Position numbers and translations under genes: made by a program | Source: Verrucomicrobiota bacterium JB022 | Lineage (GTDB): Bacteria > Verrucomicrobiota > Verrucomicrobiia > Opitutales > Oceanipulchritudinaceae | DNA: 64,000 nt | Assembly (NCBI GenBank): GCA_030673845.1 | Contig: JAUTCQ010000006.1 | Location: 124,001-188,000, forward strand | Direction of reading: 5' to 3' | The notes under the pieces: model-generated | What the model saw: only the letters and a program-made list of their open reading frames with translations | What the model was told of the DNA's origin: nothing | Databases searched by the model: none | In this document: positions 1-64,000 of the stretch, one piece after another | Layout: every line of letters begins with the position of its first letter | How positions within the stretch are numbered: the stretch's first letter is position 1

Positions 1-381
1 ATCCTGCTCGGGCTGGAGCGTGAGGTGGCCGAGCGGGAAGTCGACCGCGTCGCCTTCCTTGAGGTGGAAGGTGGGCACCGGCTCGGGGGCGTTTTCGCCC
101 AGGGTATCGCGCAGGTGGGCGGCGAGGCGGGTGTCCAGCTCCACCGCGTGGACTTCGCAACCGGCGGCGAGCAGCGCGCGGGTGAGGGTGCCGAGCCCGG
201 GGCCGACCTCCACGACGGTATCGCCAGCGCCAATTTGCGCCATAGCGAGGGACTTGCGCACGATGTTGCCGTCGATGAGGAAGTTCTGGCCCAGCGGCTT
301 GCGGGGCAGGTGGCCTAGCTGTTCCAGCAGGGCGCGGGTGCGGGAGGGCGTGAGCGGCAAATCGGCGTCGAGGGACGGCAT
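1..381 (-). CDS. rsmA: 16S rRNA dimethyladenosine transferase RsmA/KsgA (partial)
   Basis: This is the N-terminal 127 residues of RsmA, cut by the left window edge, so the C-terminal half is missing. RsmA dimethylates two adjacent adenines near the 3' end of 16S rRNA during small-subunit maturation, using S-adenosylmethionine. Visible signatures are the family start GQNFL (residues 31-35), the SAM-binding loop VEVGPGLGTLT (57-67) and the acidic ELD that binds the ribose (81-83). The ATG ending at 381 is chosen because it leaves about 30 residues before GQNFL, a plausible short extension. It lies 55 nt downstream of the coiled-coil gene at 437-1210 on the same strand and may be cotranscribed with it. 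Confidence 0.93.
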   Translation of the reverse strand, partial: MPSLDADLPLTPSRTRALLEQLGHLPRKPLGQNFLIDGNIVRKSLAMAQIGAGDTVVEVGPGLGTLTRALLAAGCEVHAVELDTRLAAHLRDTLGENAPEPVPTFHLKEGDAVDFPLGHLTLQPEQD

Positions 382-436
382 TCGCTTCAGCCTTGGCGGT
401 CGGGCTCCGGGCGCAATGGAAAAAAGCGTGTGCGCC

Positions 437-1210
437 TCAGGATGCGCGGACGCCTGCCTCGAAGTGGACGAGGTTGTCGAGCTGGTCCTGCAGTTCGTGG
501 GAGGCTTCGCCGGAGAAGTATTGGCGGGCCAGATCGCGCAGGCGCTGCTCCAGGTCGCGCACGTTTTCTTCGCGCATGGCGATCTCTTCTTCGCGCTCCG
601 TCAGGTCTTGAGCGCGGGTGGAGAGGCGATCTTCGCTCTCGCGGACAAATTCTTCGCGCTCAAGCAGCTCTTCGGGCAACACCATGCCGCCTCGCTTGTA
701 GGCATCGCGTAGCGAGCGGTTTTCTTCCTGCAGCTTCTTGAGCTGGGCTTCGAGCAGGGCGATGGATTCGTCTTGCTCGCCGATGCGTTCCTTCAGCTCG
801 GCCAGTTGGGCGGAGTCGGCCACCTCGGGTTCATTTTCCCCCAGTTGGCTCAGCAGCGCTTCGGTGATGGTGGCAAAGTCGAGGCTCGGGATCCACGCCA
901 CCTTGTTGTCGGTCGCTTTCAGCTCTTCGCGGGCGGCCTTGAGCACCAGCTTTACGTCGGGCTGGCGCACGCGCAGGCGTCGGCCGAGGCTGAGGGCGTC
1001 GAGGGCCGTGCCTTGGGCTTCACCCACCACGGCGGCAATCGCTTGACCTTGTGCCGTCGAGAGGGCGCGGCTGGGGTGGGTGCAGTGGAGGCTGTTCCAG
1101 CCTTGGTCGAGGCACCACCCCTGCAGCTCGCGATGCAGTTGGGCGTTTTCCGTAACGAAAAGGATGGTGGTTACAGAAGCAGAACCCGACAGGGGAGGCG
1201 TGAAATTCAT
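437..1210 (-). CDS. Degenerate receiver-like domain plus coiled-coil protein, unknown function
   Basis: This 257-residue protein matches no enzyme family I recognise. The first ~115 residues have the alternating hydrophobic strand/helix pattern of a response-regulator receiver (ILFVT near residue 15, then a VVG strand near 60). The phosphoacceptor position appears to be VVGEAQG rather than an Asp-containing strand end, so phosphorylation is doubtful. From about residue 130 to 235 the sequence is rich in E, R, L and Q with heptad spacing, which predicts a long coiled coil interrupted by a short Gly/Pro stretch near 175-180. It precedes rsmA on the same strand. A scaffold or signalling role is only inference. 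Confidence 0.7.
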   Translation of the reverse strand: MNFTPPLSGSASVTTILFVTENAQLHRELQGWCLDQGWNSLHCTHPSRALSTAQGQAIAAVVGEAQGTALDALSLGRRLRVRQPDVKLVLKAAREELKATDNKVAWIPSLDFATITEALLSQLGENEPEVADSAQLAELKERIGEQDESIALLEAQLKKLQEENRSLRDAYKRGGMVLPEELLEREEFVRESEDRLSTRAQDLTEREEEIAMREENVRDLEQRLRDLARQYFSGEASHELQDQLDNLVHFEAGVRAS

Positions 1211-1293
1211 AGCGCAGGGCAGGGGTAAACAGAAGGGCAGGAGCTGGGCGAAGGGCCCAGAGGGGTGACACAGAAAGCTCTAACGAGAACCCA

Positions 1294-1337
1294 CAAAAGG
1301 CCGCAAAAGTGTAATTCGCAACTCCTTTTACGGCCTT
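1294..1337 (-). terminator. Rho-independent terminator downstream of trpC
   Basis: On the minus strand the arms aaggccgtaaaag and cttttgcggcctt (plus positions 1325-1337 and 1297-1309) can form a 13-bp stem with one G-U pair, followed by TTTTG. It lies 60 nt after the trpC stop and is the only strong hairpin in the 1211-1396 gap. Confidence 0.7.
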
Positions 1338-1396
1338 AATGCGCAACTATTTAGCCTGACAGTAATATCCTGTAGCTAATCTTTGGTGGATTCAAT

Positions 1397-2194
1397 TTAG
1401 TCCACGCTATGAATATCCTCAATAAAGGCTTCCGCGTCATCGGCTTTCATCAGTGCTTCACCGACGAGCACGGCGTCGGCCCCGGTGGCGCGGGCGCGTT
1501 CGGCGTCTTCGCGCGTCCAGATGCCGCTCTCGCTGATGCGCACGATGTCGGCAGGGATCTGGGGGATCAGTAGCTCGGAAAAGGCGAGGTCGGTCACAAA
1601 ACGGCCGAGGTCGCGGTTGTTGACGCCGACGATTTTGGGGCTCATGCGCAGCGCACGCTCCAGCTCCGGCTCGCTGTGGATCTCGAAGAGGCTGTCGAGC
1701 CCTGCCGTGGTGGCGGCGTCGTAGAGGCGGCGCATCTCGTCGTCGCTGAGCGCGCGGACGATGATGAGGATGGCGCTGGCGCCGGCTTCGGCGGCTTCGA
1801 CGATCTGGATGGGGTCGACAAAGAAGTCCTTGCGCAGGGTGGGCGGGGTGTCGGGCCGGCCGGAGAGCAGGTCATTGACTTCCCAGAGGTCCTTGATGTG
1901 GCCCTGGAAGAACTTCTCGTCGGTCAAGACGGAGATGGCGTCGGTGCCGGCGTTGTAATAGAGGCGGCCTTGCTCGACGGCATCGACTTGCTCGCGGATG
2001 CTGCCGGCGGAGGGCGAGCGGCGCTTGATCTCGCTGATAATGGAGAGGCCGTGGGGGCGGCGCAGGGCTTCGAGGAAGCTTTTGCCGCTGCGTTGCAGGC
2101 GCCCGAGGCGTTCCAGCTCCGCCGTGGTGACGGGGCGGGTGCGTTGGGCTACTTCCTGGCGCTTCCACGCCATGATTTCATCTAGTTTGTCCAT
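1397..2194 (-). CDS. trpC: Indole-3-glycerol-phosphate synthase TrpC
   Basis: TrpC catalyses ring closure of carboxyphenylaminodeoxyribulose 5-phosphate to indole-3-glycerol phosphate, the fourth chorismate-to-tryptophan step, in the cytoplasm. The 265-residue length fits a stand-alone TrpC. A TIM-barrel active site is visible: SEIKRRSPSAG (residues 54-64, general-acid Lys), RKDF (121-124, catalytic Lys), the Glu in LFEIHSE (~171), VNNRDL (191-196), SESG (221-224) and the phosphate-binding GADAVLVGEALMK (238-250). No other trp gene is in the window, so the pathway is not one operon here. It is divergent from mazG, and a 14-nt palindrome lies just upstream of its start. Confidence 0.97.
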   Translation of the reverse strand: MDKLDEIMAWKRQEVAQRTRPVTTAELERLGRLQRSGKSFLEALRRPHGLSIISEIKRRSPSAGSIREQVDAVEQGRLYYNAGTDAISVLTDEKFFQGHIKDLWEVNDLLSGRPDTPPTLRKDFFVDPIQIVEAAEAGASAILIIVRALSDDEMRRLYDAATTAGLDSLFEIHSEPELERALRMSPKIVGVNNRDLGRFVTDLAFSELLIPQIPADIVRISESGIWTREDAERARATGADAVLVGEALMKADDAEAFIEDIHSVD

Positions 2195-2197
2195 AGG

Positions 2198-2211
2198 AGC
2201 GTTTACACGCT
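2198..2211. promoter_or_regulatory. Short palindrome directly upstream of trpC start
   Basis: agcgtttacacgct is a perfect inverted repeat (AGCGT / ACGCT around TTAC) beginning 3 nt upstream of the trpC ATG, in the 74-nt divergent space with mazG. It could be a small hairpin in the trpC leader or a protein-binding site. No regulator is identified. Confidence 0.25.
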
Positions 2212-2268
2212 TTTAACATAAAACAGGGTCGCCAAACGACGCTTGATCCGTAAAAACTCACCTTCGCT

Positions 2269-2943
2269 GTGAGTGCGATCCAAGAACTGCTCTCTACGAT
2301 GTCTCGCTTGCGTGCTCCCGACGGTTGCCCGTGGGATCGCGAACAAACGCATCAATCGTTGACCACCCCTCTGATCGAGGAGTGCGCGGAGCTGTTGGAA
2401 ACGATCGACAAGCTCGACATGCCGCATATGCGCGAGGAGTTGGGCGACGTGCTGCTGCAGGTCGTCTTTCACGCTCAACTGGCAAAGGAGGTCGGGCATT
2501 TCGATTTCGAAGATGTGGCTCGCGAGATCAACGACAAGTTGATTCGCCGTCACCCGCACGTCTTCGGCGACGTGGAGGCCAAAGATTCGGCCACCGTGGT
2601 CAAAAATTGGGAGGAAATCAAAGCGGAAGAAAAAAAAGACCAGCCGGAGGCGCCAACTGTCTTCAAATCGTTGCCGCCACGCCTGCCTGCGTTGCAGTGG
2701 GCGGCAAAAATCCGCAAGCAGATGAACAAGCGAGGCTTGGATGCCGGACCATGGGTGTCCGAGCCTGCAGATGAATTGCCAAATAACCGCCTGAGCGAAG
2801 AATCGGCGGGGAAGCTGCTTTTCACCCTCGTGTCTGCCTGTTGGGAACATGGAATCGACCCTGAGTCGGCCTTGCGCCGCTATGGGCAGCAAATCATCGA
2901 CCATCACGAACATGCCACCGCTGCCCGAACCAAGACTCTGTGA
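2269..2943 (+). CDS. mazG: MazG-family nucleoside triphosphate pyrophosphohydrolase
   Basis: MazG hydrolyses (d)NTPs to the monophosphate and pyrophosphate and clears non-canonical nucleotides. This 224-residue copy starts at GTG 2269. The family start MSRLRAPDGCPWDREQTH is near residue 10, and the metal-binding acidic helices EECAELLE (~37-44) and EELGDVLLQ (~57-65) are intact. It continues through RRHPHVFGD, which marks the second part of the domain. E. coli MazG is about 40 residues longer, so this is a single-domain or shortened member. The last 32 nt overlap the next gene, implying translational coupling. Confidence 0.92.
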   Translation: MSAIQELLSTMSRLRAPDGCPWDREQTHQSLTTPLIEECAELLETIDKLDMPHMREELGDVLLQVVFHAQLAKEVGHFDFEDVAREINDKLIRRHPHVFGDVEAKDSATVVKNWEEIKAEEKKDQPEAPTVFKSLPPRLPALQWAAKIRKQMNKRGLDAGPWVSEPADELPNNRLSEESAGKLLFTLVSACWEHGIDPESALRRYGQQIIDHHEHATAARTKTL

Positions 2944-3697
2944 GATCCCCACCGCGGCGGGCCCGATCGTTCTGCCGTTCGAATTACAGCGCCGTCGCGG
3001 CATGCGCTACCTGCGCGTGACGGTCAATGAGGCCAACGAGGTAACGCTGAAGGTGCCTTACCGCGTTTCCGAAGCCATCGCTACCGAATACCTCAAGCAG
3101 CAGGGCGACTGGCTCTTGCGGGTGCTGGAGCGCCTGCCCCGCCGCTGGAGCCTGCAGGAGTATCTGCGCAACAAGCGCTGGATCTCGGCCATGGGCGAGC
3201 ACTTCCAGCTCAACATTTCCGAATATGCCGGGCGCACGCGCGTGCAGCTCGACCGGGTGGACAAAAGCGCCACCCTCTGGCTCGACCGTCGCCTGCCGAT
3301 CGAAGACGGCCTGCGCGAGGGGTTGTGGGCGGCGGCCAAGCTCGTCCTGCCCTCCCGCGTGCGCGAGCTGGCGCGGGTGCAGGGCCTGCCGGTGGCCCGG
3401 ATCAGCGTGCGCGACCAGCGGACCCGTTGGGGCTCGTGCAGCGAGTCGGGCAATATTTCCCTCAACTGGCGCCTCGTGCTGCTGGAGCCGAGCCTGCACG
3501 ACCACGTGATCTGGCACGAGCTGGCCCACCTGCGCCACATGAACCACAGCAAGGCCTACTGGAGCTTTCTCGAAAAACTGGATCCGCAGGCCCAGCAACA
3601 TGATGTGGAGCTGACCCGCGTGAGCAGTGTGATGATGCGACTGGGTCGTCAGGCTTGCCGACCGTTCGAGAAGCCGCCACTCTTGGGGCGTGACTGA
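2912..3697 (+). CDS. YgjP-like (DUF45/M48-type) zinc metallopeptidase-fold protein
   Basis: This is a member of the YgjP/SprT-like zinc hydrolase-fold family, whose physiological substrate is generally unknown. It is 261 residues from the ATG at 2912, which is preferred over an in-frame ATG at 2849 that would lie deep inside mazG. The family signature TRWGSCS (residues 171-177) is followed by the zinc motif HELAHLRHMNHS (202-213), with the two HExxH histidines and a third His in the NHS turn. It overlaps mazG by 32 nt upstream and the deacetylase gene by 8 nt downstream, so the three probably form one transcript. No signal peptide is seen. Confidence 0.88.
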   Translation: MPPLPEPRLCEIPTAAGPIVLPFELQRRRGMRYLRVTVNEANEVTLKVPYRVSEAIATEYLKQQGDWLLRVLERLPRRWSLQEYLRNKRWISAMGEHFQLNISEYAGRTRVQLDRVDKSATLWLDRRLPIEDGLREGLWAAAKLVLPSRVRELARVQGLPVARISVRDQRTRWGSCSESGNISLNWRLVLLEPSLHDHVIWHELAHLRHMNHSKAYWSFLEKLDPQAQQHDVELTRVSSVMMRLGRQACRPFEKPPLLGRD

Positions 3698-4661
3698 GGT
3701 AAAACCGTCCGGCGTAGCCGTCGTCTATAGTCCCGAATTCGCCCTCCACGACACCGGTCCAGGTTGCCCGGAGGGTAACTGGCGGGCCGAAGCGGTGGCG
3801 GCAGCCCTGCAGGCATCCCCTTTTGCCCCCGCGCTGAGTTGGCGCGAGCCCCGGCCGGTGGAGATCCCTTGGCTGGAGCGCGTGCATGAGCCCTCTTACC
3901 GGCAATACATCGAAGAGCTGTGCCTGAGTGGTCAGCGTGAGCTGGGGGACGACGAGACGATGCTCTGCGAGCGCACTTACGACATCGCGCTGCTCTCCGC
4001 CGGGTCTGCCGTCCGGGCGGTCGATGCCGTTTTGCAGGAAGGCTATCGGGCTGCCTTCAGCTGCGCCCGCCCGCCAGGCCACCACGCCTTGCACGCCCAG
4101 GGCATGGGTTTTTGCCTGTTCAACAACGTGGCGATCGCGGCAGAGTATGCCTGCGGGCACTATGGGATCGAGCGCGTGGCGATCATCGATTGGGACGTGC
4201 ACCACGGGAATGGCACGCAGGAGATCTTTTATGACCGTTCGCACGTGCTCTTTTGCAGCATCCAGCAGCGCGACTGGTGGCCCTTTACGGGTGAGCCGGA
4301 GGAGGATGGGCGCGACGCGGGCAAGGGCCTGACCGTCAACGTGACCGCGCCGCCCGGCGCGGTGGGCGACGACTATGTGCGCTATTTCGAGCAGGTCTTC
4401 GGCCCCGCCATTGCGACTTTCGAGCCGCAACTGATCTTCCTCTCGGCTGGTTTCGATGCCCACCGGCTCGATCCCTTGGGCGAGATTACATTGCGCGCGG
4501 AAGACTATGCCCGGTTGACCCAGTTGGTGGGTAACTGGGCCGACAAGTGGGCCCAAGGGCGCCTGATTTCGGTGCTCGAAGGCGGTTACGATCGCCAGGG
4601 CCTCGTGACTTCCGCCACCGCGCACGTCGAGGCGCTGGTCGCTCACGCCCGGCGGGGATAG
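3690..4661 (+). CDS. Histone-deacetylase-family (class II-like) amidohydrolase
   Basis: This 323-residue protein belongs to the arginase-fold deacetylase family that removes acyl groups from lysine side chains or polyamines using zinc. Active-site features are the His-His pair in RPPGHHA (131-132), the zinc ligands in DWDVHHGNGTQ (Asp169, His171), the second Asp in SAGFDAH, and the Tyr-bearing GGYD near residue 300. The GTG start at 3690 overlaps the preceding stop by 8 nt. Whether it acts on protein, acetylpolyamine or acetoin-type substrates cannot be told from sequence. It is convergent with the Ser-rich gene at 4675-4998. Confidence 0.92.
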   Translation: MTEVKPSGVAVVYSPEFALHDTGPGCPEGNWRAEAVAAALQASPFAPALSWREPRPVEIPWLERVHEPSYRQYIEELCLSGQRELGDDETMLCERTYDIALLSAGSAVRAVDAVLQEGYRAAFSCARPPGHHALHAQGMGFCLFNNVAIAAEYACGHYGIERVAIIDWDVHHGNGTQEIFYDRSHVLFCSIQQRDWWPFTGEPEEDGRDAGKGLTVNVTAPPGAVGDDYVRYFEQVFGPAIATFEPQLIFLSAGFDAHRLDPLGEITLRAEDYARLTQLVGNWADKWAQGRLISVLEGGYDRQGLVTSATAHVEALVAHARRG

Positions 4662-4674
4662 GGGAAGGGGTTCG

Positions 4675-4998
4675 TTAGCTGACGAGCACCTTGCCGTCGA
4701 AGATCCACTGCTCGGAGCGACCGCGGCTGTCCTTGATCTTGATCTTGCGGAAGGGCACCTTGCGGCCTTCGATCTCGACGAGGTGTTGGTCGCCGTTGGT
4801 GAATTCGGGTTCGGGCAGGAGGTCCATCGCGCGCTGGAGCAGGGGAAGCGACACGATGTAGCGGCGGTCTTTGCCGCCGCTGCTGCTCGACGAGGAGGAC
4901 GATGACCGGCTGCCGCCGCCACTGCTGTGGCTGCTGGACGAAGATGAAGAGCGGGAGGAAGACCGGTGGCTCCGGAGCGAACTCGATTCCGAGGGCAT
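4675..4998 (-). CDS. Small protein with serine-rich N-terminus, unknown
   Basis: This 107-residue protein has two clear parts. Residues 4-40 are almost entirely Ser with scattered Arg, His and Gly, a low-complexity and probably disordered tail. Residues 43-107 look folded, with alternating hydrophobic strands and the phrases KDRRYIVSLPLLQRAMDLL and GRKVPFRKIKIKD. The serine tract uses mixed AGC, TCC and TCG codons, so it is not a simple microsatellite. The open frame has a clear start and stop between convergent neighbours. I do not recognise the C-terminal domain. Confidence 0.55.
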   Translation of the reverse strand: MPSESSSLRSHRSSSRSSSSSSSHSSGGGSRSSSSSSSSSGGKDRRYIVSLPLLQRAMDLLPEPEFTNGDQHLVEIEGRKVPFRKIKIKDSRGRSEQWIFDGKVLVS

Positions 4999-5112
4999 GG
5001 TAGTTACCTATGCCACTACTCCGGTCAAAATGCAACTACAGGCAAGGCAAGCTCTTGCCCGTAAGGCACTTTTACGGTCTTTTGCGGCGGCCTACGGGGT
5101 TGCAAACCAGTT

Positions 5113-5826
5113 TTAGTAGGCGCTTCCACCCATGTCGACCGCTTGGGCTCCAGGGCTGATGGCCTCCTGGATATTCGCGGTGCGGGCTTTGGTGGTGTAG
5201 TGCTGCAGTTGGCCGCCGTCTTCGGCGAGGCTCGGATAAAATTTCACGTGCCCGTCGAGGAACACGACATGGCCGCCTTCTTCGCCGTAGACCCCGGGGT
5301 GGGCGGTGGCATCGGCGGCGTTCCAGGTGCCGTCGGTCGCGAGGCCGCGGGTCCAGGCCAAGGGGGTGGTGGCGGCGGGCGCGGCAGGGTTGAGGCGGGT
5401 GGCGACGGCGAAGCTGAGCGGGTAGGCTTCAAACTCGGCGGCGGGCATCCAGGTGGTGGCTTCGCCGCTGGGGGGCAGGGCGACGACGGCCGGGCGGGTG
5501 CCGCTGGCGGCGACCACGAGCGGGTCTTCGTCCACGATCCACACATCCGGCACGTTCAGCTCGGCCGTTTCGGCCAGCTTGGCGGCAAAGTCGTAGGCGT
5601 CGCTGGCCAGAATGGGTTTTTGCCCGCCCGTCTGTTGCAGGTAGGCCTGGTAGCTCTGGGCGATCTGGCGCAGCTTGTTGGCGGCCTGGGTTTTGCGCGC
5701 GCCGTCCTGGATGCCGCCCACGGCGGGCACAATCAGCGCGATCAGGATGCCGATGACGGCAATCACGGTCACCAATTCGACCAGGGAGAAACCGGAGCGA
5801 CGCTTGAGTGCAGGGCGAGCGAGCAT
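5113..5826 (-). CDS. Type II/IV pseudopilin-like protein with N-terminal methylation motif
   Basis: This 237-residue protein has a prepilin peptidase site KRRSG|FSLVELVTVIAV: cleavage after Gly12, Phe13 as +1 and Glu17 as +5, then a ~20-residue hydrophobic helix. It would be inserted in the inner membrane and incorporated in a pilus-like or type II secretion fibre. Near the C-terminus it has HVVFLDGHVKFYPSL, the H-x-D-G-H end motif common in the expanded pseudopilin families of Planctomycetes and Verrucomicrobia. The middle is low-complexity Ala/Pro. No secretion ATPase or prepilin peptidase is adjacent, so it is an orphan pseudopilin. Confidence 0.88.
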   Translation of the reverse strand: MLARPALKRRSGFSLVELVTVIAVIGILIALIVPAVGGIQDGARKTQAANKLRQIAQSYQAYLQQTGGQKPILASDAYDFAAKLAETAELNVPDVWIVDEDPLVVAASGTRPAVVALPPSGEATTWMPAAEFEAYPLSFAVATRLNPAAPAATTPLAWTRGLATDGTWNAADATAHPGVYGEEGGHVVFLDGHVKFYPSLAEDGGQLQHYTTKARTANIQEAISPGAQAVDMGGSAY

Positions 5827-5876
5827 ACCTTGTTTTTGGCCCGCAAGGCCCGGGGCTGCAAGCTGGATTGTATTCC

Positions 5877-6326
5877 TTAAACGTTTTTGTGAAGTTGCAG
5901 CCTCAGGTAGCGGGTCGGGTCAGGCTCGCTCACCATCATGGTTTCCACGTAGGCGTTGCGCTCAAACCAGATGACTTCGAGGTCCCACACGCAGTAGGAG
6001 AAGCGGTCACGATCTTCCACCCACTTGCCGCGTTCGTTGAGCACGAGCACGCGGGTAAACAGCTCGTTGTCGTTGCCCCACCAGGCGACGATCAGGTAGG
6101 GCTGGCCATTGGCTGCCGGGTGCGCGATGGCAAAGCCGAGGCGGTGGCGGTCGTGAGGTCGCGCCTGGGTGGCCTGCTGCAGGAAGTTTTGCGCGACTTT
6201 GAGGCCGGCGGAAAAGGCGTCCCACTCGAACACCTGATTGGCGGGGGTGATCCGGTAGATCTTGAGTTCGTAGCCCGCCAGTCGACGGAAGGGGAGGGCG
6301 CTGATAGGTCGGCTGACGTAAGTCAT
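5877..6326 (-). CDS. Conserved-looking cytoplasmic protein of unknown function
   Basis: This 149-residue protein begins with MTYVSRPISALPFRR. The ATG at 6326 is chosen because a longer in-frame start at 6386 would run through the glyA terminator hairpin. The protein is mixed alpha/beta and aromatic-rich, with YLIVAWWGNDNELFTRVLVL in the middle and FSYCVWDLEVIWFERNAYV near the end. There is no signal peptide or membrane helix. The gene follows glyA on the same strand but beyond its terminator, so it likely has its own promoter. I do not recognise the family. Confidence 0.65.
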   Translation of the reverse strand: MTYVSRPISALPFRRLAGYELKIYRITPANQVFEWDAFSAGLKVAQNFLQQATQARPHDRHRLGFAIAHPAANGQPYLIVAWWGNDNELFTRVLVLNERGKWVEDRDRFSYCVWDLEVIWFERNAYVETMMVSEPDPTRYLRLQLHKNV

Positions 6327-6345
6327 GTAATGCGGGGATAAAAAA

Positions 6346-6375
6346 GAAACCGCCCGTTGTATATCGGGCGGTTTC
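6346..6375 (-). terminator. Rho-independent terminator of glyA
   Basis: A perfect 11-bp inverted repeat, gaaaccgcccg / cgggcggtttc (6346-6356 and 6365-6375) with an 8-nt loop, is followed on the minus strand by TTTTT. It lies 33 nt past the glyA stop codon. Confidence 0.9.
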
Positions 6376-6408
6376 GGCGATAGCAAATAGCCAGATTGAA
6401 ATGCGGCC

Positions 6409-7686
6409 TTAGTAGGGCAGCGGATAACGGGCGCAGAGGGCGAGGGCGATGTCGCGGGCCTCCTTGATCGCCTTTTCGTCGTCGGGCGCGTTGAGCACGA
6501 TGTCGATGGCGCGGCCGATCTCGCGGAAGTCGTCTTCCTTCATGCCGCGGCTCGTGCAGGCGGGGGAGCCGATGCGCACGCCGCTCGTCTGGAACGGGCT
6601 GCGGGTCTCGCCGGGCACGGAGTTGCGGTTGGTGGTGATGTGAGCCTTGTCGAGGGCGATCTGGGCCTGCTTGCCGCTGAGGTCGGGGTGGCTCTTGCGC
6701 AGGTCGATCAACACGAGGTGGTTGTCGGTGCCGTCGCTGCTGAGCTTGTAGCCCTTGCTCATCAGGAACTCGCCGAGGGCGGCGATGTTGCGCTTCACCT
6801 GCTGCTGGTAGAGCTTGAACTCCGGCTTGGCGGCTTCGCGGAAGCAGATGGCCTTGGCGGCGATCACGTGCATGAGCGGGCCACCTTGGCCACCGGGGAA
6901 CACGGCACTGTTGAGCTGCTTCTCGTACTGGCCCTTGGCGAGGATGAGGCCGCCACGAGGGCCGCGCAGGGTCTTGTGCGTGGTGGTGGTGACAAAGTCG
7001 CAGTGCGGCACAGGGCTCGGGTGCTCACCGGTGGCGACGAGACCGGCGATGTGCGCGATGTCGGCCAGGATGTAGGCGCCGACGCTGCGGGCGATCTCGC
7101 CCATGCGCTCGAAGTCGATCACGCGGGGGTAGGCGCTGGCGCCGACGGTGATCATCTTGGGCTTCTCCTTCTCGGCCTGGCGGGCGAGTTCTTCGTAGTC
7201 GATGCGGCCCGTCTCGGGGCTCACGCCGTAGTGGACGACTTCGTAGAGCTTGCCGGAGAAGTTGACGGGGTTGCCGTGGGTCAGGTGACCACCGTCGGAA
7301 AGGTTCATCGTCAGGATCTTGTCGCCTGGGTTGAGCACGGCGGTGTAGACCCCGAAGTTGGCCTGGCTGCCCGCGTGGGGCTGCACGTTGGCGTATTCGG
7401 CGCCAAAGAGTTCCTTGGCCCGGTCGATGGCGAGCTGCTCGGCCACGTCCACGTATTCGCAACCACCGTAGTAGCGCTTGCCCGGGTAACCTTCGGCGTA
7501 CTTGTTGGTCAGCACGCTGCCGGTGGCTTCGATCACCGCCGGGTAGGTGAAGTTCTCCGAAGCGATCAGCTCCAGGTGATTTTGCTGCCGGTTCTTTTCG
7601 TTCTCGATCGCCTCAAAGATCTCGGGATCGAGGTCACGCAAAGGCGTGGCGTTCAGGTTGAGGGACGTTTCGGTCGCAGTCGGCAT
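6409..7686 (-). CDS. glyA: Serine hydroxymethyltransferase GlyA
   Basis: GlyA interconverts serine and glycine with tetrahydrofolate, feeding one-carbon metabolism. From the ATG at 7686 it is 425 residues, the normal family length. Visible features are LIASENF (40-46), [14 protein letters not shown] (67-80), the Asp/His of [10 protein letters not shown] (207-216), the PLP Schiff-base Lys in [14 protein letters not shown] (Lys238) and the C-terminal [11 protein letters not shown]. No stop codon separates it from the upstream phosphatase frame, so this ATG may be an internal start or the product may be a fusion (see the 6409-8199 entry). No good Shine-Dalgarno precedes 7686. A strong terminator follows. 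Confidence 0.93.
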
Positions 7687-8199
7687 ATCTTGTTGGGATG
7701 CTTGGGCTGGCAAGTAGCGCGCGCGCAGCCATGCCACCACACTGGGGACGGCCTCGGCCAGCGCATCGCGCGTTTCCAGGTAATAATCGAGGGAGGCGCC
7801 GTAAGGGTCGGGCACCTCAAAATCCACATCGCCCGCCATGAATTCGCGGAAGAGGTGGATGGGCAAGTCGCGGTGCCGCTCGTCGATCAGTTGCAGGGCC
7901 ATCTGGCGGTGCCCTTCCGTCATGCAGAGGATGAGGGCGGCCTCGTCGAGCAGATACGGGTCGAGCCGGCGGCTGCGGTGGTTGCTCAAGTCGAGCCCCA
8001 CCTTTTGCAGCGCGCGCACCGAGTGAGCAGAGGCGGGATCGCCAGCGAAGGCGGAGATGCCTGCGCTGATCACCTCCAGCTGGTTGAGAGGGGCGGGCTC
8101 TGCGGCCAGTGCATGGGCCAGCAGTCGTTCGCCCATCGGGCTCCGGCAGATGTTTCCGGTGCAGACGACGATGATTTTGTTGGGCTGCGGCTGTGCCAT
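6409..8199 (-). CDS. Fused ORF: low-molecular-weight protein tyrosine phosphatase + GlyA
   Basis: One uninterrupted frame of 596 codons from the ATG at 8199 encodes a complete low-molecular-weight phosphatase (residues 1 to ~165) joined to GlyA (from residue 172). The phosphatase part has the P-loop [11 protein letters not shown] (nucleophile Cys13, Arg19) and the general-acid loop VPDPYG near residue 130, both intact. It resembles LMW-PTP/arginine phosphatases. The junction [12 protein letters not shown] then M is only a few residues long. The read sequence has no stop or frameshift across it. Either a bifunctional protein is made or GlyA is also translated from 7686. I am confident in both domains and less so in the single polypeptide. 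Confidence 0.62.
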
Positions 8200-8341
8200 G
8201 AAAGAAATGAATACTATGGCGACCCCCGTGGGCTTTGGCAAATGCAAAGGCGGGATGTGAATATGTGGCCGGGGGTAGGAAACTGTGGGAGCGTTGGGAA
8301 GTTTGGGATCCTGTGGTGAGAGAACCTCTTTTGCACAAAAA

Positions 8342-8373
8342 GCCCCCGTGCCGAAAAAATCGGCCACGGGGGC
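8342..8373 (-). terminator. Rho-independent terminator of the araBAD operon
   Basis: The arms gcccccgtg-ccg (8342-8353) and cggccacgggggc (8361-8373) pair with a single bulge around an A-rich loop. On the minus strand they are followed by TTTTTG. It lies 27 nt after the araD stop. Confidence 0.85.
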
Positions 8374-8399
8374 GAAAAAGCTAACCGGGTTGGCGTCCC

Positions 8400-9098
8400 T
8401 TACTTCTGGCCGTAGTAGGCGCCGGGGCCGTGCTTGCGCAGGTAGTGCTTGTCGAGCACGTGTGCGGGCAGGGGGGCGACGGCGGGGGCAATCTGGATGG
8501 CCTGGAAGGCCATTTGCGCGACCACCTCGAGGGCGATGGCGTTTTCGACTGCCTTGGCGCCGGAGGGGCCCCAGGTGAACGGGCCGTGTTGGGCCACGAG
8601 CACGGCGGGGATGGCGTCGGGGTCGAGGCCCTTGAAGGTCTCGGTGATCACCGCGCCGGTCTCCCACTCATAGCCGGCTTCGACTTCGCCGGGCGTCAGC
8701 ATGCGCGTGACAGGCACCGGACCGTAGAAGTGGTCGGCATGGGTCGTCCCGTAGCAGGGGATGGGCGTGCGCGCCTGGGCAAACGACACCGCGTAGCGCG
8801 AGTGCGTGTGCACGACGGAGCGGATGTTGCCGAAGGCGCGGAAGAGGCAGCGGTGCGTGGGTGTGTCCGAAGACGGGCGCAGGTCGCCCTCTACAATCTT
8901 GCCGTCGAGGTCGACGAGCACGATCTGCTCGGGCTGGAGCACGTCGTAGGCGACGCCGCTGGGCTTGATCGCAAACACGCCGGCGTCCCGGTCGAGCACG
9001 CTCACGTTGCCGAAGGTCAGGTCGACGAGGCCGGACTTGACCAACTGCTTGTTGGCCACACAGCACTCTTCGCGGATGTCCTTGAAGCGTGGGTCCAT
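8400..9098 (-). CDS. araD: L-ribulose-5-phosphate 4-epimerase AraD
   Basis: AraD converts L-ribulose 5-phosphate to D-xylulose 5-phosphate, the last step linking arabinose to the pentose phosphate pathway. The 232-residue length matches AraD. Class II aldolase-fold zinc ligands are visible as HTHS (His97, His99) and the His in LVAQHGPF (His171), together with the phosphate-binding GNVS (30-33) and SSDTPTH (77-82). It is the last gene of araB-araA-araD, 3 nt after araA, and is followed by a strong terminator. Confidence 0.97.
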
Positions 9099-9101
9099 GG
9101 C

Positions 9102-10616
9102 TTAGTGCCCTTGGCGGGAGGCGAGGGTGTAGTAGAGGTCGTTCCAGCGCACCTTGTCGCGGAAGGCGTCGAGCTTGGTGTCTTCGCCGATGAGCAGGTA
9201 TTCGATCCCGGCCATTTCTGCGAAGTGTTCGAGTACCTTGGGCGAGTATGCGCAGGTGTAGCCGGTGTGGTGGGCGCCGCCAGCGATGATCCAGCCTTCG
9301 AGGCCGGTGCGGAAGTCGGGCAGGGGCTTCCACACGGCACGGGCCACGGGCAGCTTGGGCAGGTCGGCGGGCGGCTCGATGGCGTCGACCGCGTTCACGA
9401 TGAGGCGGAAGCGGTTACCCACATCGACGATCGAGGCGTTGAGGCCACGGCCGGCGGGGGAGTTGAAGACCATGCGTACCGGGTCGTCCTTGCCGCCGAT
9501 GCCGAGCGGGTGGATCTCGATGTTGGGCTTGCCGGATGCGATGGAGGGGCAGATCTCCAGCATGTGCGAGCCAAGGACCATCTCGTTGCCCGGCTCCATG
9601 TGGTAGGTGTAGTCTTCCATGAAGGAAGCGCCTTCGGGCAGGCCGTGCGCCATCACCTTCATCGCGCGGACGAGGGCGGCCGTCTTCCAGTCGCCTTCGC
9701 CGGCAAAGCCGTAGCCGTCACCCATCAGGCGCTGCGGGGCCATGCCGGGCAGCTGGCTGAGGCCATGCAGGTCTTCGAAGGTGGTGGTGAAGCCGCTGTA
9801 GTTGCCGGCTTGCATGAACTGGCGCAGGCCGGCTTCGACGCGGGCTTCGGTGCGCAGCGACTGGTGGCGGTCGCCACCCTTGCGCAGCGCGGGCACCACG
9901 TTGTAAAGCTCTTCGTACTCGGCGCAGAGGCGGTCGACTTCGGAGTCCGCGATCTGGTTGACCACGTCGACGAGGTCGCCGATGCCATAGCCGTCGACGG
10001 TGAAGCCGAAGCGGGCTTCGGCGGCCACCTTGTCACCATCGGTCACGGCCACCTGGCGCATGTTGTCTCCAAAGCGGCAGAACTTGGCACCTTGCCACTC
10101 TTGCCACGCACCGGCGGCGCGCATCCACTCGGCCATGCGCACCTGGGTCTCTTCTTCACCCCAGAAGCCGGCCACGACGGAGTGCGGGCGGCGCAGGCGG
10201 GCGTTCATGAAGCCAAACTCGCGGTCGCCGTGGGCGGCCTGGTTCAGGTTCATGAAGTCCATGTCGATGGTGTCCCACGGCAGGTCGCGATTGAACTGCG
10301 TGTGGAGGTGCAGCATCGGCTTTTGCAGGTGGGTGAGGCCGCCGATCCACATCTTGGCGGGCGAGAAGGTGTGCATCCAGGCCACGAGGCCGGCGCACTG
10401 CGGGTTGGCGTTGGCTTCGCGCACGAGGTCGCGGATCGAATCCGGCGTGACGAGCAGGGCCTTGAAGGTGAGGTTGGTGGGCAGCTTGCCGCCCGCGTTG
10501 AGGGCCTCGACGATTTGCTGCGAGTGGTTCGAGACCTGACGCAGGGCTTCGGGGCCGTAAAGGTGTTGGCTTCCGGTAACGAACCAGAATTCCAGGGCTT
10601 TGGGAGCTAATTTCAT
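9102..10616 (-). CDS. araA: L-arabinose isomerase AraA
   Basis: AraA isomerises L-arabinose to L-ribulose using Mn2+ in the cytoplasm. At 504 residues it is the normal length. Family features include [10 protein letters not shown] near the N-terminus, the substrate region [18 protein letters not shown] with a metal-ligand Glu, and [24 protein letters not shown], which carries the second Glu and His ligands. It sits between araB (6 nt upstream) and araD (3 nt downstream), clearly one operon. Confidence 0.98.
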
Positions 10617-10622
10617 AGGGGG

Positions 10623-12302
10623 CTAACGGCTTTGCTGTTCCTTGAGATTGAGAAGGTCTTTCATCACGTGGCCGAGCGGGGCATTGCCCACGCCGCCGAA
10701 CTGGTCGTGCACCTGTTGGTAGAGGGCGTAAAGCTGGTCGTAGACCTTGCCCGATTCGGCGTTGCGCTGGTACGACACGCCTTCCTTGATGCCGGTCATG
10801 GCCTTTTGGGCTGCGGTGAAGCTGGCGTGGCCACCCTTTTCGGGGCCGGCCATCACAGCGGCGGCCACGGCCGAGCCGAGCGCGCAGGCCTGGCTGGAGC
10901 GGGCGACGAGCATTTCGCGGCCGGTCACGTCGGCGTAGATCTGCATCAGCATGGCGTTCTTTTCGGCAATGCCGCCCGCGCAGATAATTCGGTCGACCTT
11001 CACGCCGTAGCTCTCGATGCGCTCGAGGATGGCGCGGGCGCCGAAGGCGGTGGCCTCGATCAGCGCACGGTAGATCTCGGCGGAGGTGGTGGCGAGGGTC
11101 TGGCCGAGCAGCAGGCCCGTCAGGCGCTGGTCGACGAGTACGGTCCGGTTGCCGTTGTTCCAGTCGAGCGCGAGCAGGCCGCTTTCGCCGGGCTTGAGGG
11201 CCGCAGCTTCCTTGGTCAGGCGGGCGTGCGCGTCGGGGCTTTCGCCACAGACGCCTTCGACCCACCACTTGAAAATGTCACCCACGGCCGATTGGCCGGC
11301 CTCGATGGCGTCGAAGCCCGGCAGGATGGAGCCGCGCACGATGCCGCAGATGCCCGGGATGTCGTCGGTATGCTTGTCGGCGGGGACCACGACGCAGTCG
11401 CAGGTGGAGGTGCCGATGACCTTGACGAGCGTGCCTTCTTCGATGCCGCAGCCGATCGCGCCGTAGTGCACGTCCATCTCGCCGATGGCGATGGGGATGC
11501 CGGCGGGCAGGCCGAGGGTCTGGGCCCACTCGTCGCAGAGCGTGCCGGCGGTGACGGAGGCGTCGTAAGCCTTGTCGTAAAGGCGGTCGCGCAGGTCGGC
11601 GAGGGCCGGGTCGAGCAGGCTCAAAAATTCCTTGTCGGGCAGGCCACCCCATTCATCGGAGTAGAAGGCCTTGTGACCGGCCGCGCAGACGCCGCGCTTG
11701 ATGTCTTCCGGGCGGGAGGCACCGGCGAGCACGGCGGGCACCCAGTCGGAGAGTTCGACCCAGGAGTAGGCAGCCTTGAAGACGTCGGGCGCCACTTTGC
11801 TGCACTTCCAGATCTTGCTCCAGAACCACTCCGAGGAGTAGGTGTTGCCGCACTTGGCGACGTATTGCGGGCGGTTTTCGCGGGCGAGGCGCGTGATGGT
11901 GACGGCCTCTTCGTGGGAGGTATGGTCCTTCCACAGCCAGCACTGGGCGGCGAGGTTGTCCTTGAATTCCGGCAGCATGCCCAGCGCTTCGTTACGCGCG
12001 TTGACGGGGATCGGGCTGGAGCCCGTGGTGTCGACGCCCAGGCCGATGACCTGATCGGGGCTAAAGGAGGCGTCCGTCTGCTTCGCTTCCGCGATCGCGA
12101 GGGACACCGCCTGCTTCATGGCTTCGAGGTAGTCGCCCGGGTGCTGACGCGCCAGGTGACTGTTCTTTCGATCCAACAAGACACCCGCTTCGCCCGAGGG
12201 GTAAGTCACGACGCCAGAACCTAACTCTTTTCCGTCCTGGCAGCGGACCAGCAAAGCACGCACCGAGTTGGTCCCGTAATCAAGACCGAGGGTAACGCTC
12301 AT
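10623..12302 (-). CDS. araB: L-ribulokinase AraB
   Basis: AraB phosphorylates L-ribulose to L-ribulose 5-phosphate with ATP. It is an FGGY-type kinase of 559 residues from the ATG at 12302. That start is chosen because MSVTLGLDYGTNSVRALLV places the phosphate-1 ATP loop DYGTNS at the usual position; a start at 12353 would run into the operator. Other signatures are GVDTTGSSP near 70, the catalytic-Asp region IGEMDVHYGAIGCG and the FGGY-like ICAGGIAEKNAMLMQIYADV. First gene of araB-araA-araD, divergent from the LacI regulator. No arabinose transporter is in the operon. Confidence 0.97.
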   Translation of the reverse strand: MSVTLGLDYGTNSVRALLVRCQDGKELGSGVVTYPSGEAGVLLDRKNSHLARQHPGDYLEAMKQAVSLAIAEAKQTDASFSPDQVIGLGVDTTGSSPIPVNARNEALGMLPEFKDNLAAQCWLWKDHTSHEEAVTITRLARENRPQYVAKCGNTYSSEWFWSKIWKCSKVAPDVFKAAYSWVELSDWVPAVLAGASRPEDIKRGVCAAGHKAFYSDEWGGLPDKEFLSLLDPALADLRDRLYDKAYDASVTAGTLCDEWAQTLGLPAGIPIAIGEMDVHYGAIGCGIEEGTLVKVIGTSTCDCVVVPADKHTDDIPGICGIVRGSILPGFDAIEAGQSAVGDIFKWWVEGVCGESPDAHARLTKEAAALKPGESGLLALDWNNGNRTVLVDQRLTGLLLGQTLATTSAEIYRALIEATAFGARAILERIESYGVKVDRIICAGGIAEKNAMLMQIYADVTGREMLVARSSQACALGSAVAAAVMAGPEKGGHASFTAAQKAMTGIKEGVSYQRNAESGKVYDQLYALYQQVHDQFGGVGNAPLGHVMKDLLNLKEQQSR

Positions 12303-12351
12303 AGGATGTTTGAGGCTGGCAGATGCGCTTTTCCTCGCCAAGGGGGCACTC

Positions 12352-12366
12352 ACTTGACAGTCAAGT
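12352..12366. promoter_or_regulatory. 15-bp perfect palindromic operator between araB and the LacI regulator
   Basis: acttgacagtcaagt is a perfect inverted repeat (7-bp arms around one central base) in the 68-nt gap between the divergent araB and LacI-type regulator starts. It begins 50 nt before the araB start and ends 4 nt before the regulator ATG. LacI-family proteins bind such palindromes as dimers, so it is the likely operator controlling both directions. It contains TTGACA on the plus strand and TTGACT on the minus, so it may overlap a -35 box. Confidence 0.7.
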
Positions 12367-12370
12367 CTAC

Positions 12371-13411
12371 ATGCCCCGCGTCACCATGCAAGACGTTGCC
12401 CGCCAAGCCGGTGTGTCGAAAAACGCCGTCTCGTTGGCGTTGAAAGGCGATGCCTCGATCTCGGCCACCACCCGCGCGCGCATCCTCGCGGCGGCGGATG
12501 AGCTGGGCTACACCCGCAACGCCACGGTGAGCGAGCTGATGTCGCGCCTGCGTCGGGAGCGCGAGCCGCGTTACCAGGCCACGCTCGGCCTGCTGCACGC
12601 CAACCAGGACGCGAAGGCGGCCTCCGCGCACCCGACGATCCCGGTGTATCTGGAGGGGGTGCGCCGCCGGGCGCGTCAACAGGGCTACCGGCTCGACAGT
12701 TTTTGGCTGCACGACCCGGAGATCCGGGGCGAGACGCTGCTGCGCATCCTGCGGCACCGCAATATCCGGGGCCTGCTCATCGTCGGGATGATGAAGGAGA
12801 ATCGCCTGCCCGATCACTTGCGCCCGGTGCTGGAGCAGACCGCTTGTGTGGTGACGGGGGTGCGTACGCGCGAGCCGACGCTGCCGTTTGCGGCGGTCGA
12901 CCACCACGCGCTGAGCCTGCGGGCGGTGGAGAAGGCGTTTTCCCTGGGCTACCAACGACCGGGCCTCGTGCTCGATCCGGTGATCGACGGGCTGGTGGAC
13001 CACCGTTTCAGCTCGGGCTACTTCGTGGGCGTGCAGCACTTGCCCGATTCGCAGCGCATCCCTCCGTTTTTCAACGTGGAGGGCGCGCGGCAAAACCCGG
13101 CCCTGTTTTACGACTGGCTGCACCAGCACCAGCCCGACGTGCTCTTTACGCTCTACAACTCCGTTGCGCGCTGGCTGGAGAATGTCGGCTGGCGCGTGCC
13201 GCAAGACATTGGGCTGATCCAGCTCGAATGGCGCTCATCCCGCCCGCACTGGGCTGGGATGAACCAGCACAACGAGGTGGTGGGCGAGGTGGCGGTCGAC
13301 ATGCTCATCAGCATGCTCCACAGCGATCAGGTGGGCCTGCCCGATTTTCCTCGCGCCAGCCTGATCGACAGCACCTGGATGGATGGCGATACGGTGCGCC
13401 AGCGGGGCTAG
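12371..13411 (+). CDS. LacI-family transcriptional regulator of the arabinose operon
   Basis: This 346-residue regulator has the LacI helix-turn-helix at the extreme N-terminus, MQDVARQAGVSKNAVSLAL, and the hinge-preceding ARILAAADELGYTRN. A periplasmic-binding-protein-like sensor domain runs from about residue 68 to the end. The ATG at 12371 is chosen because the helix-turn-helix then begins within six residues. It faces araB across a perfect 15-bp palindrome. By position it most likely represses araBAD and itself and responds to arabinose or a derivative. Bacterial ara operons are more often controlled by AraC- or GntR-type proteins, so a LacI-type controller is a variation. Confidence 0.9.
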   Translation: MPRVTMQDVARQAGVSKNAVSLALKGDASISATTRARILAAADELGYTRNATVSELMSRLRREREPRYQATLGLLHANQDAKAASAHPTIPVYLEGVRRRARQQGYRLDSFWLHDPEIRGETLLRILRHRNIRGLLIVGMMKENRLPDHLRPVLEQTACVVTGVRTREPTLPFAAVDHHALSLRAVEKAFSLGYQRPGLVLDPVIDGLVDHRFSSGYFVGVQHLPDSQRIPPFFNVEGARQNPALFYDWLHQHQPDVLFTLYNSVARWLENVGWRVPQDIGLIQLEWRSSRPHWAGMNQHNEVVGEVAVDMLISMLHSDQVGLPDFPRASLIDSTWMDGDTVRQRG

Positions 13412-13469
13412 ATTCCAGTCTCGCTTTCGGGGTGTCAGGAGCTTAGGCTGCGTTCAAGCAACTGTTTGA

Positions 13470-14249
13470 ATGCATATGAGCGTGCCTGAAATCGAAATCG
13501 CGAAAGCGGAAGGGGTTTTGGAGATCCAGATCGCCCGCCCGCAGAAGAAGAATGCGCTGACCTCGGCCATGTACGCCGCCTTGGCCGATGCCTTTACCGC
13601 TGCGGCGGAGGACCCGAGCGTGAAGGTGGTCTGCATCCGGGGCGCGCAAGGCGTGTTTACGGCGGGCAACGATCTGGGCGATTTTCTCAACCACCCGCCG
13701 CAGGATGGCGGGGCCCCGGTGTTCCGCTTCATCGAGGCGGCGGCTTTCTTTCCCAAGCCGCTCGTGGCGGTGGTGGAGGGTCTGGCGGTGGGGATCGGCA
13801 CGACGTTGCTGCTGCATTGCGACTATGTGCTGGCCGCGCCGGATACGCGTTTCATTTTGCCGTTCGTCAATCTGGGGCTCAGCCCGGAGGCGGCTTCAAG
13901 CTACCTGTTGCCTTTGCGCGCGGGCCACGCCTTGGCGGCCGAGCTGCTTCTGTTGGGTAGGCCTTTCGATGCGGCGACGGCGCAACGGGCGGGGTTGGTC
14001 AACGCCATCGTGCCGGCGGAAGAGCTGACGGGGCAGGCGCAGCAGCGTTGTCGACAACTGGCGGCCCAACCGGCTGCAGCCTTGCGCGCGACGAAGCGCC
14101 TGCTCAAGCAGCCTTATGTAGACGGCGTGCGGGCGGCGTTGAAGGCCGAGCAGGAGTTGTTTCTGGAGCGGCTGGCCTCGCCGGAGGCGCGCGAAGCGTT
14201 TGCCGCTTTCGCCGAAAAGCGCGCGCCGGACTTTTCGCGGTTTTCCTGA
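13470..14249 (+). CDS. Enoyl-CoA hydratase/isomerase family protein
   Basis: This 259-residue crotonase-fold protein probably acts on acyl-CoA thioesters. The oxyanion-hole segments are present: IRGAQGVFTAGNDLGDF (~51-67) and EGLAVGIGTTLLLHCDYVLA (~104-123). The hydratase Glu positions are not obviously conserved. At the second one the sequence reads NLGLSPEAASSYLLP, which has the Glu typical of enoyl-CoA isomerases (delta3-delta2) or hydratases. The C-terminal helix pair is intact. Substrate unknown. Starts at 13470 or 13476 are both possible. It lies upstream of, but 86 nt from, the OhrR-like gene. Confidence 0.88.
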   Translation: MHMSVPEIEIAKAEGVLEIQIARPQKKNALTSAMYAALADAFTAAAEDPSVKVVCIRGAQGVFTAGNDLGDFLNHPPQDGGAPVFRFIEAAAFFPKPLVAVVEGLAVGIGTTLLLHCDYVLAAPDTRFILPFVNLGLSPEAASSYLLPLRAGHALAAELLLLGRPFDAATAQRAGLVNAIVPAEELTGQAQQRCRQLAAQPAAALRATKRLLKQPYVDGVRAALKAEQELFLERLASPEAREAFAAFAEKRAPDFSRFS

Positions 14250-14335
14250 GCGGCGTGCAGAGGCGGATGCGATCTTGATCGCGCGCAATTTGGTTTGAAA
14301 TCACCGAAGTGGGGGCGTAGGTTGGGTGCTATCCG

Positions 14336-14767
14336 ATGAAACCGACGCTCGATCTTCCGTGCCTCGACCTTTACGCCACCTCGCGGGCCGTGATCAAGGC
14401 CTACGGCCCGCTGCTCAAGGACTTGGGGCTGACTTACCCGCAATACCTGGTGATGATTTCGCTTTGGCAGTACGGCACGCTGTCGGTCAAGGACTTGAGC
14501 GGGCTGCTCAACCTGGATTCGGGCACGCTTTCGCCCTTGCTGAAGCGCTTGCAGGCGGCTGGGCTGGTCGAGCGCACCCGCAGTACGGTGGATGAGCGCG
14601 GGGTCGATATTTCGCTGACCGACGAGGGGCGCCAACTGGAGGCGAAGTCGGCCGCCGTGCGGGAAAAGATCGGCGAGCTGTTTTGCCTGCCGGAGGCGGA
14701 GATGCGCCAGATGCAGGCCACCTTGCGCGCCATCACCGGGCGCATGGAAGCGTCGGCGGAAAAGTAG
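14336..14767 (+). CDS. ohrR: MarR-family regulator, OhrR-like organic peroxide sensor
   Basis: This 143-residue winged-helix regulator closely follows the OhrR pattern: Cys9 in [20 protein letters not shown] is at the place of the peroxidatic Cys, followed by [30 protein letters not shown] (recognition helix) and the wing [17 protein letters not shown]. OhrR represses organic-hydroperoxide resistance genes until its Cys is oxidised. The usual target ohr is not adjacent; the nearest gene is the enoyl-CoA hydratase upstream. The symbol rests on the conserved Cys and sequence pattern, so the general MarR call is safer than the specific one. Confidence 0.82.
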
Positions 14768-14776
14768 CGACGTTGT

Positions 14777-14788
14777 GGGGGGGGGGGG
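14777..14788 (+). repeat. Run of twelve G residues
   Basis: Twelve consecutive G follow the ohrR-like stop by 9 nt. It is an unusual homopolymer for the window and a possible sequencing or length-variable site. It is outside any coding frame I support. Confidence 0.9.
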
Positions 14789-14821
14789 TAATCTGTCCCT
14801 GCTTCGCCCTGGTCCCCAACA

Positions 14822-14853
14822 AAAAAGCGCCGGCTGTTGGGCCGACGCTTTTT
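14822..14853. terminator. Bidirectional rho-independent terminator
   Basis: The arms aaaaagcgccggc and gccgacgcttttt (14822-14834, 14841-14853) pair with one mismatch around a 6-nt loop. A-run and T-run flank both sides, so it can stop transcription from ohrR (+) and pdhC (-), which converge here. Confidence 0.88.
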
Positions 14854-14878
14854 GAAAAGGAAACGGTGAGACCTCGTG

Positions 14879-16273
14879 CTAGACGAGCATCACGGAGGGC
14901 GTCTCGAGGATGTCCTTGAGGGCCTGGAGGTATTGGGCACCCACGGCGCCGTCGATCACACGGTGGTCGCCGGAGAGGCCGACCTTCATGCGGTAGCCGA
15001 TCGTGATGTTGTCGTTTTCGTCGACGATCGGGGTCTTGACGGTGGCACCGACGGAGAGGATCGCGGCATTGGGCGGGTTGATGATGCCGTAGAAGTCGCT
15101 GATGCCGAACATGCCGAGGTTGGTCACCGTGAGGGTGCTGCCGCTCATTTCGTTGGGCTTCAGCTTCTTGTTACGGGCCTTGCCGATGAGGTCCTTGGCT
15201 TCGAAGGCGATCTGGCGCAGGCTCTTGGCGTGCGCGTCGCGGATCACCGGGGTCAGCAGGCCGTCGTCGATGGCTACACCGAAGGCGAGCTGCACGCCAC
15301 CGTGCTGGACGATCTTGTCGCCCTTCCACTCGCGGTTGATGGCGGGGACGCGGCGGACGGCTTCAGCGGCGGCCTTGAGGATGAGGTCGTTGACCGTGAA
15401 CTTCACGCCGCCTTGCTCTGCCGGGAGGTTGGAGAGCTTGTGGTTGAGAGCGGCGCGCAGGTCGGTGATCGGCTTGCCGTCGACTTCGATCTGCAGGTAA
15501 AAGTGCGGGGCCTGCGTCTTGGAGCCCACCAGTGCGCGCGCGATGGACGAGCGCATATTCGTGACCGGGATCGTCTTCTCTTCGATAAAGGGAGCGGCGG
15601 GGCCAGCGGCAGCGGCGGCAGGAGCCTGCTTGGGCTGGGGCTTGGCGGTGCCTTCCTTCTCGGCCTTCAGCACGTCGTCGCGCACGATGCGGCCACCGGG
15701 GCCGGTGCCCTTGATCATGGAGAGCACGAGGCCCTTTTCCTTGGCCAGCTTGCGGGCGAGGGGGGAGACCTTCACGTCCTTGTCGTCGCCGGCGTCGGCC
15801 TTGGCGTCTTCGTCGTCGGAGGCGTCCTTGGCTTCTTCCTTCTGGGCGTCTTCGGCCTTGGGCTGCTTGTCTTCCTTTTCGCCCTTGGTTTCTTCGGACT
15901 TGGGGGCCTCCTTGGGCTCCTTGGAAGATTCGGGCTCCTTGGCCGGCTCGGCCTTGGATTCGCTTTCCTTGGCGGACTTGCCGCTGTCGTCGGAAGACGC
16001 GCCACCACCCGCTTCGACGGCCGGGGCTTCTTCGCCCTTTTCGCCGACCGCGCAGATGGGCTGCCCGATGGCGACGGATTCACCTTCCTTGGCGTAGTGC
16101 TTGAGGATCACGCCATCCTCGAAGCATTCCACTTCCATGGTCGCCTTGTCGGTTTCCACTTCGCAGATCATGTCTCCGGCGGAGACGCTGTCGCCTTCCT
16201 GCTTGAGCCAGTTGACGAGCGTACCAGTAGTCATGGTATCGCTCAGCTTGGGCATCTCGATGATTTCGGCCAT
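14879..16273 (-). CDS. pdhC: Pyruvate dehydrogenase E2, dihydrolipoamide acetyltransferase
   Basis: E2 forms the core of the pyruvate dehydrogenase complex and transfers acetyl from lipoate to CoA. The 464-residue protein has one lipoyl domain (residues 1-80; lipoyl-Lys43 in [10 protein letters not shown]), an unusually charged Glu/Lys/Ser/Asp linker (~85-175) and an E3/E1-binding domain ([12 protein letters not shown] to GGRIVRDDV, ~178-210). The catalytic domain ends in GDHRVIDGA, with His437 and Asp441 as catalytic residues. It is the last gene of pdhA-pdhB-pdhC, ahead of a terminator. The linker differs from the Ala/Pro linkers of proteobacterial E2. Confidence 0.96.
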
Positions 16274-16311
16274 TGTTCGAAACGGGTAAACGGGTTGGGA
16301 GGCGGAGGAGT

Positions 16312-17301
16312 CTAGCGCTTGACGTTGAGCATGTCGAGGGCCTCGCGAATGATGATCGGGGCCTCGGGCAGCTGGACTTTTTCGACGGGCGGGCTGTAGA
16401 AGGCCGGGGCGTCGACGGCGCTGATGCGGTGCACCGGGGCGTCGAGGTAGTCGAAGCAGCGGCGCTGGATGAGGTGGCTGATCTGGGCGCCGATGCCGCA
16501 GTAGGGCTTGTTTTCCTCTACCAGCAGGGCACGGCCGGTCTTCTTGACCGACTTGATGATCGTCTCTTCGTCGAGCGGGCGGATGGAGCGCAGGTCGACG
16601 ACCTCCACTTCGATCTTGTGCTTTTCGGAGAGTTCCTTGGCCGCTTCGAGGGCCATCAGCACGCTGCGGCCGTGGGCGACGATCGTCAGGTCCTTGCCTT
16701 CGCGCTTCACGTCGGCCTTGCCGAGGGGCACGATAAAGTCTTCGTCGTCGGGCACTTCACCTTCCATGCCGTAGAGCACGGTGCTTTCCATCACGAAAAC
16801 GGGGTCGTTGTCGCGAATGGCGGCCTTCATCAGGCCCTTGGCGTCGGCCGGGGTGGCGGGGCAGACGACCTTGAGGCCGGGGAAGTTGGCCACGAGGTTT
16901 TCCGGCGTATGGCTGTGGGTGGCGCCGACGTTGGTGCCGCCGTTGGCGGGGCCGCGGATGACGAGGGGCACATTGATCTTGCCGCCCGACATGTAGCGGA
17001 GGGAGGAGGCGTTGTTCACGGCCTGGTCCCACGCGACGTAGACGAAGGAGAAGAACATCATCTCGATGACGGGGCGCAGGCCCATCATGGCGGAGCCGAT
17101 GCCGAGGCCGATGAAGCCGGCTTCGGAGATCGGGGCGTCCACGAGGCGCTTGTCGCCGAAGCGGGCCCAGAGGCCTTCCGTCACCTTGTAGGCACCATTG
17201 TATTGCGCGACTTCTTCGCCCATGACGAAGACGTTTTCGTCGCGCATGATTTCCTCAGCGAGCGCGTCCTTGATTGCTTGGCGGTAAGTGATAACGGCCA
17301 T
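16312..17301 (-). CDS. pdhB: Pyruvate dehydrogenase E1 beta subunit
   Basis: The 329-residue E1 beta pairs with E1 alpha to decarboxylate pyruvate with thiamine diphosphate. Family segments include the N-terminal ITYRQAIKDALAEEM-like start, VFVMGEEVAQYNGAYKVTEGL (Glu contacting the thiazolium), DAPISEAGFIGLGIGSAMMGL and the C-terminal transketolase domain with VDLRSIRPLDEETI and RALLVEE. It lies 38 nt upstream of pdhC and 46 nt downstream of pdhA on the same strand. Confidence 0.97.
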   Translation of the reverse strand: MAVITYRQAIKDALAEEIMRDENVFVMGEEVAQYNGAYKVTEGLWARFGDKRLVDAPISEAGFIGLGIGSAMMGLRPVIEMMFFSFVYVAWDQAVNNASSLRYMSGGKINVPLVIRGPANGGTNVGATHSHTPENLVANFPGLKVVCPATPADAKGLMKAAIRDNDPVFVMESTVLYGMEGEVPDDEDFIVPLGKADVKREGKDLTIVAHGRSVLMALEAAKELSEKHKIEVEVVDLRSIRPLDEETIIKSVKKTGRALLVEENKPYCGIGAQISHLIQRRCFDYLDAPVHRISAVDAPAFYSPPVEKVQLPEAPIIIREALDMLNVKR

Positions 17302-17347
17302 GTTCTTAAATTCGGTTCCTGATGCTCAGGTGGTTGCCGGAAAGGGT

Positions 17348-18511
17348 TTAGGCCTGGTACTCGTCGTCCCAGGGGAGGCGGTCGTTGAAGAACATCCGGC
17401 CTTGGTTGCTGTGCTGGCCGGGGTTGTCGGTCGTCCAGTAGACGTCGGTCAACAGCTCCTGGGCGGGCGGGTAGGGGGAGTTTTCGGCGAAGTCGACGGA
17501 GGCCTTGGCTTCTTCCTTGGCCGCGGAGTCGATGTCCTTGATCTTGTCTTCGTCGAGCACGCCTTCGGCGACGAGGATCTGCTGGTAGACGCTGATCGGG
17601 TCCTTGTTGTTCTGGTAGTCCTCGATCTCTTCCTTCGTCCGGTACTTCTTGTGGTTGGCGTCGGCGATGGAGTGGCCGTAGTAGCGGTAGGTGTCGATCT
17701 CGAGGATCATGGGGCGGCTTTCGTTGCGCGCGCGCTCCATGGCCACGTGCACCTTGGCCCGGATTTCGTAAAGGTTGGAGCCGTCGATCCGGTCCCACTC
17801 CATATTGTAGCCTTCGGCGCGGGAGGCGAGGCCGGCCTCCGGGTAGGCGCTGGAGCGGGCTTGGCTGGTGCCCATGGAGTAGCGATTGTTCTCGATGATG
17901 TAGATCACCGGGATGCTCCAGAGGCTGGCGAGGTTGAGGGACTCGTGGAACGCGCCCTGGTTGATCGCACCGTCGCCGAGGTAGCAAAGGCAGCAGCCCT
18001 TGAGGCCGCGATACTTCAGCGCGTAGGCGATGCCGAGGCCGAGCGGGGTCTGGCCGCCGACGATGCCGTGGCCGCCCCAGTAGCGCTTTTCGGGCGCGAA
18101 ATAGTGCATCGAGCCACCCTTGCCCTTGGAGCAGCCGGTGAACTTGCCGAAGAGCTCGGCCATGCACTCGTTCATCGTCATGCCGACGGCGAGGGCGTGC
18201 CCGTGGTCGCGGTAGGCGGTGATGATGTGGTCGTTCTCCTCCGTCAGCGAGATGGTGCCGATGGCGGTCGCTTCCTGGCCGATGTAGAGGTGGAGGAAGC
18301 CACCCATCTTGCCCTTCTGGTAGCTCTGCAGCGCCGCTTGCTCAAACTTGCGGATGCGCACCATGTCGGTGTAGAGCTTGATTTTCTGCTCCGCAGTCAA
18401 CTTTTGGTTGATGGGAGCTTTGGCGTGGGCGAACAAGTCTTGCTTCGCCTGGGCGGCTTGATCCTTGGTTTCGGTACTCACAGTTTCTGGGTCGTTCGAC
18501 AGATTGAACAA
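17348..18511 (-). CDS. pdhA: Pyruvate dehydrogenase E1 alpha subunit
   Basis: The 387-residue E1 alpha carries the thiamine-diphosphate motif from CYLGDGAINQGAFHESLNLA to IIENN, plus the phosphorylation-loop-like YRYYGHSIADANHKKYR. It starts the pdhA-pdhB-pdhC operon. Two starts are possible: ATG 18511 and an in-frame GTG at 18481 that gives VSTETKDQAAQ. The N-terminus before residue 30 is not conserved, so the choice does not affect function. A hairpin repeat of the CACCAAG family lies upstream, after the NUDIX gene. Confidence 0.96.
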   Translation of the reverse strand: MFNLSNDPETVSTETKDQAAQAKQDLFAHAKAPINQKLTAEQKIKLYTDMVRIRKFEQAALQSYQKGKMGGFLHLYIGQEATAIGTISLTEENDHIITAYRDHGHALAVGMTMNECMAELFGKFTGCSKGKGGSMHYFAPEKRYWGGHGIVGGQTPLGLGIAYALKYRGLKGCCLCYLGDGAINQGAFHESLNLASLWSIPVIYIIENNRYSMGTSQARSSAYPEAGLASRAEGYNMEWDRIDGSNLYEIRAKVHVAMERARNESRPMILEIDTYRYYGHSIADANHKKYRTKEEIEDYQNNKDPISVYQQILVAEGVLDEDKIKDIDSAAKEEAKASVDFAENSPYPPAQELLTDVYWTTDNPGQHSNQGRMFFNDRLPWDDEYQA

Positions 18512-18664
18512 GGGCAGTTGAGGGAAGCTTTCAAAGATCCCCCGTCAAGCAATGTGGAAACAACCCGGCGGCTTGTCCAGCTAAACGGCGGAACTTTCCC
18601 GCCAGCCCGTAGTCGGGCTGATGGGGATAGAAGGGTATCTAATCGAATTTCGGCAATCCGATCT

Positions 18665-18785
18665 GCTCTCACAAAGGGCACCAAGGCACAAAGAACTGGT
18701 TTTCAGGAGGCCCGGTAAGGATGAGTTCTGAGAGGGTGGAGTTGTACTCCTTGGTGTCTTCGTGTTCCTGGTGAGAGACTTCTCA
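18665..18785. repeat. CACCAAG-family intergenic inverted repeat, copy A
   Basis: The ends are inverted copies of each other: ctctcacaaagggcaccaag on the left and ccttggtgtcttcgtgttc then ctggtgagagac on the right, around a ~50-nt unrelated middle. Copies B (54801-54923) and C (58981-59112) share the arms but not the middle. In all three the right end is 7-15 nt beyond the stop codon of a minus-strand gene, here the NUDIX gene at 18793. Confidence 0.8.
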
Positions 18786-18792
18786 CGCCCCC

Positions 18793-19290
18793 CTACGGGT
18801 GCATCTGCTGCTCGGTGACGATGTGCAGCGGTTGGCCGGGGGAGCAGTCGGCACGGAGGGAGACGAAGCCGTGGCGGTGCTGGAAGTAGATCGGCCAGAG
18901 CGACTGGCGGTCGGTCTCCGGGATTGGCAGGCGCATGATTTCGCTCTGCCGGTGGAAGGCGAAGGTGCCTTCGTCGATGGAAGGGGGCAGCGATTGCAGG
19001 GGCTTGCGGCAGTCGAAGAGGAACATCAGCCAGTGGGTGCGTGCCTCGTAGTTTTTTTCCGCAAACATGCAAAAGAGGTGCAGGTCGTGGTCGCCCACCT
19101 GCAGGCCCACTTCCTCAAAAGTCTCCCGCCGGGCGGCTTCGAAGGGGCTTTCGCCGGTCGGCATCTCCAGCTTGCCGCCGATAGGGCTCCACAGGCCGCG
19201 ATTCGGCTCCTTGTTGCGCTGCAACAACAGGAGGTCTCCGGCCTCGTTGTGGAGGTAGACGAGCGTGCTGATTTTATACGGAAGCGACAT
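18793..19290 (-). CDS. NUDIX hydrolase
   Basis: This 165-residue protein has a NUDIX box, GKLEMPTGESPFEAARRETFEEVGL (residues 38-62; G-x5-E-x7-RE-x2-EE-x-G), which binds Mg2+ and hydrolyses a nucleoside diphosphate linked to another moiety. Preceding strands (STLVYLHNEAGDLLLLQRN) and GLWSPIGG are typical. The substrate cannot be assigned. The C-terminal part (HRQSEIMRLPIPETDRQSLW) is compatible with an ADP-sugar/8-oxo-dGTP-type member. It is flanked by intergenic repeats on both sides. Confidence 0.9.
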   Translation of the reverse strand: MSLPYKISTLVYLHNEAGDLLLLQRNKEPNRGLWSPIGGKLEMPTGESPFEAARRETFEEVGLQVGDHDLHLFCMFAEKNYEARTHWLMFLFDCRKPLQSLPPSIDEGTFAFHRQSEIMRLPIPETDRQSLWPIYFQHRHGFVSLRADCSPGQPLHIVTEQQMHP

Positions 19291-19298
19291 GAAGGAGG

Positions 19299-19460
19299 TT
19301 TTAACAGGAGTGAAAAGGAGTCAAAAGGAGTTTTAAATACATAGAAGGACAAATTCAGCTCAGGATTCTGAGGAGGAGATGGTGATGGTGATTCAATTCT
19401 TCCCTCCCTTTCCTGGCTTCTGTTCGAAACTCTTTTTCACTCCTTTTAACTCCTGTTCCA
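19299..19460. repeat. AACAGGAG/CTCCTGTT intergenic inverted repeat
   Basis: A left arm at about 19299-19336 (aacaggagtgaaaaggag then tcaaaaggag) is matched by a right arm near 19428-19460 (aactctttttcactcc then ttttaactcctgtt), imperfectly inverted over about 30 nt. It fills most of the 182-nt gap between the NUDIX start and the SRPBCC stop. It resembles the CACCAAG elements in size, arm length and placement downstream of a minus-strand gene, but the sequence differs. Confidence 0.65.
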
Positions 19461-19472
19461 AATGTTATTCTC

Positions 19473-19937
19473 CTACTCCAGGCGCCCGAAGCGGCGCTCC
19501 AGCTCTTTGTGGCGGAAGGTGAAGATGGATTGCACCTTGTCGCGGACGAAGAAGGCGTGGGCGAGATCGCCGATCCACCATTTGCCCACGTCGTAGTGGA
19601 GAATGTCGGTCATGCGCACGCCGCCGGGGATCTCCTCGAAGTGGTGCTGGTGGTGCCAGAACTTGTAGGGCCCGAAGCGTTGCTCATCGATGAAGTACTG
19701 GCGGTCGCGCACGGTGGTGATCTCCGTGACCCATTGGTGGTGGATGCCGGGGAGCACGGAGATGCGGTAAGCGATGATCATGCCTTCATACATGCGCACG
19801 CCGCCCCCGCTGAGGATCTCGAACGAAAGGTCGGGCGGGGTGATGGCGTCGAGATTGTCGGGCGCGCTGAAGAAGTCCCAGGCGGTATCGAGCGAGATGG
19901 GCAGGTCTTGGACGCGTTGGAGCGAGTGCAGAGCCAT
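19473..19937 (-). CDS. SRPBCC-fold (START/Bet v1-like) ligand-binding protein
   Basis: This 154-residue protein has the SRPBCC pattern: an N-terminal strand, LPISLDTAWDFFSAPDNLDAITP (residues ~12-34), then long antiparallel strands (GMIIAYRI, HQWVTEITTV, FIDEQRFGPYKFWHHQHHFEE) and a C-terminal helix, RDKVQSIFTFRHKELERRF. Such proteins bind hydrophobic ligands, and in many bacteria this subfamily occurs beside polyketide or carotenoid genes. The ATG at 19937 is preferred because the SRPBCC fold begins a few residues later. No partner gene here defines the ligand. Confidence 0.85.
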   Translation of the reverse strand: MALHSLQRVQDLPISLDTAWDFFSAPDNLDAITPPDLSFEILSGGGVRMYEGMIIAYRISVLPGIHHQWVTEITTVRDRQYFIDEQRFGPYKFWHHQHHFEEIPGGVRMTDILHYDVGKWWIGDLAHAFFVRDKVQSIFTFRHKELERRFGRLE

Positions 19938-20036
19938 GGGTTGCAAACATACGCGACGCATCTGGCACTTGCACGCCCTGGAGGGCCGAATGGCCGTAAA
20001 CGTAGCCTGGGCGGGCGTTAAGGTGAACTCTGCCGC

Positions 20037-20145
20037 AGTGGCACGCCCTCCGGGGTGCAAGCTTGAGCTTGGAAAACCCGGGGTGTCGGTCCGCTGGCGC
20101 GGACCTCAACCCCGCGCTAAGAGCTGGCAAGCCTCTGGCTTGCTG
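20037..20145. repeat. CCCGCGCTAAGAGCTG-family intergenic repeat, copy 1
   Basis: It contains tggcacgccctccggggtg at the left and ctcaaccccgcgctaagagc then tggcaagcc at the right. It matches 32664-32771, which reads the same over the last ~40 nt with few changes. The element has internal hairpins (caagcc/ggcttg, ggtccgc/gcggacc). It lies downstream of the 959-residue protein gene, which ends at 20171 on the minus strand. Confidence 0.75.
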
Positions 20146-20170
20146 GATGATGCCACGGCAATAGGGTTCA

Positions 20171-23050
20171 TCAAAACAGCTCGGCCAACTGGGCGAGGGC
20201 TTTGTCCTGGCCTACTTTGGCGCTGTCGATGACGACGGTGCCGTGGCGGTCGGTCACGACGAGCTGCGGGATGCTATCGCCGAAGAGTGCTTCGAAGGCC
20301 GGTAGCTGGTCGCGGCTGGTAAAGCTGAGCATGGGCCAGTCGATCCCGAGGCTGGAGGTGTAGTCCTTGGCCTCGCGTGCCGATTTGTCGCCCGAGACGT
20401 AGACGAAGGCCACGTTTTGCGCGTCGGGGGCGGCGTCCTTGAGGGTGGCCATCAATTTGGGCGCAAAGACGCGGCAGGGCGGGCACCAGCCAGCCCCCAT
20501 GTAGGCGACGACGTATTCCGGTTGCTCGGTGGCCAGCTGGCTGCGGCGACCGTTGGCGGGGTCGACGAGTTTGCCTTCCAGCTCTTCGACGAGGCGACCG
20601 CGTGCGCCGCCGTTGGCCAGATTGTCGCGTGAGCGCTCAAAGAGGTCGGTATTTTCCGGCTCAAGATTGAAGGCGAGGTTGGATTTGGTGGAGCGGAGGA
20701 AGAGCTGGCGCCCGTCGTAGCGGAGGAAGATCACCTCGTCGCCCGCTGCCATGCTGGGTGCGCCGGAGAATTCCAGCGGCACCTTGAGCTTTACGTGGTA
20801 GGGCCACAATTCGGGGCGGCGGGGCAAGTCGCGGTAGGTCAGCTCGCGCTGTTCGGGCGTAAGGGCGGCCCAGGCGGTGTTGGCGGTTTCGAGCACGTTG
20901 GTGGCGTCGGCCTCGACGGAGAACATCACGCGCCCCCGGTTGCCCCGGGCGACCACTTCGTTGCCCTTCAGCTCCACGATTTCGATCTCGCTGCCTTCGC
21001 GCACCACCGCGCCGTCGGCAAAGCGCAACTCGCGCTGGAGGGTGGCGGTCTGGGGCCAGGCCTCGCGCTGGCGTACGAGCTGCCGCCATTCAAGAGGCTC
21101 GACCGCTACCGCTACGGCGGCGGTCGGGGCGGGCTTTACCTCCACGCGTACCGGCTCGGCCATCACGGTGTTGGCACCGATCTGGATCGAGCTGGTCTTG
21201 GTGGTCGAGGCGGCGGCCACGGGTGCACTGGCCTGAACTCCGGTGGCCATGGCGGCCTGTAGATCGAAGTCGCGGGGCGGGATGATGGTGTGGCGTAAGA
21301 TGCCTTCGGGTGTGCCGGCAATGATGCGCAGCTTACCGTCGTCGCCCATTTTGACGGCGCCCACGTATTTGAGGATGCGATCGTTCGGCGGGCGTTGCAG
21401 GTCCATCGCAAAGATGCGTTGGCCGTTGCTGTAGACGACCTCGTCGGAGCCTTTCCGGCCTTCGGCGCGTTCGCGATGGAACCACAGGAGGTGCTGGCTG
21501 TCGGGCGTGAACATCGGGTGAGAGCGTACGCCGCGTTCGCTGGACCAGATGGGCTGGCCGTCGACGCGCACGTGGTAGGTCTTGAAATCGCCGGTGACGT
21601 AGGCGGTGTGCTTGCTGTCGGGCGAAAAGATCACGCCCCGGCGGTCGGTCGAGGTGAAGGTGTTGTCCGTCCAGGCGAGTGCCGGCTCGCCCTCGAGGTC
21701 CACGGCCTTGCCGTCGATGAAGTGGGCCGACTGCTTCATGCTGCCGATGCTGAAGGCGGTGCGCTTGCCGTCGGGGCTGAAGGTAAACGATTCGCCGATC
21801 ACGCTGGGAATGGTGTTGGCATTGCCGGTGCGCCACTCGGGCGCGCTGATTTCGCGGTCGTCGATCACGATGGCGGAGGCGCGCGTACGCTTCGTCACTT
21901 TGTAGCCGAAACGGCCACCCACGGGTGCGGTCGTAACGTGATCCACAAACTCGTAGCCGTCGGACTCCTCGCCGTTGACGAGCGGGAACAGGAGCCCACC
22001 TTGAAAAGCCAGCGAGATGCAGCGGCTGGAGTCGGCGGTGAAGCGCGCGTAGACGGGGCGGCCGTCGACCTGCTCGAAGGCCTTGAAGCTCTGGTAATTG
22101 GGGCTGCGCTTGCCGTCGAGCCATTGCCACATCGCGCTGGAGGCCCGACCGTGGACGACGACGCGCTTGCCGTCGGGGCTGAACTGGACGGTTTCCGCGC
22201 CGTCGGTGCCGGGCAGGATCTTGCCGTCGAGCCACACGCCGTCGGAGACGACCCCCGCCACGCGCCCGGTGCTGGAGACGACGGGTTGGCGCAGTTGCGG
22301 GTGCAGCACCTTGCCGTCGAGCAGCGTGCCAGAGTCGTTGACCGACACGAGCTTGCCGTTGGGCAGAAACGAGTGCGGGTAGGCGGAGTAGTCGGTCGCC
22401 TTGCCGTTGACGATGAGGTTGCCGCGCCCGACGAGCAGGGCGTAGCGGGAATCGTCTTCGCTGAAGCGCATGGCCGTCGCGTCGCGGGTCAGCAGGCGCT
22501 CGGGCACGAGCTTGCCGTCCATGAAGAGGTAGTAGCCTCGGTCTTTGCCCTTGGGCTCGTGCGACGCGATGAACCAATAGTGCTTACCCTGCGGCGAGAA
22601 CTGGATCGTGACCGGGCTGGAGCCGATGGTCCCGATCGAGTAAGCCCCGCGGTGGACCTCCTTGCCGTCGACGACCACGACGTATTCTTCGCCTTGCAGC
22701 GCGATGTAGGCGTGGCGCTTGCCGTCGGGGCTAAAGAGCACGGGGTGGTCGAGCTTGTCCTGGCCTTCCACGGCAGGGAACTGGCTGCGACCGATCATCG
22801 GCTGGCCTTTGGCACCGAGGAAGCGATCGAAGCGGGGGCCGACTTCGCCGTCGATTGAAACGGCCATCCGGCTGCCCTGGCGGACCACCGCCGAGACGCG
22901 GCCCGAGGGCTCGATCTGGACCGACAGGGCGTCGAGCGGGGCTAGCATGGTCGTTTCGACGGGAGACTCGACCGCCGAAACCGTTGGCAGCAGCCCGGCG
23001 ACGAGGGCAAAGAGGATCAGGCCCGGGAGGGGGGCGCGAGAAGGTTTCAT
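20171..23050 (-). CDS. Secreted beta-propeller-like protein with C-terminal thioredoxin domain
   Basis: This 959-residue protein has three regions. Residues 1-26 are a signal peptide (LILFALVAGLLPTVSA). Residues ~35-590 hold many short repeats with FSPDGKR-type turns, V-x-G-K and D-G-K-x, the pattern of a WD40/TolB-like propeller. The C-terminal ~105 residues are a thioredoxin-like fold with the active site GAGWCPPCRVFAPKL (Cys856, Cys859), as in TlpA/tryparedoxin proteins. A region at ~690-830 resembles a repeated SH3-like domain. It is probably periplasmic and a thiol-disulfide enzyme or reductant tied to a sensing or binding propeller. I know no named family with this order. Confidence 0.8.
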   Translation of the reverse strand: MKPSRAPLPGLILFALVAGLLPTVSAVESPVETTMLAPLDALSVQIEPSGRVSAVVRQGSRMAVSIDGEVGPRFDRFLGAKGQPMIGRSQFPAVEGQDKLDHPVLFSPDGKRHAYIALQGEEYVVVVDGKEVHRGAYSIGTIGSSPVTIQFSPQGKHYWFIASHEPKGKDRGYYLFMDGKLVPERLLTRDATAMRFSEDDSRYALLVGRGNLIVNGKATDYSAYPHSFLPNGKLVSVNDSGTLLDGKVLHPQLRQPVVSSTGRVAGVVSDGVWLDGKILPGTDGAETVQFSPDGKRVVVHGRASSAMWQWLDGKRSPNYQSFKAFEQVDGRPVYARFTADSSRCISLAFQGGLLFPLVNGEESDGYEFVDHVTTAPVGGRFGYKVTKRTRASAIVIDDREISAPEWRTGNANTIPSVIGESFTFSPDGKRTAFSIGSMKQSAHFIDGKAVDLEGEPALAWTDNTFTSTDRRGVIFSPDSKHTAYVTGDFKTYHVRVDGQPIWSSERGVRSHPMFTPDSQHLLWFHRERAEGRKGSDEVVYSNGQRIFAMDLQRPPNDRILKYVGAVKMGDDGKLRIIAGTPEGILRHTIIPPRDFDLQAAMATGVQASAPVAAASTTKTSSIQIGANTVMAEPVRVEVKPAPTAAVAVAVEPLEWRQLVRQREAWPQTATLQRELRFADGAVVREGSEIEIVELKGNEVVARGNRGRVMFSVEADATNVLETANTAWAALTPEQRELTYRDLPRRPELWPYHVKLKVPLEFSGAPSMAAGDEVIFLRYDGRQLFLRSTKSNLAFNLEPENTDLFERSRDNLANGGARGRLVEELEGKLVDPANGRRSQLATEQPEYVVAYMGAGWCPPCRVFAPKLMATLKDAAPDAQNVAFVYVSGDKSAREAKDYTSSLGIDWPMLSFTSRDQLPAFEALFGDSIPQLVVTDRHGTVVIDSAKVGQDKALAQLAELF

Positions 23051-23306
23051 CGTGAAGAGCGGGGCCGCCCATCCTGGCCGTTCGCGCGGCGTAGCAGGCT
23101 AACGCCCCTGGGGAAGAGGGTGAGAGTTACTTATGCGCCGGATCAGTAACTCATAAACCTACGCCTGTCGAATCCTCAGCTGCCGCAATTCGCTAAATAT
23201 GTGTAAGTTATTCAGCTTTTATTTTAGATGAATATTATATAGCGTTAGCAATGGGGTGCAGTCTCGGCGTTATCCAGGGGCGGCTCCCGCTGGTACGGCC
23301 TGTTCG

Positions 23307-24194
23307 CTATCCGTTCAGCACTTCGAGGATCTGGCGCAGGTCGGTCACGATCAGGTCGGGGCGGACGTCTTGCAGTCGCGCGTCGTCCTCCCGCCAACGC
23401 AGGGAGCGTTGATCGCCCGCAAAGAGTGCGGTGCGGTAGCCGCAGAGCTGAGCCGGCCACACGTCGTTGCGCAGGTCGTTGCCCACGTAGAGGACTTCCT
23501 GCGGCTGGAGGCCCAGCGGGGCGATCTGCTGCGTGAGGCGTTCGTAAAGGGCGGTGGAGGGCTTGCCTTCGCGCAGGGCAAAGGAGTAGACGCAGGCCTC
23601 TTCGGTAAAGCCGAGCTGTTGCAGGCTTTGCCCGAGGAAGGACTCGAACATCAGCGGGGTGTAAAACTGGGCGTTGGAGACGATGCCGAGGGTCAGCTGG
23701 CGCTCGCGCAGGGCCTTCAAGACTTCTTCGAGGTGGGGCATGGGCCAGACGGGGTTGACCCGTACTTCGTATTCCACTGCCAGTTGCTCGACCAGGTCGT
23801 CGGAAATGTCTTCGGCGGTCAGCTCGTGGGCCTTGAGTTCATCGGCCAGGAACTCGCGCCAGACGTCGCGGATCTCGACTTCCGGGTATTCGATGCCTTC
23901 TGCGCGGCGGGCCTGCTGGTGCTCCTTGATCGCCTGGTTGAGCAGCTCGGAGCGCTTGTGCGGCACGGCCAGCAGTTCCAACCCGCAGGCTTCGAGCGCC
24001 TCCTTGAGCTGGGCTTCCCGGTCCTGCTTCTCGGCCAGGCTGATGTCGCCGGTGCCGGAGATGATGAGGGTGCCGTAGATGTCGAAGACGACGGCGCGGA
24101 TGCCTTGCAGAGGCGTCAGCACCGGCTTTTCGTCTGTCGGCAGGGGTTCGAGCGGTTCGGAATGGGTGCGATACAGTTCGACAAGAGGATTCAT
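23307..24194 (-). CDS. HAD-superfamily hydrolase
   Basis: This 295-residue HAD protein has motif I as VVFDIYGTLI (nucleophile Asp38; the second position is Tyr40 instead of the Asp of phosphatases, as in haloacid dehalogenase-like members), motif II in LGIVSNAQF, motif III Lys in LREGKPS and motif IV in VLYVGNDLRNDVW. The cap region (60-170) is helical. The ATG at 24194 is chosen because motif I is then about 35 residues in. The substrate is unknown, and the DxY motif argues against a simple DxD phosphatase. It lies 35-40 nt upstream of a gap with AT-rich DNA. Confidence 0.88.
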   Translation of the reverse strand: MNPLVELYRTHSEPLEPLPTDEKPVLTPLQGIRAVVFDIYGTLIISGTGDISLAEKQDREAQLKEALEACGLELLAVPHKRSELLNQAIKEHQQARRAEGIEYPEVEIRDVWREFLADELKAHELTAEDISDDLVEQLAVEYEVRVNPVWPMPHLEEVLKALRERQLTLGIVSNAQFYTPLMFESFLGQSLQQLGFTEEACVYSFALREGKPSTALYERLTQQIAPLGLQPQEVLYVGNDLRNDVWPAQLCGYRTALFAGDQRSLRWREDDARLQDVRPDLIVTDLRQILEVLNG

Positions 24195-24315
24195 GGCAAG
24201 CTGCGCCAGCCTACCCTGCCTCTCCCGCCTTGCCAAGTGCGCAGGGCGGAATGTGGGGAGTGGGAGGGATGGAATGCCCACTCCTCAAGCCGCCGCTCGT
24301 AATTTCGTCTTCCGC

Positions 24316-25875
24316 CTACGCCAGCTTGATCAGCTCGCGGGTGGTGGGGACGTCCTTGATGATCTGGCTCGGGTTGGGGCCGACGCCGAGATAGCGGACG
24401 TTGGGCAGCACTTCGGGCCACTGGGCTTCGTTTTCGCCAAAGGCCACGTCGATGGTGTGGCGGACCATGCCGGCGACGTACTTCTTGGCGTTGAGCGGCA
24501 GGGCGTCGAAGGAGCGCACGCCGGAGATGTCTTCGCTCCAGCCCGCGTATTGGCGGTAGATGGGCTGCAGCTGGCGGTGCGTCTCGAAATCGCGGGGGAC
24601 GTGGCGCAATCGCGTGCCGTCCGGTGCCTTGTAGCCCGTGCAGATGAGCAGTTCGCCGCCGTTCCAGGCGCCGCCAGCGTCATAGCTGAGCGCGTCGAGC
24701 TTGTTGATCGCGAGGTCGGTGCAGCCGGCGTAGCGGATGGCGTCGCCCTTTTCGACCGCGTCGTACCAACCCACCATGCGTTGACGGCCGGTAGAGGTGC
24801 CAAACTCGATCTGGCTCAGCTTCTGGCCCAGCGGGTGGTCGGTGGGGATGCGGCAGACGAAGGTGTGGGTCCCTACCTTGGTGTCGTAGGCCTTGCAGAC
24901 GCCGAAGGTGTGGGCGTTTTGCAGCGGCAGGCCGCAGCTGAGGAAGAACTCGGCGGGCAGGGGGTGCGAGGCGGTCACGTTGGGCGTGAAGCCGAAACGC
25001 TTGTCGAGCCAGAAGGCCTGGCCGAACTCGGCGAGCAGATACTGGCCGCGTTGGAGCGAATCGAGCAGGCGCTCGCGCACGTTGCCGATCTGGGCGAGCA
25101 GCTTTTGCCCGGCCTCGAAGTAGACTTGCTCCAGTCGCTCGAAATCGAGCGTGAAGGGCTTGCTGCCCTTGAACTGGTGGAAGTCGAAGTCGCTCTCGGT
25201 CAGCAGCCCGGCCTCGATCGTCACTTGGTTGGCGCGGATTTCGGCCTTGGTCAGGGTGTCGAAAAAGCCGTCCCAGGCCTCGGGCGTCACGCGGCAGACG
25301 TGCTGGATCGTGAGCAGCGCGCGGTCGACGCGGCCTTGCAGCAGGCGGCGGAAGCGTTCGCGCGAGCGGAAGTCGCTATAATAAATGGGGAAGCAGCCCG
25401 TTTCGTCGGAATAGGCGGGGGAGATGCCGCGCCCGGTGCTGCCGCGGGCCTCTTCGCCGAGGGTGTGCACGCGGTAGTGCTCCCAGGCGAGGTCGAGCAG
25501 GCGGTGGCACACGTCGCTGACCATAGTGCGCTCGTCGATCAGGAGGCGGTCGAGCACGCGGTAGCCGTTGTGCTCGATGTAGGCAGCCTCCCAGATGAAC
25601 TTGCGGGGGTCGGCCACGACGCCGGAGCCGATGGCCAGGCAGCCGGCTTCGGGGTTGACGACGCCGGCGGGGAAGAGGTTGAGCTTGAGCCCGCCGCAGG
25701 TATGGCCGCTGTTGGCACCTCCATTCACCTTGATGACGGCACCCACGATGTCGGCGCGGCCGCTCTGCTCACGGAGCTCGGCGATCACTTCGGGGATGAG
25801 CCGCCCTTTGCCCTCGTCGCCAAAGCTGATGCCGGTGTCGAGGATGATCTGGTGGTGGAAGGGGGGTCGGGCCAT
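24316..25875 (-). CDS. purA: Adenylosuccinate synthetase-like protein (long variant PurA)
   Basis: PurA joins IMP and aspartate with GTP to make adenylosuccinate in AMP synthesis. This 519-residue protein keeps the catalytic Asp20 in GDEGKGR, VNGGANSGHT with His58, and GSTGRGISPAYSD, but is about 90 residues longer than typical PurA (~430). The canonical nucleotide-site segment with G-A-Q-G is replaced by LLAEFGQAFWLDKRFGF. The start at ATG 25875 puts GDEGKG at the normal place; a TTG at 25884 would add three residues. Whether it is the only PurA of the organism cannot be seen. Phage PurZ (2-aminoadenylosuccinate synthetase) has Ser at the Asp20 position, so this is not PurZ. Confidence 0.83.
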   Translation of the reverse strand: MARPPFHHQIILDTGISFGDEGKGRLIPEVIAELREQSGRADIVGAVIKVNGGANSGHTCGGLKLNLFPAGVVNPEAGCLAIGSGVVADPRKFIWEAAYIEHNGYRVLDRLLIDERTMVSDVCHRLLDLAWEHYRVHTLGEEARGSTGRGISPAYSDETGCFPIYYSDFRSRERFRRLLQGRVDRALLTIQHVCRVTPEAWDGFFDTLTKAEIRANQVTIEAGLLTESDFDFHQFKGSKPFTLDFERLEQVYFEAGQKLLAQIGNVRERLLDSLQRGQYLLAEFGQAFWLDKRFGFTPNVTASHPLPAEFFLSCGLPLQNAHTFGVCKAYDTKVGTHTFVCRIPTDHPLGQKLSQIEFGTSTGRQRMVGWYDAVEKGDAIRYAGCTDLAINKLDALSYDAGGAWNGGELLICTGYKAPDGTRLRHVPRDFETHRQLQPIYRQYAGWSEDISGVRSFDALPLNAKKYVAGMVRHTIDVAFGENEAQWPEVLPNVRYLGVGPNPSQIIKDVPTTRELIKLA

Positions 25876-25911
25876 GGTCTGCAATGGAAACGGTGCGAGG
25901 AAAAAGCAAAA

Positions 25912-25934
25912 GCGCCTCCGTTGGGCAGAGGCGC
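25912..25934 (-). terminator. Rho-independent terminator downstream of acetolactate decarboxylase
   Basis: A 7-bp stem, gcgcctc / gaggcgc (25912-25918, 25928-25934), is followed on the minus strand by TTTTGC. It lies between the acetolactate decarboxylase stop at 26001 and the purA start. Confidence 0.75.
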
Positions 25935-26000
25935 GTTGTCAGAATGAAGACCGTGACCCCATCGAAGGCAAGCAAAAGCGGGCGATTACCTGTTTGAAGG

Positions 26001-26693
26001 TTACTCTCCTGCGTCCGGCAGGCGCAGCAGCAGCTCGTCGACGCGGTCGAGCGAGAGGGTGCCCGTCTTCAGTTGAAACTCCAGCACGTGGCCACCTTGC
26101 TTGTGGTCGTGGCTGACGAAGTGCAGGTGGATGCCGGGCGCGTTGATGCCTTGGTAGCCCGCAGGGAAGTAAAAGCCGATCATCGTGCCGCGCACGTCCT
26201 GACCCTCAAAGACGGCCTGAGTCTTCAGCACTTCGGGCAGGGGCGGGTAGGGCTCGCTCTGGGCGCGGGGGGCGCGGGTCTTGAGCGTGGCGCAGACGCC
26301 GTCGAGCCGCAGGGCCACGGGGCGGTCGAGCGGGCCGAAGCGCTGGAGCAACTCGTCGGTCAGGCCCGGCAGGCCGGTGATGTCGCTTAGCTCTGCCGAT
26401 TCTTCGGCCGCGAAGTCGATCATGGTGGCGAAGGGGATGCGGAGGTGGCGGTCGGCTTCCAGCACCGAGCCGTCGGCCCGGGCCTGGTAGACGACGCCGT
26501 CGAAGGCGATCATCTCGCCGTCGATGTGGGTGAAGGTGCCGATGCCGTGGTGGCCGGTGGCGACGACTGCTTCGTGGCTGAAGTGGCCGTGATAGTCGCC
26601 AGCCATCAGGGCGTCGATGGTGGCGAATTGGGTGATACGGTCGCCAGCATAGGCCAGCGGAAGCAGGAACAGGGGCAGGAGCGAGCGGAACAT
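26001..26693 (-). CDS. budA: Acetolactate decarboxylase with signal peptide
   Basis: Acetolactate decarboxylase converts acetolactate to acetoin with zinc. This 230-residue protein has the family core GTFTHIDGEMIAFDGVVYQ (~52-70) and the metal motif APGIHLHFVSHDHKQGGHVLEF (~182-203) with three His ligands. The N-terminus MFRSLLPLFLLPLAYA then GD is a short signal peptide, so the enzyme is probably exported. The ATG at 26693 starts that peptide, and longer starts give an Arg-rich leader. It lies 13 nt downstream of the BASS-family transporter gene, consistent with one operon. An acetolactate synthase is not in the window. Confidence 0.88.
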   Translation of the reverse strand: MFRSLLPLFLLPLAYAGDRITQFATIDALMAGDYHGHFSHEAVVATGHHGIGTFTHIDGEMIAFDGVVYQARADGSVLEADRHLRIPFATMIDFAAEESAELSDITGLPGLTDELLQRFGPLDRPVALRLDGVCATLKTRAPRAQSEPYPPLPEVLKTQAVFEGQDVRGTMIGFYFPAGYQGINAPGIHLHFVSHDHKQGGHVLEFQLKTGTLSLDRVDELLLRLPDAGE

Positions 26694-26706
26694 AAAGGGG
26701 AGTGCG

Positions 26707-27648
26707 TCAGGCAGGAGGCGGATCGCTGGGGCGGCGCGACCACCAGGCGGCGAGGGCCGGGCCGCTGAGGTTGTGCCAGGCGGAGAACAGCGCGGCAGGC
26801 ACGGCGGCAGCGGGAGAAAAATGAGCGACGGCCAGCGCGGTGGCGAGCCCGGAGTTTTGCATCCCCACCTCGATGGCGAGTGCGCGGCGTTGGGCGGGGC
26901 CAAGCTTGCCCAGCCGCCCCGTCAGGTAGCCGAAGGCGAGGCCCAGGCCGTTGTGCAGCGCCACGCCGAGCAGCACGAGCAGGCCCACCGCATGGATGGC
27001 GTCGGCCGCCTTGCCGACGACGGCCCCGACCACCAGCACGATGATGGCGACCGAAAAGAGCGGTAGCACGAGGGTCAGCCGCGCCATGAGCGGGGCGGCA
27101 AAGCGGCGGGCCAGCAGGCCGAGCGCGACCGGCGCCACCACGATCTGCACGATGGAGAGAAAGAGCGCGCCGCCGTCGATCTGCATCCAGTGCCCGCCCA
27201 GCGCCCAGATGATCAGCGGCGTGAGCAAGGGCGCGCAGAGGGTCGCGACGGTCGTCATCGAGACGGAGAGGGCGACATCGGCGCGCGCCAGGTATGCAAT
27301 GACGTTGGAGGCCGTGCCGCCGGGGCAGCAGCCGAGCAGGAGGAAGCCGATGGCCAGATCGGGCTCGAACCCCAGGCCGCGGGCGATCCCGTAGGCCAGT
27401 AGCGGCATGATCGTAAACTGCGCGGCCACGCCAAGGGCGACCTCACGCGGGCGCTGGGCCACGCGGCGCAGATCTTCCACCGTCAACGTCGCGCCCATGC
27501 CAAACATGATCAGCCCGAGCGCAAGGCTCAGGTGAGGCAGCACAAAGGCGAACGCCGTCGGCTGGTTATAACCGATCACGGCAAACAGGAGCGCCCACAG
27601 CGGGAAGCTGAGCGTGAGGAAAGTCGACAGGCGTTGGAAAAACCGCAT
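26707..27648 (-). CDS. Bile acid:sodium symporter (BASS) family transporter
   Basis: This 313-residue integral membrane protein has about ten hydrophobic segments and the BASS signatures CCPGGTASNVIAYLARADVALSV (~107-129) and EVGMQNSGLATALAV (~265-279), which form the Na+ sites. BASS proteins transport bile acids, pantoate, ketopantoate or other organic anions with sodium. It is immediately upstream (13 nt) of the exported acetolactate decarboxylase, so an organic-anion substrate related to acetolactate or pyruvate is a reasonable but unproven guess. Residues 60-70 contain EDLRRVAQRPREV, a cytoplasmic loop typical of the family. Confidence 0.9.
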   Translation of the reverse strand: MRFFQRLSTFLTLSFPLWALLFAVIGYNQPTAFAFVLPHLSLALGLIMFGMGATLTVEDLRRVAQRPREVALGVAAQFTIMPLLAYGIARGLGFEPDLAIGFLLLGCCPGGTASNVIAYLARADVALSVSMTTVATLCAPLLTPLIIWALGGHWMQIDGGALFLSIVQIVVAPVALGLLARRFAAPLMARLTLVLPLFSVAIIVLVVGAVVGKAADAIHAVGLLVLLGVALHNGLGLAFGYLTGRLGKLGPAQRRALAIEVGMQNSGLATALAVAHFSPAAAVPAALFSAWHNLSGPALAAWWSRRPSDPPPA

Positions 27649-27708
27649 GAAGCGCCTATCGGATAGCGGGTAAGGAGGGCGTTGTCAGGCTCTTAATGGC
27701 GATGAGCC

Positions 27709-28743
27709 TTATCCTACCATCACAAACACCGCCCCAACGATATAGATGAGGATCGTGGCGACGCTCTCGAAGCCGATCTTGGCCGGCCCGGTTTTCTCGC
27801 GGTGGATGAGGCCGAGCAGGAGCACGCCCGTCATGATGACGCTGAGGGAGATCATCGCCGTCTCGCGACTGCTGGCGGCGTGGTAGATCGAGCCCGCGCG
27901 GTAAAAGAAGTCCGACACGGCGGCAAAGAGGGTATCGAAGCAGTTGCCGCCGAGGATGCCGCCCACCGCGAGGGTCAGTGCGCCCCGGCGCACCGCCGCG
28001 ATGGACGTCACCAATTCGGGCAGCGAGGTGGCGACCGCCGTCCCGAGCGCCCCCACCGTGCTGGCGTTGAGCCCCGTGCGGCTCGCGATGGAGTTGCCGG
28101 ACTGCGTGAGCGCCCAACCGGCGGCGACCACGGCGGCGGATGCGGCCACAAGCTTGGAGATCTGGACCCAGAGCGGCGCCGCGTTCGATTGATCGTCGGG
28201 GACGTCTTCGCGGGTCTGTTGGGTGCGCACGGGCTGCCACATCGGCTTGTCGCGGGCGGCCTTGATAAAGCGCAGCAGGCCCACGTAGGTAAAGAGCATC
28301 ACGACAGAAATTGGATGCACGCCCCACACGGTGATGGGCGGTGCGCTGGTCGCCCAGAGCAGGATGCCGAGCAGCACGATCAGCACGGCGCCGAAGATCA
28401 GGTTTTCGACCGAAGCGGCCGCGTGCTCGAGGTTGACGCCCCGGTAGGCGAGGTCGGCAATGGCCAGGAAGGCGGTCTGCACGGCGATGCCACCATAGGC
28501 GTTCGCCAGCGACAGCTCGGCCAGGCCTTGGGTGGCGGCCACGACCGAGAGCGTGCTGCCGGAGAGGGAGGTAATCGCGCCGAGGAAGACGGCCCCCATC
28601 ATGGCCTCGCCCATGCCCGTGCGGTCGGCCAGCTCGTCGGCCAGCGCACTCAGCTTGGTGCCCACCGCGAGGATAACCAAGGCGCAGGCGATGAAGACGG
28701 GCACGGCCCATTGCAGGGCCCATGGCTCGGAGCTGGCAAACAT
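27709..28743 (-). CDS. Cation/Ca2+ antiporter (CaCA) family membrane protein
   Basis: The 344-residue protein has two homologous halves of about five helices each. The second half has the full alpha-repeat GTAVATSLPELVTSIAAVRRG with the cation-binding Glu, then GGILGGNCFDTL. The first half has the corresponding AITSLSGSTLSVVAATQG with Ser/Gly in place of Pro-Glu, so one of the two acidic cation sites appears missing. Family members exchange Na+ or H+ for Ca2+ or K+. Its loop (~170-195) is short and polar. It lies between the BASS gene and a divergent YdcF-like gene. Confidence 0.87.
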   Translation of the reverse strand: MFASSEPWALQWAVPVFIACALVILAVGTKLSALADELADRTGMGEAMMGAVFLGAITSLSGSTLSVVAATQGLAELSLANAYGGIAVQTAFLAIADLAYRGVNLEHAAASVENLIFGAVLIVLLGILLWATSAPPITVWGVHPISVVMLFTYVGLLRFIKAARDKPMWQPVRTQQTREDVPDDQSNAAPLWVQISKLVAASAAVVAAGWALTQSGNSIASRTGLNASTVGALGTAVATSLPELVTSIAAVRRGALTLAVGGILGGNCFDTLFAAVSDFFYRAGSIYHAASSRETAMISLSVIMTGVLLLGLIHREKTGPAKIGFESVATILIYIVGAVFVMVG

Positions 28744-28829
28744 AGCCAGAGAGAGGCAGCAGGTTACATTCCGGCTTCAGCGGCACCTTTACCTCGCCGG
28801 CCTCCCGATGAGCCGTATAAAGGCGGGCA

Positions 28830-29432
28830 ATGGGGTACAAACCGAGAAACGGCTGGTGGCGCGCAGGGCGGTGGTTGCTCGTGCTGGGGCTGCTGGTGTT
28901 CGCCTGCCTCTCGGCGATCAACCTCTGGATCTTCTTTTCGACGCACGAGCGCGTTTATCGCGAGCTGGAGGCGGTGCCGGTGGCGCAGACGGCCCTCGTG
29001 CTGGGCGCAAACCCCGACGGTCAGTTCCTCCCCAACCGTTTGCAGGCGGGTCTCGACCTCTACCGCGCGGGCAAGGTCCAGCGCCTGATCCTGAGCGGGG
29101 CCGCGCAGGGCAAGCAATACGACGAGGTCGCGGCCATGCGGGCCTGGATGCTGGAGCGAGGCGTGCCGGCGCAGGCGTTGATCGACGACCCCATCGGCAT
29201 CCGTACGGCGGCGAGTATCGACAACGTGCAGCCTTTGGCGGATGCCGCCGAGCCGTTGATCATCGTGTCGCAGGCTTTCCACGACTACCGCGCGCTATAT
29301 CTGGCCGATGCCTACGAAGTGCACGCCGTCGCCTACGCGGCGCCCGAAGCCGAATGGCGCTACCGCTTCTTCAGCGAAGGCCGGGAGTTTTTGGCGCGCG
29401 TGAAGGCGTTTGCAGAGGTGGTGGGGCGGTAG
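28830..29432 (+). CDS. YdcF/SanA-family (DUF218) membrane-anchored protein
   Basis: This 200-residue protein has one N-terminal membrane helix (residues ~12-35), then a cytoplasmic or periplasmic DUF218 domain: TALVLGANPDGQFLPNRLQAGLDLYRAGKVQRLILSG (~53-89), then DEVAAMRAWMLERGVP and the basic/acidic triad region IIVSQAFHDYRALYLADAY. SanA/ElyC relatives affect envelope barrier and peptidoglycan precursor homeostasis in E. coli. Here the role is unknown. It starts 87 nt after the divergent CaCA gene start and ends near a short repeat fragment. Confidence 0.88.
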   Translation: MGYKPRNGWWRAGRWLLVLGLLVFACLSAINLWIFFSTHERVYRELEAVPVAQTALVLGANPDGQFLPNRLQAGLDLYRAGKVQRLILSGAAQGKQYDEVAAMRAWMLERGVPAQALIDDPIGIRTAASIDNVQPLADAAEPLIIVSQAFHDYRALYLADAYEVHAVAYAAPEAEWRYRFFSEGREFLARVKAFAEVVGR

Positions 29433-29435
29433 GGG

Positions 29436-29466
29436 TTGTTTAGCCGCAGATGGACGCAGATTTCCC
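29436..29466 (+). repeat. Fragment of an intergenic repeat (agccgcagatggacgcagat)
   Basis: The 36-nt space between the convergent stops at 29432 and 29469 holds agccgcagatggacgcagat, a sequence type I recognise from dispersed hairpin-like repeats in other bacterial genomes. Only this single short copy is in the window, so the call is weak. Confidence 0.3.
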
Positions 29467-29468
29467 AA

Positions 29469-30722
29469 CTACCGTTCCCGGCTGAGCAGCACGGAGTTGA
29501 CCCACGTAGAGAGCAGGCAGCCGAGGGCGAGGAACAGCGGGCCGTTGAAGAAGAGCGAAGGATCAATCACGCCCAAGATTGCGAGGATCGGACACAGCAG
29601 GCCACCTATCACAAATATGGCCACTTCGCCGCCGATGATCCAGCGGTTCATCGGGCGCTCCGCCCGGCCCAGCGCGCCCAAGGGCAGCGCCAGCGCAAGG
29701 AACAACAAGCCGAGCCCGAGCAGCCCCAGCAACTTGATCGAGGCCAGGCACAGGCCAATCCCGAGGACCATCGACGCGGCCAGTCCAACAGTTACGTTGC
29801 GCTCAAACGGTGGCAGCGCATGACGCCCCAGCGGGTGCACCAGCAGCATGACGTTGAAGAGCGGCCCCACGATCCACGTGCTGAAGACGAAGAGCACATA
29901 CACGGCCCCCACCGCACCGGCATAGGGTGCCAGATGCGGCTGCGATCGAAAGATGCCGCCCAAGGCCTTTGCACCCAGCCAGAGGCCGATGATGAAGGCC
30001 CATTGCGCCTTGCTGGAGAGGCTCTGGATCCAGAAAAGGTAGGCGAGAAAGACGCGGTAGATCGGGTTGGCGGCCTTGATCGCCTGCAGCATCCCTTGCC
30101 GCGCGCGGTCGTCCTGCGGGTCGAGGCGCAGGGCCTCGCGAAAGCTCTCCATCGCCGCCCGGTGGTCGCCCTGGTGCAGCTTGGCCCAGCCCATCTCGAC
30201 ATGCGCCCCGCTGTCGCCGGGGGTGCGGCGCAGGGTATCGCTGATAAAGCGCTCGGCATCGTGTTTGCGCCCCTGGATACGCAGGGCCTGCGCATACATG
30301 TTGCGGCACATGGTGTCTTCGGCGTCGAGCTGCAGGCCCGTGGCGGCGGCCTGCTCGGCGTCGGCGTATTTGTGCAGCCGCAGCTTGATCGAGGCGAGCA
30401 ACCCGTAGGCCGCCGGCAGGTTGGGGTTGATCTCCAATAGCTGCCGTACCGCCTGTTCGCTCTCCTTCAGCTTGCCTTGGTCGTGTGTGATCACGGCGAG
30501 GATGTATTGCGCGTAGGCGTCGTGCGGGTCGAGCCCCACGGCCTCCTGGGCCGCCTCCAGCGCGGGCTTGCGCTTGTCTTGCTGCTGCAGGCACAGGGCC
30601 AGGATCGCCATCGCCTCCGCGCTCTGCGGCTCGATTTCCAGCGCCTGCCGCACCGACTCTTCGGCCCGGTTCACATTACCTTGTTGCAGCAACAGCCGCG
30701 CGCGTTCGACGTGGGGATTCAT
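29469..30722 (-). CDS. TPR protein with C-terminal multi-pass membrane domain (paralogue 1)
   Basis: This 417-residue protein has about six tetratricopeptide repeats in residues 1-190 (for example NRAEESVRQALEIEPQSAEAMAILAL), then SLSSKAQWAFIIGLWL and four to five hydrophobic segments to the end. It is homologous to 30732-31988: both contain EALRxxP-x5-A-x2-G-x3-AIK-x5-YR followed by S-x2-A-x3-FI. The TPR part is probably cytoplasmic and the rest membrane-embedded. It has no enzyme motif. It lies last in a minus-strand run with 30732, 31985 and the AAA+ gene. The family is one I have seen only as uncharacterised TPR membrane proteins. Confidence 0.82.
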   Translation of the reverse strand: MNPHVERARLLLQQGNVNRAEESVRQALEIEPQSAEAMAILALCLQQQDKRKPALEAAQEAVGLDPHDAYAQYILAVITHDQGKLKESEQAVRQLLEINPNLPAAYGLLASIKLRLHKYADAEQAAATGLQLDAEDTMCRNMYAQALRIQGRKHDAERFISDTLRRTPGDSGAHVEMGWAKLHQGDHRAAMESFREALRLDPQDDRARQGMLQAIKAANPIYRVFLAYLFWIQSLSSKAQWAFIIGLWLGAKALGGIFRSQPHLAPYAGAVGAVYVLFVFSTWIVGPLFNVMLLVHPLGRHALPPFERNVTVGLAASMVLGIGLCLASIKLLGLLGLGLLFLALALPLGALGRAERPMNRWIIGGEVAIFVIGGLLCPILAILGVIDPSLFFNGPLFLALGCLLSTWVNSVLLSRER

Positions 30723-30731
30723 GGGGTAGGG

Positions 30732-31988
30732 CTAGATGTAGCGGGAGATGAGGCGGTTGATAAAGAGTACGAACGCTGACAGCATAAGCAGAAAGATTCC
30801 AATCTCAGCCGGCGGCAGGCCTTTGGTGTATAGCATACAGACCAAGTAGTAAGGTACGACTACGAGCTCAATCCCGAGAACCGCGGCGCTGATAGTAGAC
30901 TTTATGGGAAGGTATCGAATAGGCACCGCAAAGCACACCAAGGCAGTTCCGAAGCAAATGGTAGCAGTCTGGAGGAGCAGAACGCCTGCAACAAAGGCGA
31001 TCACTCCAGCTAAGAAAGTTGCGGCGATGGCAGCGGAATGGAGCAACTCGTAGCGGTGCACAAGATATCGCCGCTCAGGCCGGGTGAGTAGCAGGAGGTT
31101 GGTGCATGCGGGCCACATTGCAACCCCCGTGTACAGTGCGCAGCAGAAGCCGAAAATCGAGGCGAAGACCGCAGCATTGGCATCAAACGGTACAAGCTCT
31201 CGTAGGCCCATCATCAGGAAAAGGCTCATGACTGCGGGTACGATAAAAGACGCGAGCGCAGATTGCCCAGACAGCTTTGTACCCAATCGCGTCAGGAGGC
31301 GGTAAGTTAAGTGCCGATTTTTGATAGCTGTGATCAGGCCCTTTGTGGCGTCGCGGGAGAGCGGGTTGATGCGGAGCGCCTCGCCAAAAGCACCAACCGC
31401 CTCAGGGTGGCGGTGGTTTTTTAGGCAGAGTGCGCCGAGTTGCAGGTGGCCGTCTACATCTTCGGGGGCCAGCTTGAGCCAGTCGCGTAGTACGACTTCA
31501 GCTGCGGCGATGTTCTGCTTTTCTTGCAGGCTGTGGATGAGCGCGATACGAGCGTTCGAGAGCGTTGGATCCTCCGCCAAGGCCGATCGCGCGAAGTATT
31601 CTGCGTCATCTAGCTTCCTCAGGTTAAGGGAAACTATTGCAAGCAAGGCAATGATCTGGGCATTCCAGGGATTAAGGGCCAAAGCGCAATGCAGCGTTTC
31701 CTCTGCTTCCAGATATTCTTCACGTTTGGCTTGGATCCATCCGATGGTGTACAGTGCTCCTGCGTTGTTTGGGTCCAGGGAAATTGCATCGCAGGCTGCG
31801 GAAAAGGCCTCTTCAATCTCACCTATCCCAATATAGCTGCTCGCAATCACACACAACGCCTCTGCGCACTGCGGATCTGCCTCCAGTGCCCGTCCGGCTT
31901 CCTCTGCCGCGTCGCGGTAGCGTTTCAGCTCCAGCAGTTGCTGGGCGCGCTGGAGGGCGACGTTAGAGGGGCGGACGTCGGGGGTCAT
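30732..31988 (-). CDS. TPR protein with C-terminal multi-pass membrane domain (paralogue 2)
   Basis: This 418-residue protein has TPRs in residues ~10-220 (for example QLLELKRYRDAAEEAGRALEADPQCAEAL) and then at least five hydrophobic segments. It shares the AIK-x5-YR junction with 29469-30722, so the two are paralogues side by side. The ATG at 31988 overlaps the previous stop as ATGA, coupling translation to 31985-32656. The gene is visibly richer in A+T than its neighbours, possibly from a different origin or from weaker selection. Longer starts extending to 32672 would run through that neighbour and are rejected. Confidence 0.85.
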   Translation of the reverse strand: MTPDVRPSNVALQRAQQLLELKRYRDAAEEAGRALEADPQCAEALCVIASSYIGIGEIEEAFSAACDAISLDPNNAGALYTIGWIQAKREEYLEAEETLHCALALNPWNAQIIALLAIVSLNLRKLDDAEYFARSALAEDPTLSNARIALIHSLQEKQNIAAAEVVLRDWLKLAPEDVDGHLQLGALCLKNHRHPEAVGAFGEALRINPLSRDATKGLITAIKNRHLTYRLLTRLGTKLSGQSALASFIVPAVMSLFLMMGLRELVPFDANAAVFASIFGFCCALYTGVAMWPACTNLLLLTRPERRYLVHRYELLHSAAIAATFLAGVIAFVAGVLLLQTATICFGTALVCFAVPIRYLPIKSTISAAVLGIELVVVPYYLVCMLYTKGLPPAEIGIFLLMLSAFVLFINRLISRYI

Positions 31989-32656
31989 GACGCTTTGGCG
32001 GTGGCGCGCGAGACGGTGTCGTTGTGCTGGTAGGCGAAGGTAAGCAGCGCGAGGGCGACGAGGCCGCCGATGGCCGGGTGGGGCAGCGGGGCGAGCAGGA
32101 TGCCTACCAGCACGAGGGGCAGCCCCAGCGCCTCCAGCCAGAAGAGGGACGCCTTGCCGGGGTGCTTCCACAACGCGAGACCGCTGAGGGTGACGCCGAG
32201 GCAGGCCACGAGCACGCCAGCCAGCAGGCCAAGCGCGCTCTGGATGACAATGCCGCCAAGCAGGAGCAGCCACGCCGCGACGACGGCCCCGCCTACCATG
32301 CCGAGGCGGCGCAGCTCGATCCGGGGCAGCACGATCTCGGAGGTCCGGCGCGCGACGAGCAAGACGGCGGCGCAGGCCCCAAAGGCGGTTAGCGACGCGT
32401 AGAGGGTCGTGAGGATGCTCAGGACGCTGAAGACGATCACCGGCGCGAGCCCATCGCCTTTGACGACCATCAGCAGGTTGATCAGCACCAGCCCGGCACC
32501 AAACACGCCGAGCGGAAATTCGGCCACCTGCAGCGCGAGGCGGGTCAAGGGGCGTTCGGCTTCGGTCGCGCCGACTTGCTGGGCGGCTTCGCGGTAGCGT
32601 TTCTGCTCCAGCAGTTGCGACACGGTGGGGGGCGGCTCGGTTGACGACGTGCTCAT
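31985..32656 (-). CDS. Small membrane protein with TPR-like N-terminal motif
   Basis: This 223-residue protein has an N-terminal segment, SQLLEQKRYREAAQQVG, nearly identical in pattern to QQLLELKRYRDAAEEAG in the next gene's first TPR, then about six hydrophobic segments (for example FPLGVFGAGLVLINLLMVV, WLLLLGGIVIQSALGLLAG). It therefore looks like a TPR helix pair fused directly to a membrane domain. Its stop codon overlaps the ATG of 30732-31988. I do not recognise the family. Confidence 0.78.
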   Translation of the reverse strand: MSTSSTEPPPTVSQLLEQKRYREAAQQVGATEAERPLTRLALQVAEFPLGVFGAGLVLINLLMVVKGDGLAPVIVFSVLSILTTLYASLTAFGACAAVLLVARRTSEIVLPRIELRRLGMVGGAVVAAWLLLLGGIVIQSALGLLAGVLVACLGVTLSGLALWKHPGKASLFWLEALGLPLVLVGILLAPLPHPAIGGLVALALLTFAYQHNDTVSRATAKAS

Positions 32657-32663
32657 GATCGTG

Positions 32664-32771
32664 GGGTGGCACCCCGCCGGGGTGCGGCGGTGTTTGCCTG
32701 CGTTCCCGGGGTATCGCTCTGCTGGGCAGATCTCAACCCCGCGCTAAGAGCTGCCAAGCCTTCGGCTTGCG
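32664..32771. repeat. CCCGCGCTAAGAGCTG-family intergenic repeat, copy 2
   Basis: The order of blocks matches copy 1: tggcaccccgccggggtg, tcccggggtatcgct, ctcaaccccgcgctaagagc and caagccttcggcttgc. The last block is a 6-bp hairpin with a TTCG tetraloop. It sits between the AAA+ gene (stop 32832) and the membrane gene start 32656, so it is again just downstream of a minus-strand gene. Confidence 0.75.
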
Positions 32772-32831
32772 GGCTTCGGTTGAAATTCGGCTCGATGAGG
32801 CGGGTTGATTCGATGCTCGGCGGCATGGGCC

Positions 32832-34178
32832 TTACTTCTTGATGCCGAGGTAGGCGAGGATGTCGTCGTAGAGGCCCGCCTGGTTGGCGTAGAGCGCGTA
32901 GTTACGGGCGGCGGCAAACCACTCCTTGGTGCTCGGCTTCACCTTTTTGGCCGACTGCTCGAGGTCTTTGGTCGAGAGGGGCACGAGGCCCCCCTTCTTC
33001 ATCGCTTCGTCCAGCTTTTGCTCGACCGCACGTTCGACCACAGCCTTGAGGTCGGCACCGGAAAAGCCGTCGGTGCGGCGGGCGACGGCCTCGTAGTTGA
33101 TATTTTCCGCCGGCTTGTCCTTCAACATCACACGCAGGATGGCCGCGCGGGCCTCCTCGTCGGGCGGGGGCACGAAGATGATCTGGTCGAAGCGGCCGGG
33201 GCGGCGCAACGCGCTGTCGAGGTGCCAGGGGGCGTTGGTCGCGCCGAGCACAAGCAGGCCGTCGTTGGAGCTTTCGACGCCGTCCAGCTCGGAGAGGAAC
33301 TGGTTGATCACGTTGCGGCCCGCGCTGTGGCGGAGGTCATTGCGGTTGGCGCCGAGGGCGTCTACTTCGTCGATAAAGAGGATGGTGGGGGCGCTGCGGC
33401 GGGCTTGCTGGAAGACTTCGTGGAGGTTCTTTTCGCTCTGGCCGATATACATGTCGAGCACCTCATGGAGGCCGAGGGTGTAGAAGCTGGCCTTGACTTC
33501 TCCGGCGGTGGCGCGGGCGAGGTAGGTCTTGCCGCAGCCGGGCGGGCCGTAGAGCAGGATGCCGCCACCGACCGCCTTGCCGTAGGCCTTGAACAGGTCG
33601 GCATGGGCGATGGGGTGGATGATCTTCATGCGGATGTCTTCCTTCACCGCGTCCATCCCGCCCACGTCGGCAAAGGTGATGCGCGGGCGCTCCGGGTCGA
33701 TCTGGTAGGGCGCGTCGCCCCGGCCCTCGCGCAGCGGCTCGGTGCGCGGACGGTCTTCGACCGGGTCGTCCATCAAAAACGGAGCCAGCTCTTCCTCCAG
33801 CTCGGCATCTTCGCAGCTTGGGTCGGCCTCCTTGGCTGCGAGGTAGAGCTGCGCGGCCTTGATCAGCTCGGTCGTCTGCGAGAGCAGGCGGGCAAACGTC
33901 ACTTGCGCCGCCGGGGTCAGCACGCCGCGCTTTTCCTGGCTTTCGAGGATCACGAGGGCCTCGTCGCGCTTCTCCAGTTGCAGGTAGGCCTGCGCCATCG
34001 CGTGCTCCAGCTCCGGGTTTTGCGGAGAGACGCGCAGGGCCTCCTTGCACGCCTCCAGTGCGGCCTCGTGGCGACCGTATTTCTGCAACGTGCGCACGAG
34101 GTGTAGGTGCAGCGGCACATTCTCCGGCGAAAACGCCAGCGCATCCTTCAAGGCCTTGATCTCGGCAGGCTCCTCCAT
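32832..34178 (-). CDS. TPR-AAA+ ATPase (katanin/Cdc48-like module)
   Basis: This 448-residue ATPase has two parts. Residues ~1-110 form TPR-like helices (VPLHLHLVRTLQKYGRHEAALEAC and the following pair). Residues ~165-440 form a classical AAA module: DVGGMDAVKEDI (171-182), Walker A GPPGCGKT (211-218), pore-loop region MYIGQSEKN, Walker B ILFIDE (266-271), sensor 1 GATN (312-315) and arginine fingers in RRPGRFD (325-331). Such ATPases act as ring hexamers that remodel or unfold a substrate. The ATG at 34178 is preferred over 34229. It is the first gene of the run that includes the TPR-membrane genes. Confidence 0.87.
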   Translation of the reverse strand: MEEPAEIKALKDALAFSPENVPLHLHLVRTLQKYGRHEAALEACKEALRVSPQNPELEHAMAQAYLQLEKRDEALVILESQEKRGVLTPAAQVTFARLLSQTTELIKAAQLYLAAKEADPSCEDAELEEELAPFLMDDPVEDRPRTEPLREGRGDAPYQIDPERPRITFADVGGMDAVKEDIRMKIIHPIAHADLFKAYGKAVGGGILLYGPPGCGKTYLARATAGEVKASFYTLGLHEVLDMYIGQSEKNLHEVFQQARRSAPTILFIDEVDALGANRNDLRHSAGRNVINQFLSELDGVESSNDGLLVLGATNAPWHLDSALRRPGRFDQIIFVPPPDEEARAAILRVMLKDKPAENINYEAVARRTDGFSGADLKAVVERAVEQKLDEAMKKGGLVPLSTKDLEQSAKKVKPSTKEWFAAARNYALYANQAGLYDDILAYLGIKK

Positions 34179-34244
34179 ACGGCCATTAGCAGGGGCCGCG
34201 TGCGCGTGGTCAAGGCGGAAGGGTGCCAAACACGTTCGCCGCGC

Positions 34245-34880
34245 CTAGACCGCGCAGGTGGAGGGATACCACTGGTGGACGAGCCCTTCGAGGCGGCGGC
34301 GCACCTCTGCGAGTTTGGCCGGGCGGGTTTGCGGGTCGCGCAGGGAGACACCGATGCTCTCCCACGCGCTGAAGCCCATGAATTCAAACAGGATGCGGGA
34401 GAGGGCATGCACGCCGTCCCAGTTGGGGAATTCGTGCATCGGGCCGGTGCCCAACTCCAGACCCGAGGTGTAGAGGGTGAGCGCACGGAGGTGCTGCATC
34501 ACGGGGGCGGGGCCGGCGGGAGTCCAGTCGAAGGTCTCGCCGATGAACATGATCGCATCGATGTAGGCCTTGACCGGGGCGGGCAGGGAAAAGTTGTGCA
34601 TCGGGTAGGCCATCACGAGCACGTCAGCCGCTTTGAGCTGGGCGATGAGCGCATCCTGTGGGGCAAACAGGGCGGCTTCGGCTTCGGTCAGTGGCTCGTG
34701 GCGGTAGTTGCGCTTGAGGTAGGCGGCCATGCTCGCGCGTCCAAAGGTCGGGGCAGGGGTCTCCAGGAGGTCTAGCACCTCCCGTTCGCCCGTCGGGGCG
34801 ACCTCTTCAAACAGCTTGAGTAGCTGCCGCGTATGGGAATCCGCCCCCGTGGGCAGGTAGTGGACGATCAACGTTTTCAT
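34245..34880 (-). CDS. azoR: FMN-dependent NADH-azoreductase-like flavodoxin-fold oxidoreductase
   Basis: This 211-residue flavodoxin-fold protein has TLIVHYLPTGADSHTRQLL at the start and the FMN-binding YPMHNFSLPAPVKAYIDAIM (residues ~93-112), characteristic of AzoR. Later segments bind the isoalloxazine ring (LYTSGLELGTGP). AzoR-type enzymes reduce quinones and azo compounds with NADH and often help against thiol or quinone stress. It is divergent from the AraC-type regulator at 34983, which likely controls it. Confidence 0.87.
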   Translation of the reverse strand: MKTLIVHYLPTGADSHTRQLLKLFEEVAPTGEREVLDLLETPAPTFGRASMAAYLKRNYRHEPLTEAEAALFAPQDALIAQLKAADVLVMAYPMHNFSLPAPVKAYIDAIMFIGETFDWTPAGPAPVMQHLRALTLYTSGLELGTGPMHEFPNWDGVHALSRILFEFMGFSAWESIGVSLRDPQTRPAKLAEVRRRLEGLVHQWYPSTCAV

Positions 34881-34982
34881 GAGACGATTTTACCTGGAGT
34901 GGGCACGGCAGACCATGGCCCGGCGTCTGCGAAACCTGTCGTTGCGTCTCAAGGGCAAAGAAGGTGAAATGGACCACGACGC

Positions 34983-35864
34983 ATGGATCTATTGACCGAC
35001 ATCCTGCAACAAGCGGGGCTGCAGCGCGCGGTTTTGCGGCAGCGCGAGGGCAGTGCGCCGTGGGTGATCACTTGCCGGTGCGACCGTAGCATCGCGTTTC
35101 ACCTTGTCCGGGCGGGACAGGTGACGATCGAGGGCTGCCGATGCTCCCAGCGTCTGGAGCTCGAGCCGGGAGACCTGGTGATGCTGGCCCGTGGGTTTGA
35201 CCACACCGTGACGACGCGGACGCCTGCCGGGCAGGAGGTGGCGGTGATCAGCGGGCACTATCGGCTGTGGAACGACCCTGTACACATGATCTTTCGGGAG
35301 CTGCCCACCACCTTTGTCCTGCGCGGGGCCGAAGCGGAAGAAATCCCGGCGATCCGACGCCTGCTGCCGGTGATCGAGGCGGAGCTGGCTGACCTGCAAA
35401 TGGGTGCCGACTCAGCTCGCCGGGGGCTGCTCGACGTGCTCTTCAACTACCTGCTGCGTGCGTGGCTCGATCGCCATACGGGCAGCGAAACGGGCTGGGC
35501 GGGTGCATTGCAGGATCCGCAACTGGTGCGCGTCTTCACGCTTTTGCACACCCAGTGGACCCGCTCTTGGACTTTGGACGAGCTGGCGTCTGAGAGCGGC
35601 TTTTCACGCCCCACCTTGGCCCGCCGATTCAAGCAGCATACCGGAGATACGCCGCTGCATTACCTCACGACTTTGCGGGTGCAACGGGCGATGCACTTGT
35701 TGAGCAATACGCTGTTGCCCATCGGGGCGGTGGCCGACCAGTGCGGCTACAGCGATGCCTTTGTCTTTTCCAAAGCCTTCAAGAGGCTGACGGGTGAATC
35801 TCCACGCGATTTCCGCCAGCGCAACCTCGCGGAGGCGGTGGCGCGCCAGGAAGGGGAGGCGTAG
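34983..35864 (+). CDS. AraC-family transcriptional regulator with N-terminal cupin
   Basis: This 293-residue regulator has an N-terminal cupin-like sensor (residues ~10-95, for example CSQRLELEPGDLVMLARGFDHTV) and a C-terminal AraC pair of helix-turn-helices: WTLDELASESGFSRPTLARRFK (~198-219) and IGAVADQCGYSDAFVFSKAFKRLTGESP (~248-275). It is divergent from azoR with a ~100-nt shared control region, so control of azoR is likely. The ligand is unknown. Some members of this cupin/AraC group respond to quinones or drugs, but no evidence here settles that. Confidence 0.9.
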   Translation: MDLLTDILQQAGLQRAVLRQREGSAPWVITCRCDRSIAFHLVRAGQVTIEGCRCSQRLELEPGDLVMLARGFDHTVTTRTPAGQEVAVISGHYRLWNDPVHMIFRELPTTFVLRGAEAEEIPAIRRLLPVIEAELADLQMGADSARRGLLDVLFNYLLRAWLDRHTGSETGWAGALQDPQLVRVFTLLHTQWTRSWTLDELASESGFSRPTLARRFKQHTGDTPLHYLTTLRVQRAMHLLSNTLLPIGAVADQCGYSDAFVFSKAFKRLTGESPRDFRQRNLAEAVARQEGEA

Positions 35865-35880
35865 CCGGCTCTTCGCCTCC

Positions 35881-36393
35881 TCAATCGGCCGGCAGGGCGT
35901 CGAGGATGTCGTCTTCGGCGAGCCGGGCGAGGGCGAGGTCCATCGCGTGTTCCTCGTCGGCCGAGGCGCGGAGGCGCTCGATGTCTTGCCGGCAGCCGAT
36001 GCGTTTGGCCAAGGCTTCGACGATGCCATAGGCCGCCAACTCATATTGCTTCACCCGGCGGGTGTGGGCGACGATCAACACGTCGCGTGCTTCGGGGGTG
36101 GGCATGTCCTTGATGTGCGCGTGCCCGCCCTTGATCAGGCCCTCCATGGCCTTTGAGGGGTCGCCGCCGAGGTCCCAACCCTGCGCGTGCCCGACAGCCG
36201 CGAGCCGCTCCTGTTGCAGTCGTGTTTCCTCGACGTGGCGCTCGAAGAGCCGCTGCAGGTTGTTACAGCTCGCCAACTTCGCCAGCTCCTCAAAGGCCGG
36301 GATCAACTGGCACTCCACGCTATAGAGATCCCGGAGCTGATCGAGATACAGATCCCGCAGCCCCACGCTTCGCTGCTGGCTGGTGTCGCTCAT
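35881..36393 (-). CDS. YciE/YciF-family (DUF892) ferritin-like protein
   Basis: This 170-residue protein is a DUF892 member with a ferritin-like four-helix fold: LRDLYLDQLRDLYSVECQLI (11-30), EETRLQQERLAAVGHAQG (~55-72) and VAHTRRVKQYELAAYGI (~108-124). YciE/YciF proteins are associated with stress responses, and some bind a di-metal centre; the HVEETR and YE positions are compatible with ligands. The ATG at 36393 is chosen because MSDTSQQRSV directly precedes the first helix. It is convergent with the AraC-type gene. Confidence 0.9.
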   Translation of the reverse strand: MSDTSQQRSVGLRDLYLDQLRDLYSVECQLIPAFEELAKLASCNNLQRLFERHVEETRLQQERLAAVGHAQGWDLGGDPSKAMEGLIKGGHAHIKDMPTPEARDVLIVAHTRRVKQYELAAYGIVEALAKRIGCRQDIERLRASADEEHAMDLALARLAEDDILDALPAD

Positions 36394-36487
36394 CACGAAG
36401 GAAAACGTTGGCGGCTTCCGGCGCGGGTGCAAGCGGGGGCGGGAATAAAAACCGCCCAGCCGGGTGAGGCGGGTGGTGGGGGAGGTT

Positions 36488-38101
36488 CTATGGTGTGGGG
36501 CTGCTGAACTGCGGCCCGGCGGATTCGTCGTAATAGGGCCCACCGAGAATGGTTGGGGCATATTCGAGGCAGGGCTCTCTGGTCAGATCCCATCTGGTTA
36601 TAGTGCCATCGGACTTCCGGATCAGGAGCCCGCGCTTGAACACGTCCTCGGGTGGCGTGTTTTTGCCGGTGACGCAGATGACAAAGCGGTCCGTATTTTC
36701 ATGAACCAGAAAGTTTATCACGTTACGCGGGTAAGAGATCTCTCTGAAAACGTAATCCATCACTCGGGAGATGTCGGTGGCATCCGCCGGCATCGGAGCA
36801 TATCCATGGCAGTCCGGATTGTCGGCATGCGCGATCAGCTCCGTTTCAGGGACAGGAAAGGTTGTTACGCGGCGGACTGAGCTGACCCCCTCCGATCGGT
36901 CATAATAATAGACTCCCTGTTCTGCTGACTGCGGGTCCGGCACAGGTTGGATCGGGAGTTCCGAAGACAAAAGCTTGGGTAGGGAGGGTTCTTTGGGCGA
37001 TTGAGCAAGATTCCAGTAAGCTGCTTCGCCGTCAGATTTTCGGATCAGCAGGCCCACTTGGAACATCTGGTGGGGGAGCGTTAGATAGGTGGGGAGGGCG
37101 ATGGCAAAATGGTCGTCGCCCTCGTAACCAAGCAGGGTGAAGCTCGGTTGTCCGAAGAGATGTTCCACAACCTTTTGCTTGGTAAGATCCGAAAGAGGAA
37201 CTGCTTGCAAACCAAAGGCACCACCTCTCTTATCAAGATGAGCGGTAACGGTTTCTATGGAAATCGGAAAATTGTCCAGCCAGTGGACCGGAAGAGGTGG
37301 AAGGCTGGCCTCTTCGGGTGATGTACATCCCCATCGGAGGGAGATAGCTGGCCCCGGGGTAGGCTTAATGTTCCGGTTCCAGAAGCTGATGGATCCATCT
37401 TTTTTGTCTACCAACATCCCTTGCTGCAGTTGATCGGGATACGGGTGGTCCAAGGTTCCAATGCAAACCACGAAATAGCCCGGGGTTTCGTGCAATAGTA
37501 GACGCCATATGCCTGTCGGGCTTGGCAAGCTGGCAAGGAGGTGCTGAAAGAGACGGTCTCTGTTCCGACCTTGAAGAGGTATGGGCTCAACCCGACAATC
37601 GCGGTAAGGAAGTATATGCGCCAGGATTTCTTCTTCCGGATAAGGAAAGGCTTCAAGCCACTGATATCGGGACGGGTATTCGTTCCCCAAACTCCAGGAG
37701 AACACATGCCCCGTTCCTTTGTCTACGAGTAGACCGGAAGGATAGGGGTGAGACGAAGGAGATTGCTGATAGTGAAAGCCGATGAGGAAGTACGTGTCAC
37801 CTTCGTAGGCCGCGAGCGTAAGCCCCGTTAGGGCGAGGGAAACGTATTGAGTGGCGGCACGCACCACCCGTTCACGAGTGAGAAGCTCCGGTTCGAGCGG
37901 TCCCGCTGCCAGTTTGCCGCGCACGAGGAACCTAGTGTGCGTGATTGCCTCTTCGTAAGAAACCGGGAACTCGTCGACCCAGATTGACGCGTCGTACTTG
38001 GGCAAGACGAACGGCATGGGCTCTCCGGGGGCTGCTGAAGCGAGCGGTGCGCTGAGCAGCACAAGCAGCGAGCAGGCGAGAATGGCAAAGGGTAAGCGCA
38101 T
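36488..38101 (-). CDS. Secreted protein of four tandem copies of an unrecognised repeat
   Basis: This 537-residue protein has a signal peptide (residues 1-23, ILACSLLVLLSAPLASA) and four repeats of ~95 residues near 41-136, 147-241, 274-363 and 411-504. Each copy begins with a W/F-containing phrase like DEFPVSYEEAITH, AFPYPEEEILAH, DNFPISIETVTAH or TTFPVPETELIAH. Each ends with G-L/M-L-V/I-D/R-K-x2-G and a W: LLVDKGTGHVFSW, MLVDKKDGSISFW, LLIRKSDGEAAYW, LLIRKSDGTITRW. A central strand such as FVVCIGTL, FAIALPT or FVICVTGK is also repeated. It is visibly lower in GC than its neighbours. I do not recognise the repeat; a beta-rich secreted module is suggested by spacing only. Confidence 0.78.
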   Translation of the reverse strand: MRLPFAILACSLLVLLSAPLASAAPGEPMPFVLPKYDASIWVDEFPVSYEEAITHTRFLVRGKLAAGPLEPELLTRERVVRAATQYVSLALTGLTLAAYEGDTYFLIGFHYQQSPSSHPYPSGLLVDKGTGHVFSWSLGNEYPSRYQWLEAFPYPEEEILAHILPYRDCRVEPIPLQGRNRDRLFQHLLASLPSPTGIWRLLLHETPGYFVVCIGTLDHPYPDQLQQGMLVDKKDGSISFWNRNIKPTPGPAISLRWGCTSPEEASLPPLPVHWLDNFPISIETVTAHLDKRGGAFGLQAVPLSDLTKQKVVEHLFGQPSFTLLGYEGDDHFAIALPTYLTLPHQMFQVGLLIRKSDGEAAYWNLAQSPKEPSLPKLLSSELPIQPVPDPQSAEQGVYYYDRSEGVSSVRRVTTFPVPETELIAHADNPDCHGYAPMPADATDISRVMDYVFREISYPRNVINFLVHENTDRFVICVTGKNTPPEDVFKRGLLIRKSDGTITRWDLTREPCLEYAPTILGGPYYDESAGPQFSSPTP

Positions 38102-38185
38102 AAAGGGTATGAGGCGAGCGGGGTGGTGGTGAGGCAAGCTTTGGCTGCCGCATCGTCTCCTACAAGCCTGAAGTATCCGCTCCCC

Positions 38186-39097
38186 TCACGCCAGCTCGTC
38201 TCGCAGCCATTGGACGGCGAAGTCGACGAAGGCGCGGGCGCGAGCGGGCAGGCGCCGGTGGGCGGGGTAGACGACGTGGACGGGGAAGGAGGGCGCGTGC
38301 CACTCGGGCAGGAGTCGAGTCAGGCGACCGGCTGCGATGTCTTCCTCGACCAGCCAGTGAGGCAAAACGCAGCCGGCGAGGCCGGTGTAGGCGACTTCGC
38401 GCAGGCTGGTGACGCCGCGCGCGACGAGCACGGGCGGGAGCGGCACTTCTGCGGGTTCGCGACCTTCCGCTTCGAGCACCAACTGGTCGCTGCCGCCAAA
38501 CTGGGCCCCGGCAAGGCTCATCCACGGCCAGTCGGCGAGATCGGCAGGCTGGTGGGGCTGGCTACGCGAGGCAATCAGAGCGGGGGCGGCCACCGGGTAG
38601 CGCACGATCTCTCCCGCTGGGCGCGCCACCACGAGGTCGTCCTGCAAGTGACCAGCGAGGATGCCCGCGTCGAAGCCTTCTTCGATCATGTTGAGCGGGC
38701 GGTTGCTGTAATCCAGCTCGGCGGTGAGGCGCGGGTGGTCTTGCAAAAAGGCCGCGAGCAGGCGAGGCACGGCCGTCTGGCCAAACTCGATGGTCGAACA
38801 GATGCGCAAATGGCCCTGCAGCGCCACGCGATCTTCCCACAGGCGCTGCTCCGCTTCGTCGGCCAGCTCCAGCATGGCAAGGGCATCGGCGTAAAAGCGC
38901 TGCCCCGCTTCGGTCAGGCGCATGCGGTGGGTGTCGCGCTGGATCAGGGTGGCACCGCAACGCTCCTCCAGCGTGCGCAGGTAGCGGCTCATGGTCGGCT
39001 GCGGCTTGTTGAGCGCCTGCGCGCCGCCCGAAATGCTGCCCCCGTCCACGATGGCAATAAAGGCCCGCAGCAGCGAGAGGTCGTCGAAGGGCGTCAT
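38186..39097 (-). CDS. LysR-family transcriptional regulator
   Basis: This 303-residue LysR-type regulator has the N-terminal helix-turn-helix DDLSLLRAFIAIVDGGSISGGAQALNKPQPTMSRYLRTLEE (~4-44) and a two-lobed effector domain from ~90. It is divergent from the SDR dehydrogenase at 39169 and shares a ~70-nt intergenic region with an ATTCA-N5-TGAAT palindrome overlapping its start codon. By LysR custom it likely activates or represses the SDR gene and itself. Effector unknown. Confidence 0.92.
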   Translation of the reverse strand: MTPFDDLSLLRAFIAIVDGGSISGGAQALNKPQPTMSRYLRTLEERCGATLIQRDTHRMRLTEAGQRFYADALAMLELADEAEQRLWEDRVALQGHLRICSTIEFGQTAVPRLLAAFLQDHPRLTAELDYSNRPLNMIEEGFDAGILAGHLQDDLVVARPAGEIVRYPVAAPALIASRSQPHQPADLADWPWMSLAGAQFGGSDQLVLEAEGREPAEVPLPPVLVARGVTSLREVAYTGLAGCVLPHWLVEEDIAAGRLTRLLPEWHAPSFPVHVVYPAHRRLPARARAFVDFAVQWLRDELA

Positions 39098-39110
39098 TCA
39101 GTTTTTGAAT
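39096..39110. promoter_or_regulatory. LysR-type operator candidate between lysR and SDR genes
   Basis: attcagtttttgaat is an inverted repeat (ATTCA / TGAAT around a 5-nt spacer) with the T-N11-A pattern common in LysR-binding sites. It overlaps the start of the LysR gene and lies 59 nt before the SDR start, in the region both divergent genes share. Confidence 0.5.
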
Positions 39111-39168
39111 ATAGAATATGCCGCCGCCGTGGCTACCCGAAACGCTCCGGCCGTGCGACAATAGGCAC

Positions 39169-39927
39169 ATGAGCACAACCGACAATTCTCACCCGGCCCG
39201 CGTGGCCATCGTTACGGGTTCTTCGCGAGGGATCGGGGCGGCGATTGCCCAACGTCTGGCGGCCGACGGGTTTGCCGTGGTCGTCAACTACGCGGGTCGG
39301 GCGGATGCGGCCGAGCAGGTCGTCTCGCACATCGAAAGCGCGGGCGGGCAAGCCATGGCGGTGCAGGCCGACGTTTCGAAGGTCGCCGATGCCGCCCGGC
39401 TGTTCGAACGCGCGGTAGAGGCCTTTGGCGGCGTCGATGTGCTGGTCAACAGCGCAGGTGTGATCCAGCCGGGCTTCGTCAACGTGGCGGATACCGACGA
39501 GGAGCTGTTCGACCACATCGTGGCGGTCAACCTCAAGGGCACCTACAACACCTTGCGCCTCGCTGCCGAGCACCTGCGCCAAGGCGGGAGCGTGGTCAAC
39601 TTTTCGACCAGCGTCGTGGGGCTGTCGCTGCCGGGCTACTCGGCCTATGCGGCGACCAAGGCGGGCGTGGAGTCGTTGACCCACATCTTTGCGAAGGAGC
39701 TGCGGGGGCGGAGCATCACCGTCAACGCCGTTGCGCCGGGGCCGGTCGCGACCGAGCTGTTCCTGAAGGACAAGACGGACGAGCAGGTCGAGCGGCTGGC
39801 GAAAATGCCTCCGCTGGAGCGGCTGGGCAAGCCGGAGGATATCGCGCCGGTGGTGGCCTTCCTCGTCGGCCCCGAAGGCGGGTGGATCAACGGGCAAGTG
39901 ATCCGTGCCAACGGCGGTCTGGTGTAA
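39169..39927 (+). CDS. Short-chain dehydrogenase/reductase (FabG-like)
   Basis: This 252-residue SDR has the NAD(P) motif TGSSRGIGAAIA (~14-25), the NNAG-equivalent NSAGV (~89-93), the catalytic Tyr-x3-Lys in YSAYAATKAG (Tyr157/Lys161 region) and the family end GWINGQVIRANGG. The Ala-Ser-Arg of GSSRG prefers NADPH. The ATG at 39169 starts MSTTDNSHPARVAIVTG; a longer in-frame start at 39118 would overlap the operator region. It likely reduces an aldehyde or ketone under the divergent LysR regulator. Confidence 0.9.
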   Translation: MSTTDNSHPARVAIVTGSSRGIGAAIAQRLAADGFAVVVNYAGRADAAEQVVSHIESAGGQAMAVQADVSKVADAARLFERAVEAFGGVDVLVNSAGVIQPGFVNVADTDEELFDHIVAVNLKGTYNTLRLAAEHLRQGGSVVNFSTSVVGLSLPGYSAYAATKAGVESLTHIFAKELRGRSITVNAVAPGPVATELFLKDKTDEQVERLAKMPPLERLGKPEDIAPVVAFLVGPEGGWINGQVIRANGGLV

Positions 39928-39987
39928 GGGCATCTGCCGGCGCTCATTGGACTAGACTCCGGGCGTTACAGCGTCGATAACTGGCCG

Positions 39988-40461
39988 ATGCCCCGCTATC
40001 TCGGGATCGACTACGGAGAGAAACGCATCGGCCTTGCCTATGGCGACGACTTGGGGGTGGCCACTCCCCTGCCTGCGGTGGTCGAGGCCACGCTGGAGGC
40101 GAAGTTCGCGGCGCTGGCCCGGCAGGTGGAGCAGCGTCGCCCGGCGGCGTTGATCATCGGCTACCCGTTCAACATGGACGGGTCGGTCGGCTTCAAGGCG
40201 CGCGAGGTGGATGTGTTTATCGCGCAGCTCGAAGAGCGTTTTGGCCTGCCGGTGCACCGGATGGACGAGCGGCTGACGTCCCACCAGGTCGAGACGCAGT
40301 TGCGTGCGATGGGCCGCAAAAACAGCAACGACCGTAAGACGCGGGCCACGGGCGAAATCGATTCCCGCGCCGCCAGCCTGATCTTGCAAGACTACCTCGA
40401 CCTCCACCACCCGCCCGTGCTCGAAGAGCCGTGGGACGACGAGGACGAGGATTACCGCTAG
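39988..40461 (+). CDS. ruvX: Putative pre-16S rRNA nuclease YqgF/RuvX
   Basis: This 157-residue protein has the RNase H-like fold of YqgF/RuvX: GIDYGEKRIGLAYGD (6-20, first catalytic Asp), the strand AALIIGYPFNMDGS (~51-64), and MDERLTSHQVE with the second acidic position, plus the final ASLILQDYLD. It processes the 5' end of pre-16S rRNA or resolves branched DNA in related proteins. It is short and complete, starting 60 nt after the SDR stop. Confidence 0.9.
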   Translation: MPRYLGIDYGEKRIGLAYGDDLGVATPLPAVVEATLEAKFAALARQVEQRRPAALIIGYPFNMDGSVGFKAREVDVFIAQLEERFGLPVHRMDERLTSHQVETQLRAMGRKNSNDRKTRATGEIDSRAASLILQDYLDLHHPPVLEEPWDDEDEDYR

Positions 40462-40537
40462 CGCGGCTGGGCGAGCGCATAAAAGGTTGCGCTCCGCGTT
40501 TGCCTTTGGGGCAAGAGGTGGCCCATGCTGTAGGGCT

Positions 40538-41956
40538 ATGCGGTTGTATTTCATGAGTGTGTGCGGCACGGGGATGGGCAATGCGGCGTTGTTGATGCGC
40601 CAACTGGGGCACGAGGTGCTCGGGTGCGACCGCAATATTTACCCGCCGATGAGCGACGCCCTCCAGGCCGCCGGGATCGAGATCCTGCCCGACTTCGATG
40701 CCGAGCGTCTGCAGCGTCTCCAGCCCGACCTCGTGGTGGTGGGCAACGTGAATACGCGCGGAAACCCGGAGGTGGAGTGGCTGCTGCGCACGCGCGCTAT
40801 CCCGTACACCTCGCTGCCGGGCTTGTTGAACAGCCACCTGCTCACCCACCGCCGCAACATCGTGGTGACGGGTACCCATGGCAAGACGACCACCACCTGC
40901 CTCGCGGCCTACCTGTTGCGCCAGCATGGTCAACAGCCCGGCTGGCTGGTGGGGGGCATCCCGCGCGACTTGCCGAGCGGGGCCGAGTTGGGCCAGCCCG
41001 ACGCGCCTTTTGTGATCGAGGGCGACGAGTATGACAGCGCGTTTTTCGACAAGCGCAGCAAGTTCATCCACTACGCGCCCAACATCGTGATCCTGAACCA
41101 CCTGGAGTTCGACCACGCCGACATCTTTCGCGACCTTTCCGACGTGCAGCGCACGTTTAGTCACCTGCTGCGCATCGTGCCGCAAGACGGCTTCATCCTC
41201 GCCAATGGCGACGACCCCAACCAGCGCGATCTCGTCGACTCGGTGCATTGGTGCCGCGTGCTGAAGGTAGGGACCGATGCGGCCAACGATTTGCAGATCC
41301 GGGGCTTTACCGAAGACGAGCGTGGCTCGCGCTTTCAACTGGTGTGGCGCGGCACTGTATGGGGTCGGGTGCAGTGGAAGCAGTGGGGGCTCTACAATGC
41401 CCGCAATGCCGCCATGGCCTGCCTCGCTGCCGGTTTGGCGTTGAAGCCCGAAGACCCTTTCTGTGCGATTGAGCCGGAAAAGCTGCAGGGCTACCAAGGC
41501 GTAAAGCGTCGCCAGGAGGTGCTGTTCGACAATGGCACGACGACGCTGATCAGCGACTTCGGGCACCACCCGACCGCGATCCGCCAGACGCTGGAGTCGA
41601 TGCAGCAGCGTTACAAGGGGCGGCCGGTCGTGGCGTGCTTCGAGGCGCGCAGCAACACGGCTTGCCGCAAGGTGTTGGAGGCGGACTTTGCGACCGCCTT
41701 CGCCCCGGCTGACCGTGTGCACTTCGGCGCCGTTTTCCGCGCCGAGCGTTACCGCGACGAAGACCGGATCGACCTGGAGGCGATTGCCGCCGGGCTCGGC
41801 ACGCAGGCCGTCGCGCACGGCACTAATGAGGCGATGGGCGCGGCGCTGCGTCAGAGCCTGCTGGACGAGCCGCGTCAGGTGGTCGTGTTCTTCTCCAACG
41901 GGAGCTTTGACGGCGTGATCGAGCAGACGGTGCAGGCGGTGCGCGAGGGGGCATAA
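40538..41956 (+). CDS. mpl: UDP-N-acetylmuramate:tripeptide ligase Mpl
   Basis: Mpl reattaches recycled L-Ala-gamma-D-Glu-meso-Dap to UDP-MurNAc, saving murein peptides. The 472-residue protein has the N-terminal Rossmann-like start YFMSVCGTGMGNAALLMRQLGHEVLGCD, the ATP loop VVTGTHGKTTT (~109-119), EGDEYDSAFFDKRSKF (~165-180), HLEFDHADIF and the C-terminal Mur-ligase lobe DFGHHPTAIRQTLE. The ATG at 40538 directly begins MRLYFMSVCG, while an earlier in-frame ATG (40487) adds a non-homologous leader. MurC would be the close alternative, but EGDEYD and the MGNAALLM start favour Mpl. Confidence 0.9.
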   Translation: MRLYFMSVCGTGMGNAALLMRQLGHEVLGCDRNIYPPMSDALQAAGIEILPDFDAERLQRLQPDLVVVGNVNTRGNPEVEWLLRTRAIPYTSLPGLLNSHLLTHRRNIVVTGTHGKTTTTCLAAYLLRQHGQQPGWLVGGIPRDLPSGAELGQPDAPFVIEGDEYDSAFFDKRSKFIHYAPNIVILNHLEFDHADIFRDLSDVQRTFSHLLRIVPQDGFILANGDDPNQRDLVDSVHWCRVLKVGTDAANDLQIRGFTEDERGSRFQLVWRGTVWGRVQWKQWGLYNARNAAMACLAAGLALKPEDPFCAIEPEKLQGYQGVKRRQEVLFDNGTTTLISDFGHHPTAIRQTLESMQQRYKGRPVVACFEARSNTACRKVLEADFATAFAPADRVHFGAVFRAERYRDEDRIDLEAIAAGLGTQAVAHGTNEAMGAALRQSLLDEPRQVVVFFSNGSFDGVIEQTVQAVREGA

Positions 41957-42005
41957 AAGCTGTTTTGGCGTGTAACAAAACGCCGGGCCGGTTCGTCTCC
42001 TCTGC

Positions 42006-42884
42006 ATGATGCAAAAAGTGATGTCTCGCGGGGCGGCGATCAGTGCCGCCGTCTTCCTGCTGCTGGCCTTGAGCGGCTGTTTCTCCACCCCCTTGGTCAA
42101 AGGCACGCGCACGGCGTCGATGGCGATGCCGGAGGGCCGTGCGCTGCAGGTGGAGACCCGCAACGGCTACATTGAAGTCATCCGGGGCGATACGGCCGAG
42201 GTCGCGGTGGAGGCACAGGTGCGGGTGCGCTCGCAGGAGCGCCTCGACACGGTCGACGTGATGCCGGTGGACGACGGCCAGCGCGTGTCGCTGCGCCCGT
42301 TGTGGCCCGATGGGAGCTCTCTGCAACGCAATGAGGGCGTGAGCTTCAAGCTCGTGGTGCCGGGCGTGGAGGGGGTCACGCTGGAGACGGGCAACGGCCA
42401 CCTCAAGCTGCAAGGGCTGAGCGGGCCGGCCGCATTGGAAACCTCCAATGGCCGCATCGAGGTGCGGGAGCACGCAGGGGAGGTCTCGGCCCGCACCAGC
42501 AATGGCAGTGTGGTCGTCCATGAGGTGCAAGGGCAGGTGGATGTGCACACGAGCAATGGAGATGTGGAAGTAAGGGGCGCGGCGGGCGCCGTCCAAGTGC
42601 GGACCTCCAACGGTTCGATCGAGATTGCGCTGGCGGAGGCAAGCCGTGGGCCGCTGACGGCTATTTCTTCCAACGGTAGCGTTTCGGTGGTGCTGAGCCC
42701 AAGCTTCAGCGGCATCCTGACGCTCAAGACGTCCAATGGGGGCATCAAACTGCGGGACTTGCCGGCGGCGCGGATTATCGATAGCGGCAAGCACGAGATG
42801 AAGCTGCAGTTGGGCGAGAGCACCGAGGAATCGCGCGTGGTCACGAGTAATGGCAACGTCACCGTACGCCTGGCTGCCGAATAG
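42006..42884 (+). CDS. DUF4097-type lipoprotein with SNG repeats
   Basis: This 292-residue protein has a lipoprotein signal with lipobox LSGC (Cys25). The mature part has repeated strands bearing T-S-N-G/E-T-x-N-G: ETRNGYIEV, ETGNGHLKL, ETSNGRIEV, RTSNGSVVV, HTSNGDVEV, RTSNGSIEI, KTSNGGIKL and VTSNGNVTV, spaced about 20-25 residues. This is the DUF4097 right-handed beta-helix-like pattern. It is attached to the outer or inner membrane; the function of DUF4097 is not established. It lies alone, 50 nt after mpl, and is followed by a sigma-54-like promoter region. Confidence 0.88.
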   Translation: MMQKVMSRGAAISAAVFLLLALSGCFSTPLVKGTRTASMAMPEGRALQVETRNGYIEVIRGDTAEVAVEAQVRVRSQERLDTVDVMPVDDGQRVSLRPLWPDGSSLQRNEGVSFKLVVPGVEGVTLETGNGHLKLQGLSGPAALETSNGRIEVREHAGEVSARTSNGSVVVHEVQGQVDVHTSNGDVEVRGAAGAVQVRTSNGSIEIALAEASRGPLTAISSNGSVSVVLSPSFSGILTLKTSNGGIKLRDLPAARIIDSGKHEMKLQLGESTEESRVVTSNGNVTVRLAAE

Positions 42885-43019
42885 GCGGGGGCAAGTTGCA
42901 GGCTTGCATGGCCAAAACAGCCGGTAGAACTGCAAGCTGCCATGTGGTACGTTTTATGTGAAAACCCTGTTTTCTGTTACATCTTTATTATCAACTAGAT
43001 GTAAGTTTTTTGAAGAGGT

Positions 43020-43036
43020 TGGCACGCGATAGGCAA
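43020..43036 (+). promoter_or_regulatory. Possible sigma-54-type promoter
   Basis: tggcacgcgataggca has the -24 element TGGCACG and GC at the -12 position with the canonical spacing between GG and GC (positions 43021-43022 and 43033-43034). The -12 upstream T-T is missing (AG), so it is a weak match. It is 36 nt before the ATG at 43072, with the SD aaggag in between. Confidence 0.4.
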
Positions 43037-43071
43037 TATAAAGGGGCAAACCTAAACAAGGAGTTATTCCA

Positions 43072-43248
43072 ATGCTTACCTGGTCCATCGTCTTCTTTAT
43101 CGTAGCCCTCATTGCCGCCGCCCTTGGTTTTGGCGGGATCGCCGGTGCCGCCGCCGGGATTGCGAAGATTCTGTTCTTCGTGTTCCTCGTGCTGCTCATC
43201 GTCTCCCTCATTGCTGGCGCTGTGCGCGGCCGAACCCCTACGGTCTAG
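43072..43248 (+). CDS. Small DUF1328-type membrane protein
   Basis: This is a 58-residue protein beginning [20 protein letters not shown] and ending [11 protein letters not shown]. The sequence is almost all hydrophobic with G-I-A-G-A-A-A-G in the middle, the hallmark of the DUF1328/YtjA family of tiny inner-membrane proteins often linked to envelope stress. A clear ribosome-binding site, aaggag, precedes the ATG by 9 nt. Two more small genes follow, forming a cluster. Function unknown. Confidence 0.85.
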
Positions 43249-43277
43249 TCTTTCCCAGACCGGAAGGAATTTTTTAG

Positions 43278-43493
43278 ATGTCGGACGTTGATCGACAACC
43301 GCTGGATTCCGGCCAAGCCCGGGATCCAGCTGCTTTTCCCGAAACTGGCCGTGACGGGAACTCGCTGCCGCCGGTGAGCGACGAGCAGCAGATCCCCGAA
43401 GATCTGGTAGACGCCGGGCTTGAAGCTGCGGCGGACGACCAGGCGGCCAACGCGCAGGACCCCGCCGAAGACGAGGAGGACACGGCCCGATAG
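43278..43493 (+). CDS. Small acidic protein, unknown
   Basis: This is a 71-residue soluble protein with a strongly acidic second half (DLVDAGLEAAADDQAANAQ then PAEDEEDTAR) and no hydrophobic segment, probably disordered. It lies 29 nt after the DUF1328 gene and 15 nt before the membrane gene at 43509, so it is probably translated in the same transcript. No family recognised. Confidence 0.55.
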   Translation: MSDVDRQPLDSGQARDPAAFPETGRDGNSLPPVSDEQQIPEDLVDAGLEAAADDQAANAQDPAEDEEDTAR

Positions 43494-43508
43494 GGGCGTG
43501 GCATTACC

Positions 43509-43955
43509 ATGGTCTCAGGCGGGATCTTGTTTGCAGGGCTGATCGCCGGAGTGTTTGCCGCTCTGGTGATGCACCTGTTTATGCGACTCGTCAGTCGCTC
43601 CCCCGCCATCGATGTGGACATGACGCGGGTCGTTTCGACCGTTTTGCACCACGACGCCAAGGCAAGTGGGCCTTTGCCGCTGGTCTTGCACCTATTTTTG
43701 GGCGCATGTTTTGGGGCGGCCTACACCGTGATTTTTGCCTGGTTTGGCGACTTCAACGCCGGTTTCGGTGTTTTGATGGGCGCTGTGCTGGGTTTTTTCC
43801 AGGGGATGATCGTCGGCTTTGCCCTCATGTATGGGGCCGCCGAGAGCTCACCGGATCGCACGCATTACCGTGCTACTTGGCAAATAGGTATCGTTCACCT
43901 GGCAGCTCACGTTATTTTCGGTGTGGTTTTGGGGTTCATCGTAGGGGCGATTTAA
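43509..43955 (+). CDS. Four-helix membrane protein, unknown
   Basis: This is a 148-residue protein with four hydrophobic segments, residues ~5-27, ~56-79, ~85-107 and ~125-148 (for example ILFAGLIAGVFAALVMHLF and VLMGAVLGFFQGMIVGFAL), and Gly-rich G-x3-G helix contacts. A polar loop, ESSPDRTHYRATWQIG, lies before the last helix. It shares a transcript context with the DUF1328 and acidic genes and could be part of a membrane stress response. I do not recognise the family. Confidence 0.7.
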   Translation: MVSGGILFAGLIAGVFAALVMHLFMRLVSRSPAIDVDMTRVVSTVLHHDAKASGPLPLVLHLFLGACFGAAYTVIFAWFGDFNAGFGVLMGAVLGFFQGMIVGFALMYGAAESSPDRTHYRATWQIGIVHLAAHVIFGVVLGFIVGAI

Positions 43956-44088
43956 GTAAATCGCCAGTAAAAGCATAGGCGTACAACCCCCTATTAGACG
44001 CGCTATAGTCTTCAGTGGGTTGGCTCATATACCCTAGCGTTTCTTTTCGATTTGAAGAAGAGCTAGGAGGTGCCTAGCTTAGCTTCCG

Positions 44089-44340
44089 ATGTCGCCCAAC
44101 CCTACTAGTCTTCGTCTCTTGAAGCGTCTCCGATCTCGTCTGCCCGAACGTGCGCTAGGTGCTTACGAATCGGTCGAGGCACTTTATTACGAGCTGTGTC
44201 GGGAGGAAGAGGCGCAACGTCTCCAACGTGGCGTAAATGCATCTTCAATTCAGTGCATGATGCATGACCTCGAATCTCGAATCGAGCAGCTTGAAAGATT
44301 GGCATACGCACAGCGTAGCGTGTCGCGCAGAGTGCATTGA
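44089..44340 (+). CDS. Small basic helical protein, unknown
   Basis: This is an 83-residue protein with an Arg-rich N-terminus (RLLKRLRSRLPERALG) and a predicted amphipathic C-terminal helix (MMHDLESRIEQLERLAYAQ). An inverted repeat, agctagg/cctagct (44061-44079), lies just upstream of the start, and a strong terminator follows at 44380-44409. It has a normal start and stop and fits the local spacing, but no family is recognised. Confidence 0.55.
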   Translation: MSPNPTSLRLLKRLRSRLPERALGAYESVEALYYELCREEEAQRLQRGVNASSIQCMMHDLESRIEQLERLAYAQRSVSRRVH

Positions 44341-44379
44341 TTATACCTGTGCATAGCGGCGTATGTTTTTGAAGTGTGG

Positions 44380-44409
44380 CATCCGGGACATGGGTTCCGG
44401 ATGTTTTTT
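44380..44409 (+). terminator. Rho-independent terminator
   Basis: catccgg / ccggatg (44380-44386, 44397-44403) form a 7-bp stem with a 10-nt loop followed by TTTTTT on the plus strand. It ends the small gene at 44089-44340. Confidence 0.85.
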
Positions 44410-44535
44410 ACGCGAGTTTCGCGTTAGAATGCGAATTACACGCAAGGTTGGCACACCCCTTGTTGAAGAAGGGGTATCCATGAAACAACTCCGCTACTTC
44501 GCCCGACAGCTGGCACCTGGTTTCTCTCGGGAAGC

Positions 44536-45162
44536 TCAGCCCAGGTCGTCGACCGAGAAGTAGCCTTCTTTCAACCCCTTCTTGATCGCCTCGGTGCGGC
44601 TGTGGACGTTCAGCTTCTGAAACAGTCGGATCACATGGGCCTTCACCGTGCCCTGGGTCAGGGTCAACTCCGACGCAATCATCTTGTTGGAATAGCCTTT
44701 GGCCAGCAGGTGCAGGATCTCCCGCTCGCGGGGGCTGAGGGGGTTTCGAAAGTCGTCTTCGATAAAACTCTGATGCTCTGCCTTGATCACTACGTCTCCG
44801 CCTGCGACTCGTTGCAACCCGTCGACCACGTCTTCGATGGGGTCGTCTTTCGTAAAGTAGGCATTGATGCCGAGGCGGTAAGCCTCCTTCACTTCTTGCG
44901 GGTAGGCATAGGCGGAGAGCACGACTCGCCGGCACTGCGGCGCGCGGCTCTGGATCTGCCTCAGCAGGTCGAGCCCGGAGACCTCCGGCATACGGAGATC
45001 GACGACGACGATGTCCACGGGCCGTTCGGCCAGCCACTCGAGCGCCTGATCGGCGGAGTCCGCCGTCCACGCGATTACGAAGTGCGCCTGCTCCTCCAGA
45101 AGAGTCCGGAGGCCCAGTAGCACTACGGGGTGATTATCAACTATCCCTATTCTGATGCTCAT
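44536..45162 (-). CDS. NarL/LuxR-family response regulator
   Basis: This 208-residue response regulator has a receiver domain (residues 1-120; phosphoacceptor Asp55 in VVVDLRMP, Lys in TKDDP near 105) and a C-terminal LuxR helix-turn-helix, LSPREREILHLLAKGYSNKMIASELTLTQGTVKAHVIRLF (~142-181). It is divergent from the sensor-kinase gene at 45271, and the two probably form a two-component system. Target unknown. Confidence 0.93.
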   Translation of the reverse strand: MSIRIGIVDNHPVVLLGLRTLLEEQAHFVIAWTADSADQALEWLAERPVDIVVVDLRMPEVSGLDLLRQIQSRAPQCRRVVLSAYAYPQEVKEAYRLGINAYFTKDDPIEDVVDGLQRVAGGDVVIKAEHQSFIEDDFRNPLSPREREILHLLAKGYSNKMIASELTLTQGTVKAHVIRLFQKLNVHSRTEAIKKGLKEGYFSVDDLG

Positions 45163-45270
45163 CTGTAAACAGCCGTAGATCAGGAAGAAAGCCTTGTTCT
45201 ACTGTCGAGACAGAGTGGCCGATAGGCAATGAAGTTCACATCTATAATTTGGCCTAGCCAATTTAAAAAA

Positions 45271-46518
45271 ATGTCTGAAAGAAAGCAACTCCTTCTCGTG
45301 GTCGAGCAGCTCGGCCAACGGCGTACTGAGATCCTGCGCGAATGGAAGCGGCGCTCCGAAGAAGACATGCCGCCGGGCCAGCCGCTGCTCACGCGCAACC
45401 AGTTTTACGACCACATTCCCGACTTCCTCGACCTGCTCGAACGGCGTTTGCAAGACTACGCTGAGGGAGTCGTGACTCGGCGGACGCATGCGCCCTGGAT
45501 GCCCGACCTGCCGGAGATGCTCCGCCAGCATGGGCGGGAGCGCTGGCACCAGGGCTTCCACCTCGGTAGCCTCGTGCGCGATTGGTACCACCTGCGCGGC
45601 GCCGTCTTCCACCAGCTGGAAGAGGTGCTGGATGCGGAGCCTTGCACGCCCGAGGGGCTGCGCATCATTTATGGCGTGATCGGCGAGTTGATCACGACCG
45701 GCGTGTCGGAGAGCGTCAGCCAGTTTGAGCAGTTGCGCCAGGCCGAGGCCCAGAGCCGTCTGGTGGATCTGGAGCAGCACCTGGAGGTGCTCGACCGGGT
45801 GGGCCGCACGCAGCGCGAATCCGTCTTGCAGGTGGCGCACGATCTGAGCGGCAACCTCGCGATCCTCTCCAAGGTGACTCGCCGCCTGCGCGAGATCGGG
45901 CCCGATGAGCAGAACGGTCGCCTGACCGACGTGCTCCTGCTGGGCCTGGAAAGTGCCCTGCGGCTGCTCGACGAGGTGCGCGAGCTGACTTCGCTCGAAG
46001 CCCGCGATCCGGAGCTGGAGGTGGAGCGGATCAATGTGGCCCGCTTTGTCCACCAGGCCAGCGCCCCGTTTATGACGGTCAACGAGCATGGCCCGTCGGT
46101 GCTTTTCAAGGGTGACGAGCAGCTGGAGGTGCAGGCCGATACCTTGAAGCTTGCCCGCATCCTGCAAAACCTGCTGCACAATGCCTTCAAGTTTACCCCG
46201 CGCGGCGAGATCGCGGTGGAGTGGAGGGTCGTCAGTCGCGAGTTGTGGTGCCTCACGATCCGCAATACGCATACGCGCCGCCCCTCGCGTGCGCCCTTCC
46301 CCGAATACGATCACGAGGTGGAGGGCGAAGGCTTGGGGCTGGGTATCGTCAGCCGCATGTGTGAAGCCCTGCGCGGCCAGTTCCACCTTTCCGACGACGA
46401 GGGCGGCATGATCGTGCGCGTGCTCCTGCCCCGCGAATACCCGCCTGCCGCCTTGAAAGCGCAAGCGGCCCGCACGGTGGCCTTGAACGCCGCGCCCTAC
46501 GCCATGGGGCAACAGTAA
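45271..46518 (+). CDS. Sensor histidine kinase with RsbRD-like N-terminus
   Basis: This 415-residue cytoplasmic protein has no membrane helix or signal peptide. The N-terminal ~150 residues resemble the RsbT-co-antagonist/RsbRD sensor (RTEILREWKRRSEEDMPP). A kinase core follows: H-box LQVAHDLSGNLAILSK (His190), N-box LLHNAFKFTPRG (~290-301) and G-box EGEGLGLGIVSR (~350-361). The H-box lacks the usual R-T-P after HDL. The ATG at 45271 (MSERKQLLLVVEQL) is preferred over 45229, whose leader is not conserved. Paired with the divergent NarL-type regulator. Confidence 0.87.
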   Translation: MSERKQLLLVVEQLGQRRTEILREWKRRSEEDMPPGQPLLTRNQFYDHIPDFLDLLERRLQDYAEGVVTRRTHAPWMPDLPEMLRQHGRERWHQGFHLGSLVRDWYHLRGAVFHQLEEVLDAEPCTPEGLRIIYGVIGELITTGVSESVSQFEQLRQAEAQSRLVDLEQHLEVLDRVGRTQRESVLQVAHDLSGNLAILSKVTRRLREIGPDEQNGRLTDVLLLGLESALRLLDEVRELTSLEARDPELEVERINVARFVHQASAPFMTVNEHGPSVLFKGDEQLEVQADTLKLARILQNLLHNAFKFTPRGEIAVEWRVVSRELWCLTIRNTHTRRPSRAPFPEYDHEVEGEGLGLGIVSRMCEALRGQFHLSDDEGGMIVRVLLPREYPPAALKAQAARTVALNAAPYAMGQQ

Positions 46519-46543
46519 AGACGGGAGGGCTCGCCTTGCCCTT

Positions 46544-47917
46544 CTAGCGGACGCGAGCCTGAAAGGGGGCTGCCGGAAGCCCGGGCTCGTTGAAGAGCGT
46601 GGCGGTGGGGTTGGCGCTCCAGGCATAGCGGACGGCGACCGGGGCCGGCACGGCGGTCGCGCTCACTGCCAGCTTTCCTTCGCCGGTCACGGTAACGCTG
46701 GTGGCGGGCACATATTGGCCGTCTTCGCCAGCCAGCTCAAAGGCTTCGGGGGCATCGTGGCGGAGGTGCAGCCCGCTGGCATGGGAGAAGCGCACCGCCA
46801 GGCTGCCCTCGCGGGCTTCGAGGGCGACGGGCACCGGTCCACTGTCTTCCAGTGCATGGCCGTAAGCACGGTGCAGCGCGAGGCGGGCGAGGCGTTCGCC
46901 CACGGGGCGTTTGTGGGTGGGGTGGATGTCTTGCGGATCGCCGATGTCGAGGGTGACGGCTTGGCCGGTGCGAGGCAGCACGAGGGCGCTGGCTTGTTGG
47001 CTGCGCAGTTCACGCCAGCCATCGGCGGTCCCCGGCGGGTAGATGCGCTCGAGGTTGGGCAGCTGCACCCAGAAGAAAAAGAGGTCGGGCTGGGCGAAGT
47101 CGTGACGCCACTGGCCAATGAGCGTACGAAAACTGGAGCCGTAGCCCGTTGCCCGGCTGGCGTTGGACTCTCCTTGATACCAGAGCACGCCACGCATGGC
47201 ATAGGGGAGCAGGGGGCGAATCATCCCGTGGTAGAGGGCGGACGGCTGACGGTGGGGCAGGGTTTCGGCGGAAAGGTGCGAGGTGTCGCCCAAGGCCGCC
47301 GGGCTCATCCAGGCTTCGACGAGCGAATTGCCGTGGGCGCTGGTGATGATACCGACCGGCACTTGCAGGCGCCGGGCGAGATCACGGGCAAAATAGAAGC
47401 CCACCGCGCTGAAGTCTGCGGCAGTCTCCGGCCTGCACACGGTCCACTGGGCGGGGGCCGTCTCCTGTGGCTCGGCCTGAGGATTGCGGTCGATTTTCAG
47501 CTGGCGGACGAGGGGGTATTGCGCGGTGTCGATGGCTGGTTGGGCTTCGCTGGCGTGGCGGAGGCGAAACTCCATGTTGGACTGGCCTGCGCAGAGCCAG
47601 ACTTCACCGATGAGGATATCGTTTACTTCCAGGCGGTTATGACCTTCGACGACGAGCGTCTGCGGCTCGGTCGAGACGGGCAGGGCGGGTAGCTCCACTT
47701 GCCAACGCCCGGTGGCATCGGCTGCGGTTTGGGCCGGGGCGTTGTCGCCCAGGCGGAGGCGGATGGTTTCGCCGGGCGCGGCTCGCCCCCAGATGGGCAG
47801 AGGCTTGCCGTGCTGGAGGACGGCGTGATCCTGAAAAGGGGTGCCGAGGGTGACATCGGCCCTGAGCAGGCTGGCGAGAAGGAGGCTGGTCAGCAGGGTA
47901 AGAAAAGGGAGTCGCAT
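46544..47917 (-). CDS. Sialate O-acetylesterase
   Basis: This 457-residue enzyme removes O-acetyl groups, classically from sialic acid. It has a signal peptide (residues 1-20, LPFLTLLTSLLLASLLRA) and the SGNH-type serine motif CAGQSNMEF (~107-115), with later segments HGNSLVEAWMS, GVLWYQGESNA and the His-bearing IHPTHKRPVGERLA. The ATG at 47917 gives this signal peptide; the ORF could extend upstream to 48010 but without homology. In polysaccharide-degrading bacteria such esterases more often act on plant or algal glycans. It is a secreted or periplasmic carbohydrate enzyme. Confidence 0.9.
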   Translation of the reverse strand: MRLPFLTLLTSLLLASLLRADVTLGTPFQDHAVLQHGKPLPIWGRAAPGETIRLRLGDNAPAQTAADATGRWQVELPALPVSTEPQTLVVEGHNRLEVNDILIGEVWLCAGQSNMEFRLRHASEAQPAIDTAQYPLVRQLKIDRNPQAEPQETAPAQWTVCRPETAADFSAVGFYFARDLARRLQVPVGIITSAHGNSLVEAWMSPAALGDTSHLSAETLPHRQPSALYHGMIRPLLPYAMRGVLWYQGESNASRATGYGSSFRTLIGQWRHDFAQPDLFFFWVQLPNLERIYPPGTADGWRELRSQQASALVLPRTGQAVTLDIGDPQDIHPTHKRPVGERLARLALHRAYGHALEDSGPVPVALEAREGSLAVRFSHASGLHLRHDAPEAFELAGEDGQYVPATSVTVTGEGKLAVSATAVPAPVAVRYAWSANPTATLFNEPGLPAAPFQARVR

Positions 47918-48014
47918 GGGGCGCTTGGGAGTCTGCGGCCAGTTGGGCTGTGTCGTCACTGCGCTTGTCGGTCTACGGTTTACTTCCTTTTGTGCGTGGG
48001 CGATGAGCACAAAA

Positions 48015-48040
48015 AAGCCGATCCGGGTGGGGATCGGCTT
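48015..48040 (-). terminator. Rho-independent terminator of the chemoreceptor gene
   Basis: A perfect 10-bp stem, aagccgatcc / ggatcggctt (48015-48024, 48031-48040), with a 6-nt loop, is followed on the minus strand by TTTT. It lies 24 nt after the stop of the chemoreceptor gene. Confidence 0.88.
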
Positions 48041-48063
48041 GGGGGCTGGACTCGGCTATCGAC

Positions 48064-49662
48064 TCAGTTCCACTCAGCGGTGAGCAGCTCTTCTTCGCGG
48101 CTGGGTGCGGCCGCGCGGATGAACTTGGGGGCGCGCACCGCAGACTGGGTTGGCCTGGGTGAGCCGAAGCTCCGGGGCGTGGGCTTGGGTTGGGCCGTGG
48201 GGGCCTTGGCGCGGCGTCCGCTGACGATGCTTTGCAGTTGGGAGACTTCCTGCTGCAGCGTGAGGGCCTGGGCGTTGAGTTCCTCGGCGGCGGAGGCCGT
48301 TTCCTCGGCATTGCTGGCGTTGGACTGCGTCACCTTGTCCATCTGCGTGACGGCGATGGTGATCTGGCTGATGCCTTGGGACTGCTCGCGGGAGGAGCCC
48401 GAGATTTCGAGAACGAGGTCGTTGACGCGGGAGGTCTTGTCGATGATCACACGCAGCCCGTCGGCGACTTTGCCGGAGAGCGCGACGCCGTTGCTGCTCT
48501 TGGCAATGGTGTCTTCGATCTTTTCGGTGGTTTCCTGGGCGGCGGAGGCGGCGCGGCGGGCGAGGGCACGCACTTCTTCGGCCACGACGGCAAACCCGGC
48601 GCCGGCTTCGCCCGCGCGGGCGGCCTCGACGGCGGCATTGAGCGCGAGCAGGTTGGTCTGGAAAGCGATTTCGTCGATCGTCTTCACGATCACGGCGATG
48701 TTGTCGGAAGCCTTTTTGATGTCGGTCATGGCACCGACCATCTGCTCCATCTGGTAGTTGCCTTGCTCGGTGGCCGTGCGGGCTTCTTCGGCATAGGTGC
48801 GAGCGGTGTCGGCTCGCTCGCCGTTGCGCTGGGCCTGGCCGTTGATCTCCTCCAGCGAGGCGGAGGTTTCTTCGAGCGAGGCGGCTTGCTCGCTGGAGCC
48901 TTCGGCCAGCGACTGGCTGGCGGCCGAGACCTGATTGGCGGCCGAGGATACCTGGCTGGAAGCGTCGCCAAGGTTGGAGGCGAGGCGCAAGAGGATGCGA
49001 TTGATGCTGCGGACGGTGATGGTGGCGAGAACAAGGCCGACAACGATCGCGAGGGCGGTGCCGATCCATGAGGCAAGTTCGGTGCTGCTGAGGTAGGCGG
49101 CCATTTGGGCGCTGGCGACAGCAGAGTCGGCCTGGACGACGTCGCGCAGAGCGCGGAGGCCTTCTTCATACTTGCGCGTCACCGGGTCGAGTTCTTTGCG
49201 GCTCTGGGTGAAGAGGGCGGCGGCGCTTTCAGGGGTGGTGCTGCCCCAGCTGAGCTGCAGAAACTTGTCCATCGCGGCATTGAAGGCGAGGCGCTCTTCC
49301 CAGACCGCTTTGCAGGTCTCCCGCTGGGTGGTGTAGTCGGCATCGGCGTTCTGAAGGATCGCCTCGTAGGCCTGGACGGCTTTCGCGTTGTCGTCGCGGT
49401 AGGCCTGAATGTCGTCGACGAGTTTGGTCATCTCCTCGCGAGAGCTCGACATGATGTGCTGGTAATAGCAGGTCTCGATGCCGCGCACCCGGGTGATCAT
49501 CGTCTCCATGAGGATCTCCGCTTCGTAGGTCTCGTCGTTGAGGCCGCTGTTGTGCTTGATCTGCTTTAGCGAGTAGAGCGTAAAGCTGCACAAGGCGATG
49601 ATGATGGTAATGACGGCTAGGTAGCCGAGGGTGACGCGTTTGCCGATGGTCCAGGATTTCAT
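48064..49662 (-). CDS. Methyl-accepting chemotaxis protein
   Basis: This 532-residue chemoreceptor has an N-terminal membrane helix (residues ~12-30), a periplasmic four-helix-bundle-like sensor (~40-190), a second membrane helix (~195-220) and a cytoplasmic signalling hairpin whose tip is DEIAFQTNLLALNAAVEAARAGEAG. There is no HAMP-like LRR. The C-terminus has a Pro/Ser-rich tail, then EELLTAEWN, which resembles but does not match a CheR/CheB tether (xWxxF). No other chemotaxis gene is adjacent. It senses an unknown small molecule. Confidence 0.92.
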   Translation of the reverse strand: MKSWTIGKRVTLGYLAVITIIIALCSFTLYSLKQIKHNSGLNDETYEAEILMETMITRVRGIETCYYQHIMSSSREEMTKLVDDIQAYRDDNAKAVQAYEAILQNADADYTTQRETCKAVWEERLAFNAAMDKFLQLSWGSTTPESAAALFTQSRKELDPVTRKYEEGLRALRDVVQADSAVASAQMAAYLSSTELASWIGTALAIVVGLVLATITVRSINRILLRLASNLGDASSQVSSAANQVSAASQSLAEGSSEQAASLEETSASLEEINGQAQRNGERADTARTYAEEARTATEQGNYQMEQMVGAMTDIKKASDNIAVIVKTIDEIAFQTNLLALNAAVEAARAGEAGAGFAVVAEEVRALARRAASAAQETTEKIEDTIAKSSNGVALSGKVADGLRVIIDKTSRVNDLVLEISGSSREQSQGISQITIAVTQMDKVTQSNASNAEETASAAEELNAQALTLQQEVSQLQSIVSGRRAKAPTAQPKPTPRSFGSPRPTQSAVRAPKFIRAAAPSREEELLTAEWN

Positions 49663-49770
49663 GTGAAAATGAGGTATGTCCTTTAGATCGGCTTATGGCC
49701 CCCCGGGTGAGCGTCTTCTCTCGCGCATTTCGCAACCGCGAATTGTTAAAAGGGGCGGAGGGGAAAGGGT

Positions 49771-50262
49771 ATGGCGGAGAATAGATTTGTGGATCCATTA
49801 CGGTTTTGGGTAAGTAAAAGGTCAATGGATCCCCTGCATATCTCATTTGACGATATTTGCCTTGTCGGGGAATATGTAACTCCAGACGGCCCTTTTGCAG
49901 ATGACTGGTTTTTACTGCTGGGCGATCGCGCTGGCAGTGTGATCGATGTCTCTTCGGAGAGCGAGCTATGGGAGCAGGTGAGGACGGAACTGAGGTTGCG
50001 GGGGATCCCCTGCAATCTTGAGCTACACAATAAAGTGGAAATCGAGAATGTGGTCCACTATCCGCCCTCGCTGCAGGGCAGAGAGCTGTTTTTGTACACA
50101 CCTTTGCCCGCCCAAGGTATTGCGGGAAAATTGCAGGCGTTGTTCCACATCAAACCGAGTTGGTATGAACGCACCATGGCCCCTTGGGTAGTCGCTTACC
50201 TCCAGCGCGAGGGCATCCCGGATTGGCAACGGTGGCAGTCCTACTACAAGGAAAACCCATAA
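49771..50262 (+). CDS. Small protein of unknown function
   Basis: This 163-residue protein from the ATG at 49771 (or 145 from 49825) is a soluble mixed alpha/beta protein with no signal peptide: DDICLVGEYVTPDG (~26-39), DDWFLLLGD (~44-52) and a C-terminal YLQREGIPDWQRWQSYY. It is divergent from the chemoreceptor gene and ends at a hairpin. I do not recognise it. Confidence 0.6.
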   Translation: MAENRFVDPLRFWVSKRSMDPLHISFDDICLVGEYVTPDGPFADDWFLLLGDRAGSVIDVSSESELWEQVRTELRLRGIPCNLELHNKVEIENVVHYPPSLQGRELFLYTPLPAQGIAGKLQALFHIKPSWYERTMAPWVVAYLQREGIPDWQRWQSYYKENP

Positions 50263-50265
50263 AGA

Positions 50266-50292
50266 AGCCCACCGCTTCGAGAGGGGTGGGCT
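50266..50292 (-). terminator. Rho-independent terminator
   Basis: agcccacc / ggtgggct (50266-50273, 50285-50292) is an 8-bp stem followed on the minus strand by TCTTT. It serves the small secreted gene that ends at 50334 and lies just past the plus-strand gene stop at 50262. Confidence 0.65.
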
Positions 50293-50333
50293 GGAGGCAG
50301 GCGAGGGGCACCTGTGTGCGGTACGATGCTGGT

Positions 50334-50714
50334 CTACTCTTCGGAGAGGTCGAGTGTGTAGTTGGTGCCTCCGAAGGTCGTAATCTGGACGCGATATGTC
50401 CCTGCAGGGATGCTGGTGTATTCGATGAGAGCGTAGCCAAGGTAGGTCCAGACTTCAGTGTCTCCGTCCGGATGAGTGCCGGAGAGCATCTGGATGTAAC
50501 CGCTGTCATCCGTATCCCAAGATGAGAAAGTCGTGTCAGTTGTGAGGTTTGTGATGTGGCAAGCCAGAATGTCAGTCGTCCAATCGAAGGTGGAGTCTAT
50601 CACTAAGGTGCCGCCCGTCATGGTGATAGTATCCGAGAGAGGAGAGTAGGCGCTGAGTGCGCTGGGGAGAGCGAGCGCGGCGGCCAAGGCAAGGGATGTA
50701 GGGAGGGTCTTCAT
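50334..50714 (-). CDS. Small secreted protein, paralogue 1
   Basis: This 126-residue protein has a signal peptide (MKTLPTSLALAAALALPSALS) and a ~100-residue mature part with the phrases DTITMTGGTLVIDSTF, FSSWDTDDSGYIQMLSG, EVWTYLGYALIEY and IPAGTYRVQITTF. The same phrases appear in the gene at 50830-51225. Upstream, ctacccaatcctATG matches ctacccaatcccATG of the other gene, so the duplication includes promoter-side DNA. No lipobox. Fold and role unknown; beta-rich secreted protein. Confidence 0.78.
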   Translation of the reverse strand: MKTLPTSLALAAALALPSALSAYSPLSDTITMTGGTLVIDSTFDWTTDILACHITNLTTDTTFSSWDTDDSGYIQMLSGTHPDGDTEVWTYLGYALIEYTSIPAGTYRVQITTFGGTNYTLDLSEE

Positions 50715-50829
50715 AGGATTGGGTAGTGTAACGTCTTTGTTTAAGGGAGTGAGAGCCGGGATATTACCCCCGCTCGTGGGGCACTTATGGGCACGGCAGA
50801 AGAGGCTCAACCTGTGCCGAAGCGTAGCT

Positions 50830-51225
50830 CTAGTTTTGCTCGTAGAGGTCGAGCGAATCGTTTCCGGGCCAGGAAGTCGTCACTTCTACCCGATAAGTGC
50901 CTTCCGGGATATACGGGTAGTAGATGGTGGCGTAGCCGAGATAAGGCCAAACCTCCGTCGACAACGGATCAGGCTCAACCCCACTTATCATGAGGATGTT
51001 GCCGTTGCTGGCCGCATCCCAGGAGGAGTAGATGGTGCCAACGTAGTCATCGGTGATGTCGATCACATTGCAGGCGATGTAACTGACCTGCCAGGGGAAG
51101 GCAGATTCGATGACGAGGGTGCCGCCCGTCATGGTGATGGTGTCGGTCAGCTTGAACTGAGCGCTGAGTGCGCTGGGGAGGATGAACGCGGCAGCTAAAG
51201 CCAGCGCGGTGGGGAGTGTGTTCAT
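50830..51225 (-). CDS. Small secreted protein, paralogue 2
   Basis: This 131-residue homologue of the neighbouring gene has signal peptide MNTLPTALALAAAFILPSALS and shared phrases DTITMTGGTLVIESAF, IYSSWDAASNGNILMISG, EVWPYLGYATIYY and IPEGTYRVEVTTS. Both copies lack Cys beyond one or two and have no catalytic-looking residue pattern. It is first in the pair on the minus strand, with a 115-nt gap to paralogue 1. A tandem duplication with diverged sequence suggests a secreted family of its own. Confidence 0.78.
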   Translation of the reverse strand: MNTLPTALALAAAFILPSALSAQFKLTDTITMTGGTLVIESAFPWQVSYIACNVIDITDDYVGTIYSSWDAASNGNILMISGVEPDPLSTEVWPYLGYATIYYPYIPEGTYRVEVTTSWPGNDSLDLYEQN

Positions 51226-51420
51226 GGGATTGGGTAGGGTTGTTCTTTAAAGTGCGGCATACGGAGCCGCTTGGGGGGAGTGGCTCGCTGTAAAAGCGAA
51301 GCCGCATCAGGATTAACCTGAGGGGCGTGATGAGGCAAAGTAGCTCAGAGTCGGATCGTCAGAAAATGCTTGAATTGGAATGATTAACGTTAGCTTTTGG
51401 GGTTGAAAGGCCGCAAAAAA

Positions 51421-51445
51421 GCCCACCGGCTGGTCGACGGTGGGC
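51421..51445 (-). terminator. Rho-independent terminator of beta-galactosidase
   Basis: gcccaccg / cggtgggc (51421-51428, 51438-51445) is an 8-bp stem with a 9-nt loop and TTTTTT on the minus strand. It lies 32 nt after the beta-galactosidase stop. Confidence 0.85.
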
Positions 51446-51477
51446 GGAGGGGGCGGATTGGTCTGAGTCGGCTGCCT

Positions 51478-54792
<3,315 letters not shown>

Positions 54793-54800
54793 CTAAGAAG

Positions 54801-54923
54801 GGGGCTCTCACCAAGGACACCAAGACACCAAGGGATAAAGCCGAGAAAAGTGTTCTTTAGCTGATACAAAGAAACGTCATTTTTATCATTTCTTTGTGCC
54901 TTTGTGTTCTTGGTGAGAGACTC
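54801..54923. repeat. CACCAAG-family intergenic inverted repeat, copy B
   Basis: ctctcaccaaggacaccaag at the left pairs with gtgttcttggtgagagactc at the right around an AT-rich middle. The same arms are in copies A and C. The right end is 14 nt past the stop of the MFS gene on the minus strand. Confidence 0.82.
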
Positions 54924-54936
54924 CATTGTCTCCCCC

Positions 54937-56157
54937 CTATCGCACGACATCCACTACCGGCTTTGGGCGGAAGGGAACGATAAGGGCGAGGGCGGCGAGG
55001 GTGATGCCGGCGCAGACGACAAACGCGCCTTGGTGGCCGACGGCTTCCACGATAAACCCGAAGGTGAACATGCCGATGAGGCTGCCGAGCGCTTGTGCGT
55101 TGGAAAAGACGGAGGTGGCGAGGCCGACCTGCCGGGGCATCAGGTCCTGGAAAAAGAGGATCGCGACGTTGGTCAGGATGGCGAATGCGGCACCGCTGAG
55201 CACTTGCAGCAGGTAGACGTGCCAGGGCGCGGAGGCGAAGCTGAGGCCCACGAAATACGCCAGCGTGATGCCGACGCCCAGCTTGATCAGCGGTAGTTGG
55301 TAGCCTTTGCCTGCCAAGTGGCCAAACCACAGCATAAGCGGGATTTCCACCACCGGGCCGATGCCGAAGACGATCCCGAAGTCACGCTCGCTGCCGCCCA
55401 GGCTGCGGGTCAGGGCGAGCGGGAGGTTCATCATGTTGATCGCGTTGGCGGCAAAGACGACCGCAAACACCACAAAGCACCGCAACAGGCTCGGGTGCTT
55501 CAAGTTACGCCATACTGCACCGGGCGGCGGCTTCTGGGTGGGCTTGATCCGCTCCCGGTGAGGCACGTAGCGCAACACGCCCAGCAGGAAAAAACCGTAG
55601 AGGCACGAGGCGGCGATAAACAGCCCCTCGAACCCGAAATTGACCAGCATCAGCGCGCCCACCGCCGGCCCCACGGTCCACGAAAACGAGAAGCAGACGC
55701 GCACCACGCTCATGGTAAAGGTGGAGCTTTCGTTGGGCTTGCCGCCGCCCTGGTAGATCTCGCGCACGTGGGAGAAGAGCTGCGCGAAGCAGATCGACGC
55801 CAGCGCGTGCAGGCTGCAGCCGACGACCGCCAGCGCAATCGGTTCCCGGATCAGCGCGTAGCCGAGGAAGCCGAGACACCCGCCCAGGCTGCCCACGATC
55901 AGCATTTGTCGCCGCGAAAAAGCCGTGTCGGACAGGCCGCCGAGGATCACACTGGTGAGCATCGCGCTGACCGAGGTGAGCGTCATGAAGAGACTGAACC
56001 CGGTGGGCGACATCCCCACCTCCTCCAGCCCCCACTTCGACATGAAGGGCGCGGCGAACGAAAACGCGGTGCCCAGCGCAAAGGTAGACGCCAAGAGCCC
56101 GGGCAGGTAGGGCTGGCGCAGGAGATTACGGGTGACGGGGACGAGGCGGCCAAGCAT
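54937..56157 (-). CDS. MFS transporter, sugar-efflux (SET)-like
   Basis: This 406-residue membrane protein has twelve hydrophobic segments. Motif A-like GGLSDTAFSRRQMLIVGSLGG (~75-95) joins helices 2 and 3, and a comparable loop sits in the second half. The whole resembles the SET efflux group that exports sugars or glycosides. Together with the GH2 and GH97 enzymes nearby it could import or export sugars, but the direction is not deducible. Start at ATG 56157. Confidence 0.86.
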   Translation of the reverse strand: MLGRLVPVTRNLLRQPYLPGLLASTFALGTAFSFAAPFMSKWGLEEVGMSPTGFSLFMTLTSVSAMLTSVILGGLSDTAFSRRQMLIVGSLGGCLGFLGYALIREPIALAVVGCSLHALASICFAQLFSHVREIYQGGGKPNESSTFTMSVVRVCFSFSWTVGPAVGALMLVNFGFEGLFIAASCLYGFFLLGVLRYVPHRERIKPTQKPPPGAVWRNLKHPSLLRCFVVFAVVFAANAINMMNLPLALTRSLGGSERDFGIVFGIGPVVEIPLMLWFGHLAGKGYQLPLIKLGVGITLAYFVGLSFASAPWHVYLLQVLSGAAFAILTNVAILFFQDLMPRQVGLATSVFSNAQALGSLIGMFTFGFIVEAVGHQGAFVVCAGITLAALALIVPFRPKPVVDVVR

Positions 56158-56330
56158 GGGAAGTGCGGCGGTGAAGCTCGCACGCTCCTGCTTTACTGCA
56201 TAGTCCGCAAGTCTTCAGACAGTCCGAAAGGTGGTGGGTGAATTGTTTTTCGTTGCTCACACGCGGGTTAGGCGCATGCAGCCCGCACGCCGGAAAGATT
56301 CTCCACGGGAGGGCTTGCCTTTGCGGACAT

Positions 56331-56350
56331 GAATACGTATACACGTGTTC
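56331..56350 (+). promoter_or_regulatory. Palindromic GAA...TTC element upstream of the micro-ORF cassette
   Basis: gaatacgtatacacgtgttc is an imperfect palindrome matching its own reverse complement at 16 of 20 positions. It ends 4 nt before the ATG at 56354. A related element, gaattcgtatacacgttc, lies 5 nt before the unrelated gene at 61277. A shared regulator is the simplest explanation. Confidence 0.5.
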
Positions 56351-56353
56351 ACT

Positions 56354-56776
56354 ATGAGTGAAGCAGCCATGAATCCTTCCGTCCTTTCCTATCGTTCCAC
56401 GGCTGGCTTGCTGCGTCGGGCGGCGCGGGAGCCGTTGAGCCATGAGCGGGCGGGGGCGATGTTGGGGATTGCGGCCGAGGAGGCGGCATTTGCGTTGGAG
56501 GAGACGGGGCGGCACGACCCGGCGGTGGAGGCTGCCACGCTGGCCTGCAGCGCACTGGCGCGGGGGGAATTGACGCCGATCACCCTCGAGCGGTTGATCC
56601 TGCGGCTGGCGGACGTGATCGAGAGCCTCAAGCAGGAGCGCCGTATCCAGGGCTTTGTGCCGCAGAATTTTTATACCAAAGACGAGCTGGAGGGCTTCTT
56701 CCGTCCGCCAGAGGAGGTGACGCCGCCCAGCCCTTCGCGACCGCCGGTCTTTCGGGTGCTGCCTCCTGCGCCTTAG
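56354..56776 (+). CDS. Small helical protein at the start of a plus-strand cassette, unknown
   Basis: This 140-residue protein is mainly helical (YRSTAGLLRRAAREPLSHE at the start, then ERAGAMLGIAAEEAAFAL) with a Pro-rich tail (VTPPSPSRPPVFRVL). No signal peptide. It starts at the ATG 4 nt after a palindromic element; a second in-frame ATG, giving MNPSVLSYRS, lies 5 codons later. It ends overlapping the convergent RHH gene by 4 nt. I do not recognise the family. Confidence 0.58.
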   Translation: MSEAAMNPSVLSYRSTAGLLRRAAREPLSHERAGAMLGIAAEEAAFALEETGRHDPAVEAATLACSALARGELTPITLERLILRLADVIESLKQERRIQGFVPQNFYTKDELEGFFRPPEEVTPPSPSRPPVFRVLPPAP

Positions 56777-57081
56777 CCTAAGCGCTTGCGCCGCTCGTGC
56801 ACGGCAGGGGTGCCTTCGGGCAGGGGGGCTCCCGTGCCGGGTTTCTTGCCGCTCTTCTTCAAGGGGGGCAGGGTGACGCTCGGCAGGCCCGCTGCGTAGT
56901 CCGGGTAAATATCGCTGCCGCGCCCCGAGGTATACGCCTCCACATATTGCTCTAGCAGGGCGTTGACCACGTTGGAGCGGGTGCGCCGGGTGCGGGTGCA
57001 GATCTCGTCCAGGCGCTCCGCCACTGCGGTCGGGATGCGCACGGAGAGCTGCGTCGTCGGTTCCGCGTCTTTCTTCGGCAT
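56773..57081 (-). CDS. Ribbon-helix-helix (CopG-type) DNA-binding protein
   Basis: This 102-residue protein has a ribbon-helix-helix domain (residues ~10-50): the strand TTQLSVRIPTAVAERLDEIC, then TRRTRSNVVNALLEQYVEAY. The C-terminal half is Lys/Pro/Arg-rich (LKKSGKKPGTGAPLPEG). CopG-type proteins repress their own operons or act as antitoxins. It is divergent from the plus-strand micro-genes from 57150 and probably controls them. The 4-nt overlap with 56776 is between convergent gene ends. Confidence 0.83.
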   Translation of the reverse strand: MPKKDAEPTTQLSVRIPTAVAERLDEICTRTRRTRSNVVNALLEQYVEAYTSGRGSDIYPDYAAGLPSVTLPPLKKSGKKPGTGAPLPEGTPAVHERRKRLG

Positions 57082-57090
57082 GTAGGGCAG

Positions 57091-57099
57091 TGTAATACA
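57091..57099. promoter_or_regulatory. Small palindrome between divergent RHH and 57150 genes
   Basis: tgtaataca (TGTA-A-TACA) is a perfect palindrome in the 68-nt divergent gap, a size typical of RHH half-site pairs. Evidence is weak because short palindromes occur by chance. Confidence 0.2.
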
Positions 57100-57149
57100 G
57101 TAAATTTAAAATGCGACAAATTACTTGAATCCCTCCGACAGCTTTGGAT

Positions 57150-57395
57150 ATGGTTTATTTGTCATACAAAATAACGCTAAAAGATGTTGCTGATGATTCC
57201 GGACGGCCCGAAGTGGTACTGACCGTTCACTTGCCGACGAAGCTCTACGCCCAACTCGCGGTGCTGGCGCACCTGCGCGATCAAGACGTGGCGGCCTTCA
57301 TTTCTTCTGTGTTACAAAAAAACCAAATAAATACGGGCCTGATGCCCGCCCCCGCTTCTTTTCCACCTTCTACTGATTCCAACGATGAACCGTAA
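57150..57395 (+). CDS. Small RHH-like protein
   Basis: This 81-residue protein starts MVYLSYKITLKDVADDSG. Residues ~20-54 (VVLTVHLPTKLYAQLAVLA and RDQDVAAFISSVLQK) resemble a ribbon-helix-helix fold. The tail is Pro/Ser-rich. The start is the ATG at 57150; a TTG at 57144 would add two residues. It is divergent from the larger RHH gene and overlaps the next gene by 11 nt. Confidence 0.58.
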   Translation: MVYLSYKITLKDVADDSGRPEVVLTVHLPTKLYAQLAVLAHLRDQDVAAFISSVLQKNQINTGLMPAPASFPPSTDSNDEP

Positions 57396-57672
57396 TCACT
57401 TTCTCCGCGGGCTGGCCGAGCAGGCCCGCAAGCCCGATACCAGCCAGTGCGGCGACCGCAGCGTAGGCGAAACCTTGACCGCGATCGAGGCGATCCTGCG
57501 CCGCAACCTCCACCGCTTGCACCTGCTACCCTTGCCGGAGCCGACGGTGCCCGTGCTTGAGCCCGAACCCGACACGCCGCGTCCCCTGACCCAGGCGGGG
57601 TTTCGCGACGCGGACGAGGTGCGCCTCGCGATGATACGCATGCGCAACCGCCTGCAGAACGCCGAACGCTAG
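57385..57672 (+). CDS. Micro-ORF cassette gene, unknown
   Basis: This 95-residue protein is helical and charged (FLRGLAEQARKPDTSQ, then VGETLTAIEAILRRNLHRLH), with a Pro/Glu linker and a C-terminal helix (EVRLAMIRMRNRLQNAER). The ATG at 57385 is inside the last codons of the previous gene, so translation is coupled. No signal peptide or known domain. Confidence 0.6.
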   Translation: MNRNHFLRGLAEQARKPDTSQCGDRSVGETLTAIEAILRRNLHRLHLLPLPEPTVPVLEPEPDTPRPLTQAGFRDADEVRLAMIRMRNRLQNAER

Positions 57673-57678
57673 GCCGCC

Positions 57679-57858
57679 ATGCTCTACCGTTTCCGTAACC
57701 CCGAGGCCCCTTGGGTCTCCGAAGGCATCTCGGCGCGTGACTGGCGGGCCCGGCAGCACCGCCAACGCCTGCCGCGTGAGCGCGCCCGGCCGGCTCCGCG
57801 CCATTACGCCCCGATCACCGACTGGATCGAGCTGCGCGAAAAGGAGGAGCAGCGATGA
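57679..57858 (+). CDS. Micro-ORF cassette gene, 59 residues
   Basis: This 59-residue protein starts MLYRFRNPEAPWVSEG and is rich in Arg, Pro and Trp (ARDWRARQHRQRLPRERAR). Its stop TGA overlaps the next ATG as ATGA (57855-57858), the same arrangement as at 58740. A ggaggag ribosome site just before that overlap serves the next gene. It is very short but keeps the same strand, spacing and composition as its neighbours. Confidence 0.6.
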   Translation: MLYRFRNPEAPWVSEGISARDWRARQHRQRLPRERARPAPRHYAPITDWIELREKEEQR

Positions 57859-58271
57859 CGCCGCTCGTCTACCTCGCCGGTCCGGAAGCCGAGGGCGATC
57901 CGGCGCTCAATGCACACGGCCAGCTCCGTCTCGCGCACGAGTTGTTCGAGACGGGGCTGGCGCAGGGCTACGCGCCCACCCACGCCTATTGGCTGCAGGC
58001 TGCGCAACCGCGTGCGCCGGGTTATTGGGCGGCCTGGCATGAGGCGATGCTCGGGCAGTGTGCGGCGGTGCTCCGGCACGATGTCGACTGTCGGCTGCCG
58101 GGCTTGCCGTATTTCCAGCCGGCGGGCGAAGAGGCGGCCTTGGCCTGTGCCCGGGCGCGCAACCTCGGCCTGCCCGTCTTCTCCCACCTTTCCGCGCTGC
58201 TCGCCTGGGCAGAGCTGCCGGCGGGTGCGCAGCGCGATGCCTATGCCGCCCGTTTTGCGCGTACTGCCTGA
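57855..58271 (+). CDS. DUF1937/DUF4406-like protein
   Basis: This 138-residue protein starts MTPLVYLAGPEAEGDPALN, the Y-L-A-G-P signature of DUF1937/DUF4406 nucleoside-deoxyribosyltransferase-fold proteins that are common in phages and plasmids. The middle has GYAPTHAYWLQAAQPRAPGYW and ends ARFART. Catalytic residues of true deoxyribosyltransferases are not clearly present. It lies in a block of tiny overlapping genes. Confidence 0.7.
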   Translation: MTPLVYLAGPEAEGDPALNAHGQLRLAHELFETGLAQGYAPTHAYWLQAAQPRAPGYWAAWHEAMLGQCAAVLRHDVDCRLPGLPYFQPAGEEAALACARARNLGLPVFSHLSALLAWAELPAGAQRDAYAARFARTA

Positions 58272-58290
58272 TCACTTTGCTTCAACCACC

Positions 58291-58743
58291 ATGATCGACC
58301 TCATCTCCGGCATCCCCTCCGAAGTCCTTACCGGGCTCGGGAGTGCCATCGTCGGTGCCTGGACCAAGCTCCAGGCCCAGAAACATGCGCAGCAACAGTT
58401 TACGCTGGAGCTGCTGGCCCGCCAGACGGGTCTCGCCGATGCCTCCGCCAACGCCGCGCAGGCGCGTGGGGGCGAATGGGTGCGCCGGGGCGTCGCGCTG
58501 CTCGCCGGGTTTTTCGTCTTCGGCGTGCCCAGTATTGTGGCGCTGGCCCAGCTGGCCGGCCATACGCCCCTGACCACCTACCTGTACAACAAGAGCAGCG
58601 GCGGCTTCTGGTTTTTCCGGGGGCCGAGCGACGACCTGTATTCGGCCGTCGTCACCGGCTATGTGATCACGCCGCTGCACACGCACCTGGCCAGCATGAT
58701 CATGTGCTACTACTTCGGCGCCGGGATCGTCAAAAAGCCATGA
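58291..58743 (+). CDS. Membrane protein of the micro-ORF cassette, holin-like
   Basis: This 150-residue protein has an N-terminal amphipathic region (MIDLISGIPSEVLTGLG, then AQKHAQQQFTLELLARQTG), a hydrophobic segment, RRGVALLAGFFVFGVPSIVALAQLAG (~69-92), and a second near GYVITPLHTHLASMIMCYYFGAGI (~123-146). The arrangement of one long helix, a short loop and two membrane helices resembles some phage holin-like proteins, but there is no direct match. Its stop overlaps the next start as ATGA. Confidence 0.62.
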   Translation: MIDLISGIPSEVLTGLGSAIVGAWTKLQAQKHAQQQFTLELLARQTGLADASANAAQARGGEWVRRGVALLAGFFVFGVPSIVALAQLAGHTPLTTYLYNKSSGGFWFFRGPSDDLYSAVVTGYVITPLHTHLASMIMCYYFGAGIVKKP

Positions 58744-58970
58744 GCCCGCCCCCGCTTCTCAACAAGGATACCGGCATCACCCTCGCGCTGGCGGTGGCGC
58801 TCTGTGGGGCGTGTTTCAGTGCCGGTATCTTTTATCAATCACATCAGGAACACGGCGCGGCGTTGCTGGAGCTGAAACAAATTGCCCGCACCAACAGCGA
58901 GTTGCTGGCCCGCCTGGACCTCCGCATCATCCGCCTTGAGCAACTCATCGAAGAACCGAAGCAGCGGTAG
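58740..58970 (+). CDS. Small membrane/coiled protein, end of cassette
   Basis: This 76-residue protein starts MSPPPLLNKDTGITLALAV. It has one membrane segment (ITLALAVALCGACFSAGIFY, ~13-32) and a coiled C-terminus (LLELKQIARTNSELLARLDL, then EQLIEEPKQR), similar in layout to phage spanin or small lysis proteins. It overlaps the previous stop. The gene ends just before the CACCAAG repeat copy C. Confidence 0.62.
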   Translation: MSPPPLLNKDTGITLALAVALCGACFSAGIFYQSHQEHGAALLELKQIARTNSELLARLDLRIIRLEQLIEEPKQR

Positions 58971-58980
58971 GGGAGAAAAG

Positions 58981-59112
58981 AGGTCTCTCACCAAGGTCAC
59001 CAAGACACCAAGTTTAAATATTTGGACTATACGCCCCTAAAGGAGAGGTTCAAATAGTGCTGCCACGTATCGACAACCAACCTCTGTGTCTTCGTGTTCT
59101 CCGTGAGAGATC
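58981..59112. repeat. CACCAAG-family intergenic inverted repeat, copy C
   Basis: ctctcaccaaggtcaccaag and the right arm tgtgtcttcgtgttctccgtgagagatc enclose a variable middle, as in copies A and B. The right end is 15 nt past the stop of the GH97 gene (minus strand, 59128). Confidence 0.8.
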
Positions 59113-59127
59113 CTGCCTTTCTTCCGT

Positions 59128-61137
59128 TTATTCCTTCGGCGCCTTCACGATGGCGATGACGCCGCCGCGCGCCGGGATCGACTTGGGCAACGCGTCCATC
59201 GGTTCGACAAAGTTGCCGTCTTCATCGGCGGTGTAGACTTCGGCGGTCTTGAGGTTGCGCAGCCAGGGCAGGCGTGAGTAATCGAGCGGGGTGGCCTCTT
59301 CGCGGGCATTGACCCCGGCGAGGTACCACTTGTTACCGGCGCGGCGCGCAAGCACGGCGTATTCGCCCGGCTGGCCGTCGACAAAGCGCGTTTCGTCCCA
59401 CCGGCGAGGCAGCTCGCGCAACAGATTGCGGATGTATTCCGGCTGCTTCGCCATATCTACATCGGTCTCGGCAAAGTGCTGAATGCCGGAATAATAGAGG
59501 ACAGCGGTTGCGAGCTCGAAGTCTTTGCGCGTTCGCCGCTCGATATTCGGGATCTTCGAGAAGGCCATGGGCGTGAAGTCCATCGGGTCGAATACGTTGC
59601 GCGTAAACGGCAGCATGGCCATGTGCGCGGGCGCGGCATCGGCGTTGCTCTGTACAAAGGTGATGAATTCCATGCCCTTGACCGACTCCATCGTCATGAG
59701 GTTGGGGAAGGTGCGGTGCCAGCCGCGGGGGAGGGTGCAGCCATGGAAATTGACCAGTAGCTCGTATTCGGCCGCGTCCTGCAGGATGTCGCGGTAGTAT
59801 TGCATTACGGATTGGCCGTCGCCGGGGAAGAAGTCGATCTTGACGCCCTTGATGCCCATCTCCTGCAGGCGCGCAAACTCCTCACGGCGCTTCTCGTGGG
59901 TCAACAGGCGGCTTTTGGGGGTGTAGGGCGTCGTGTTCCAGTCGCCGGCGGAGTTGTACCAGGCCAACACGCCAACGCCTTTGCTGGTAGCATATCGGGC
60001 CAGCTCTTCCAATTTTTCATAGCCGATCTTTTCGTCCCAGCTCGCGTCGACGAGGCAGTAGTCCCAGTGCATCTCGGCTGCGTAGTCGATGAAGCGGCGT
60101 TGCACGTCGTAGACCGTCGCGTCGTCTTTCAGCATTACCCAGCTCCAACTGGCGTGGCCGGGGCGCATCCAGTTGCGGGTGGGGAAGCGTGCTGGCTCCG
60201 CCAAGTCGGTGCCGAGGTTGCTCTCGACGATGCCGCTGAGGTCGTTGGCGACCACCACGAGGCGCCACGGGGTGAGCCAGGGCAGCTTGGCGGTGGGCTT
60301 TACCGGGCCGCCCTTGACGGCTTCCGCCGCGTCGGGGAAGCCGATCCGGAATTCCCGGCCCGCCTCGTCTTGCGCGAGGTGGCTGGCGCAGTAGTGGCCG
60401 TCGACCGCAGCCTCCGAGAGCAGCACCCAGTGGCCGTTGGCGAGGAACAGGGCGGGGAAGACCCAGCCTTGGTAGGGGTAGGATTCGACGAGGTTGCCGT
60501 GCTCCTTGGCACGCTCGGCCTGCTGCTCCTGGAAGGGCTGCAAGGTGTCCAGCGCCACGCCGATCTGGTAATTCTCTTCGTAGGAGGGCTGCGTGTTCGA
60601 CCAGCCGGTCTGTGCCTTGGCCATCGGCTGGATCCACGCTTGGGTGTCTTCGGGGAAGACAAAGCCGGTGTGCTCCTGCTCGATCCGCCAGCGCTCTTCG
60701 CTCTCGCCGTGCAGGCGGTAGCGGAAGGCGAGGCCGTCGTTGGAGAGGCGGAAGATCACCTCCAGGCGCATGCCATTTTCGTGCTCCAGGCGCACGATCT
60801 GTTCCTCCGCTTCGTAGCGGATCTCGCGCTGTTTGCCGTGGTTGAGCGTGTATTCGTCCGTCACGTGGCGCGGCTCCGGCAGGCTCATGAGCAGGAAACC
60901 GTGCGTCAAGTCGGCCTGTGCGGAGGCGAGACCGAGGGGAGAGTCTTCAAGAATCGTCCGGCCGTTGCGTTCGAGCGAGTAGTGCGGCTGGCCGGCATCG
61001 TCGAGGTAGAAGTCCAGAGCCAGGTTGCCGTCGGGGCTATTCAGGATCATGGCGGCAGAGGCGAAGGGTAAGCCGAAGGCACCCAGGAGCGCCCAGCCCC
61101 AGGTCTTCAGGAGGTTCAGGGTAGTTTTCGGTAACAC
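59128..61137 (-). CDS. Secreted glycoside hydrolase family 97 protein
   Basis: This 669-residue GH97 enzyme has a signal peptide (residues 1-28), an N-terminal beta-sandwich with DFYLDDAGQPHYSLERNGRTI, a long linker region and a (beta/alpha)8 catalytic barrel (~275-570). It includes WDYCLVDASWDEKIGYEKL, GVKIDFFPGDGQSVMQYYRDI, the conserved NFHGCTLPRGWHRTFPNLMTMESV and a Ca2+-site region. The ID(F) Asp in VKIDFF occupies the nucleophile position of retaining GH97 members, so an alpha-galactosidase-type activity is possible. SusB-type alpha-glucosidases are the close alternative. It ends just before repeat copy C. Confidence 0.93.
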   Translation of the reverse strand: MLPKTTLNLLKTWGWALLGAFGLPFASAAMILNSPDGNLALDFYLDDAGQPHYSLERNGRTILEDSPLGLASAQADLTHGFLLMSLPEPRHVTDEYTLNHGKQREIRYEAEEQIVRLEHENGMRLEVIFRLSNDGLAFRYRLHGESEERWRIEQEHTGFVFPEDTQAWIQPMAKAQTGWSNTQPSYEENYQIGVALDTLQPFQEQQAERAKEHGNLVESYPYQGWVFPALFLANGHWVLLSEAAVDGHYCASHLAQDEAGREFRIGFPDAAEAVKGGPVKPTAKLPWLTPWRLVVVANDLSGIVESNLGTDLAEPARFPTRNWMRPGHASWSWVMLKDDATVYDVQRRFIDYAAEMHWDYCLVDASWDEKIGYEKLEELARYATSKGVGVLAWYNSAGDWNTTPYTPKSRLLTHEKRREEFARLQEMGIKGVKIDFFPGDGQSVMQYYRDILQDAAEYELLVNFHGCTLPRGWHRTFPNLMTMESVKGMEFITFVQSNADAAPAHMAMLPFTRNVFDPMDFTPMAFSKIPNIERRTRKDFELATAVLYYSGIQHFAETDVDMAKQPEYIRNLLRELPRRWDETRFVDGQPGEYAVLARRAGNKWYLAGVNAREEATPLDYSRLPWLRNLKTAEVYTADEDGNFVEPMDALPKSIPARGGVIAIVKAPKE

Positions 61138-61254
61138 GTCGGCACCGTTAAGCCGCTGAATCGCAGATTACAAGCGCGGCGAAGGGGTGACGGTCAGAAT
61201 GGGGCCTTCTGGGGAGTTTCACCTTGATTCATCTTCTTAAGGACGATAGACCCA

Positions 61255-61272
61255 GAATTCGTATACACGTTC
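61255..61272 (+). promoter_or_regulatory. GAA...TTC element upstream of the zinc-ribbon gene
   Basis: gaattcgtatacacgttc shares cgtatacacg and the GAA/TTC flanks with the palindromic element at 56331-56350. It ends 4 nt before the ATG at 61277. No other such match was seen in the window. Confidence 0.45.
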
Positions 61273-61276
61273 AGCT

Positions 61277-61669
61277 ATGGAAGTTCTGCTATTTTTTTGG
61301 GCAATGCTTGGATTTATTGCCATCCCGATTGCAACGAGCAGGGGGCAAAATGGATGCTTGTGGTTCTTTATCGCAGCCTTGTTCGGACCGATAGCGATTC
61401 TCTTTGCTGCTATTACCCCGAGGGAGACGCCGAAGGCGGTTTCAGGCCAAGCTAATGATAAAAACATACCGGATAGCCCCGAGACTTTTGATCCCTCCAG
61501 ACTCAAGGTGGTCACGCAGGAGAGCGCTGAGTCTATGATTGCAACGCCTCCGGGCAATGGCGAGCGTGTCCCTTGTCCGAAATGTGCGGAGTTGATCCTT
61601 CCAGCAGCCGTTAAATGCCGCTTCTGTGGAACGGATTTTGAGAAACATATCGGGGAGATGTTTAAATGA
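61277..61669 (+). CDS. Membrane-anchored zinc-ribbon protein
   Basis: This 130-residue protein has two N-terminal hydrophobic segments (LLFFWAMLGFIAIPIA and LWFFIAALFGPIAILFA, ~4-45), a Pro/Ser linker and a C-terminal zinc ribbon, PCPKCAELILPAAVKCRFCGTDF (~98-120), with two C-x2-C pairs. The ribbon resembles UPF0547-type C-x2-C-A-E-x-I-x8-C-x2-C domains. Function unknown. It begins after the palindromic element shared with 56331. Confidence 0.82.
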   Translation: MEVLLFFWAMLGFIAIPIATSRGQNGCLWFFIAALFGPIAILFAAITPRETPKAVSGQANDKNIPDSPETFDPSRLKVVTQESAESMIATPPGNGERVPCPKCAELILPAAVKCRFCGTDFEKHIGEMFK

Positions 61670-61722
61670 TTTCGGAGAGCATTGATGCTTTCCTGCATTG
61701 GAGGCGCTCTTGGCCCCATTGG

Positions 61723-61743
61723 TTACAACCTTCCCGGTTGTAA
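61723..61743. other. Intergenic hairpin in the 61670-61872 gap
   Basis: ttacaacc / ggttgtaa (8-bp arms, 5-nt loop). A second small hairpin, gcatcc/ggatgc, is at 61807-61822. No poly-T follows either, so they are weak as terminators. The gap has no open frame I support. Confidence 0.4.
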
Positions 61744-61872
61744 TTGTAGCTCGGTCCATCCGCGGCGTCGGACGCAAAGGCATTCTCAACCAGCTCCTAC
61801 GCGATGGCATCCTTCAGGATGCAGCCTGATCTAGCAGGCCAGAGCCTTCTCCTCTCGATAGCTCGAGAATCC

Positions 61873-62082
61873 TCACCCCATCACCAGCCCGACCATCGTC
61901 GCGAGGCCGTAGCTCACGAAGGCACCGCCGAGGCAGGTTGTGGCGCAGACGTAGTGCTGTTTGCCGCCGATCCATTTGCTGACGCCCCACTTTTCGTCGA
62001 GGGTGTGCTTGAACTCACCGACGGAACGACGGAAACAGATGAAAATGAAGCCGAGGAGGATAGCGGAGATAGCAGGATACAT
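61873..62082 (-). CDS. Small membrane protein, unknown
   Basis: This 69-residue protein has an N-terminal hydrophobic segment (AISAILLGFIFICF, ~5-18), a polar middle (EFKHTLDEKWGVSKWIGGKQ) and a second hydrophobic end (AFVSYGLATMVGLVMG). Two membrane helices with an internal charged loop are likely. No family recognised. It lies between the zinc-ribbon gene and the cyclase gene. Confidence 0.55.
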   Translation of the reverse strand: MYPAISAILLGFIFICFRRSVGEFKHTLDEKWGVSKWIGGKQHYVCATTCLGGAFVSYGLATMVGLVMG

Positions 62083-62151
62083 GGGGCAAAAGAATGGTTT
62101 CCTCTTGAAACGGAAGGGTAGCTTCAGGATTAAGGGAAAACGCCCTCCTAT

Positions 62152-63492
62152 TTAGCCTTTTACCTGAAGGCGGATGACGCCGGCCCAGTCATCCATCGGG
62201 GTGGAGCGCAGCTCGTAAAGCTGCTCCAGGTGGCGCTGGATGGTGGCGTCGCCGGGGTTGTAGTTCCGGATGTCTTCGAAGCGGGCGATGGCGTCGTCCC
62301 AGTGGCCGAGGCGGAACGCACGGAGGGCCGTCTGGTATTCGCGCAGGGTTTCGAGCTTGAGCAGGCGCACGGGCTCCGGGTCGGCGTCGAGGATCTCGTA
62401 GGCTCCGACGGGCTGGCTGCGGCCTTTGACCTGGATCTGCCCGAGGAAGCGGGTCTGCCAGCGTTCGGGGTGCTGGAGGCCAAGGAAGGTCTCTTCGCTA
62501 ACGATAATGCGAGCGTTGTAGAGGCGGGTAAGGCCTTCGAGGCGCGAGGCGAGGTTGACGTTGTCGCTGGCGACGGCGCCTTGCATGCGTTCGTCTTCCC
62601 CCAGGATGCCGAGGGCGAGCAGCCCGGTGTGCAGGCCGATGCCGATCTCGATGGGTTCGCCCAAGGCGTCGAGGGCTTCGGGGCGTTCCAGGCGTTGGAA
62701 GATCTCGACCGAGGCGGCCACGGCGTCGTCGGGCGCGTGGTCGAAGAGCGCCATGATGCCGTCGCCGTAATACTGGTCGATAAACCCGCGGTGGCTGCGC
62801 ACAACGGGGCTGACTTGCTTGAAGTAGCCGTTGATGAACTGGAAATTCTGCTCGGGGGTCAGGCGTTCGGAGCGCTGCGTCCACCCGTGCACGTCGGAGA
62901 ACATGACGGTCATCTCGCGGCGTACGTGGTCGCCCAGCTTGACCTTGGTGATCGAGTCTTTCTGCAGGTAGGCGAGGAATTCGTGGGGCACGAAGCGGCG
63001 GAGCGCGCGGTTGAGTTCGGCCAGCTCGGCGGTGCGCTCGGCCACGCGCTGCTCCAGCCACTGGTTCTGGCGCTGGAGGACTTGCTGGAGCTGGCGGACC
63101 TTGAGGTGCGTGCGGATGCGGGCGAGCACTTCGGCGGGCTCAAGCGGCTTGATGAGGTAGTCGACCGCGCCGGCGGAGAGGCCGCGCACCTTGTTGTCGG
63201 TCTTGCGCAGGGCCGTCATGAAGACGACGGGGATGGACTGGGTGGCGGGCAGTGCCTTGAGTTTTTCGCAGACGGCAAAGCCGTCGTCGCCCGGCATGAG
63301 GATGTCGAGCAGGATAAGGTCGGGCTGCTCGTGGGCGGCGCGGTGGAGTGCGGCGGCGCCGTCCGGTGCATCGATGACGCGAAAGTCGTTGAATTCCAGG
63401 AGGTCGGTCAAAAACTCCCGGGTGGGAGCATTGTCGTCGACGACCAGAATCAGCGGGGCCTCTGCGGGCGGGTTTGCATCACCGGAGCTCAC
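62152..63492 (-). CDS. Receiver domain-class III adenylate/guanylate cyclase fusion
   Basis: This 446-residue protein has a receiver domain (1-130; Asp63 in LLDILMPG, Lys in IKPLEP ~115-120), a coiled-coil linker (RQNQWLEQRVAERTAELAELN, ~141-161) and a class III cyclase domain (~190-340) with metal-binding Asp200 in VMFSDVHGWTQ and Asp244 in YYGDGIMALF. A C-terminal TPR-like segment (~355-420) follows. It would make cAMP or cGMP when phosphorylated. No kinase partner is adjacent. Confidence 0.88.
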   Translation of the reverse strand: MSSGDANPPAEAPLILVVDDNAPTREFLTDLLEFNDFRVIDAPDGAAALHRAAHEQPDLILLDILMPGDDGFAVCEKLKALPATQSIPVVFMTALRKTDNKVRGLSAGAVDYLIKPLEPAEVLARIRTHLKVRQLQQVLQRQNQWLEQRVAERTAELAELNRALRRFVPHEFLAYLQKDSITKVKLGDHVRREMTVMFSDVHGWTQRSERLTPEQNFQFINGYFKQVSPVVRSHRGFIDQYYGDGIMALFDHAPDDAVAASVEIFQRLERPEALDALGEPIEIGIGLHTGLLALGILGEDERMQGAVASDNVNLASRLEGLTRLYNARIIVSEETFLGLQHPERWQTRFLGQIQVKGRSQPVGAYEILDADPEPVRLLKLETLREYQTALRAFRLGHWDDAIARFEDIRNYNPGDATIQRHLEQLYELRSTPMDDWAGVIRLQVKG

Positions 63493-63541
63493 AGGGATAC
63501 ATCATCGGCTGATTCCCCTAAAGAGTAAAGGATGAGGTCGG

Positions 63542-63997
63542 TTAGCGATTTGTTAAAACACTGTTACCGGCGGCCTCTCCGTGCTCGAGGGCGGTTTGCC
63601 AGCGTTTCCACATGTGGAGGCCGTTCATCTCGGGCAGGCTGGTGGAGGGGAGGAAGTGGCCGCGCAGGCCGAGGCAGGCCATGCCGCGCAGGCTGGAAAA
63701 GCCAAGGCGCACGATCTGGGCGTCGAGCCAGTCGGCTCCGGCGCGGCCGATCTCGTCGGCCGGGATCTGCCAGCTGGCGTGGGTGTCGCTTTTGCGTCGA
63801 GCTTCGAGGGTGATGAAACCGAGTTCTTTGCCGGGGCGCAGGTTGAGCTTTTCGGCCTCGGCTGCGGCTTCCGGGTAGGCGCTGACGATGGCGCAGGGGA
63901 GGGTGCGCTGGGCCCAGTGGCGGAACGCACCGGGCTGCCAGGTCTCCAGCAGCAGGGGGTTGAGCTCGAAGGCGCTCTCGGGCAGCATGGGGCGCAC
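63542..63997 (-). CDS. Unknown protein, cut by the right window edge
   Basis: At least 151 residues are encoded, and the reading frame is open to the window edge, so the real start may lie outside. It is a soluble protein with SAYPEAAAEAEKLNLRPGKE, then TLEARRKSDTHASWQIPADE and C-terminal FSSLRGMACLGLRGHFLPS. No domain recognised. The upstream DNA (63493-63541) separates it from the cyclase gene. Confidence 0.5.
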   Translation of the reverse strand: MRPMLPESAFELNPLLLETWQPGAFRHWAQRTLPCAIVSAYPEAAAEAEKLNLRPGKELGFITLEARRKSDTHASWQIPADEIGRAGADWLDAQIVRLGFSSLRGMACLGLRGHFLPSTSLPEMNGLHMWKRWQTALEHGEAAGNSVLTNR

Positions 63998-64000
63998 GGC

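Follow-up and report, generated by a model that had tools for sequence, protein, structure and literature searches.

Organization of the islet

The islet lies within a window of 64,000 nucleotides, the whole stretch of DNA that was analysed, on contig C6 of the draft genome of Verrucomicrobiota bacterium JB022 (G000; 4.35 Mb, 25 contigs). As shown in Table 1, eight small open reading frames, g1 to g8, are located between two genes that we take to encode an MFS transporter and a GH97-like protein. A sequence-only reading of this DNA had described six densely packed plus-strand genes between 57150 and 58970, in which neighbours overlap by 11 nt at 57385 and are joined by ATGA at 57855 and again at 58740; all of these positions were recovered when the coordinates were read again.

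Table 1. Features of the islet and its surroundings, and two genes of the prophage on contig C1. Positions are those of the window unless a contig is given.
Feature	Position	Strand	Description
Repeat B	54800..54924		imperfect hairpin, dispersed genomic repeat
MFS transporter gene	54937-56157	-	left of islet; presumed name
g1	56345..56776	+	small orphan ORF, 135-143 aa, islet boundary; weak coding signal
g2	56773..57081	-	divergent ribbon-helix-helix (RHH) regulator, 102 aa
g2-g3 intergenic	57082..57149		AT-rich, divergent; presumed promoter/operator, from sequence
g3	57150..57395	+	81 aa, ATG start; possibly RHH-like (sub-threshold)
g4	57385..57672	+	95 aa orphan; 11-nt overlap with g3
g5	57679..57858	+	59 aa orphan
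g6	57855..58271	+	138 aa orphan; ATGA junction with g5
g7	58291..58743	+	holin-like phage membrane protein, 150 aa
g8	58740..58970	+	76 aa; N-terminal TM and coiled coil; ATGA, start overlaps g7 stop
Repeat C	58981..59112		imperfect hairpin; dispersed genomic repeat beginning 10 nt downstream of g8
GH97-like gene	59128-61137	-	right of islet; presumed name
Tyrosine integrase	G000:C1:239362-240588		PHROG integrase, E=2e-26
g7 relative	G000:C1:240595-241035		last gene of the prophage, adjoins the integrase

Codon-usage log-odds were derived from 14 long ORFs in the window, and the annotated frame of each small gene was compared with the other five frames. The annotated frame was favoured for all eight ORFs, with a large margin for g2, g4, g5, g7 and g8 and a small margin for g1, g3 and g6. 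The GC3 of g3 was unusually low (0.52). There was no match to the sigma-70 consensus in the intergenic region between g2 and g3, and no tRNA was found in the window.

The RHH gene and the orphan genes

The product of g2 exceeded the Pfam cut-offs of 26 bits for RHH_5 and 20.5 bits for RHH_1, with scores of 26.7 and 25.4 bits, respectively, confirming the divergent RHH gene that had been proposed, and it weakly matched CopG/Arc-like repressors in PHROG. The product of g3 gave only sub-threshold RHH matches, to Pfam RHH_5 and to an Arc-like PHROG, with E=0.14 and 0.17, respectively. Apart from the generic RHH domain, g7 was the only gene of the islet for which clear relatives were found. The genes g1, g4, g5, g6 and g8 were orphans in every search made, and no homologue of g1, g3, g4, g5, g6 or g8 was detected in phages, so that a phage origin by sequence can be claimed for g7 only.

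Searches of 384 genomes of the class with g1 and g6 returned chance-level matches only, and inspection of the g6 matches showed that none of them shared the full-length ORF. Among 55 related genomes, g4 and g6 were not found beyond their own locus, save for one marginal match of 40 residues to g4. No relative of g6 was found in a scan of genome contigs or in a scan of viral contigs, and the whole cassette, used as a DNA query against plasmids and phages, gave no match. The sequence-only reading had likened g6 to DUF1937, and this assignment had to be dropped, as no Pfam family matched g6 even at E values as high as 10. The PF09152 model found nothing in genome G000, which also speaks against DUF1937. 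A structure model of g6 from its single sequence had a pLDDT of 42.7 and was unusable.

As an RHH regulator and a small membrane-active protein occur within one islet, the genes could form a small autonomous defence or toxin-antitoxin/abortive-infection operon with the holin as effector. This is very improbable, however, since no protein of the islet had a PADLOC match at E up to 0.1, g2, with 20.2 bits, fell far short of the 50 bits required by the NCBIfam antitoxin models, and a conserved toxin partner was not found. The blank PADLOC result also gave no support to the defence module that had been suggested earlier.

g7 belongs to a phage protein family

The g7 protein matched PHROG 38283 along most of its length (E=6e-11), although this PHROG itself carries no functional label. 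It was 72-73% identical to a prophage gene on contig C1 of the same genome. Relatives of g7 were found in 14 of the 55 related genomes by single-sequence search (15 by profile search), and in 25 sequenced phage records, two of which are from Puniceicoccales sp. IMCC8625. Of 600 candidate stretches taken from viral contigs, 578 encode such a relative. A scan of viral contigs with g7 as single query returned nothing, which reflects a limit of the pattern method. The holin-like membrane protein noticed at first thus does belong to a family of phage proteins, and the origin of g7 from a phage is firm.

The g7 protein has the transmembrane helix expected of a holin, with one strong TM segment starting at residue 66. 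A second helix was seen at residues 128-143 in a low-confidence model (40 sequences, pTM 0.26), in which only two helices were clear. No match to the curated holin models was found for g7 in Pfam or NCBIfam. Comparison of g7 with its relative on contig C1 gave a dN of 0.20 and a dS of 1.32 (NG86); the protein has therefore been constrained, and the purifying selection on this pair may have acted within phages.

Gene context of g7 and g8

The g8 protein has a TM segment at residue 10-11 followed by a coil-like tail, in agreement with the small membrane/coiled protein that had been placed at the end of the cassette. The same kind of arrangement was found in the lysis regions of Roseobacter phages CRP-5 and CRP-7, in which a relative of g7, with 32-33% identity over 95-97%, is directly followed by a TM/coiled-coil protein of about 80 aa. 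In CRP-5 (gp37-gp36-gp35) the order is a putative lytic transglycosylase, the g7 relative, which overlaps the stop of the transglycosylase gene by 1 nt, and a protein of 82 aa that has a single TM at its N-terminus and a tail in the form of a coiled coil; in CRP-7 the g7 relative has the same kind of follower. The g8 protein and its CRP-5 counterpart gave no sequence alignment, and the likeness is therefore claimed for position and topology only. Unlike CRP-5, the islet has no lytic transglycosylase directly upstream of g7 and carries the orphans g3 to g6 instead.

On contig L122, the order was an SLT transglycosylase (Pfam SLT, E=1e-21), a small coil/TM protein, a g7 relative, and a TM/coil protein. 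Relatives of g7 in both CRP-5 and L122 thus have a muralytic enzyme as neighbour, whereas g7 of the window does not. A holin-like gene followed by a gene for an N-terminal-TM/coil protein, like g7-g8, was also found at Mu-like clusters of Opitutales (L025 in genome G001, and viral contig L085). These pairs differ from that of the islet in that they share about 33% identity with it, belong to a distinct clade, and adjoin genes for a terminase and a Mu portal protein. Because of the gene context, namely the transglycosylase neighbour and the TM/coil follower of the relatives, g7-g8 is best read as a putative phage holin plus accessory protein, and a phage origin of g8 is likely.

Relation to the C1 prophage and to the Mu-like head cluster on C17

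An apparently complete siphophage-like prophage is located beside tRNA-Lys/tRNA-Thr at G000:C1:239362-262000 (L003 from 17363 onwards, and L004). Its tail, tape-measure and further head-type genes were recognised by eye from the translations. In contrast to the islet, the g7 relative of this prophage lies behind the tail genes and a putative lipoprotein of 100 aa, where it ends the prophage, and relatives of g1 to g6 or g8 are not present. In a maximum-likelihood tree, g7 of the window and the C1 gene formed one clade (support 100/99), and the g7 relatives of Mu-like head clusters formed a separate clade (96/98).

A Mu-like head cluster is present on contig C17 (G000:C17:44335-53018, from L183 12335 to L184 1018) and in G001 (L025 370-9211). 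The cluster contains genes for a terminase, a Mu portal protein (PF06074), a Mu-like protease and a major head protein. PF06074 was found in 27 of the 55 relatives, mostly in one copy, and all 51 named matches of the portal protein were from Verrucomicrobiota, many of them uncultured MAGs. The C17 cluster looks like a gene-transfer-agent-like element; a literature search found no description of such an element in Verrucomicrobiota.

The islet could serve as a trans-acting lysis module of the C17 cluster, which has no holin pair of its own, while that of G001 does. The head clusters of G000 and G001 are orthologous, with terminase and portal 91% identical and a dN/dS of about 0.09, although the MFS and GH97 proteins of the two genomes share only 72% and 64% identity; in G001 and in other relatives the cluster is immediately preceded by a g7 relative, which is missing at the G000 cluster; and in genome G046 the holin and the head cluster are on different contigs. 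We nevertheless regard this explanation as very improbable, because in the tree g7 of the window joins the gene of the C1 prophage rather than the holins of the clusters, and because most cluster-bearing relatives have no detectable relative of g7. The tree placement of g7 therefore argues against the islet being a displaced native holin locus of the C17 cluster. A further version, in which a holin pair captured from a prophage replaced the lost one and the islet now releases a domesticated, Verrucomicrobiota-wide Mu-like cluster in trans, is very improbable as well.

Ends of the islet and comparison with G001

Repeats B and C share direct copies of 35 nt that are 91% identical. The hairpin repeats that had been reported around the cassette do exist, but they do not bracket it tightly, as repeat B lies past the MFS gene. 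With up to 3 mismatches allowed, genome G000 contains at least 14 copies of the repeat arm CTCTCACCAAGGNCACCAAGACACCAAG. Repeats B and C thus belong to a repeat that is dispersed through the genome, and the att-like direct repeats that had been looked for at the islet ends were not found. One dispersed repeat arm is located at G000:C17:46191-46218, between the terminase and the portal gene of the C17 cluster.

No integrase, terminase, portal, endolysin or structural gene was identified between 56.2 and 59.1 kb from the ORFs, Pfam and PHROG. With neither an integrase nor att repeats nor structural or packaging genes, the islet is not a complete prophage or satellite. The sequence-only reading had left open whether the cassette is a phage remnant or an active small element; a remnant is the likelier of the two, and the absence of a mobility or replication gene speaks against an active element.

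In G001, the only other genome of the genus, there was no match to g1 to g6 or g8 in the regions compared. The MFS and GH97 proteins of G000 and G001 were 72% and 64% identical, respectively, and in G001 the two genes are on different contigs and not adjacent. The pattern that would have spoken against a phage element, with close relatives carrying the same genes in the same place and no phage homology, was not seen. Upstream of the MFS gene of G001 (C5, L046 9395-10128, minus strand) there is a different gene with a helix-turn-helix N-terminus, replication-protein-like by eye, so that the MFS locus may be a hot spot for accessory genes.

These observations could also be explained by plain decaying debris, left after deletion of a prophage and now without function. 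The lack of integrase, terminase, portal and endolysin genes, the absence of the cassette from the compared regions of G001, and the atypical base composition of g3 would all fit such debris. However, all ORFs are intact, their codon use is coding-like and the overlaps are kept. The low dN/dS of the g7 pair also speaks against debris, although that selection could date from a phage stage of both copies. Taken together, we consider plain debris rather unlikely.

Proposed origin and function

The islet is probably a lineage-specific, phage-derived lysis islet that came from a prophage of the C1 kind, either as a leftover or by exchange, and that faces an RHH regulator. That g3 to g6 come from the same phage as g7 can reasonably be inferred. 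Several points count against this reading. Phage homology was detected for g7 only, the intact ORFs with their tight overlaps are not typical of decaying debris, and the missing Pfam/NCBIfam holin label and the low-confidence model of g7 weigh against a holin.

In the proposed lysis islet, g7 and g8 would represent a holin and its accessory protein from the lysis module of a tailed phage, and they would stand last in a tightly packed operon of small orphans of phage type. Repression of this operon may come from the RHH protein g2, perhaps aided by g3, acting at the divergent promoter region. Upon release of repression, g7 would build up in the inner membrane and permeabilise it, and g8, translationally coupled to g7, may tune the timing or provide a link to the envelope. 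As an endolysin is absent from the islet, a muralytic enzyme would have to be supplied in trans for lysis to occur, and the C1 prophage is one possible source. Alternatively, the g7-g8 pair might merely depolarise the cell.

Prophage-derived lysis genes stranded in chromosomes are already known, and the islet, a putative lysis pair that lies in a bacterial chromosome with no other recognised part of its phage, is fairly ordinary of its kind, save that several of the neighbouring genes match nothing known. Its importance for the host itself is probably minor. From gene context and topology, a very common and so far unlabelled family of marine phage proteins gains a probable role as the holin of a lysis module. 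Members of this family are labelled 'peptidase M15' in Pelagibacter phage Skadi-4 (OP131301, 18794-19225) and in similar records; this label is probably a misannotation, since a Pfam peptidase hit was obtained for no family member tested.
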